From: Saprospiraceae bacterium
GTDB taxonomy: Bacteria; Bacteroidota; Bacteroidia; Chitinophagales; Saprospiraceae
Length of the DNA stretch: 35,503 bases
Assembly: GCA_028277915.1 (NCBI GenBank)
Contig: JANQFJ010000346.1
Location: 1 to 35,503, forward strand
Direction: 5' to 3'
The notes beneath the pieces are model-generated. The model made no database searches, had not been told where the DNA came from, and saw nothing but the letters and a program-made list of their open reading frames with translations. Made by a program: the position numbers and the translations under genes. Of this stretch, positions 1 through 35,503 are shown in pieces; the first letter of the stretch is position 1; each line of letters begins with the position of its first letter.

Positions 1-161
1 AGATTGCAATCACTAAATTCCAGCTGTTTGTGTAAGTGTTCACTTTGTTAAAACGAAATCGTGTACAAATTCTCAGATTTCTTAAAATTTTCTTAAAAAA
101 ATGTTAAAAAAATTTGGGAAATGCTGATCAGAAACCTACATTAGCAAAGCAAAATTAAATA

Positions 162-248
162 ATGAAATCCGCACAATTGCCAAATATCAATTTTGCAATC
201 GAAAGCATTTCAATTATTATATTTTTGATTTTATTTTACTCGGCTTGA
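162..248 (+). CDS. Possible 28-aa hydrophobic mini-ORF
   Basis: An ATG at 162 opens 28 codons ending in TGA at 246-248. The peptide has a polar N-terminal half (MKSAQLPNINFAIES) and a hydrophobic C-terminal half rich in Ile, Leu and Phe, able to span a membrane. The bases before the ATG are A-rich, as is common for Bacteroidota leaders. A strong + oriented terminator follows about 100 bp later with no other + gene to explain it. I do not recognise a family, and chance is a real alternative at this AT content. Confidence 0.2.
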   Translation: MKSAQLPNINFAIESISIIIFLILFYSA

Positions 249-347
249 CTTTTTTGGTTAAATGGTTTAAAATTAATTGGTAGTACTTTCTTTCTTATTT
301 ATGACAGAGAAAATATTTCTTTCATAATAACAGTCGGGTGAATTCTT

Positions 348-376
348 AAAGAGCGAAGTGTTGCACTTCGCTCTTT
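348..376 (+). terminator. Strong hairpin terminator, + oriented
   Basis: A perfect 13-bp stem (AAAGAGCGAAGTG / CACTTCGCTCTTT) with a TTG loop is followed by TTATTTT, a classic intrinsic terminator for + strand transcription. On the minus strand the tail is weaker (TTTAAGAATT). It could end a short + transcript within 1-347 or a gene beyond the left edge, and act as a second stop for the leu operon. Confidence 0.8.
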
Positions 377-403
377 TTATTTTAAGGGTCAAATGATAAA
401 AAA

Positions 404-431
404 ACAGGCTAAAACCAAAGTTTCAGCCTGT
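404..431 (-). terminator. Intrinsic terminator of the leu operon
   Basis: The arms ACAGGCT and AGCCTGT pair over 7 bp, continue after one mismatch with AAAC/GTTT, and enclose a CAAA loop. Read on the minus strand the stem is followed by a run of T (complement of the A-run at 398-403). It lies about 40 bp past the leuA stop codon, which fits the end of the leuCDBA transcript. Confidence 0.75.
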
Positions 432-470
432 CGTAAACCAAATTAAACCAATATTGATAAAAACCAAGTT

Positions 471-2006
471 CTATGAAGCCAAACTAAATCTGGCTTTTAC
501 ATTTTTCTTTTTGATAAAATTCATTTTATTAATGGCATTTACATATGCCTCAACAGATGCCATTACCAAATCCTCATGCTCGCCATACCCAAAATAGTTG
601 ATGTTGTTGTAAAGTACTCTAAGACTTACTTTTCCGCCCTCACGATTGCCATGTAACAGAGATTGTACCTCAAAATCATCCAAGGTAATCTGATGATCGA
701 TGATGCTGTTGATAGCATTGAAAGCGGCATTGATAGAGCCGTTGCCAGATGCGCTCTCCCGATAGATTTCATCTTTAATATTTAATCCAACAGTTGCAAC
801 CGGTTGAAGCGGCTTTCCCGAAACGATTTGCACATCACAAACTTCGATATTATTATTGATCAGTTGTCCGTCCATGAGCAATATGAGGTCTTCATCTTTC
901 AAATCCTTTTTGCCATCGGCCAGAATCAAAAAGCGTTGGTAAACTTCTTCCAGCTCAGTAGCATCAACTTTATATTCAAGGCGTTCGAGATGATAGCGTA
1001 GGGCTGCCTTTCCACTTCTCGCGGTTAAAACTATTGACGATTGTGAGATCCCAACATCTTCAGGAGCCAATATTTCGTAGTTTTCGCGATGTTTAATTAC
1101 ACCGTCCTGATGAATGCCACTTGAATGAGCAAAAGCATTTGCACCAACGATAGCTTTGTTTGGCTGAACCGGCATTCGCATCATTTTTGAAACTAATTGA
1201 CTTAAGCCATTGATTCTCTGGCTTTTAATATTTGAATGCAATGTTAATCCCTTGTGTGTTTGAATAATCATGGCTACTTCTTCCAAAGAAGTGTTTCCAG
1301 CCCGCTCTCCTATTCCGTTGACAGTAACTTCAACCTGACGGGCGCCGTTTTGAATACCTGCAATCGTATTTGCCGTTGCCATTCCAAGGTCGTTATGACA
1401 ATGACAGGAAAGAATGGCTTTGTGAACATTGTTCACATTTTCCATCAAAAAATTTATCTTTTCACCATAAACTTCAGGCAAACAATACCCCGTGGTGTCG
1501 GGAATATTTACAACTGTTGCACCGGCTTTTATGACAGCTTCAACCATTTTGGCGAGGAATACATTATCCGCTCTTCCTGCATCCTCTGCATAAAATTCAA
1601 CATCTTCGACATACCTTTTTGCATATTTCACAGCAGCAATTGCTCTTTCGATGATTTTATCCCGAGTACTATTGAACTTATATTTTATATGATAGTCAGA
1701 AGCACCAATTCCTGTATGAATACGTTTTCTTTTAGCGTATTTTAAAGATTCTGCTGCCACTTCAATGTCATTTTCAACAGCCCTTGTCAATGCACAAATT
1801 ATCGGATCATTTACCATCTTTGAAATCGCTACCACTGACTTAAAATCACCTGGGCTCGAAATTGGAAACCCTGCTTCAATGACATCAACACCCAACAATT
1901 CCAATTCTTTGGCAATGATGACTTTTTCGTCTGTATTCAATTGACAACCAGGAACTTGTTCACCATCCCGGAGCGTCGTATCAAAAAAATAAATTTTATC
2001 ACTCAT
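471..2006 (-). CDS. leuA: 2-isopropylmalate synthase LeuA
   Basis: It condenses acetyl-CoA with 2-ketoisovalerate to 2-isopropylmalate, the committed step of leucine synthesis. The 511-residue length matches bacterial LeuA. The TIM-barrel start carries TLRDGEQ (11-17); the family's metal ligands are visible as D14, H202 and H204 in CHCHND, and N238 in [10 protein letters not shown]-terminal regulatory domain (about 385-500) is present, so leucine feedback inhibition is likely. The Leu-type sequence around 27-50 ([17 protein letters not shown]) favours LeuA over citramalate or homocitrate synthase. It is the last gene of the leuC-leuD-leuB-leuA operon, 37 bp after leuB, and is followed by a terminator at 404-431. 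The ATG at 2006 gives the usual N-terminus. Confidence 0.96.
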
Positions 2007-2043
2007 AATGTGTTAGTTTAAATATTCTCGATTTTTGGATTTT

Positions 2044-3138
2044 TTAATTTAAATTTGATACAGGAGTTTTCGCCTCTAAAGCCTTTAATACCTTCATCCC
2101 TATTTCGTTAGTTCCCAATATTTTATCTGGTTCGGTGCTTTCGTCAGCTGTGTCTAAGGTTCTAAATCCTTTTTTCAAAATAGCCTCAACAGCCCGAATC
2201 ACACATTGTGAGGCTTCCTTCATCTCAAAAGAATTATCCAACATCAGCGCAGTTGACAAAATAGTCGCCAAAGGATTTGCAATATTTTTACCGGCAATAT
2301 CCGGCGCTGAGCCATGAACTGGTTCATACAGCCCAACGCGATCTCCAACTGAAGCTGAAGGGAGCATCCCTAAAGAACCCGCAATTTGAGAAGCTTCGTC
2401 AGTCAGAATATCGCCGAACATATTTCCGGTTACAACTACATCGAACTGTTTTGGATCGCGGATCAGCTGCATTGCCGCATTGTCAACATACATGTGGATT
2501 ACCTCCACTTCGGGAAATTCTACAGCTAATTCCTGAACAACTGATCGCCAAAGCCTCGATGAATCCAAAACATTGGCTTTATCAATCGAATGCAATCGTC
2601 CTCTCCGATTTTTTGCAGCTTTAAATGCTTTTGTGACGATTCGTTGAACTTCTTCTTTTGAATAACTCATGGTATCAAAAGCCGCCTTCGAATTGCTATT
2701 TCGATCTCCAAAATAAATTCCACCAGTCAGTTCTCTGAAGAATAATATATCAGCTCCGCGAAGCACCTCTGGTTTCAGGCTACTCGCTGCTATCAATTCA
2801 TCAAAAATCTTTATCGGACGGATATTAGTGTAAAGTCCTAATTCTTTTCTGACTTTCAGCAAACCCTGCTCAGGTCTGACATTTAGTGAAGGGTTTTTGT
2901 CATACATCGGGTGCCCTACTGCACCAAGTAAAATGGCGTCTGCATTTTGACATAAATTCAGCGTTTCTTCTGGAAGCGGTACTCCGGTTTTTTCAATCGC
3001 AGCATGACCGATCAGTCCATATTCAAACTGAAAATCATAGCCAAATCGATCAGCTACAAATTTGAGAACATTCACTCCACAGTCCGTCACTTCTTTACCA
3101 ATTCCATCTCCTGGGAGTATTGCAATCTTATAGTTCAT
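2044..3138 (-). CDS. leuB: 3-isopropylmalate dehydrogenase LeuB
   Basis: NAD-dependent oxidative decarboxylation of 3-isopropylmalate, giving 2-ketoisocaproate. At 364 residues it is full length. Substrate and metal residues of the isopropylmalate/isocitrate dehydrogenase family are visible: R97, R107, R135, Y142, K187, D219, D243 and D247, with the nucleotide-binding segment GxHGSAPDIAGK near 275-286. The N-terminus ILPGDGIGKEV is standard. It starts 9 bp after the leuD stop, so translation is probably coupled. Nothing in the sequence suggests lost activity. Confidence 0.96.
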   Translation of the reverse strand: MNYKIAILPGDGIGKEVTDCGVNVLKFVADRFGYDFQFEYGLIGHAAIEKTGVPLPEETLNLCQNADAILLGAVGHPMYDKNPSLNVRPEQGLLKVRKELGLYTNIRPIKIFDELIAASSLKPEVLRGADILFFRELTGGIYFGDRNSNSKAAFDTMSYSKEEVQRIVTKAFKAAKNRRGRLHSIDKANVLDSSRLWRSVVQELAVEFPEVEVIHMYVDNAAMQLIRDPKQFDVVVTGNMFGDILTDEASQIAGSLGMLPSASVGDRVGLYEPVHGSAPDIAGKNIANPLATILSTALMLDNSFEMKEASQCVIRAVEAILKKGFRTLDTADESTEPDKILGTNEIGMKVLKALEAKTPVSNLN

Positions 3139-3147
3139 TGGTCAAAA

Positions 3148-3732
3148 TTATACTAGATTCAACATTCGTCGCTCTTCATGAGCTTTAATTTCATCCTTTT
3201 TGGACAACAGATAATCCAAATCGGAATAGCCATTCAACAGGCATTCTTTTTTATATGGATTGATTTCAAAACTGGTTTCCAAATTAAATTCAGCAATTTC
3301 AAAAAGTTGGTTTTTCAAGTCCACTTTTGCTACAACAGAACTGTTTTTTTCAACTGCTTTGAATATTTTGCTCAAAAAAATTTCATCAACCTGAACTGGT
3401 AAAATGAAATTATTCAAAGCATTGCTTTTAAAAATATCTGCAAAAAAACTTGACACCACTACTTTAAAACCATAATCACTCAGTGACCAAGCTGCATGTT
3501 CCCTGCTTGATCCACACCCAAAATTTTTTCCGGCTATTAAAATGGTTCCTGAATATTGTGGGTTATTTAAAACAAAGTCATCAAATGGTTTGTCATTTTC
3601 GTCGAATCGCCAATCTCGAAAAAGGTTTTCTCCAAACCCTTCACGAGTAGTCGCCTTCAAAAAGCGAGCAGGGATTATTTGATCGGTATCAATATTTTCC
3701 ACATTCAATGGCACACAAGTAGATTCAATCAT
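3148..3732 (-). CDS. leuD: 3-isopropylmalate dehydratase small subunit LeuD
   Basis: LeuD pairs with LeuC to isomerise 2- to 3-isopropylmalate through an aconitase-type reaction. The swivelling domain is recognised by [13 protein letters not shown] near the start and [13 protein letters not shown] in the middle. I place the start at the ATG at 3732 (194 residues), which matches the usual length of about 195-205 and begins just before the conserved [12 protein letters not shown] block. The frame is open back to a TTG at 3840, overlapping leuC, but that extension of 36 residues is very basic, unlike LeuD, and its DNA looks like spacer (two near copies of CGAACTAAAAA 21 bp apart). An in-frame ATG at 3810 is the other alternative. 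Confidence 0.93.
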
Positions 3733-3836
3733 GTAATTTTTTAGTTTGTAGTAAGCGGTTTTTAGTTCGTGGTTTGTGCATTCGCTTATTCTCCTTCTCG
3801 CATTTTCCATCTTCTCTCTTCTTCCGTCCTTTTCCT

Positions 3837-5228
3837 TCAAATCATTTCCCTCACATCTGTAATTTCTCCAGTAACCGCAGCAGCAGCAGCTGTCAACGGG
3901 CTTACAAGAAAAGTTCTGGAACCAGGTCCTTGCCGTCCTTCAAAATTTCGATTAGACGTAGAAACGCAATATTTCCCAGCTGGAACTTTGTCTTCGTTCA
4001 TTGCAAGACAAGCTGAGCAACCCGGTTGTCGTAGTTCAAAGCCAGCTTCTTTGAAAATGACATCCAATCCTTCGGCAATGGCTTGTTTTTCTACTTTTTT
4101 ACTTCCTGGGACGATCCAGACATTGATATCATTTGCTTTTTTCTTCCCTTTTACGAAGTCAGCTACCATCCTCAGATCTTCAATTCTGGAATTTGTACAA
4201 CTTCCAATGAAAACATAATCGATTTTAATCCCCTGAATGCGTTGATTCACCTGCAATCCCATATAATCCAAAGCTTTTTCCATATCCAAAGCAGTGCTGT
4301 TAATAACTCTTTTTGGAATGAACTGACTCACTCCAACCCCCATCCCAGGATTGGTCCCATAAGTAATCATGGGTTCAATTTCAGAAGCATCAAAAACATA
4401 TTCTTTGTCAAAATCCGCATTTTTATCAGTTTTCAAAAGCTTCCATTCTTTCAAAGCGTTTATCCAATCATCATCTTTTGGTGCGTGATCTGTTTTTTTC
4501 AAATAGTCAAATGTTATCTCATCAGGAGCGATCAATCCTCCCCTTGCTCCCATTTCGATACTCATGTTACAAATCGTCATTCGGGCTTCCATCGTCAGTG
4601 ATCGAATTACAGACCCCGTGTATTCAACAAAATATCCTGTGGCTCCAGAAGAGGATATTTTTGAAATAATGTAAAGGATGATATCTTTTGAAACTACTCC
4701 TTTTCCCAAGTCACCATTAATTTCAATTTTCATGGTCTTGGGTTTATATTGCAAAAGGCATTGTGTAGCAAAAACCTGCTCCACCTGGCTTGTACCTATT
4801 CCAAAAGCGATTGTACCAAAAGCACCATGTGTTGAAGTGTGACTATCACCACAAACTATCGTCATGCCTGGCAAAGTCAATCCAAGTTCAGGGCCAATGA
4901 CATGGACAATTCCTTGTTTTTCGTGGCCCAGGTCAAATAGTTCTATTCCAAATTCAGCACAATTATGTTGTAAAGTTTCAACCTGAAATCTTGAAAGTTT
5001 TTCTTTGATCGGAAGGTGCTGATTAAGCGTTGGGACATTATGATCAGCCGTGGCAATGGTTTGATTGGGCCTGCGAACTTTAAGTTTTCTTTTTCTCAAC
5101 CCTTCAAATGCTTGTGGCGAGGTAACTTCATGAATGTAATGTCTGTCAATGTACAACACATCAGGATATCCTTTTTTTGATTCAACGACATGCTTTTCCC
5201 AAATTTTTTCAAAAAGTGTTTTCGACAT
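3837..5228 (-). CDS. leuC: 3-isopropylmalate dehydratase large subunit LeuC
   Basis: The [4Fe-4S] catalytic subunit of isopropylmalate isomerase and first gene of the leu operon. From the ATG at 5228 it has 463 residues, normal for LeuC. The N-terminus [15 protein letters not shown] matches the family. Cluster cysteines are C344 (FIGSCTNSR), C404 and C407 (PGCSAC); [12 protein letters not shown] is the conserved substrate-binding block. An in-frame ATG four codons upstream (5240) is possible, but 5228 fits the family and follows AGGGAGA. The 154-bp leader contains a perfect dyad (5282-5298). leuD follows after a spacer of about 105 bp, the longest gap in the operon. Confidence 0.95.
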
Positions 5229-5281
5229 TCTCCCTATCATTTTTTTGTTTACATTTGATTTTCAAAACTAAAAACCAGGAA

Positions 5282-5298
5282 TTGGTTTGCTAAACCAA
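5282..5298. promoter_or_regulatory. Dyad in the leuC leader
   Basis: A perfect 7-bp inverted repeat, TTGGTTT-GCT-AAACCAA, lies about 54 bp before the leuC start in the 5383/leuC divergent gap. It could be an operator or a small RNA hairpin. I see no leader peptide with leucine codons and no T-box features, so the regulator is unknown. Confidence 0.3.
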
Positions 5299-5382
5299 AA
5301 TCTTGTTCTTTTACAATGTCAAGCCAACCACTATTGATCATAAACAACTTATTTACAGCACTTTAAAAGGTAGAAAATTACA

Positions 5383-6942
5383 ATGCCCAGCGTATATTCG
5401 GAGCCATTATTCAAGCTAATAAAGACACTCACAAAGTCTGAAAAACGAAATTTTAAACTTTATGCCAACCGCATCCAAAGCCAGGAAGAGGTAAAATTCA
5501 TCCAGCTTTTTGATGTCCTGGACAAACTCTCATGCTATGATGAAGAGCAAATTTTAAAACGAATCTCCTCCATAAAAAAGAGTCAGCTTTCCAATTTGAA
5601 GCGTCATTTGTACAAACAATTACTTGTCAGTTTGCGTATGGTTCATATTCAGAAGAATATCGATATCCAGATTCGTGAACAACTTGATTTTGCAAAAATT
5701 TTATACAACAAAGGACTCTACCAGCAGAGCCTGAAACTCCTTGAACGAGTTAAAACAATTGCTTTTGAAAATCATCAGGATATTCACCATCTTGAAATTG
5801 TGGAATTCGAAAAGCTGATTGAATCAAGGCACATCACCCGAAGTATTGAAAATCGTGCTGATGAGTTGGCTGTTGAATCAGAAAAACGAAATCAAATTAT
5901 AAGTAAAACAGGATTGTTGTCAAACCTTGCTCTTCGATTATATGGTTTGTACATTCAGGTCGGGCATATCAGAAATCAAAAAGATGCTTACTTCATGTGG
6001 GAATTTTTCAAAACGAATTTGCCTGAGTTAGATATCAATAAGCTGACCTTTTTTGAAAAAATTTATTTGTATCAATGTTATGTCTGGTACAATTATATTT
6101 TGCAGGATTTTCTAAAGTGCTATAAATATGCGTACAAATGGGTTGACCTTTATAAACAAAATCCGTCAATGTCTCTCAATGATCCGACGATGTTGATGAG
6201 AGGGTATAACAACCTTTTAGCAGCACTTTTTTACATCGGCTATCATCAGAAATATTGCAGCGCCCTGAATGAGTTTGAAGCCTTCACTGAAAAGAATTAT
6301 TTAAGTTTTAACACTAATGGTAAATTGTTGAGTTTTCAATTTCTTGAAACTGCCAGAATTAACAAATATTTCATGGAAGGGCGATTTAAAGATGGATTAG
6401 TATTAATTCCGGAAATAGAAAAACAACTCAAAGAATTTGACTTACATCTGGACGAACACAGAGTGATGGTTTTTTATTACAAAATTGCTTGTCTTTATTT
6501 TGGAAGCGGCAAAAATGAAGAAACGATTGAGTACTTAAATCGAATCATCAATATTAAAGCCGGACAACTAAGAGGTGATATTCAATGTTATGCGCGAATT
6601 TTACACCTCATCGCTCATTATGAACTTGGTCATTTTGAATTACTGGAATATATCACCAAATCTGTTTATCGATTTTTAGCTAAAATGGAAGATCTCAATT
6701 TGGTTCAGACAGAAATTTTAAAATTCCTCAAAACTGCCCTGTACCTTGATCAAAACGATCTACAGCAGGCTTTTTTAAAACTGAAAAATCGTTTGGAGAT
6801 TTTTAGGGAACATCCCTATGAAAAGCGTTCTTTTCTATATCTCGATATCATCTCCTGGCTGGAAAGTAAACTATCTAAAAAGCATATTGGAGAAATTATT
6901 CGTGAGAAATTTTTAAAATCACAAGCCCAACATTCTGCATAA
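5383..6942 (+). CDS. Helical-repeat protein of unknown function (519 aa)
   Basis: I do not recognise a named family. The protein has no signal peptide and no membrane segment, so it should be cytoplasmic. It looks almost wholly alpha-helical, rich in Lys, Glu, Leu and aromatic residues, with helix pairs such as AKILYNKGLYQQSLKLLERV (about 105-124) and YYKIACLYFGSGKNEETIEY (about 365-385) that resemble TPR units. The N-terminal segment (TLTKSEKRNFKLYANR) is basic. It is transcribed alone, divergent from leuC, and ends at a perfect terminator hairpin. A scaffold or regulatory role is possible but not shown. The ATG at 5383 follows an A-rich leader. Confidence 0.85.
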   Translation: MPSVYSEPLFKLIKTLTKSEKRNFKLYANRIQSQEEVKFIQLFDVLDKLSCYDEEQILKRISSIKKSQLSNLKRHLYKQLLVSLRMVHIQKNIDIQIREQLDFAKILYNKGLYQQSLKLLERVKTIAFENHQDIHHLEIVEFEKLIESRHITRSIENRADELAVESEKRNQIISKTGLLSNLALRLYGLYIQVGHIRNQKDAYFMWEFFKTNLPELDINKLTFFEKIYLYQCYVWYNYILQDFLKCYKYAYKWVDLYKQNPSMSLNDPTMLMRGYNNLLAALFYIGYHQKYCSALNEFEAFTEKNYLSFNTNGKLLSFQFLETARINKYFMEGRFKDGLVLIPEIEKQLKEFDLHLDEHRVMVFYYKIACLYFGSGKNEETIEYLNRIINIKAGQLRGDIQCYARILHLIAHYELGHFELLEYITKSVYRFLAKMEDLNLVQTEILKFLKTALYLDQNDLQQAFLKLKNRLEIFREHPYEKRSFLYLDIISWLESKLSKKHIGEIIREKFLKSQAQHSA

Positions 6943-6981
6943 AAAAATGTAGTTCATCATTTCAGGATGAACTACATTTTT
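6943..6981. terminator. Perfect bidirectional terminator
   Basis: A 16-bp perfect stem (6943-6958 with 6966-6981) and a 7-base loop, with an A5 run on the left and a T5 run on the right, lies between two convergent genes: the + gene ending at 6942 and the minus peptidase gene ending at 6998. It has the form of an intrinsic terminator in both directions. Confidence 0.9.
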
Positions 6982-6997
6982 ACAAGAAATTTTAATT

Positions 6998-8860
6998 TTA
7001 TTTCTTTTCCCAGAGATTATTGTCTCGATCTACATCCGCCATGCGGAAGGATGGGTCGATTTCAATTTTTGAAATATTTTTAAATTTCATTGGAATCTCC
7101 AGCGTATAGCCTGGATTAGTCCAAGGCCAATCTTCGGCAATAATGTACTTCATATTTGTAAACTCCTGCGCTTTTTCCCCTCTCATGATTCTCAATGGAA
7201 TATTGAACACTTCTTGTTCCCCGTTTTTATTCGTAACCACTACGTCAACCGGCATAGGCATCTCTCCAATTTTTTCCAATTCAATAATCGTAGATTTTTT
7301 GTTTCCTTTCGCAACAGATTTTATCCCATAATCAATAGTGCTGACGGTATTGACCCAATATTCTTTGTACCAATCGAGTTCAAGGCCACTTTCTTTTTCC
7401 ATTACTCTGATAAAATCATTGGGATTTGGATGTTTAAATTTCCAGGTGTCATAATACTTCAGCATTCCACTTTCAAATGCCTCTTTTCCAACGATATAGG
7501 ACAATTGATTTAAAAAAACAGAACCCTTCACATAAGCTCCAACCCCATAAGCACTATTCGTTTTAAAATGATCCGCATGTGTGGAAAGCGGCTCTTCCAT
7601 ACCACTTTTTGAGAAACCAACATATCCCTGGATTGTCCCTTTGTGTGGATTGTCATTCGGTTTCATTTTTCCTAATAGGCCCTCCTTTTTCAGATAATTC
7701 ATAATATCTGCTGAAGCATAACTAGTAAATCCTTCGTCCATCCAGGCATATAAACTCTCGTTGGTCCCTAAAACCATTTGATACCATGAATGCAATAGTT
7801 CATGCACTGACACTCCGACAAGGCTTCCAAAATTGCGATTGCCTGTAATCAAAGTTGCCATTGGGTACTCCATTCCACCATCTCCACCCTGTATAAATGA
7901 ATATTTTTTGTAAGGATATTTACCATATTTTTTATCGGTGTAGGAAAATACACGATCCATCACATCAGGAAGGTTTGCCCATTCTTCTTCATTGTCTTTC
8001 GTTTGGATATAGAAGAAATGCATCATTACACCATTTTCTGCCTTTTTCTTTGTGTGGGTATATTCAGTATCCGCTGCCCATGCAAAGTCATGGACATTCG
8101 GAGCCACAAAACGCCAGCTGACTTTTTCGGTGTTTGATGTTTTTTTCACTTTTGCTCCAGGAGTCTCATAACCGCGTCCAATTTTATCCGGATTTTGCAA
8201 GTAGCCGGAAGCAGCTACAATAAACTCGCTGTCTATATTGATGGTCACATCAAAATCTCCCCAAACTCCGTGAAATTCACGTCCAACATAAGGATTAGCA
8301 TGCCAACCCTGATAATCATATTCACACAGTTTAGGATACCATTGCGACATAGAATAGTCAACTCCTTCTGCATTGTCTCGTCCGCTTCTGCGAATCTGGA
8401 TCGGTACTTGGGACTCGAATTCCATATCAAATGTTACTTTGCTATTGGGTTGAATTGGTTTATTTAAAGTGACTTCTAAAATTGTCCCAACGACTTCATA
8501 TTTTACCTTTTGTCCATCCTGTTTTAATGATTTAATTTTATGATAACCAATTTCATTTTCTTTAAGGTTTGGGATTTTGCTTGAAATCCGTGGATCACCA
8601 TCAGGCAGCAATGAAGATCGCACATCCATCATACTACCAGGCTGAAAAGCATTAAAATACAAGTGATAAAACACCTTGTGCAGCTCGTCAGGGGAATTGT
8701 TATAATACACCAGGTTTTGAGTGCCATTAAACTGATGCGTTGTTGCATCAAAATCGATGTTCATTTTGTATTCGACTCTTTGCTGCCATCTTTCCTGTTG
8801 GGCCATTAAGCAAACCGAAAAACTTAGAAAAGCTATTAAAACTCTGATTTTTAAAAACAT
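6998..8860 (-). CDS. M1 family zinc aminopeptidase, exported
   Basis: A gluzincin metallopeptidase of the M1 type, predicted to remove N-terminal residues from peptides outside the cytoplasm. Residues 1-20 form a signal peptide ending before QQERWQ. The zinc site is H353-E354-L-L-H357 with E376 exactly 18 residues after the second His (HExxHx18E). The exopeptidase motif GAMEN is replaced by GGMEYP at 328-333, a common variant in Bacteroidota M1 proteins. Length (620) fits an M1 protein without the long C-terminal helical domain. It follows the CPBP gene by 16 bp on the same strand, suggesting co-transcription. The substrate is unknown. Confidence 0.92.
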   Translation of the reverse strand: MFLKIRVLIAFLSFSVCLMAQQERWQQRVEYKMNIDFDATTHQFNGTQNLVYYNNSPDELHKVFYHLYFNAFQPGSMMDVRSSLLPDGDPRISSKIPNLKENEIGYHKIKSLKQDGQKVKYEVVGTILEVTLNKPIQPNSKVTFDMEFESQVPIQIRRSGRDNAEGVDYSMSQWYPKLCEYDYQGWHANPYVGREFHGVWGDFDVTINIDSEFIVAASGYLQNPDKIGRGYETPGAKVKKTSNTEKVSWRFVAPNVHDFAWAADTEYTHTKKKAENGVMMHFFYIQTKDNEEEWANLPDVMDRVFSYTDKKYGKYPYKKYSFIQGGDGGMEYPMATLITGNRNFGSLVGVSVHELLHSWYQMVLGTNESLYAWMDEGFTSYASADIMNYLKKEGLLGKMKPNDNPHKGTIQGYVGFSKSGMEEPLSTHADHFKTNSAYGVGAYVKGSVFLNQLSYIVGKEAFESGMLKYYDTWKFKHPNPNDFIRVMEKESGLELDWYKEYWVNTVSTIDYGIKSVAKGNKKSTIIELEKIGEMPMPVDVVVTNKNGEQEVFNIPLRIMRGEKAQEFTNMKYIIAEDWPWTNPGYTLEIPMKFKNISKIEIDPSFRMADVDRDNNLWEKK

Positions 8861-8876
8861 GTCTTTTTATTTAATT

Positions 8877-9818
8877 TTAGATATTTGTGTCAAATTCATT
8901 ATCAATATTTCCGAATGCCTTGTTGAGGTTTTTCCACTGATACTTTCTCCAACAAATTACAGTAAACAACACTGCTGATACAAGGAATAATGTTATCATT
9001 AACTCGATATTAACGACCTCTGTCCTAAAAATTGCATTAGTTTTCAAAGCCGATCCATCAAAAGTCACAAAAGTAGCAGAAAAAAAATTAGTAGCAGCAT
9101 GAACTCCCAAAGCCAACTCTAAAGAATCATCCATCAGTGTGATAAATCCCAGAAATAATCCTACTCCAATGTAATAAGTCAACATTATGCCAGCACCGAA
9201 TTTTTGCACCTCCGGATTAAAAAAATGCATACTTCCAAAAAGCACTGATGTAATGACCAAGGGGATCCATTTCTTTCGACTCAGTAATGCAATTCCCTGC
9301 ATCAGATATCCACGAAAAAATACTTCTTCAAAACTTGTTTGTATGGGTAAGATCAAAATTGAAATGGCCAGAAGCGGAATAAACTTTGACCACTGAAATT
9401 GAAAAACATAAACTTCCGGACTCATGAAATACGTCACTCCCTCAATGATCATTGCAAAAAGAGTCCAAACTCCAAAAGCAAAAAATATTTTTTCCCAATT
9501 GATTTTATCGAATGTCGTAATCAAGGATTTTACGAATCTTTTATGCAATAATTTCAAAAATAGCCATAGCATTATAAAAGCTCCGACGAAACTCAGCAGC
9601 ATTAAAAATAAACTAGTATTGGGTTCGAGTCCTAAAGCTTCAAAATTCGAATTTTCAATATGCCTGCTAACTGTATTCTCATCAATTCCAGGATTTTTAA
9701 ACAAAATCGCAAAAAATAACGGAGCTTGTCCAACTGAAAAACCGGCAATGACACCTATGATTGTCACCAGATATGCCCACAATGGATTCAATCCCTTTTT
9801 TGCGTTATTTAAAAACAT
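8877..9818 (-). CDS. CPBP family intramembrane metalloprotease
   Basis: A multi-pass inner-membrane protein of the CAAX protease/bacteriocin-processing (ABI) family. The diagnostic motifs are present in order: E164-E165-xxx-R169 (EEVFFR), F194-xxx-H198 (FGSMH) and H240-xxx-N244 (HAATN), which together form the metal site in the family. Hydrophobic segments lie near 14-40, 70-92, 110-130, 147-160, 187-200, 208-232 and 275-295. Its cellular substrate cannot be read from sequence. It starts at the ATG at 9818, divergent from the acyloxyacyl hydrolase gene, and probably shares a transcript with the M1 peptidase downstream. Confidence 0.9.
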   Translation of the reverse strand: MFLNNAKKGLNPLWAYLVTIIGVIAGFSVGQAPLFFAILFKNPGIDENTVSRHIENSNFEALGLEPNTSLFLMLLSFVGAFIMLWLFLKLLHKRFVKSLITTFDKINWEKIFFAFGVWTLFAMIIEGVTYFMSPEVYVFQFQWSKFIPLLAISILILPIQTSFEEVFFRGYLMQGIALLSRKKWIPLVITSVLFGSMHFFNPEVQKFGAGIMLTYYIGVGLFLGFITLMDDSLELALGVHAATNFFSATFVTFDGSALKTNAIFRTEVVNIELMITLFLVSAVLFTVICWRKYQWKNLNKAFGNIDNEFDTNI

Positions 9819-9928
9819 ATTTAAAAAGTTAAAAGATCAGCAGGGCGTCAAAACGCATGAAATAAGTAATTTTATCTATTTTCCAGTGAAGAAAATCGAC
9901 TAAGAAATTGTATTTTTCGCCGATCAAT

Positions 9929-11062
9929 ATGCGAAGTGGCAAATTTAAATTTTATTTTTTAATTTTTGTTTCAACGTTTTGTATTGCATCATCAAATGCG
10001 CAAAACGGAAAAGGGATCGCGCTTGAAGGGATGTTCCATTATGGAAAAATCATCAAACATCACGATTTTTTGAGGTATGATGTCCCAGCAAGCAGTAAAG
10101 CCTTCGACTTAAATCTCATTTTCCAAACTTACGGCAAAAAGCCCTGGAACGAACTCCACAATTATCCAATCTTTGGAATCACTACGCTTTACTATAACTT
10201 TGGAGATGAAGAGGTGCTAGGTGATGCGATTAGTATTTGTCCTAATTTGGCTATTTACCTTTTTCGAAATAAAAAGTTTTCAGTAAACGGCCAAATCGGG
10301 GCCGGACCATCTTACCTAACCAAACCATTTGACCGACTGGACAATCCAAATAATAATGCTATCGGGTCTCATATAAATCTAAATTTTTATTTTCGGTTCA
10401 ATGCAAATTGGTCAATACATCCTCAATGGATCTTAAACACTGGTTTCAGTTTTACCCATTACAGCAATGCTGCGGCTGCGGTTCCAAATTATGGTATCAA
10501 TATTCCTGCATTGACTCTCGGATTGAAATTTAAACCAAAACCAATAAACGAAGAAGATTTTATTGAACACGGAACAAGCAATAAACCTGAAAATCGCTTT
10601 GGAGTCAATCTTCATACAGGAGTTGCATTGAAGGAAATAAAGTCTGTGGGTGGGCCATCCTATCCGATCTATTCATTTACTGCTGCCGGAATGTATTATC
10701 TGTCCAAAACCAACAGAGCCATGTTCGGAATTGAACACGAACGGAACAAAGCAGCTTATGCTTTTGGTCATCACGTATATGAGTTCAAATCTGAAAAGGA
10801 AGCAAAAAGACGTTCCAATCGTTTTATGCTTTTTGTGGCGGATGAGTTTTTATTTGGACATATTGGATTGATGATCCAGATGGGTTTTTACCTCACAAAA
10901 GACCCTTTGCTTGCACCTTATCCGTTTTACAACAAATGGGGTTTTCATTATCACTTTTCAAAAATCGGAAAAACCAATTACAGCCTTTATATCGGAACAC
11001 AAATTAAAACCCACATCTATATTGCAGATTATATTTCAATCGACATGGGCGTAACTTTTTAG
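9929..11062 (+). CDS. Acyloxyacyl hydrolase, PagL-like lipid A deacylase
   Basis: An outer-membrane beta-barrel enzyme family that removes the 3-O acyl chain of lipid A. From the ATG at 9929 residues 1-24 are a signal peptide ending SSNA-Q. The family signature appears as H177-Y-S179-N180 in the segment FTHYSN, followed by PNYGINIPALTLG; His and Ser are the expected catalytic residues. Alternating hydrophobic strands run to the C-terminus, which ends in a Phe (DMGVTF), as barrel proteins often do. At 378 residues it is much longer than PagL (about 150-190), as usual for the Bacteroidota version. The frame is open to a TTG at 9908, but the ATG sits at the signal peptide. It converges on the TonB-C gene 7 bp away. 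Confidence 0.82.
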   Translation: MRSGKFKFYFLIFVSTFCIASSNAQNGKGIALEGMFHYGKIIKHHDFLRYDVPASSKAFDLNLIFQTYGKKPWNELHNYPIFGITTLYYNFGDEEVLGDAISICPNLAIYLFRNKKFSVNGQIGAGPSYLTKPFDRLDNPNNNAIGSHINLNFYFRFNANWSIHPQWILNTGFSFTHYSNAAAAVPNYGINIPALTLGLKFKPKPINEEDFIEHGTSNKPENRFGVNLHTGVALKEIKSVGGPSYPIYSFTAAGMYYLSKTNRAMFGIEHERNKAAYAFGHHVYEFKSEKEAKRRSNRFMLFVADEFLFGHIGLMIQMGFYLTKDPLLAPYPFYNKWGFHYHFSKIGKTNYSLYIGTQIKTHIYIADYISIDMGVTF

Positions 11063-11069
11063 AAATCAA

Positions 11070-11504
11070 TCATTTATTTGGCAGCTCGAATGTGATATAC
11101 AAAGAATATCTTATCCTGACGGGTCGTCCTCTTTGTCTTCCCGGACTCCACAAAGGCATCAAGTTAACTATCCTCAGTGCCTCTTCAGCACAGCCTCCAC
11201 CAATGTCTCGAACGACTTTGGCGTTTGAGGTGCTTCCATCCTTTTCAATCACAAACTGAACAATTACGTTTCCTTCGATTTCTTGCTCCTTGGCTTCGAC
11301 AGGATAGTTTAAATTTTCATAGACAAATTCCTTCAACCGTTTGTTTGCACACTTGGTTTTATCATTCCTTGGGATCTTTCGGTGTTCACAACCTGGAAAT
11401 CTTGGCATTTCTTCAACAACCTGAAAAACTTCTTCACGAGATTCCTGTGCCATAAGATTTGTACAATATGCCATGCAAATAAAAATGGAGAGCAAAGTTT
11501 TCAT
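11070..11504 (-). CDS. Small exported TonB C-terminal domain protein
   Basis: 144 residues: a signal peptide (1-19, ending CTNLMA-Q) and a TonB C-terminal domain at about 58-142, seen in YPVEAKEQEIEGNVIVQFVI, DGSTSNAKVVRDIGGGCAEEA and MPLWSPGRQRGRPVRIRYSL. It lacks the proline-rich linker and inner-membrane anchor of a true energy transducer, so it is unlikely to power TonB-dependent receptors in the usual way. Proteins of this build are common in Bacteroidota. The segment CEHRKIPRNDKTKCANKRL carries a Cys pair typical of the family. No receptor gene is adjacent. Confidence 0.85.
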   Translation of the reverse strand: MKTLLSIFICMAYCTNLMAQESREEVFQVVEEMPRFPGCEHRKIPRNDKTKCANKRLKEFVYENLNYPVEAKEQEIEGNVIVQFVIEKDGSTSNAKVVRDIGGGCAEEALRIVNLMPLWSPGRQRGRPVRIRYSLYITFELPNK

Positions 11505-11528
11505 AAGCGTTATGTTTTAAAAATAAAT

Positions 11529-12452
11529 TTACATTTTTGAAATCAAATAGCAATGACTTACCGCCAGATCTTTTAAATCATAATCCTTAAACTTCTTGTT
11601 TAAATTGATTGAAAGTACTTCATCCACATTGCCCTTGCGACAGTCTCTCTCGGAAATGTCAATTGATAAGGCATTATAAAGTTTTTCATAATCACTACAC
11701 CTCCAACGATTTTGAGGTTGTACGGAGTTGTCAATAATACCCCAGGCTAGATCCGAAAATCGAAGAAAATTGTAAATATTTATTGATTTGTCAAAATGAG
11801 CAAAATGATCAGACATATCTATAAAATGCGACATGATCCCACCTTTTGAAGAAAAGGATTTGAACTTTTCTAAAATTCCTCTTAAAACCTCCGGATAAAC
11901 ATGCTCAAAGGTATTATTCGAGTGAATCAAATCAATACTTTGACTAGCGAGTTGCAAATTTCGAATATCTCCAATTTTACAATTGATTTTCAATTTTTTA
12001 ATAACATCCTGAAAATCAAAATCTTCTGACTCATTATTTAAAGTTTCCAATACACCAAAACGTTCATCACTGACTTTCAGAAACGGTTGTAGTTTTCCTT
12101 TCTTTTGGTAATCAATAAAAAAGCGGATCGTAGTTAAAACATTCTCTTTACTGGTCAACGAGCTTATGTCAACAGTATTGATTTGCTCGGCCCCTCTAAG
12201 AAAAAGGCTAATGGGAACAACCGGATACCAACCAGTTCCTAATTCCAAAGTAGTATTTAAATTGCGAGATGCATATCTATCAAAACTATCGATGTGTTTT
12301 TTGGCATGAATAAGACGATCTTCAAAATATTCGTCAGTCAGCTGAACTCCTCTGGTGATATATTTTTGGAAGAAAAAATTTAAACGATGGCTGGATGGCA
12401 AATAGGAAATCGCTTTTTGAACTATCGCTTTAAGTACCCACTTTTTTATCAT
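11529..12452 (-). CDS. Class I SAM-dependent methyltransferase
   Basis: A Rossmann-type methyltransferase. The SAM-binding motif I is LELGTGWYPVVP near 68-79, motif II ends in VDISSL, and the motif IV region reads IDLIHSNNTFEHV with the conserved acidic and aromatic context. The first 60 residues are helical and basic. There is no signal peptide. The substrate is unknown; the fold group includes lipid, sugar and small-molecule methylases. It is divergent from the kinase-like gene at 12615 across a 162-bp gap. Possible minus-strand -7 elements (TAnnTTTG) lie at 12530-12537 and 12562-12569. Confidence 0.82.
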   Translation of the reverse strand: MIKKWVLKAIVQKAISYLPSSHRLNFFFQKYITRGVQLTDEYFEDRLIHAKKHIDSFDRYASRNLNTTLELGTGWYPVVPISLFLRGAEQINTVDISSLTSKENVLTTIRFFIDYQKKGKLQPFLKVSDERFGVLETLNNESEDFDFQDVIKKLKINCKIGDIRNLQLASQSIDLIHSNNTFEHVYPEVLRGILEKFKSFSSKGGIMSHFIDMSDHFAHFDKSINIYNFLRFSDLAWGIIDNSVQPQNRWRCSDYEKLYNALSIDISERDCRKGNVDEVLSINLNKKFKDYDLKDLAVSHCYLISKM

Positions 12453-12614
12453 ACAATAATTTTCTCAAGTCTGTGATCCCAGGAGATTATTCCATATTTT
12501 AATTGAAACAACCTTCTTCAAAAAGTCAACAAATATAAATCTTTTCAATTGTCTTTTGCATCAAAAATATCGTAATTTGTTGTTGTCCATTATAATCACA
12601 AAATCCATTTTTAA

Positions 12615-13679
12615 ATGAAAGGTGGTATTCCTTCAAAGAAAAAAGTCCCCGTTAAGATAAACGCATCGCTCAGCAATTATTTGTCAACTTACAACCGCAA
12701 TGTCAAACTTCCTTTGCAATATGATGACTTATTACGCATCAAGACATCAATCCCACTGATTGACATGAACGATGACGATACCCTTTGGGAAACAGTTTTT
12801 TATGAAGATTCCTATACACAGGAAATCCACAAAGCACTTACCACGATTTATGCACTTTTGAAAACCGATGGAGACGTCGAGGTTATGGAACACCTTTCGG
12901 TAGCAAGAATTGATTATTGTACATTTGGAAATACAAAGCCTTTTCGGATCAGGATCATCAATAAACTCAATGACAATTACGATCACTTTTATGTAAAATT
13001 GGCGGATGCTTCGAGGGTTTATGGCTTAGAATTAGAACACATTCTATCACCAAACAGAGTGACCTATCTCGTTGATCGTGACACCTTGGTCGAAGAGCAT
13101 ATCGTTGGAATCCCCGGAGATGAATTTATCAAAAATAATTTGGACGATTCCAAATTCAACCAGATCAGAATCGCCAAAGAATTTGTAAAATTTAACGAAA
13201 GGTGTTTTGTGCGGTTGCTGGGAGATATGCGATCTTACAATTATGTGATAGAAATAACACCAGATATTGAAGGTTCTCAATTTCGAATTCGAACCATTGA
13301 TTTTGACCAACAATCTTATGAAGGTCGGAAAAACTTTTATCTCCCTCAATATTTTAAAGACAATAATCCAATCATTTTTTTGGGAATTCAAAATATGACA
13401 CTGGAAACCGTCAGACAATACCAGATGGAAGAACGAAGCCTTATTGCCAACAGGGCGAAAGCATCTTATGATCGTTTGACCGAATTACTTAGTGTTATGG
13501 CAGGAGACCAAATCTCTCAACCACAAAAAGTGGAACAACTAAAAACAGAACTGGCACAACATCATAAAAACGACATCTTCATAAAATGTAAAAATATGGG
13601 AGAAATCGTTTTTACAAACATCAAATTACTGTTGCAAAAAGACTTTAAGCAAAGCATTTTAATAGATGACTTTCAATGA
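12615..13679 (+). CDS. Unknown protein with kinase-like motifs
   Basis: Not recognised as a named family. No signal peptide or membrane segment is seen. The layout recalls the protein kinase/aminoglycoside phosphotransferase fold: a candidate ATP-binding K128 (FYVKLADA), an acidic helix E139/E141 (GLELEHI), a hinge-like strand at 152-165 (LVDRDTLVEEHIVG), a catalytic-loop-like G203-D204-MRSY-N209 with the D-x4-N spacing of kinases, and a metal-site-like D229-F-D231 (RTIDFD). A glycine-rich loop is not obvious. The C-terminal 100 residues are helical. Fold and activity are inference from motif order. It starts at an ATG and converges with the GNAT gene at 13702, 22 bp away. Confidence 0.85.
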   Translation: MKGGIPSKKKVPVKINASLSNYLSTYNRNVKLPLQYDDLLRIKTSIPLIDMNDDDTLWETVFYEDSYTQEIHKALTTIYALLKTDGDVEVMEHLSVARIDYCTFGNTKPFRIRIINKLNDNYDHFYVKLADASRVYGLELEHILSPNRVTYLVDRDTLVEEHIVGIPGDEFIKNNLDDSKFNQIRIAKEFVKFNERCFVRLLGDMRSYNYVIEITPDIEGSQFRIRTIDFDQQSYEGRKNFYLPQYFKDNNPIIFLGIQNMTLETVRQYQMEERSLIANRAKASYDRLTELLSVMAGDQISQPQKVEQLKTELAQHHKNDIFIKCKNMGEIVFTNIKLLLQKDFKQSILIDDFQ

Positions 13680-13701
13680 TTTACGAAACAAATTGAAATA
13701 A

Positions 13702-14208
13702 TTAAATCAGTTTCTTTTCGTAACAATAAAAAGGCAGATCATTTCCATGAAACCAGCAATATCCCCCTGCCCGATGGTACTTTAATTTTTCGTACAATCT
13801 ACAGGAAACTGGGTTCCCGCTATATGCATCGAGCCGAATAACGTCAAAATCATTTTCGACGCCATACGATTCAGCATACTTGCATAGGTGCTTTCCCAAA
13901 CCCTTGCCTTGATCTTCGGGACTCACTGCCAATCTGTGAATGACCAATACTTTTTTTGCGGGATATTTCCAATTGATCGCATTGTACTGCTCATCCTGTT
14001 GGTTATTCAGGGTAATCGTGGCGATTAATATTTCATTTTCTTTTATTACAAAAATATTTCCTTTTCTGATGTCTTTTTCAAAAATTGAAACGGTCGGATA
14101 AGTGCCATCCCATTGATCAATCCCAGCTTTGATCAATGCAGCCGTACATTTTTTAAATAGTAACATTATTCTGTTAATGTCTTCGAGCGTAGCCTTTTTA
14201 ACAATCAA
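13702..14208 (-). CDS. GNAT family N-acetyltransferase (TTG start)
   Basis: A cytoplasmic acetyl-CoA-dependent acyltransferase of about 168 residues. The GNAT fold shows in KKATLEDINRIMLLF at the N-terminus and in the acetyl-CoA loop LAVSPEDQGKGLGKHL (about 92-107, Q/RxxGxG/A motif), followed by IRLDAYSGNPVSCRLYEKLK. The acceptor is unknown. The usual GNAT N-terminus is reached only by starting at the TTG at 14208; the first in-frame ATG is 14 codons inside, in the first helix, and an in-frame stop lies five codons upstream. Confidence 0.85.
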   Translation of the reverse strand: MIVKKATLEDINRIMLLFKKCTAALIKAGIDQWDGTYPTVSIFEKDIRKGNIFVIKENEILIATITLNNQQDEQYNAINWKYPAKKVLVIHRLAVSPEDQGKGLGKHLCKYAESYGVENDFDVIRLDAYSGNPVSCRLYEKLKYHRAGGYCWFHGNDLPFYCYEKKLI

Positions 14209-14263
14209 TTTTATTGAAATTTAATTCGAAGAAAAATAAACTTTTATACTTTGTGATTATAAA

Positions 14264-14294
14264 TTGGTTTATAAATCCATTTCAATTATTTTTG
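14264..14294 (+). promoter_or_regulatory. Bacteroidota-type promoter before the DUF6580 gene
   Basis: TTG at 14264-14266, a 20-bp spacer, then TATTTTTG at 14287-14294, a full match to the TAnnTTTG -7 element used by the primary sigma factor in Bacteroidota. Transcription would start near 14300, about 18 bp before the ATG at 14318. Confidence 0.55.
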
Positions 14295-14317
14295 CGAAAC
14301 AACAAAACATTATCAAA

Positions 14318-14881
14318 ATGACTAATTCAAAAATAAACTTAAGATTCGGATTAATAGCTTTATTGGTATTATTAGCTGCAATAAGTCGTTTGCTTCCGCA
14401 TCCGCCAAATTTTGCACCTATCGCCGGGATGGGCCTTTTTGGAGCAGCTTATTTTTCTAAAAAGTATTTTGCATTTCTAATTCCGTTTGCTGCTTATTGG
14501 ATTAGTGATCTTCTATTGGACAATATTGTTTATACACAATGGTATGATGGATTTCAATGGTTTGGAGATCCGCTAGTTTATGCAAGCTTTGCTTTAATCA
14601 TTGTTTTGGGATTTGTTTTGTTGAAAAAAATCAGCGTGGGTAGGCTTATTGGTGCTGGTCTTATTTCTTCTGTTTTATTCTTTTTAACTACAAACTTTGG
14701 CACCTGGCTTGGCAGTACTACTTATCCTCAAACATTTGAAGGTCTTATTGCATGTTATGTTGCGGGGATTCCATTTTTCTGGAACACTTTGGCTGGTGAT
14801 TTATTCTACATCACGGTTCTGTTTGGTTCCTTTGAGTTGGTGAAAAGGCAATATCCTCAGATCATCCAACTATCTAACTAA
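14318..14881 (+). CDS. DUF6580-like putative transport membrane protein
   Basis: A 187-residue membrane protein from the ATG at 14318, with about five hydrophobic segments. The N-terminal block AISRLLPHPPNFAPIAGMGLFGAAYF and the later WISDLLLDN and VAGIPFFWNTLAGDLFY resemble the DUF6580 family, whose build recalls S components of ECF transporters. The substrate is not established. A cobalamin adenosyltransferase gene lies 2.5 kb away, which is only weak support for a vitamin role. The frame extends to a TTG at 14264, but that codon lies within the promoter, so the ATG is preferred. Confidence 0.78.
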   Translation: MTNSKINLRFGLIALLVLLAAISRLLPHPPNFAPIAGMGLFGAAYFSKKYFAFLIPFAAYWISDLLLDNIVYTQWYDGFQWFGDPLVYASFALIIVLGFVLLKKISVGRLIGAGLISSVLFFLTTNFGTWLGSTTYPQTFEGLIACYVAGIPFFWNTLAGDLFYITVLFGSFELVKRQYPQIIQLSN

Positions 14882-15030
14882 TCCTGGATTCTAAACATTC
14901 TAAGAAGAGTCATTCTTCTGAAAATCAATTCATTGAAGGTGTAGATTTTTATGTTGAAAACGAGCTATTCGCTTTTATAGCTTCTTATAAAAGCATGGGT
15001 ATTGTTGTGAAAATGGAGGAAGGGGAAAGG
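14881..15030 (+). pseudogene. Degraded DUF5522-like gene remnant
   Basis: Translation from 14881 gives FIEGVDFYVENELFAFIASY, closely resembling the start of the small DUF5522 proteins, which continue with a GYCCGNGCRHCPY-type cysteine motif. Here the frame shifts: GYCCENGGR is encoded at 14997-15023 in another frame, the change lying near an A-run at 14989-14992. The third and fourth cysteines are missing even after correcting the shift. No ATG, GTG or TTG start precedes the block in frame after the stop at 14875. The uncorrected frame stays open to 15108, entering the 3' end of the opposite-strand gene. Family assignment is from memory of the motif. Confidence 0.6.
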
Positions 15031-15085
15031 AAACGAATAGACAGACTGAGCCAAAAACTTCAAACTATAAACTGCAATCAAAAAA

Positions 15086-17167
15086 CTATTTCTCATCAGG
15101 ATATTTAATCCGAATGTGATTTATACTTTTCAATAACTTTTTAAACTCTATCTTACAAATTTCCAACTCTTCGAAAGTCATTTCAGAATCTTCAAGTTGT
15201 CCATTGGTTATTTTAAAAGCAATGATTTTATCCACTAATTCATTGATGTCTTGTTCGCCAGGATTTTTCAAACTTTTTGAAGCAGCTTCAATTGAATCTG
15301 CCATCATCAAAATCGTCTGTTCTTTCGTTCTTGGTCTAGGTCCCGGATATCGAAACAATGTCTCGTCAAATTCTTTTCCGGGATTTTCTTTGATGTGGTT
15401 TCTATAAAAATATTCTACTCTTGTGGTTCCGTGGTGAGTCATGATAAAATCAATCAAAACCTGAGGTAATCTATGTTTTTTAGCTAACTTCTCCCCTTCT
15501 ATTACGTGGTCAATGATGATCTTGGCGCTTTCCAAATTGGTCAATTGATTGTGAGGACTTTCTCCACTTTGGTTTTCAATGAAATACGTTGGGTTGAGTG
15601 TCTTTCCGATATCGTGGTAAAGGGCAGCGACCTTCACAAGCAACTGGTCTGCTCCAATTTTTAAAGCAGCAGCCTCCGAAAGATTGGCTACCTGCAAAGA
15701 ATGCTGTAATGTCCCGGGGGCTTTCAATGAGAGGTCTTTTAACAATGGCCGATTCATATCTGAAAGCTCAACTAAAGTAATGGAGGAAGTAAACCCGAAT
15801 AATCGTTCCAGCAGCGGTATCAAAGGATAAGCTAATAGAGTAAGGAAAACATTCAAAAATATCCACGTGTACACAGACCAGTCAACAGACTCAATAGATC
15901 CTTCTTTTATTAATGACAACCCCAAATAGCCAATTCCGTATGCCAAAAAAATGTTGAGCATCGAAAAGAAAAACCTCGACCAATCTCTCACCTGAATATT
16001 TGCAAGCACAGCTACGATTCCCGCCAAGATTTGCAAAAAAGTAAACTCATATCCTAGCGATGATAAAAAACTTGCGATCAGGATTACAACGATATGTGTG
16101 AAAAGCGCCAAACGATCATTGTAAAATATTTTTATAACAATCGGAACGATACAGAACGGGATCATATAGGCACTCAAATTGGAGTTGACCTCCACTGCAA
16201 ATACCAGATAACTGTAAACAACGAGCCACATCATCATAAAAACCAGCTGATTGAAGCTGTCGAAAACCTGCTTGGCATGAAACCTTAAATACATCAGAAA
16301 AACACCTATAATCAAACTCGTCAACAACAGGTACCCAATAAATACACCAAGATGAGACTTCTTAGACGAAACTTCCTGCTCATACTTTTTTTTAAAGGAA
16401 TTAAGTTTCTGAAATATGTCCTCGGTGATCACGCCATCTTTTTGAACAATCAATTCATTTTTGGGAACCATACCCTTGGCATTGGAAACTCCTTGAATCT
16501 GATCCTCTAAAAACTTATTGGAAAGTTCTTCCGAATAAACCACATTTGGCTGAAATATGTCTTTCAAAAGTGGAATTAAAAATTCTGCTTCATTCAATCC
16601 ACTATTGAATAAAGAATCGGTGACTAAGCTTTCGATTTTTTCTGTTTTAAAAAAACTCTGCAAAGTCCTTTGCTGCGTGGTGTTACCCTTTCGAAGATTG
16701 AGCACAAACTGATCCTCTTTATCTTTATGTTTTTCGTTGAGCTGGATAACGCCATTATCATAAACAAAATCTATTATCCCATATCCATAGTTAAGATATG
16801 GGCCAGGTTGGTTCAATACATTCGGATAAAGACCTTCGCTTCGTACTGCTTCAAGTTGTTGGTTGAAAGATTCCCGAAAGGATTTTTTTTCCTCCATGAC
16901 GATATTCATGTCCATTTCGTAAAATGGAGAAAATCCCGCTTTTAATTCCTCGATTTCTTTTGCAAGTTGATCGTCTGGCTTTAAAATGGCAAATTCGAAG
17001 GGAGCGTGCAAATCTTCATACCTCCAGGACTGTCCTTTTTCAAAATCATATTTGAATCTTGCATTATTAGGAAAAAGATAACTAATAAAGACCACCACCA
17101 AAAGCACAAATAAATATTTGAAAAAAAGAGGTAAGTTTTGAAGTGTTGTTGAAAATTTGCTCGCCAT
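15086..17167 (-). CDS. 7TM-HD phosphodiesterase, PgpH-like
   Basis: A 693-residue membrane protein with the architecture of PgpH, the c-di-AMP phosphodiesterase described in Firmicutes. A membrane anchor lies at 14-32, an extracytoplasmic 7TMR-HDED-type domain at about 40-265, seven hydrophobic segments at about 273-450, and a cytoplasmic HD domain from about 485. HD residues are H489 (LQHS), H518-D519 (YHDIGK) and H578-H579. This predicts hydrolysis of a cyclic dinucleotide, most likely c-di-AMP, in response to an external signal; substrate is inferred from family. The 211-bp upstream gap holds an inverted repeat with a perfect DnaA-box sequence. Confidence 0.9.
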   Translation of the reverse strand: MASKFSTTLQNLPLFFKYLFVLLVVVFISYLFPNNARFKYDFEKGQSWRYEDLHAPFEFAILKPDDQLAKEIEELKAGFSPFYEMDMNIVMEEKKSFRESFNQQLEAVRSEGLYPNVLNQPGPYLNYGYGIIDFVYDNGVIQLNEKHKDKEDQFVLNLRKGNTTQQRTLQSFFKTEKIESLVTDSLFNSGLNEAEFLIPLLKDIFQPNVVYSEELSNKFLEDQIQGVSNAKGMVPKNELIVQKDGVITEDIFQKLNSFKKKYEQEVSSKKSHLGVFIGYLLLTSLIIGVFLMYLRFHAKQVFDSFNQLVFMMMWLVVYSYLVFAVEVNSNLSAYMIPFCIVPIVIKIFYNDRLALFTHIVVILIASFLSSLGYEFTFLQILAGIVAVLANIQVRDWSRFFFSMLNIFLAYGIGYLGLSLIKEGSIESVDWSVYTWIFLNVFLTLLAYPLIPLLERLFGFTSSITLVELSDMNRPLLKDLSLKAPGTLQHSLQVANLSEAAALKIGADQLLVKVAALYHDIGKTLNPTYFIENQSGESPHNQLTNLESAKIIIDHVIEGEKLAKKHRLPQVLIDFIMTHHGTTRVEYFYRNHIKENPGKEFDETLFRYPGPRPRTKEQTILMMADSIEAASKSLKNPGEQDINELVDKIIAFKITNGQLEDSEMTFEELEICKIEFKKLLKSINHIRIKYPDEK

Positions 17168-17211
17168 AACTATTGTTTCGCTGTAAATATAACCAACGAT
17201 TTAAATAATCC

Positions 17212-17245
17212 TAAAGTTTAATTAAAACTTGATCAATAAACTTTA
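17212..17245. repeat. AT-rich inverted repeat upstream of the PgpH-like gene
   Basis: TAAAGTTTA at 17212-17220 is repeated inverted and perfectly as TAAACTTTA at 17237-17245, with a 16-bp spacer. It lies 45-80 bp before the gene starting at 17167 on the minus strand, a position fitting a promoter or operator. In such AT-rich DNA chance is possible. Confidence 0.3.
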
Positions 17246-17290
17246 AAACTATTTCAAAACTAGTTTTTTCGGTAAAATATTATTTAACCC

Positions 17291-17328
17291 AAGTTGTCGA
17301 TAGTTCTATTGAAAATTATCCACAACTT
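17291..17328. promoter_or_regulatory. Inverted repeat containing a perfect DnaA box
   Basis: TTATCCACA at 17316-17324 equals the consensus DnaA box. It lies in an imperfect inverted repeat, AAGTTGTCGATA (17291-17302) with TATCCACAACTT (17317-17328), which pairs at 11 of 12 positions. The surrounding 211 bp between two minus-strand genes is very AT-rich. It could be a DnaA-responsive promoter element; only one perfect box is seen, too few to call an origin. Confidence 0.35.
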
Positions 17329-17378
17329 CGATTATTTAAAAAGTAAGATTGGTAAAGGTAGATTCAAAAAAGATTGAT

Positions 17379-17930
17379 TTATTTTCTCGGATTCCACGGA
17401 ATTTCTTCAACATTTTGATCGTGGCCGATTTGACGACTTAATACAAAAAGATAGTCTGAAAGACGGTTGAGGTAAAGCAAAATAATTGGTTCCACCTTTT
17501 CTTCCATATTGAGTGCAACGACCATGCGCTCTGCCCGGCGACACACACATCTTGCCAGGTGACAAAAGGATACATTATGGTGTCCTCCAGGTAATATGAA
17601 ATTTTTCAAATCTGGCAAATTATCATTCATCCGGTCAATTTCTTTTTCAAGCAATTCAACGTCGGACGCTAAAACATCCGGAGTAGTCATATTTTTCGAT
17701 GGATCGCTGGCCAAATTCGAACCGATTGTAAAAAGACGATCCTGTATTTCTTTCAAAACCAGCCGAAGTTCCTCATCATTAATGACATCCCGAACCAATC
17801 CAATGTATGAATTCAACTCATCAACAGTTCCGTAGGATTCAATTCTAATGTGACTCTTCGGCAATCGCTTTCCTCCAAAAAGGGATGTATCTCCTTTATC
17901 CCCTGTTTTTGTATAAATTTTAAATGGCAT
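17379..17930 (-). CDS. PduO-type cob(I)alamin adenosyltransferase
   Basis: Transfers the adenosyl group of ATP to cob(I)alamin, giving adenosylcobalamin, in the cytoplasm. The 183-residue protein has the ATP-binding N-terminus YTKTGDKGDTSLFGGKRLPK (6-25), the ATP/cobalamin helix C130-R131-R132-A-E134-R135 and the C-terminal N155-R156-LSD159 block, all features of the PduO/MMAB family and not of CobA or EutT. It is the only clear cobalamin gene here, so the cell may salvage rather than make B12; that cannot be decided from this window. It follows the ferredoxin/CDGSH gene by 36 bp on the same strand. Confidence 0.94.
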   Translation of the reverse strand: MPFKIYTKTGDKGDTSLFGGKRLPKSHIRIESYGTVDELNSYIGLVRDVINDEELRLVLKEIQDRLFTIGSNLASDPSKNMTTPDVLASDVELLEKEIDRMNDNLPDLKNFILPGGHHNVSFCHLARCVCRRAERMVVALNMEEKVEPIILLYLNRLSDYLFVLSRQIGHDQNVEEIPWNPRK

Positions 17931-17966
17931 CTTTTTTTATTAAATCGATGAATTTTTAAAAAATAA

Positions 17967-18392
17967 CTATCCTTCAAAACCTACTTTTCTGTGCCTTCCA
18001 TCACAATAGGGTTTGTTTTGAGAATGACCGCAACGACAAAAAGCAGTTGTCTTATTTTTCATCTCAACTTTGCCATCCATGTCAGTGACCTTTAGGGTTC
18101 CATAAATCAATAAAGGACCATTTGGTAAGACTTCTACAACGGTTTCCATGCTTTCTGCTTCAGCATTATTTTCATCATTCATAAGATAAGACAAGGCACC
18201 TGAGGGACAGTTTTTGACCTGGTTGACCAATTCTTCAGTTGAAGCGGCATCCACTTTTACCCAAGGTTTTTCTTTTGGGCGAAATACAGTAGGTAATTCC
18301 TTGGCACATATTCCCGAATGGATGCACAGATGTGGTTGCCAAACAACGGTAACTTCATCATTGCTATACTTTTTTTTAATTTTCTTGTCCAT
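17967..18392 (-). CDS. Divergent ferredoxin fused to a CDGSH iron-sulfur domain
   Basis: A 141-residue cytoplasmic protein predicted to hold two iron-sulfur centres. The N-terminal half is a Fer4_19-like (DUF1271) domain with C23, C29 and C62-P (HLCIHSGIC, KNCPSG). The C-terminal half is a CDGSH/mitoNEET-type [2Fe-2S] site: C119-R-C121, C130-D-G and H134. The linker (70-90) is acidic and flexible. Such fusions are known in bacteria, but the partner enzyme is generally unknown. Electron transfer or cluster storage is inference. Adjacent genes (adenosyltransferase, ABC ATPase) do not settle the role, although cobalamin adenosylation does need a reductant. Confidence 0.88.
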   Translation of the reverse strand: MDKKIKKKYSNDEVTVVWQPHLCIHSGICAKELPTVFRPKEKPWVKVDAASTEELVNQVKNCPSGALSYLMNDENNAEAESMETVVEVLPNGPLLIYGTLKVTDMDGKVEMKNKTTAFCRCGHSQNKPYCDGRHRKVGFEG

Positions 18393-18456
18393 TATAAAAA
18401 TATTGGGTGAAAGGTAATCGCCAATTAAGATAAGAAAAGTCTGTGAAAACTAATTA

Positions 18457-19176
18457 TCATTCAGCCGATCTGGATAAAACACTCATCACATTTTCATTTA
18501 TTTTATCCCATTCAACCAAACCATCACGAAGTCGAACAATGCGATGAGTAAACTGGGCAATATCGTTTTCATGGGTTACGATAATCACCGTGTTACCATT
18601 TTGATGTATTTCTTCAAAAATACCCATGATTTCAATGGAAGTTTTGCTATCGAGATTACCGGTAGGTTCGTCGGCCAAGATGATAGAAGGCTTATTTACT
18701 AAAGCTCTTGCAATTGCAACGCGCTGACGCTGCCCACCAGAAAGTTCGTTAGGTTTATGCGTCACCCGATCTGCCAACCCTACCGCTTCCAATGCTTCCA
18801 TAGCCATTTCATTTCTTTTGGATTTTCCGATACCTGCATAAACAAGCGGGAGTCCAACGTTTTCCAAAGCTGTCAACCTGGGCAATAAATTGAAAGTCTG
18901 AAAAACAAAACCAATTTCTTTATTTCGAATTTCTGCCAATTCACTATCTGACATTGTACTCACATTCGTATCGTTTAGAAAATATTCTCCGCTCGTGGGT
19001 GTGTCAAGGCAACCCAACAGATTCATCAAAGTGGATTTGCCCGATCCTGAAGCTCCCATCAAAGCCAAATATTCGTTTTTTACGATATCTAGCGTAATGG
19101 ACTGAAGTGCATGCACTTTTTCAGTTCCCATGATGTAGGTTTTGCGGAGTTCTTTTACAGAAATTATTGGTTTCAT
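18457..19176 (-). CDS. ABC transporter ATPase, MacB/LolD type
   Basis: The ATP-binding subunit of an export-type or mechanotransmission ABC complex. Walker A is GASGSGKST at 41-49, the signature [15 protein letters not shown] is at about 142-156, and Walker B with the D-loop is [13 protein letters not shown]. The [17 protein letters not shown] segment after the Q-loop is typical of the MacB/LolD/FtsE group. No permease gene lies next to it, so the partner membrane protein must be encoded elsewhere. The substrate (lipoprotein, drug or envelope component) cannot be told from the ATPase alone. The gene starts at the ATG at 19176, about 43 bp after gatC. Confidence 0.9.
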
Positions 19177-19219
19177 CTTTTGTTTTCTTATAGATTTATA
19201 AAGAGTCTCGGAATGTAAT

Positions 19220-19507
19220 TCATTTGATCACTTTTGGTACTTTGAAATATTGTTCATCTTTTAATGGAGCATTCAACAACGCATCTTCTCTTGAAAGTTG
19301 ATTTTTAATTTCATCATCTCTTAAATCAATCGCCTCATCCGAAACATGAATTAAAGGTTCAACACCTGTGGTATCCAACTCTTCCAACTTGCCGATCATT
19401 TTCAAAATATTATTTAGATCAACCTGAATTTGTTTTTTTTCTTTTTCGGATAATTCAAGCCTTGACAATTTTTCGAGTTTTGAAATTAATTTATTATCTA
19501 TTTTCAT
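19220..19507 (-). CDS. gatC: Asp-tRNA(Asn)/Glu-tRNA(Gln) amidotransferase subunit C
   Basis: GatC stabilises GatA and its interface with GatB in the complex that amidates misacylated Glu-tRNA(Gln) or Asp-tRNA(Asn). At 95 residues it is full length. Typical blocks are [21 protein letters not shown] (about 15-35), [17 protein letters not shown], and the C-terminal LREDxxxxxL-like segment ([20 protein letters not shown]). gatA and gatB are not in this window, as is common in Bacteroidota, where gatC stands apart. It heads the minus-strand run that continues with the ABC ATPase. Confidence 0.93.
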
Positions 19508-19659
19508 TAAAAATAATTAGATGTGTGATTGTTTTTTATCGTTGAAATCAGCTATTGTTTCAAAGTAATAATGAATTTTCAATCCAAAGTTACACAAAAG
19601 GATTTCGAAGGCAATATTTTATTGGAAAGTTATTATTATTGTGTTCAGGAATTGTAAAT

Positions 19660-19669
19660 TAGCGCTAAC
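19660..19669. promoter_or_regulatory. TTAGCGCTAA palindrome before the dNK gene
   Basis: A perfect 10-bp palindrome lies 28 bp upstream of the deoxynucleoside kinase start, next to a TAGCTTTT sequence close to the TAnnTTTG -7 consensus. It may be an operator at that promoter. Low confidence, as it is short. Confidence 0.25.
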
Positions 19670-19696
19670 TAGCTTTTACCTTCAAAATTCGCCTGG

Positions 19697-20344
19697 ATGA
19701 CTTCTGACAACAAAACTCCTGAGATCAAACACGTAGCAATCGCCGGTAATATTGGAGCTGGAAAAACGACCCTTTGCACGCAACTCGGAAAACATTTTGG
19801 ATGGGAAATCCATTATGAGTCAACCGATAACAATCCGTACCTAAGTGATTTCTACAATGATATGCAACGTTGGTCATTCAATCTTCAAATCTATTTCCTC
19901 AACAACAGGTATCGTCAAATCGTCAATATCCACAAGGGAGACCGAACCGTGATCCAGGATCGAACCATTTATGAAGATGCTTTCATTTTTGCTCCTAATC
20001 TTCACGATATGGGGCTGATGTCAACGAGAGATTTTCATAATTATCGAGATCTGTTTCAATTGATGATGTCGCAGGTCAAAGCTCCTGATCTCATGATTTA
20101 CCTCAAAGCTGATATCTCTACTTTGGTTTCGCACATTCAATCTCGCGGGAGAGATTATGAAGGCAGTATGAGTTTGGAATATTTAAAAAGACTCAACGAG
20201 CGATATGAGAATTGGATCAAGGACTATACAGATGGTAATTTGTTGATAATCAATGCTGATGACGTTGATTTTAAAAATAACGCTGAAGACCTGGGAAAGG
20301 TTGTCAACATGGTTCAGGCTGAATTACACGGGCTTTTCCAATGA
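19697..20344 (+). CDS. Deoxynucleoside kinase
   Basis: A dNK-family enzyme that phosphorylates deoxyribonucleosides (dA/dG type in many bacteria) with ATP for nucleotide salvage. The 215-residue protein has the P-loop GNIGAGKTT at 17-25, the catalytic-base region HYEST with E41, the QDRT motif (D88-R89) followed by IYEDAFIF, and an arginine-rich LID SRGRDYEGS at 149-157. It is cytoplasmic. Substrate preference cannot be read reliably. A small membrane-protein gene follows 63 bp downstream on the same strand. Confidence 0.92.
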   Translation: MTSDNKTPEIKHVAIAGNIGAGKTTLCTQLGKHFGWEIHYESTDNNPYLSDFYNDMQRWSFNLQIYFLNNRYRQIVNIHKGDRTVIQDRTIYEDAFIFAPNLHDMGLMSTRDFHNYRDLFQLMMSQVKAPDLMIYLKADISTLVSHIQSRGRDYEGSMSLEYLKRLNERYENWIKDYTDGNLLIINADDVDFKNNAEDLGKVVNMVQAELHGLFQ

Positions 20345-20407
20345 TTTTTAACTTTCTAATAAGACTTTTTCCGACAAGCCTTTCGTTTTTATAAAAAATG
20401 AGAGACA

Positions 20408-20635
20408 ATGAAATATAATGAGGAAACAAAGTCTGAAAGGATCATCAAACGAACTGCGTTGATGCTGACCGTGGCTATTTACTTTTTGATTTTTTCGGGA
20501 ATCGTATTTGCTAATCGACCTGATCTTTTGCCTGAGACTGTGAAAGAATGGTTGAATATTGAAGAATTGAAAAAGCAAGAAGAGATTAAAAAAGAAACAC
20601 CTGCAAGGGCACATAAAAAGAAAAAAAGAGCATAA
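20408..20635 (+). CDS. Small single-span membrane protein (75 aa)
   Basis: Not recognised. One hydrophobic segment (about 17-36, ALMLTVAIYFLIFSGIVFAN) follows a charged N-terminus, and a highly charged tail ends in a Lys/Arg run (AHKKKKRA). The short loop NRPDLLPETVKEWLNIEELKK looks amphipathic. The basic tail could touch nucleic acid or membrane phosphates, which is inference. It lies 63 bp after the deoxynucleoside kinase. The opposite strand is open too, but gives a Phe- and Cys-rich translation typical of a shadow. Confidence 0.6.
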   Translation: MKYNEETKSERIIKRTALMLTVAIYFLIFSGIVFANRPDLLPETVKEWLNIEELKKQEEIKKETPARAHKKKKRA

Positions 20636-20644
20636 TACCATCTA

Positions 20645-23600
20645 CTATTCGCTCAAGCCCCAAACCCAGTTCCCTTTTGTATCGAAATACCCCAACTTAT
20701 CACCCTGCTCCACTCTGAAAAGACCTCGCCCTGCATAACTGATATACTCATAATCCGGCCGAACGATTAAATCCCCTTGTAAATTGGTAAGTCCACTAAA
20801 TGATTTGATCCTGACCTGTGCATAGCCGTTTTTAAACTTTTCAATTTTGTCGTACTTCGGAGGGATGATCTCAATTCCTTTTTGATTGACAATTCCCCAC
20901 TGACCATTCTGAGTGGATTGGACCACTGCAATTCCATGTTGAAATTCCCCAGCTTTCAGATAAACGCCATCATACATTTTGGCTTGCTGGGTGATGTAAT
21001 AAAATTGATAATTGGCATCTCGAACCAAGCCTCTTCCATCGCTAAAATCATACAGGCGATTGATGCTAGGCTCAATAATATAATTGCCATACAGGTCGAT
21101 CAATCCACCCTTTTTATACCCTTTGTAAACTACAGCCTTTCCATCTTCAAAATCGAGACATTTAGAAAATTCACGGGCGATAATTTCTTTTCCTTCTTTA
21201 TTAATATACCCGCAAAGCCCTTCTTTTTGGACGACCGCTCTGCCCTCATTAAAAGCTGATACTTTTGAATAAATAGCCGAAACTACCAATTTGCCATTTG
21301 TATTGATAAAACCATATCGGTCTCTAAATTTCACAGCAGCCATACCTTCGCTGAATGGTCCAATTTTTTTAAAAGCTTTATTGGTAACGATCTTTCCACT
21401 TCTGTTGATCAATTTATACCGAATCTTTGAATTTCCGATTTGTACTACCGCCAAATCGTTTTCATCAAAATCACTAATAAATGAAAACTGCGGATTTAAG
21501 ATATATTTGCCGGATGCATCGATCAACCCATACTTCCCATTGACTACAACTCTTGCAACACCGCTGTCAAAATCAAAAGCTTTATCAAATTTGGGATCAA
21601 TAATGAAGTTGTTGTTTGCATCAATATAACCGCTGCCTTTGGGAGTGTAAACCCATGCTAATCCATTTTTAAGATTACCCAAACGAGTGTATTGAAAATT
21701 GATAACCACATCACCTTGCTTATTGATCATTCCCCACTTGTTCCCTAACTTAACGGCAGCTAGATTGTTATGGAAGTTTTTGACAAACTTAAAGCGACAA
21801 GGGATTACCTCCAGCCCTTCCTCGTTGACATATCCCCAGAGACCATTTCGTTTGACAGCAAGTCTATCCTCACTAAAGCCTCCCAATTCGTCGTACCTCA
21901 AATTGACTGTGACACGGCCCAAAGTATCAATTAAACCATACTTTTTGTCATTATTATAAATCCGTAAAATCTTGTTATTGGTATTTTCCAAAAAATGTAT
22001 TCCATCGTAATCAAAAGGGATCAAAACTTTGTCGGTTGCATCAACCAGCCCCCATTTTCCTTCATATTGAACGATCCCAACTTCGTTTACAAAATCCCTT
22101 GCGAAGGAAAATTGCGGTTGCACAACGATCGTCCCAGATGTGTCCACATATCCCCATTCGCATTCCTCACAAATAATTTCAGCATCTTCTTTAAATTCTT
22201 TGTCATAAATCGTATAATCAATTAACTCATTTTTCGTAATCATTTGAGTAAGAAATTCTGATAGGTTTCCCAAGCCATAGGTTTTATTTTTAAAACTCCC
22301 TGATAGTCGACCTTTTATACTCATCCTGGCAACGCCATCTTGAAAATCTCCAATGAAAGCACAATTCTTTTTCAGCATTAATCCAACCGGCTTACGACTC
22401 ACCAATCCATGACGACCATTATTAAACACAACTCTTGCACTATTATGCCCATTTTCAAAATCACTCAACCGAATGTCCCACATATTTACCTCGGTGACTA
22501 GCAAACCAACTTCATTGTTGACCATTCCATAAACCGTATGAAATCGATAATTGGTTCTCTCAAATTGATAATATCCAAGTTGTTCGATGCCAACAATGGT
22601 GAAGCCATATTCTCTTTCTACCTGAATAAAATCAAAGGAAGGTTTGATTTGCTCGGTTCCGTCTTCTAATTTTCGAAGTCCCCATTTGTCCTCTTCAGAG
22701 GAATAAAACCACTCAAATTTATTTAAAGTATAATCGTTTTCTGGTAAACCAAATCGATTGGGGAATCTACGGACTCCCTTCTTTTTCCCGATTGTGATGG
22801 TATAGTGCTTTTTAAAGCTGCTTTCATCTTTAAGCAAACCTTCTTCATCCAGATAAAACAGGCTCAATGCTTCTCCTTTAAACGCTTTGGCTTGGTCTTC
22901 TTCGAGTTCAATTTTATCAAATTCAATTGGAACAACCAATTTGCCCTGATAATTGACCACCCCAAAACGGTTATTGAGTTTGACATGACTATTTCTACCT
23001 TTTAAGGGGGCAATGTAATCAAAATCAAAGGGTATAATCAACTCATCATTTGTCGCAACAACCCCCCATTTTTTATTGACTTTTACACGAAATTGGTTTT
23101 CAGCAAAAACCTGGATTTCATTGTATTGAACAGACAGCACCAAGTTGCCGTCGACATCCATAAGGCCAAGCTGACGATCTATTTTGCACAAAATATATTG
23201 GGATGAAAAAGGATAAAAACCATCATAATTGTCTTCGGCGATGATTTTTTCAGCCGAAATGGAATAGAGGTAAGTTTGTTTTTCAGAGGTAAGTTTTAAA
23301 AAATTTGCAGAAATATTTTTAAAAGTCACATAATCGGGATTGAGCACATGTTTACCTGCTCCGTTGACTGCACCCCAAAGTTTATCTTTTTTATAAAAAA
23401 ACAAATCATCACTATATATCCTTACTTCATTGCATTGTGGAGTCAGAATTTCGAAACCAGTATCTGTCAACAATCCTTTTTTATCTCCTTTGTGTGTGAC
23501 AAAATAGTTGTTCCCGTATGGTGCAATCGCTTCATAGACCGGTTCACAAATACTTTTCCCAGAATAGTCAACTATTCCCCAAAGTCCATTTTTCATGAAA

Positions 23601-23980
23601 GCCAGATACCCACCATTCCATACATTGACTCTTTCATATCCTTTTTGTAAAACGACTTTACCTTGCAAATTGATTACCATCCATTCATCGTGGTCCATTA
23701 CGGCAATCATTGTGGAATCAAGGACTTTCAGGTCTTCGTATTTTGGCAAAATCACCTCCTGTCCGCCATTTCCAAGCATTCCTACTTTTCCATCCCTTTG
23801 CATTACAGCATATCCAAATTGCTTAAACTCTCCAATGGCATCATATACCGGCCGTTGGATAATTTCACCCTCAGTATCCATCAGCCCCCACTTTTTATTC
23901 AGCTTTATTGGAAAATATTGCTGAGCAGGCAAGCATATCTGGATGAGAATTGAAAACAAAACAATGAAAATCAATCGCAT
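20645..23980 (-). CDS. Giant exported WG-repeat protein
   Basis: About 1,111 residues from the ATG at 23980. A signal peptide (MRLIFIVLFSILIQICLPA-QQ) is followed by roughly 27 WG-type repeats of about 35-45 residues, each with a core like KWGLMDTEGEIIxxPxYDxI. Clear copies read KLWGAVNGAGKHVLNPDY, GKYGLIDASGKYILNPQF and GQWGIVNQKGIEIIPPKY; some near 390-570 are degenerate. The repeats pack into beta-rich scaffolds. No catalytic domain, membrane anchor or clear C-terminal type IX sorting domain is seen, so it is probably periplasmic or outside the cell. Function is unknown. A GTG at 24001 is in frame, but the ATG sits right at the signal peptide. Confidence 0.9.
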   Translation of the reverse strand: MRLIFIVLFSILIQICLPAQQYFPIKLNKKWGLMDTEGEIIQRPVYDAIGEFKQFGYAVMQRDGKVGMLGNGGQEVILPKYEDLKVLDSTMIAVMDHDEWMVINLQGKVVLQKGYERVNVWNGGYLAFMKNGLWGIVDYSGKSICEPVYEAIAPYGNNYFVTHKGDKKGLLTDTGFEILTPQCNEVRIYSDDLFFYKKDKLWGAVNGAGKHVLNPDYVTFKNISANFLKLTSEKQTYLYSISAEKIIAEDNYDGFYPFSSQYILCKIDRQLGLMDVDGNLVLSVQYNEIQVFAENQFRVKVNKKWGVVATNDELIIPFDFDYIAPLKGRNSHVKLNNRFGVVNYQGKLVVPIEFDKIELEEDQAKAFKGEALSLFYLDEEGLLKDESSFKKHYTITIGKKKGVRRFPNRFGLPENDYTLNKFEWFYSSEEDKWGLRKLEDGTEQIKPSFDFIQVEREYGFTIVGIEQLGYYQFERTNYRFHTVYGMVNNEVGLLVTEVNMWDIRLSDFENGHNSARVVFNNGRHGLVSRKPVGLMLKKNCAFIGDFQDGVARMSIKGRLSGSFKNKTYGLGNLSEFLTQMITKNELIDYTIYDKEFKEDAEIICEECEWGYVDTSGTIVVQPQFSFARDFVNEVGIVQYEGKWGLVDATDKVLIPFDYDGIHFLENTNNKILRIYNNDKKYGLIDTLGRVTVNLRYDELGGFSEDRLAVKRNGLWGYVNEEGLEVIPCRFKFVKNFHNNLAAVKLGNKWGMINKQGDVVINFQYTRLGNLKNGLAWVYTPKGSGYIDANNNFIIDPKFDKAFDFDSGVARVVVNGKYGLIDASGKYILNPQFSFISDFDENDLAVVQIGNSKIRYKLINRSGKIVTNKAFKKIGPFSEGMAAVKFRDRYGFINTNGKLVVSAIYSKVSAFNEGRAVVQKEGLCGYINKEGKEIIAREFSKCLDFEDGKAVVYKGYKKGGLIDLYGNYIIEPSINRLYDFSDGRGLVRDANYQFYYITQQAKMYDGVYLKAGEFQHGIAVVQSTQNGQWGIVNQKGIEIIPPKYDKIEKFKNGYAQVRIKSFSGLTNLQGDLIVRPDYEYISYAGRGLFRVEQGDKLGYFDTKGNWVWGLSE

Positions 23981-24365
23981 AGACAAAAGGGTATTAGGCA
24001 ACTGATAAAATTATTATCTTTTAAAATTCATTAACTTAATGTGAATGGAGAACAATTTTTTAAACGAATGGAAGCCAATTTTAAGTATTTTATAACACTT
24101 ATAATGAAAAACAAATCCAAAAGTAACAGAATACGCTAAACAAATGTCAAAAACCTTTTAATATTTGGCATTTTTAACATTTTACAAAACGAGCTATCCT
24201 TTTAAATCCCTCTGGTATCCGAATAAACACTAAAATTGAACTGTCATTCTTATAAAAAGAAAAAAACATTATAACTAATTTACAAATACAATTCGAAACT
24301 TTATAACTTACTCTGAATTTTAATTAAATCATACCGATCCAAATCATCCACTCAAAATCACCTAA
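23981..24365. other. Divergent intergenic region, 385 bp
   Basis: Very AT-rich gap between the WG-repeat gene (minus) and the PaiB-like gene (+). It holds a hairpin-forming inverted repeat at 24142-24173. I find no convincing reading frame, tRNA or exact TAnnTTTG promoter, though both gene starts must be served from here. Confidence 0.6.
24142..24173. repeat. Inverted repeat in the divergent promoter region
   Basis: AAATGTCAAA (24142-24151) pairs with TTTGGCATTT (24164-24173) at 9 of 10 positions, with a 12-bp loop and a following T-run. With no + gene upstream it is unlikely to end a coding transcript; it may be an operator or an unannotated small RNA end. Confidence 0.35.
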
Positions 24366-24986
24366 ATGTATATACCAAAGATCAATCAAATCGAAGATTC
24401 CAGTGAGATTTATAGTTTTATTCGAGAAAACAGTTTTGGAATTTTGATAAATTCTGATGGTGATTTTCCTTTTGCTACGCATATTCCTATGGAACTTTTT
24501 GAAGGAAAAAATGGCGAATGGATCATTCAATGTCATATCGCCAAAGCCAATCCGCAATGGAAATATTTCGAAAATAACAGCAAAACGTTGTGTATTTTTT
24601 CAGGGGCTCATTCCTACGTTTCTTCGTCATGGTACAATTCAGTCAGTGTCCCTACCTGGAATTATATGGCCGTGCATATTTATGGAAATGCGAGGATTTT
24701 GGATGCTTCTGGAACAGAAGGTCTTCTTTCTAAACAAATTGACACCTATGAAGCAGGTCGCAGCAATCCTGTAAAAATGGATGAATACGAAGAAGGCATG
24801 ATTCAAAAAATGATGAAAGGAGTTGTGGGAATTGAAATATCGGTTGAGGAAGTGCAAGCAAAATATAAGCTGAGTCAAAACAAAAATGCCCAGGATTTTG
24901 AAAACGTCGTTCATCAATTGGAAAAAAGTAAAAATCCCAACTCAAATTTGATCGCAGATAAAATGAAAAAATTAAAAAAATTGTAA
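24366..24986 (+). CDS. PaiB-like FMN-binding protein
   Basis: A 206-residue member of the PaiB family (FMN-binding split-barrel, often annotated as a negative transcriptional regulator). The start MYIPKINQIED matches the family (usually MYxPxxF), followed by FGILIN...PFATHIPMEL, the HIAKANPQWKYF block and SSSWYNSVSVPTWNYMAVHIYG, all conserved. PaiB of Bacillus represses sporulation and protease genes; whether this one binds DNA is not shown, and many relatives may be flavin or heme proteins. The TerB-like gene follows 46 bp downstream. Confidence 0.9.
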   Translation: MYIPKINQIEDSSEIYSFIRENSFGILINSDGDFPFATHIPMELFEGKNGEWIIQCHIAKANPQWKYFENNSKTLCIFSGAHSYVSSSWYNSVSVPTWNYMAVHIYGNARILDASGTEGLLSKQIDTYEAGRSNPVKMDEYEEGMIQKMMKGVVGIEISVEEVQAKYKLSQNKNAQDFENVVHQLEKSKNPNSNLIADKMKKLKKL

Positions 24987-25032
24987 ATTACAACCTGTAA
25001 CAAACAACTTTTAAAGAAAACAAATACCCCTT

Positions 25033-25362
25033 ATGAAAGATCATCCAAAGTGGAATTTTGAAGAATTCACCACCTTCCTATTATTGTATGCTTCTAATGC
25101 TGACCTGGAGCTCTCACCTGATGAAGAAGTTGAAATGATGAAAAGATTAGACCTCAAGAAATACGAGGCAATAAAAGAAGAATACGAAAGCTCTTCGGAT
25201 TACGAGATCATCCAAACTATTTTGAGTTATAAAGGATTATATTTCCCCACGATTGAAAGGACAAAGGAGTTGCTTTCCCTGATAAAAAGTCAGTTTTTCG
25301 CTGACGGGGAATTTAGCATTTTAGAAAAAAATACATTCCGAATCCTCAAAAAATTACTTTAG
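25033..25362 (+). CDS. TerB-like small helical protein
   Basis: A 109-residue cytoplasmic protein resembling the TerB/DjlA N-terminal fold: a helix FEEFTTFLLLYASNADLELS followed by PDEEVEMMKR, then a second matching half with FADGEFSILEKNTFRILKKL. The acidic turn DLELSPDEE and its counterpart DGEFSILE match the two metal-binding-like loops of TerB. No other ter gene is present, so tellurite resistance should not be assumed. It lies in the same direction as the PaiB-like gene and is followed by a hairpin. Confidence 0.7.
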   Translation: MKDHPKWNFEEFTTFLLLYASNADLELSPDEEVEMMKRLDLKKYEAIKEEYESSSDYEIIQTILSYKGLYFPTIERTKELLSLIKSQFFADGEFSILEKNTFRILKKLL

Positions 25363-25396
25363 TGTTGAGCAGATAGTTTCATTGCAATTCAACACT
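25361..25396 (+). terminator. Probable terminator after the TerB-like gene
   Basis: AGTGTTGA (25361-25368), overlapping the TAG stop, pairs perfectly with TCAACACT (25389-25396) and is followed by TTTC. Inner pairing GCA/TGC extends the stem after a small bulge. The T-tail is short, so confidence is moderate. Confidence 0.45.
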
Positions 25397-25506
25397 TTTC
25401 TAAATTCCAATTCTTAACCCTTCAGCCTCTATTTACCAATAAAAAGGATGTATCTTAATTAGGTACAAATATTGATCTTTAAAGAGATTATCATCAAAAC
25501 ATCAAA

Positions 25507-25965
25507 ATGGAAAGCTACAAAGCTCTTGACTATAACTTTGGGAAAGGATTGAACATCTCCACTGAAATCAGGGATTTTCTTCACGAGGCTGCAAGGTGGG
25601 CTTATGTGTTGTCAATCCTCGGATTTATAATGGTTGGATTTTTTATTGTTGTCGCTATATTCGCCGGCACTTTTATCAGTATTGTCATGAGTGAATCACA
25701 AAATGACATTTCAGGCTTTCCAAGTGCAATTTTAACAGTTATTTATCTGGTAATTGCCGGAATAAATGTTTTCCCTGTCTTGTATCTTTATAGGTTTGCC
25801 CAAAACACAAAGCATGCCCTACGATCTGACAACCAAACCGCTTTGGTCTATGCTTTTGAAAATCTTAGATCACATTACCGGTTTATAGGAATATTCGCAA
25901 TAATAATTATTGGATTTTACACCCTGATATTTATCTTTTCCATTTTTGCCAGTGTGGCACTATGA
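25507..25965 (+). CDS. DUF5362-like membrane protein
   Basis: A 152-residue protein with three or four membrane segments (about 34-62, 75-98 and 126-150) linked by a conserved-looking loop YLYRFAQNTKHALRSDNQ and FENLRSHYRFIG. This pattern matches DUF5362, a Bacteroidota family of unknown function, by my recollection. No catalytic motif is seen. It is a single-gene unit converging with the DinB-like gene 9 bp away. Confidence 0.75.
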   Translation: MESYKALDYNFGKGLNISTEIRDFLHEAARWAYVLSILGFIMVGFFIVVAIFAGTFISIVMSESQNDISGFPSAILTVIYLVIAGINVFPVLYLYRFAQNTKHALRSDNQTALVYAFENLRSHYRFIGIFAIIIIGFYTLIFIFSIFASVAL

Positions 25966-25974
25966 TTCCGAATT

Positions 25975-26535
25975 TCAAATATAATAATGTTTGATAATCT
26001 TGCGGATTTGTTTATGATGTCGATTAAAATGACGATCAAAAAATCGCAACATTCCAGGAATGGTGATTCTCCCAACAAAAGGGTGTTTATAGATTTCTTT
26101 TTTGAGTAATTCGTCAGGAAATGTTTCCAGGTATTCCCTTAATTCAAGTCGCTGGCTTTTCCACTTTTGAGCCGTTTTCCAAAAGGTTTCATGCTTTGGA
26201 AGGTTGTCTCCACTAATGCCTTCAGGAGCTTTCCATTTAAATGGAGAATTGAGATAGGTGTTTAACCCCATTTCCCTAAGAGTAGCTTTTGCTCCTGCGT
26301 TTTTAAGTTCTGGGTTGAAGCTCAGTTTTTTCTTGACATATTTTAAAGAGCCATTTTCAGACATCATCAGATGATGCATTGTTTGAATGACTGACCATGC
26401 ATCTTCTTTAGGTTTTCGGTTTAACTGATCTTCGCTATAAACTTTAACTTCACGAAGTAAGTCGTTCAATTTTTTATCCAAGATATTTAGCTGGGCTTCC
26501 AGCTTTGGGTTGATGTTCGTAGTGGCTTTATTCAT
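25975..26535 (-). CDS. DinB-like four-helix protein
   Basis: From the ATG at 26535 it has 186 residues. The DinB/YfiT fold is suggested by a first helix QLNILDKKLNDLLREV, the segment WSVIQTMHHLMMSE holding H residues typical of the metal site, and the C-terminal RFFDRHFNRHHKQIRKII with the expected His-rich helix. Members bind a divalent metal and several are thiol-dependent transferases; the substrate here is unknown. An in-frame TTG at 26562 would add nine basic residues, but the ATG fits better. Confidence 0.82.
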   Translation of the reverse strand: MNKATTNINPKLEAQLNILDKKLNDLLREVKVYSEDQLNRKPKEDAWSVIQTMHHLMMSENGSLKYVKKKLSFNPELKNAGAKATLREMGLNTYLNSPFKWKAPEGISGDNLPKHETFWKTAQKWKSQRLELREYLETFPDELLKKEIYKHPFVGRITIPGMLRFFDRHFNRHHKQIRKIIKHYYI

Positions 26536-26787
26536 TTTCGTTCGGTGCCTTTTAATTCGCAAAATAGCAAGTTTTCACATAATTCAAATACGCAACCAAT
26601 TTCAAATGTTTCAACATTTTTGGGAATTAGGTCTATTTGATGCCTTCATCGAAGCCTACATAATGCGTTTTAATTGTTGTACTCATCTCCTTTAGATTAA
26701 AACAATTTTCCTTTTTGAATTGTATTTAAAGAAATTTCCATAAAACGACTCACGATAGATTCATTTCTTCACCTAAAATGATTTATT

Positions 26788-27075
26788 ATGAGTTACATTT
26801 ATGAAAATAGTAATACTAAGTCTTTTTATAACATGGCATGGATTGCTTTTGCCATTTCGTTTGCAGGGATGGCCGTAGGAATATTTTATACTCCGGTTGA
26901 TTTTGGGCTCAAAGGATTTTTAGCAATGACTTACTTTTTCAGCGTTACTTCTTGTTTTACAGTTGCAAAAGTCGTCAGAGACAAACATGAATCAGATCGA
27001 ATAATCAACAAAATTGAAAGCGCTAAAACAGAAAAATTCCTCAATAAATATGGCGATCCGGTTAATGCTACATAA
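26788..27075 (+). CDS. YiaA/YiaB-like inner membrane protein
   Basis: A 95-residue two-span membrane protein. The segments MAWIAFAISFAGMAVGIFY (16-34) and KGFLAMTYFFSVTSCFTVAK (about 43-62), followed by the VVRDKHE motif, match the YiaA/YiaB family. In that family RDKHE-type motifs lie at the cytoplasmic end of the second helix. Function is unknown. It stands alone and converges with the SDR gene, with a hairpin between them. Confidence 0.85.
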   Translation: MSYIYENSNTKSFYNMAWIAFAISFAGMAVGIFYTPVDFGLKGFLAMTYFFSVTSCFTVAKVVRDKHESDRIINKIESAKTEKFLNKYGDPVNAT

Positions 27076-27113
27076 TCGAATCTCCTTTTTTGAAAAAAAA
27101 TCACCAAATAGAT

Positions 27114-27150
27114 CAACCCCCGGCTTCTTTCAAAAAGTGTCCAGGGGTTG
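27114..27150. terminator. Hairpin between convergent genes
   Basis: CAACCCCCGG (27114-27123) pairs with CCAGGGGTTG (27141-27150) at 9 of 10 positions, and part of the loop can pair further (CTTT/AAAG). It lies between the + gene ending at 27075 and the minus gene ending at 27179. Neither side has an immediate T-run; the minus side has one about 13 bases on. A terminator role is likely from position but not certain. Confidence 0.45.
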
Positions 27151-27178
27151 TAAACTTTCATGGTTATGGTTTTAAAAA

Positions 27179-28102
27179 TCAAACCGGAGCATGGGACTCT
27201 TTTGCCATTTCATTCAAAATGAGCCGATCCGTTATGCCCGGGAAATTTTTGTAAAGCCAAACGACGAGTTTGCCCTGCATAGTCAGCACTCGGCTTCGAT
27301 CGCGTTTAAGAGTAGATTTTAAAATAATTTGGGCAACTTTTTCAGCTGACATCATTTCCGCTTCGTTTCTGGGTGTTTCTTTTTGAGGATTTCCATATTT
27401 GTTGAGCGCGGTATTTCTGATATTAGAAATTGTGAAACCCGGATGAACAACAAGAACATTAAGCCCTTTTCTCATATTTTCAATCCGCAAAGTATTTAAA
27501 AATCCATCCATCGCATGTTTGGATGCACAATACCCGGTTCTGCCCGGTAGCGGAACCAAGCCTGAAATCGAAGAGACTCCAATCACCGTCCCTTTTCGTT
27601 CCAGAAGATATGGCAACGCGAACTTTGTGCAATAAACTGTTCCATAAAAATTGGTGTCCATCAGATTTTTAATTACGGATAAATCCAGTTCTTCAAAACT
27701 AGCCCGCATCGAAATGCCTGCATTATTGACCAAAACATCGATCCTTCCATATTTTTGGATGGTATAATCAATCAATAGTTTACAATCATTGATAAGTTTT
27801 ACATCAGTTTTCAAATAGGAAGCCTCTCCACCAAGTATTGCGATTTGATCAACCAATTTTTTCAATTCAAATTCCCTTCTAGCTGCCAATACTACCTTTG
27901 CACCTTTTTTTGCAAATTCAAACGCACAGGCTTTTCCTATGCCAGAGGAAGCTCCCGTGACAATGACTACTTTTCCATCAAAATTATATTTCTTTGTAAT
28001 GGAATCTTTACTTTTTTCCACAACCGGTTCAAGCACATTGCTTTTTTCCAGTTGCCCTTTCCTGATGTATCTGTTCTTTAAAATTTGAGTGGGATTTTTC
28101 AT
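27179..28102 (-). CDS. Short-chain dehydrogenase/reductase
   Basis: From the ATG at 28102 it has 307 residues. An N-terminal basic extension of about 40 residues precedes the Rossmann core: TGASSGIG at 49-56, NNAG, a catalytic Ser in GVSSISG, and YCASK with the catalytic Tyr and Lys. The C-terminal tail after about 255 (LVVWLYKNFPGITDRLI) is longer than in classical SDRs and resembles lipid-active SDRs of the DHRS7/ketosphinganine reductase type. Its ATG overlaps the TGA of the preceding GNAT-like gene (ATGA), which implies coupled translation and a shared pathway. NAD(P)-dependent ketone or alcohol chemistry is secure; a sphingolipid or other lipid substrate is inference. Confidence 0.9.
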   Translation of the reverse strand: MKNPTQILKNRYIRKGQLEKSNVLEPVVEKSKDSITKKYNFDGKVVIVTGASSGIGKACAFEFAKKGAKVVLAARREFELKKLVDQIAILGGEASYLKTDVKLINDCKLLIDYTIQKYGRIDVLVNNAGISMRASFEELDLSVIKNLMDTNFYGTVYCTKFALPYLLERKGTVIGVSSISGLVPLPGRTGYCASKHAMDGFLNTLRIENMRKGLNVLVVHPGFTISNIRNTALNKYGNPQKETPRNEAEMMSAEKVAQIILKSTLKRDRSRVLTMQGKLVVWLYKNFPGITDRLILNEMAKESHAPV

Positions 28103-29259
28103 AGCTTTAGTTTTTTGATGTAACATCTGCTTCGTTTGTGTTGTTTGTAATCGAAGCCAGACCATAATTGCTGTACATTATTGTTTTTCTCCAATTGACG
28201 TGTGGTTTCTAAATATCTAATGTTGTTTTTAAAATATGTTTGACCGATTTTTTCGAACAAAAGGGCATGAACACCCTTCTTTTGGAATTCAGGTTTTATA
28301 CCAATCAACAAAAGGTCAACAGTGTCATTTTTGCGTAAGGCTCGCCAAATCCTGAAGAATCCAAACGGAAACATTTTACCTTTCGACTTAATGAGCGCTT
28401 TTGCCAATGAAGGCATCGAAATTCCAAAAGCGACGACGTTATTTTCCTTATCCAGCACAATCGAAACATAATCTGGATTGATAAACGGTAGAAACTGCTT
28501 TTTCAGGTTTTCAATTTGGTTTTCCGTCAATTTTGAAAAGGCATATAATCCGTTGTAGGATTCATTCAATATTCCGAAAAGTTGATCGGCGTATTGTAAC
28601 AAATCTTTGGTATTTTTTATTTCCGGTCGATGCAATTGAAACCTGTTTTTTACGATTTTAGCTCCTCTGGCTATTTTATCCGGAATTACTTCTGGCATAT
28701 TTACTTTAAACTCAATCCAATCCACATCTTTTTCAAATCCAAGTTGCTCAAGCATTTTAGGATAGTATGGAAAATTGTAGTGAGCAAATGATGTTGGGAT
28801 TTCTTCAAATCCTTCAACCAAAACTCCAGATGCATCAAATGAATTAAATCCTAAAGGTCCGTGTATAATTTCCATTTTTTCGGAGCGCCCCCAATCTTCA
28901 ACAGTTTTAATCAATTGCTCTAAAACAGCTTCATCTTCATAAAAATCCAGCCAACCAAAACGCACATAATTCGTTCTATGCCTTTTGTTATAATTGTAAT
29001 TAATAACGCCTCCGATCCTACCTACGATTTCATCATTTTTGAAAGCAAGCCAGAACTTTGCCTTGCAAAATTCAAAAGCTGGATTCTTCCCCGGATTTAA
29101 AGAATCTCGTTCACTTAATACAAAAGGAGGCACATAATATTTGCATGCTGCAAATAGTTTTGAAGGAAATTTTATAAACTGATTTAGTTCCTTTTGAGAG
29201 GAAACTTCTTTGATCACAATTCCCTTTTTGCTCATAACTTGAAACCCTAAACGATTCAT
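28099..29259 (-). CDS. Large GNAT-fold acyltransferase-like protein
   Basis: About 386 residues from the ATG at 29259 (an ATG at 29235 is equally plausible; a TTG at 29265 is less so). The family is widespread in Bacteroidota: FIKFPSKLF near the start, VGRIGGVINYNYN, GPLGFNSFDASGVLVEGF, YYPKMLEQLGFEK and, in the C-terminal half, a GNAT acetyl-CoA-like loop KPEFQKKGVHALLFEKI. Two GNAT-like halves seem fused, the second carrying the cofactor motif. Bacterial ceramide synthases have been described as GNAT-fold proteins, and the coupled SDR downstream fits such a pathway, but I cannot confirm orthology. No signal peptide is seen. Confidence 0.85.
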   Translation of the reverse strand: MNRLGFQVMSKKGIVIKEVSSQKELNQFIKFPSKLFAACKYYVPPFVLSERDSLNPGKNPAFEFCKAKFWLAFKNDEIVGRIGGVINYNYNKRHRTNYVRFGWLDFYEDEAVLEQLIKTVEDWGRSEKMEIIHGPLGFNSFDASGVLVEGFEEIPTSFAHYNFPYYPKMLEQLGFEKDVDWIEFKVNMPEVIPDKIARGAKIVKNRFQLHRPEIKNTKDLLQYADQLFGILNESYNGLYAFSKLTENQIENLKKQFLPFINPDYVSIVLDKENNVVAFGISMPSLAKALIKSKGKMFPFGFFRIWRALRKNDTVDLLLIGIKPEFQKKGVHALLFEKIGQTYFKNNIRYLETTRQLEKNNNVQQLWSGFDYKQHKRSRCYIKKLKL

Positions 29260-29594
29260 ATTCAATGAATTATTAAGTCAAGTAATTCTTTTAACAATAC
29301 CGAATCTAATCGAAAAGTTGTTTTCCCGCTCTGTGGTGCTAGACAATCAATTTGTCTACAATGAGTCAAGGTAAGAATATTGAAGTGTCCTCCTTTGTAC
29401 AATAAACATAACACATTGAAATTGCAGATTTAACTCCAAATATTTAATAACCCAATACAAACATAAACAATAACAAAAAACAAGGTACTAACAAATCTCA
29501 ATTGGCCAAATGACAATAATCATCTGTGAGAATAGTCCTAAAAAGCTCAATTGAATTGATTTTCTTTTGATCCCGATTTCTTTATCTTTATCAA
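29260..29594. other. Divergent intergenic region with a hairpin
   Basis: A 335-bp AT-rich gap between the large GNAT-like gene (minus) and the small GNAT gene (+). The only clear structure is a perfect hairpin at 29340-29358 (TAGACAA, loop TCAAT, TTGTCTA), 81 bp or more before the minus gene. I see no tRNA, reading frame or exact promoter match; TATCTTTA close to the + start resembles a -7 element. Confidence 0.5.
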
Positions 29595-30089
29595 ATGATG
29601 TTGATGTCTAAAAGATTAAGCTACTCTAAGTTCGGAGAAGATGGGTTTGAGGATTATTATGCGATGGTTTCAAAAGATGAAGTGATGCGTTATACGACTG
29701 GCAAGGCTTATACTTTGGAGCAAGCTAAAGCGAAATTCAAAAAAGTCATCGATATCAATAAACAACATCCTGAAATTGGCAATTTCTCTGTTCGACTTCT
29801 TGACTCTAATGAGTTCATTGGTTTATCAAAAATCACCTATATGAAAGAAGGCGAAGCTGAATTGGGCTATTCTATCATTCCTAAATTTTGGGGATTAGGG
29901 TACGGAACTGAGATGACAACCCGGATGGTCAAACTGGCAAAATGTACTCCCTACGTCGAACGACTAATGGCTATTGTAGATCCCAAGAATGGTGCATCCA
30001 TTCGAATTTTAACCAAGCACGGACTTTCCTTATCTGAAATAACTACCTGGGAAAACCTTCCCGCACATTTTTATAGAATGGAACTTTAA
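29595..30089 (+). CDS. GNAT family N-acetyltransferase, RimJ/RimL type
   Basis: About 164 residues. The layout is that of the RimJ/RimL (Acetyltransf_3) group: RLSYSKFGEDGFEDYYAMVS at the start, a GNFSVRLLDSNEFIGLSKI strand pair, and the acetyl-CoA region GYSIIPKFWGLGYGTEMTTRMV, then AIVDPKNGASIRILTKHGL. The acceptor may be a ribosomal-protein N-terminus, an antibiotic or a small molecule. Tandem ATGs at 29595 and 29598, and a further ATG at 29604, make the exact start uncertain by three codons. Confidence 0.9.
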   Translation: MMLMSKRLSYSKFGEDGFEDYYAMVSKDEVMRYTTGKAYTLEQAKAKFKKVIDINKQHPEIGNFSVRLLDSNEFIGLSKITYMKEGEAELGYSIIPKFWGLGYGTEMTTRMVKLAKCTPYVERLMAIVDPKNGASIRILTKHGLSLSEITTWENLPAHFYRMEL

Positions 30090-30158
30090 AGTCATTTTTA
30101 AAAATCTCAAAAAAACCTCCTTTCTACTCAGAAAGACAGCCACTCCAATCGAATTGCA

Positions 30159-30189
30159 TTTACTTAAATGGTATGTGCTCCTATTTTTG
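30159..30189 (+). promoter_or_regulatory. Promoter before the acyl-CoA dehydrogenase-like gene
   Basis: TTTA (30159-30162), a 19-bp spacer, and TATTTTTG (30182-30189), a full TAnnTTTG match. The expected start near 30196 leaves a leader of about 32 bases before the ATG at 30228. Confidence 0.5.
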
Positions 30190-30227
30190 TTTTGTAAATA
30201 ATTTAAAAACACCAAAAACTCAATATC

Positions 30228-31397
30228 ATGAATCCGTTACCTGTAAATGTAATCAACAAAAGCACTCAAATAGTCTCTTTCTATCATTACAAAAACAATT
30301 TTTCAAAATTAGCGCATAAACTAGGGAAAGACTTTGCAGATCGCTCCGCGAAATATGACGAAACCGATTCCTTTGTTTACGAAAACTATGAAGACCTAAA
30401 AAAATTCAGAGTTTTTTCAGCGATGATTCCACGCGAGCTTGGTGGAGGTGGTGTTTCTCATAGCCAAATGGCTGATTTTCTAAGAATAATAGGAAGCTAT
30501 GATGGTTCAACCGGATTAGCACTTTCGATGCACCAGCATTTGATTGCAGCTGCTGTCTGGAAATATTTACACGGAAAGGGCGGTGAAAAATTTCTAAGAA
30601 AAGTAGTCGATGAACAACTAATCCTCGTAAGTACCGGAGCCAGAGATTGGCTGGAATCCAATGGAGAAATGGTAAAAGTCAACGGCGGATACGAACTGAC
30701 TGCCAATAAAGTTTTTGCCAGCCAATCTGCCGTGGGTGATATGCTTATCACCAGTGCAAGATATCACGATCCTGAAGAAGGTGACATGGTGCTGCATTTT
30801 CCAGTCCCAATCACTTCAAAAGGGGTAACTGTGATTAATAACTGGAAAACAATGGGCATGCGAGCGACTGGTTCAAACACGGTTCGGTTAAACAAAGTTT
30901 TTGTTCCTGATACGGCTATCGCCATGAAAAGAAAGCAGGGGGAATTAAACCAATCCTGGAACGTAGTTTTGACGGTAGCAATGCCTCTGATCATGTCAGT
31001 TTATGTAGGAATCGCAGAAAAAGCAGCCCAAATAGCTATCAATAAATCCAAAGCCAGTAATATTAAAAAAGACCAATTGCCTTATACTTTGGGTGAAATG
31101 CATAATCAATTGACTCTGACGCAAGTCATCATTAAAGACATGGTGGCTATTGCAAATGATCTTGATTTTATGCCAGACCACAACAAGGGTAATAATATCC
31201 TGACACGTAAAACTTTGGTTGCAAAGGCAGCGATCAACACTGTTAACAAAGCCATGGAAATTGTTGGTGGACAAAGCTTTTTCAGAATATTTGGAATTGA
31301 AAGATTGTTCAGAGATGTTCAGGCGGCCAATTTTCATCCACTTCCTGAAAAAGATCAACATCGATTTTCCGGAAATTTTATACTTAACGGAGAGTAA
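30228..31397 (+). CDS. Acyl-CoA dehydrogenase family flavoprotein
   Basis: A 389-residue FAD enzyme with the acyl-CoA dehydrogenase fold: N-terminal helices including AMIPRELGGGGVSHSQMADF, a beta domain with TGARDWLESNG and TANKVFASQSAVGDMLIT, NWKTMGMRATGSNTVRLNKVFVP, and a C-terminal helical bundle ending IVGGQSFFRIFGIERLFRDVQA. At the place where fatty acyl-CoA dehydrogenases carry the catalytic Glu before GT, this protein has NFHPLPEKDQ. That variant is seen in relatives grouped with flavin monooxygenases, so acyl-CoA oxidation should not be assumed. It has its own promoter and no adjacent ETF or thiolase gene. Confidence 0.88.
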   Translation: MNPLPVNVINKSTQIVSFYHYKNNFSKLAHKLGKDFADRSAKYDETDSFVYENYEDLKKFRVFSAMIPRELGGGGVSHSQMADFLRIIGSYDGSTGLALSMHQHLIAAAVWKYLHGKGGEKFLRKVVDEQLILVSTGARDWLESNGEMVKVNGGYELTANKVFASQSAVGDMLITSARYHDPEEGDMVLHFPVPITSKGVTVINNWKTMGMRATGSNTVRLNKVFVPDTAIAMKRKQGELNQSWNVVLTVAMPLIMSVYVGIAEKAAQIAINKSKASNIKKDQLPYTLGEMHNQLTLTQVIIKDMVAIANDLDFMPDHNKGNNILTRKTLVAKAAINTVNKAMEIVGGQSFFRIFGIERLFRDVQAANFHPLPEKDQHRFSGNFILNGE

Positions 31398-31433
31398 TAA
31401 AATCCTTTTCAAGACAAATCAAAATCAAGAAAA

Positions 31434-31646
31434 ATGAAAAACAGGATAAAAAAGAGTTATAAACTCGAAACCATTTATAAGGCTTTGATCATAACAAATT
31501 TGATCAATATGGCCATCAAAAGATTGGGATTACCCATTTTGGTTGTACTGCTTTCCCTTTTCTTTTTTCAAATTTCAAAAGGGAATACAACTGATAAAAA
31601 TTTGGACAATATTAAAATTGAACAAATGATTCGCCAAATCCCCTGA
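31434..31646 (+). CDS. Possible small membrane protein (70 aa)
   Basis: Starts at an ATG 36 bp after the dehydrogenase-like gene and may share its transcript. The first 30 residues are basic, and a hydrophobic segment (LPILVVLLSLFFFQIS, about 33-48) is followed by a short polar tail. An internal ATG at 31509 would give a 45-residue protein of the same topology. No family is recognised and chance cannot be excluded. Confidence 0.4.
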   Translation: MKNRIKKSYKLETIYKALIITNLINMAIKRLGLPILVVLLSLFFFQISKGNTTDKNLDNIKIEQMIRQIP

Positions 31647-31689
31647 ACAATCAAATTGTTTTTTTCATAAGATTATTTTCCGTTTTATT

Positions 31690-31752
31690 TCTCGCAAAGA
31701 TGTTTAATCATAGAAGGGTTAATCCTAGCAACGTTTGATTTTCTTTGCGAGA
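31690..31752. repeat. Long inverted repeat after the small membrane ORF
   Basis: TCTCGCAAAGA (31690-31700) and TCTTTGCGAGA (31742-31752) are perfect 11-bp inverted copies around a 41-bp loop; the loop itself holds a near-palindrome AGGGTTAATCCT (31714-31725). The 282-bp gap is otherwise empty. It could be a terminator, a folded RNA element or a dispersed genomic repeat. Confidence 0.45.
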
Positions 31753-31928
31753 TTGTTTATTACTCGATAATTTTTTATTAGAACCTTTCCAATCTTGTAA
31801 GTCACAAAACCTGGCTTTTCAAAAAATTCCGTTTTAAGTAAAAGGCGATTTTTATTTTTTTATAAAAAAGTACTTTCTTTACAAGATCATAAACTGAGGG
31901 GAAAATATTCTCCAAAATAAATCATATT

Positions 31929-34034
31929 ATGACTCACAAACTTCGCCTTTTTCAAAGCATTTTACTTTGTTTTGTATTTTTCCAGCCATTCACATCAGCT
32001 CAATTTGTCAACTTTGAAGAAACCTGGAAGGAGTTTTTATCCGATCCTTTGACTGTCGATATCAGCAAGATTACAAAACCTTCAAAAGACCTAAAAGAAG
32101 ATTATGCAAAGTATTCATTGATGTTTGGAACAGTAGCTTTTTGTGCTGATAATGTTAAAGAGGCAGAGAAGTTGATGGCGGAAATCGACAAAACCGGTGA
32201 GTTTGTTTACAGCAAAATTCCTGGTTTTAAAGAAAGGTATGAAAAGTTGATGGCCAACACAAAAACCTACTACAAGGTTGAAAACCAATGGCTTAACTTT
32301 TTAAAATACGAAAATGTAACGCTTGAAGACCTCGACAAAATTGGTAATCCGTTAGTTTGTGAAAAAGGAACGCTCGCCAAATATGATTACATGAAAGCCC
32401 ACGCACTTTATTGTAAAGGGGATATTGCTTCCGCGAAAGCCAATTTTGAAAACCGCGTACTCAAACTTGCTGAGCGGACAACGCTTAATATCGAGGACGT
32501 CCAAGGACTTGCACCTTGTGTAAAAAACATGAAAAAGTTGTTCAATGATCTTCCTGCTTTAGCAAAGGCCTGGAAAGAATTTATTGACACTGATGTTTCA
32601 AATGGTTTTGACATGGATTTGCCTTTGATTGAGTGCAATCCGATCCCAAATATGAAAGAATACATGCTTCGCGCAGCCAAAGATGTTTGTGTTTACGGAG
32701 CAGAAAATCTTAAAAAAATTGAAGACTTACGCGCTAAAAATGCGCAGCCAATACCACCCGATCTGGGCAAAAAAATAAAATGGTTGAAATCAGAGGTTGG
32801 AAGATATAACGGCGATCTTGCCAACTTAAACAAAGCCTGGAAAGAATTTGTACCTTCAGATACGCTGAAAAGCAATATCGAATACCTATTTGAATATTGT
32901 GAAAAAGATGCTCAAATCAAGGCTTACACTATCCACGGAACTATTCACGCTTGTGAAAAAGGAGCTGAGATGCTCGAAAAAATTGCATCTGTCAGAGAAG
33001 AATATAACCCAAAACTAGATAAAACAACTCTTGACAAAATCGCCAACCTCGAAAACAAACTCAAAAAATACGAAGATGATCATGCTGCTCTCGAAACACT
33101 TTGGGCAACTCTCATCGAAAATAACGATACGCTTTTTGAAGCCTATCGATTAGAAGGGTTTTACTGTGATAAAATCGCACAAGTGAAATCCTGGACAATC
33201 AAAGGGCTCATGAACGAATGCAAAAGGGGTCAGCAGTATCTGGAGTTAATTGATGATTTGCAACAACAACACAGCCTTCAATTCGACGATGAATTATCGT
33301 GCCGCGTACTTCGCTTGCGACAAGAAGTTTGGGATTGCCGATACTGGGAATTGGTTTTACAGGCACGAAAAGAAACCCACGAAGAGCGGGAAAGGTTTGG
33401 ACCTCCTTCTGCATTGATCATGGAAGAGGAATTGAATAGCGACCAGCAACCCTGCCGAACCACTGTCAAGTATAATCCATTAGGAAATATTGGGATCAAA
33501 TACGTTATCTCGACTTTCCTTTGCCAAGAGATTGATTTGGCTAAGATGGGTGATCCTGAATATTACAAAAAAATTGCAGCCTGGGTGGATAATGAGGTGT
33601 TGCAAAAGTATTGCGAAGTAAGTATGCGCTGTAAGGAAGATTTCTTCATTTATCTTGAAGGTCACACTGACGGCCATGAGTTTAAAGGCGCTCGCTATAA
33701 AAGATCGCTTGATATTCCGGAAGGTACACCGTTTACCCATTTCGTTGATCAGGATACGATAGAAAAAACAACTTCACGTGAATTGACAACCTCACTCAGA
33801 AGTAACATGGAATTGGGAATTGCAAGGGCCTGGACGGTCAAAAATCAGCTCGATTTCATGGGAGTTCCGATCACCATTGGTGCCTGGGAGCATCCGGAAT
33901 CTGAAAAAGGTGGTGAATACCGCCGCATCGAAATTGAATTGAATATCACCAATTTGTTACTTGATTTTTATGAAAAAAGATTAAACGAACTTGTCGAAGC
34001 ATCTGGCATTGGGCCACGGCCAGATTCTTGCTGA
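31929..34034 (+). CDS. Exported Trp/Cys-repeat protein with OmpA-like domain
   Basis: 701 residues. A signal peptide (1-24) is followed by five helical repeats of about 88-94 residues, each opening with Trp in a WKEF-like motif (W33, W121, W215, W304, W392). Repeats 2-5 carry two cysteines exactly 18 positions apart (144/162, 236/254, 324/342, 413/431); repeat 1 keeps only the second (C72). Residues about 510-675 look like a divergent OmpA C-terminal domain: YLEGHTDG (576-582), NMELGIARAW (626-635) and RRIEIEL (665-671), with an insert of some 40 residues after HTDG. This suggests a periplasmic protein bound to peptidoglycan, with disulfide-stapled helical hairpins. The gene is separate from cls by 96 bp. 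Function is unknown. Confidence 0.85.
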   Translation: MTHKLRLFQSILLCFVFFQPFTSAQFVNFEETWKEFLSDPLTVDISKITKPSKDLKEDYAKYSLMFGTVAFCADNVKEAEKLMAEIDKTGEFVYSKIPGFKERYEKLMANTKTYYKVENQWLNFLKYENVTLEDLDKIGNPLVCEKGTLAKYDYMKAHALYCKGDIASAKANFENRVLKLAERTTLNIEDVQGLAPCVKNMKKLFNDLPALAKAWKEFIDTDVSNGFDMDLPLIECNPIPNMKEYMLRAAKDVCVYGAENLKKIEDLRAKNAQPIPPDLGKKIKWLKSEVGRYNGDLANLNKAWKEFVPSDTLKSNIEYLFEYCEKDAQIKAYTIHGTIHACEKGAEMLEKIASVREEYNPKLDKTTLDKIANLENKLKKYEDDHAALETLWATLIENNDTLFEAYRLEGFYCDKIAQVKSWTIKGLMNECKRGQQYLELIDDLQQQHSLQFDDELSCRVLRLRQEVWDCRYWELVLQARKETHEERERFGPPSALIMEEELNSDQQPCRTTVKYNPLGNIGIKYVISTFLCQEIDLAKMGDPEYYKKIAAWVDNEVLQKYCEVSMRCKEDFFIYLEGHTDGHEFKGARYKRSLDIPEGTPFTHFVDQDTIEKTTSRELTTSLRSNMELGIARAWTVKNQLDFMGVPITIGAWEHPESEKGGEYRRIEIELNITNLLLDFYEKRLNELVEASGIGPRPDSC

Positions 34035-34130
34035 CAACAATCCTTACACAAAGATTTTATTTCCTTTAGATTTAGGGATTTTAGAAAATTTTCCTGAATT
34101 TGAAGGCACTAATAATATTCCAAAAAGCAA

Positions 34131-35503
34131 ATGGGAGAAACGCTCAGATTGTTTACTGACCTTTTGGTGAATTGGTATTGGGTACCAATGACATTGGCAT
34201 TGATCGGCGTATTTCTAACTGTTCTGATTGAAAATCGAAACCCTGCAAAAGCCACCGCATATTTACTTCTTTTAGTAGTATTGCCAATAATCGGGCTGGT
34301 TGTTTTTTACTTCTTTGGACGGGATTTCAGAAAACAAATCAAATTTCAAAAAAAAGCAAGCTGGGAAGCTTCACAAACCAAAGAATTCTGGCAAAGTATT
34401 TACAAAGTACAAGAGGAAAATTTTTCCAAATTAGCTAAAAAATACGGGCAATTGAGCAAAATTCCTTTGATGTTGTTCAATCACCGGAATTCATTGACAT
34501 TTGGCAACAATCGGGTTAAGCTTTTAAAAAATGGTGAAGAAAAATTCCCTGAAGTGTTTGAGATTTTAAAAAATGCTCAACACCATATCCACATGGATTA
34601 CTACATTATCGCAGAAAGCGATGTCGGAAATCAGCTTTTGGAAATCTTATTGAAAAAAGCAACTCAAGGTGTTGAGATTCGCGTTTTAGTTGACGGAATG
34701 GGTTCAAGGTACCTTCCAGATTATATAACAGCCAATAAAATACCCAATTTTTCTTTCCATCAATTTATGCCGGTTCGCTTTTCAAATCTTGCTTCGTCCA
34801 ACTACCGGGATCATCAAAAAATCATCGTGATTGATGGCAAAACAGGATTTATCGGCGGCATCAATTTTAACGATAAATATTGGAACAAAGCCAAAGACCA
34901 ATTGTATTGGCGGGATACACACCTGAAGATTGAAGGACCATCAGTGAATTCATTGCAGTTCAGATTCATTACCGGCTGGAAATTTGTCAGCAAAGAAGCT
35001 ATTCCACTCGAAAAGCCCTATTTCAATAATCACGATAATTTTGATCAGGGATCTTTTGTTTCAATTGTAACTTCTGGCCCCTTATCTTCACGTCCGTTTG
35101 GAATGGACACGATGATTTCTCTGATTTATCTGGCTAAAAAGATTGTTCGATTAGCCAATCCGTATTTTATCCCAAGTGACGAATTGAGCTCCGCGATGAT
35201 CAACGCAGCAAACTCCCGCGTAAAAGTTCAACTCCTGATCCCCGAAGAATCAGATGCTAAAATTGTACAAAGAGCCTGCTTTTCGTATTTAAAAAAATTG
35301 ATAGAAAACGGAGTGGAAGTTTATTTGTATCAAAAAGGATTTATTCATTCCAAAACATTGTCAATTGACGATGAAGTCTGTTTTGTTGGATCATTAAACG
35401 CAGACATGCGAAGTTTTTACATCAATTTTGAATCCTCCGCGCTGGTTTACGATAAAAATCTGACCTTTCAAATTAATAAAAATTTTGATCATGATCTGGA
35501 TGA
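34131..35503 (+). CDS. cls: Cardiolipin synthase (3' end outside the window)
   Basis: The reading frame starts at the ATG at 34131 and stays open for 457 codons to the window end, so only a short C-terminus is missing (family length is about 480). Two membrane segments (about 13-33 and 41-62) precede two phospholipase D domains: H228-x-K230-xxxx-D235 (DHQKIIVID) followed by GFIGGIN, and H406-x-K408-xxxx-D413 (IHSKTLSID) followed by CFVGSLN. This is the ClsA-type build, joining two phosphatidylglycerol molecules into cardiolipin at the inner membrane. It may be read with the upstream OmpA-like gene, 96 bp away. Confidence 0.92.
   Translation, partial: MGETLRLFTDLLVNWYWVPMTLALIGVFLTVLIENRNPAKATAYLLLLVVLPIIGLVVFYFFGRDFRKQIKFQKKASWEASQTKEFWQSIYKVQEENFSKLAKKYGQLSKIPLMLFNHRNSLTFGNNRVKLLKNGEEKFPEVFEILKNAQHHIHMDYYIIAESDVGNQLLEILLKKATQGVEIRVLVDGMGSRYLPDYITANKIPNFSFHQFMPVRFSNLASSNYRDHQKIIVIDGKTGFIGGINFNDKYWNKAKDQLYWRDTHLKIEGPSVNSLQFRFITGWKFVSKEAIPLEKPYFNNHDNFDQGSFVSIVTSGPLSSRPFGMDTMISLIYLAKKIVRLANPYFIPSDELSSAMINAANSRVKVQLLIPEESDAKIVQRACFSYLKKLIENGVEVYLYQKGFIHSKTLSIDDEVCFVGSLNADMRSFYINFESSALVYDKNLTFQINKNFDHDLD

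Follow-up and report, generated by a model that had tools for sequence, protein, structure and literature searches.

The gene at positions 31929..34034 (forward strand) of the window, meaning the whole 35,503-nucleotide stretch analysed here, encodes a 701-aa protein. This protein is read as an exported, covalently reinforced helical rod of adjustable length, which would be anchored to peptidoglycan in the forms that bear an OmpA-like domain. A probability of about 0.5 is given to this reading. Tandem three-helix units of ~88 residues would be exported to the periplasm by the Sec pathway, a divergent OmpA_C-like domain would hold the rod end on peptidoglycan stem peptides in the OmpA-bearing forms, and the array length (5-8 units) would set the reach. 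The features of the gene are the following.

31929..34034, forward strand: whole gene (701 aa), an open reading frame starting at ATG, without a conserved co-transcribed partner.
31929..32000, forward strand: signal-peptide-like N-terminus, residues 1-24 (MTHKLRLFQSILLCFVFFQPFTSA, followed by Q), from inspection of the sequence.
32013..32276, forward strand: repeat 1 (residues 29-116), putative N-cap, with W33 and only the second Cys (C72), from profile comparison, alignment and Cys inventory.
32277..32558, forward strand: repeat 2 (residues 117-210), with W121, and C144 and C162 bracketing predicted helix 146-162, from profiles, alignment and model.
32559..32825, forward strand: repeat 3 (residues 211-299), with W215, and C236 and C254 around predicted helix 239-251, from profiles and models.
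32826..33089, forward strand: repeat 4 (residues 300-387), with W304, and C324 and C342 around predicted helix 326-339, from profiles and models.
33090..33356, forward strand: repeat 5 (residues 388-476), with W392, and C413 and C431 around predicted helix 415-428, from profiles and models.
33357..33434, forward strand: remainder of the predicted long linking helix (454-502), leading into the OmpA-like domain, from the model.
33441..33953, forward strand: divergent OmpA_C/MotB-like domain (~residues 505-675), between repeat 5 and the terminal helix, from profile, fold and alignment.
33681..33791, forward strand: conserved insertion of ~37 residues inside the OmpA-like domain, between D581 and N626, from the alignment and the PorE spacing.
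33960..34031, forward strand: C-terminal cap helix and tail (residues 678-701, ...YEKRLNEL..GIG.RP..C701), also present in forms without the OmpA domain.

The window comes from a 4.3-Mb assembly in 352 contigs and its closest relatives are Saprospiraceae MAGs. Judged from homologue searches, the 701-aa protein is a member of a Saprospiraceae-only family that is absent from Pfam and NCBIfam. Members were found in Saprospira grandis, Aureispira, Lewinella cohaerens, Flavilitoribacter nigricans and many Saprospiraceae MAGs. The family is present in 57 of the 398 Saprospiraceae genomes searched; in a phylum-wide sample of 395 genomes it was detected only in the window's own genome. The protein gave matches at chance level only against Pfam, NCBIfam and PDB sequences, and no family was returned by the Pfam and NCBIfam profile searches, as expected from a preliminary description of this DNA that knew of no named repeat of this form. 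Viral contigs searched with the whole protein and with the repeat profile gave no match. Weak matches in another family of the same order (E ~1e-3, residues 341-413) were discarded; their loci resemble SCO1/DUF420 genes. By inspection, the N-terminus resembles a Sec signal peptide ending in ...FTSA/Q, which supports the signal peptide previously proposed, and the N-terminus of the 701-aa protein lacks a lipobox Cys. Members of the family keep the A-Q junction (A24 and Q25 invariant in alignment A1, Q25 in alignment A2).

The repeats were described from a regular pattern of Trp and Cys, and a residue recount gave exactly the positions first reported: Trp at 33, 121, 215, 304 and 392 (spacings 88, 94, 89 and 88) and four C-x17-C pairs at 144/162, 236/254, 324/342 and 413/431, 18 residues apart in every pair. 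Repeat 1 contains the second Cys only (C72). Outside this pattern, the protein contains W285, W422, W468, W473, W552, W635 and W653, and C14, C197, C458, C470, C509, C532, C562, C568 and C701. Invariance was scored in a 36-member alignment (homologues down to ~31% identity), and arrays and Cys were counted in 52 proteins. In the alignment, W33, W121, W215, W304 and W392 are invariant, as are C72, C144, C162, C236, C254, C324, C342, C413 and C431; together they make up 14 of the 36 invariant columns. Given this invariance across 36 homologues, the Trp/Cys pattern as aligned is not due to chance. The distance from the first Cys of a repeat (C1) to the second (C2) is 18 in 239 of 241 pairs (19 in the remaining two), and the distance from C2 to the next C1 is variable, mostly 68-78. 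Extra Cys recur in the middle of the second helix of the unit (helix B) in several lineages (L036, L040, L062, L035), at the equivalents of residue 63 of the window protein or at the ninth residue past the first Cys in other repeats, and they make the total of Cys after the signal peptide odd in many members. Such odd totals count against the covalent rod.

Profile-profile comparison confirmed that the five repeats are truly homologous (E 2e-16 for R3-R4, 5e-18 for R4-R5, 7e-12 for R3-R5, 3e-8 for R1-R2 and 1e-5 for R1-R4), with only weak similarity of R2 to R3-R5 (E 0.15 to 0.002). By these profiles, R3-R5 are canonical and R1-R2 divergent. An HMM of the unit, built from R3-R5, detects the canonical units and the additional units of longer members; R1/R2 are weakly detected in relatives, and in the window protein only R3-R5 are found.

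The structure was predicted with AlphaFold2 for the whole protein with the 36-member alignment (pLDDT 87.9, pTM 0.55) and for residues 205-505 alone (pLDDT 89.8, pTM 0.73). The low pTM of the full model leaves uncertain how the units are placed with respect to one another. In the models, each unit consists of a long helix A, a loop of 14-17 residues, a short helix B and a helix C. Helix A is 33-34 residues long in units 4 and 5 (residues 205-505 model). The first Cys lies 2-3 residues ahead of helix B and the second at the end of helix B or the start of helix C. In both models each C-x17-C pair is thus predicted to bracket a single helix of 13-17 residues, helix B. The invariant Trp would lie near the end of the ~33-residue helix A; this long helix would pack against the helix C before it with its first half and reach into the next unit with its second. 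By sharing long helices, the units would form a chain of helical bundles, and the 'rigid rod' of the preliminary description is plausible. Units of ~90-110 residues with three helices chained by a continuous long helix are also the design of spectrin repeats. The analogy concerns unit design only: spectrin repeats are not known to have such a Cys chain and show no sequence relation to the window protein, and Spectrin is not among the Pfam matches of the 36 members.

The preliminary description had also proposed an OmpA-like C-terminus. The domain is real by fold match and by its diaminopimelate (DAP) triad; it is a nested insertion, and the protein continues beyond it into a conserved terminal helix. 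Foldseek and structure comparison (VIA) gave it the beta-alpha-beta-alpha-beta-beta OmpA_C fold of OmpA/MotB/Pal. MotB 2zvz was among the best Foldseek matches, and the best VIA matches were MotB, 4b62, TssL and OmpA (MotB 2zvz: Z 10.7, 140 aligned, 3.6 Å; T6SS wall anchor 4b62: Z 10.3, 129 aligned, 3.0 Å; OmpA 4rha: Z 7.5; DAP-bound A. baumannii OmpA 3td4: Z 6.9). By hhalign, the domain was aligned to eight OmpA domains of the same genome with E 4.6e-6 and a 37-column gap at one place. PF00691 gave no match in the 701-aa protein at E 1 and none in the 36 family members at E 0.05; in the own-genome search it was found at 31 other places, none of them at the C-terminal domain of the window gene. 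A profile of this domain had no match among PDB sequences. It is therefore an OmpA_C-like domain below the Pfam gathering cut-off, and is not filed as PF00691.

PorE (PG1058) of type IX secretion has a TPR part and, like the window protein as read here, is a multi-domain protein of the Bacteroidota periplasm with an OmpA_C domain. PorE is a lipoprotein whose OmpA_C domain binds meso-DAP peptide via Asp576, Asn584 and Arg591 (PMC7192894). The equivalents of these residues, D581, N626 and R633, are invariant in 18 of 18 OmpA-bearing members. Unlike PorE, the window protein has no lipobox, carries Cys/Trp repeats and has a nested OmpA_C domain with a 37-residue insertion at the binding loop. Compared with OmpA_C/MotB/TssL-type domains, the fold (Z 10.7-6.9) and the invariant DAP triad are shared, whereas the spacing from D to N is 45 and not 8, two invariant Cys pairs are present and the domain sits before a C-terminal helix. 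The invariant Cys are C509, C532, C562 and C568; from their positions in the sequence, C509/C532 and C562/C568 are placed for hairpin or loop disulfides. The insertion (residues 585-621; invariant Y590, S593, L594, G599, T600, T603 and H604) has no counterpart in the compared OmpA domains of the same genome. It presumably adjoins the expected DAP-binding groove, where it may gate or alter recognition. Fold and triad together suggest that the OmpA-bearing forms, including the window protein, would bind peptidoglycan.

Two groups of relatives have no OmpA-like domain. It is cleanly absent from members of ~510 aa, in which the same terminal helix and tail (consensus YEKRLxEL..G.G.RP..C) are joined straight to the repeats, so wall binding is not the essential activity of the family. 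In the maximum-likelihood tree built from 52 proteins, two changes of the OmpA label are required; with midpoint rooting, the ancestor would have carried the OmpA-like domain, which may then have been lost twice. Both forms can occur side by side as paralogs, since one MAG (contig prefix JANSWP01) contains an OmpA-bearing (L033:8001-10109) and an OmpA-less member (L047:7983-9521). The array contains 5 units in most members, 6 in Saprospira and the first Aureispira paralog, 7 in the 652-660-aa paralogs and 8 in the 743- and 985-987-aa paralogs. Aureispira carries 2-3 tandem paralogs (~811, 743 or 652, and 987 aa; L035:8010-16444, L038, L039, L040, L036). At six loci (L062 included), the Aureispira tandem is followed by a gene for an exported endonuclease/exonuclease/phosphatase-like protein of ~325 aa.

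The main rival reading is an envelope scaffold, in which TPR-like bundles bind a partner, the OmpA_C-like domain localizes the protein and the disulfides only stabilize it. Such a partner could, for example, belong to wall synthesis or secretion, as with LpoA or PorE. The absence of the OmpA domain from two groups of relatives argues for it, as the repeats would then carry the core activity, and single units do match TPR-type proteins in structure: residues 28-116 match the N-domain of H. influenzae LpoA (Z 8.0, 81 aligned, 2.4 Å) and units match Rap TPRs (Z ~8, 89 aligned, 2.9 Å). However, a Z of ~8 is ordinary for helical models. Units match TPR proteins with Z 7-8 and 2.4-3 Å over 80-90 residues, and longer alignments are mostly at 15-26 Å. 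With the repeat region alone, Foldseek and VIA gave no match of E <0.63 and a Z of at most 8.1, which does not imply a novel fold. The 34-aa TPR signature is not found in the units; no TPR model matched the window protein, and a single one of the 36 members has a marginal match to a TPR-type model (0.023). A conserved neighbour or operon partner, which would speak for a scaffold, was not found in 37 loci: clustering gave no notable common neighbour outside the Aureispira-type tandem, and neighbours differ between genera. In the window, the flanking genes encode an acyl-CoA dehydrogenase and a cardiolipin-synthase-like PLD protein, neither of them a neighbour in relatives, and no Bacteroidota promoter pattern was found ahead of the gene. 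Elsewhere in the window (20645-24001, reverse strand) lies a gene for a large WG-repeat protein (1118 aa, 11 stretches of PF14903). The scaffold reading is on balance unlikely. In the covalent rod as well, the repeat surface would presumably dock an envelope partner, and the protein may act as spacer or scaffold.

The covalent rod depends on the pairing of the Cys, which was worked out from the Cys inventory and the helix positions in the models. The most likely scheme is a daisy chain in which C2 of repeat i would be bonded to C1 of repeat i+1. The proposed inter-repeat bonds are C72-C144, C162-C236, C254-C324 and C342-C413, and the C-cap would be closed by C431, probably with C470, and by C458, probably with C701. 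This scheme is preferred because it alone uses all Cys, at any array length, with a constant relation from repeat to repeat. It also explains the half-Cys ends as caps. Repeat 1 has C2 only in all full-length members of the 52-protein set, and the last repeat of the OmpA-less 652-660-aa Aureispira-type paralogs has C1 only. The first Cys of repeat 1, previously described as lost, is indeed missing, but from every member, which argues against decay and for an N-terminal cap without a preceding repeat to bond. The C-cap, with C458, C470 and C701, is kept behind arrays of 5, 6 and 8 repeats. In the model, C458 and C470 lie on the long helix 454-502; the turn that separates this helix from helix 434-448 has C431 and C470 placed symmetrically on either side, which is consistent with facing residues. 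The long loop from helix A to helix B would let helix B start back at the joint, consistent with inter-repeat bonds, and the fixed 18 residues would be the length of one helix spanning one unit. Alternating C1-C1 and C2-C2 pairing was rejected, since it breaks the constant repeat-to-repeat relation; it would leave no Cys unused in an array of 7 units but misfits 5-, 6- and 8-unit arrays with one C-cap. Mean-field DCA on only 145 adjacent repeat pairs, too few sequences, gave no interpretable contact pattern.

The preliminary description had instead proposed a disulfide within each C-x17-C pair, stapling two antiparallel helices. The constant spacing of 18 and the proximity in sequence would hint at such a pairing, but structure prediction does not bear it out: in both models a single helix, 13-17 residues long, separates the two Cys, one at each end of it. 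In the model, given helix 146-162, C144 and C162 cannot be less than ~16 Å apart, and bonds within the other three pairs are sterically unlikely, though chain length permits them. Intra-repeat pairing would also leave the invariant C72 and the lone terminal C1 of the 652-aa paralogs unpaired, and is judged improbable.

It is more improbable still that the Cys cross-link neighbouring molecules into a sheath or filament. The 2-3 tandem paralogs of Aureispira would fit such a use, and isolated repeats of CagY form multimers via disulfides (PMC2581425). CagY, of the Helicobacter Cag T4SS, has Cys-regular alpha-helical tandem repeats of variable copy number (PMC2581425). It differs from the window protein by its 38-39-aa motifs and as a type IV secretion sheath protein, and no sequence or domain relation was seen. 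Intermolecular bonding does not predict that the cap repeats are without exactly the Cys that faces no in-chain neighbour.

Among seven family-bearing genomes tested with Pfam, DsbB was found in none and VKOR in one (G238), which counts against a disulfide chain. In the other six of these Saprospiraceae genomes (G000, G294, G258, G377, G242 and G173), neither was detected by Pfam, despite their Cys-rich exported protein. The DsbB and VKOR counts would favour reduced Cys, a metal or cofactor site or some other use, a reading that is most improbable because the repeats have no invariant His and no CxxC/CxxCH context, the invariant Cys stand at helix ends of an exported protein, and those of the OmpA-like domain are placed for disulfides.

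The daisy chain has a precedent in Helicobacter HcpB/HcpC, in which each repeat is joined at its end, by a disulfide, to the beginning of the following one (PMC3851747). Like the window protein, they are exported and carry alpha-helical repeats in which the Cys are regularly spaced. HcpB/HcpC have two-helix Sel1 repeats of 36 aa and no OmpA domain, whereas the window protein has three-helix units of ~88 aa with a long shared helix. The unit, at 88-94 aa and three helices, is not a Sel1-type alpha/alpha repeat of 36-38 aa, and Sel1 had no Pfam match in the 36 family members.

Inter-repeat disulfides and OmpA_C anchors are already known; the repeat type and the Cys rule are new. This rule, half-cystine caps and one bond per joint, predicts the disulfides at any array length. 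A wider proposal is tentative and given less than even odds: that the family is a new class of disulfide-bolted alpha-helical rod, with an inter-repeat disulfide at each joint, half-Cys caps and a nested OmpA_C tie to peptidoglycan, forming a covalent periplasmic ruler whose length was altered in evolution by added units. If true, the family would be a natural design for a helical rod at the cell wall that is reinforced covalently and adjustable in length, and it would solve the problem of the Hcp proteins in a second way, unrelated to theirs. It would offer a testable envelope component for filamentous, gliding and predatory genera (Saprospira, Aureispira, Lewinella).
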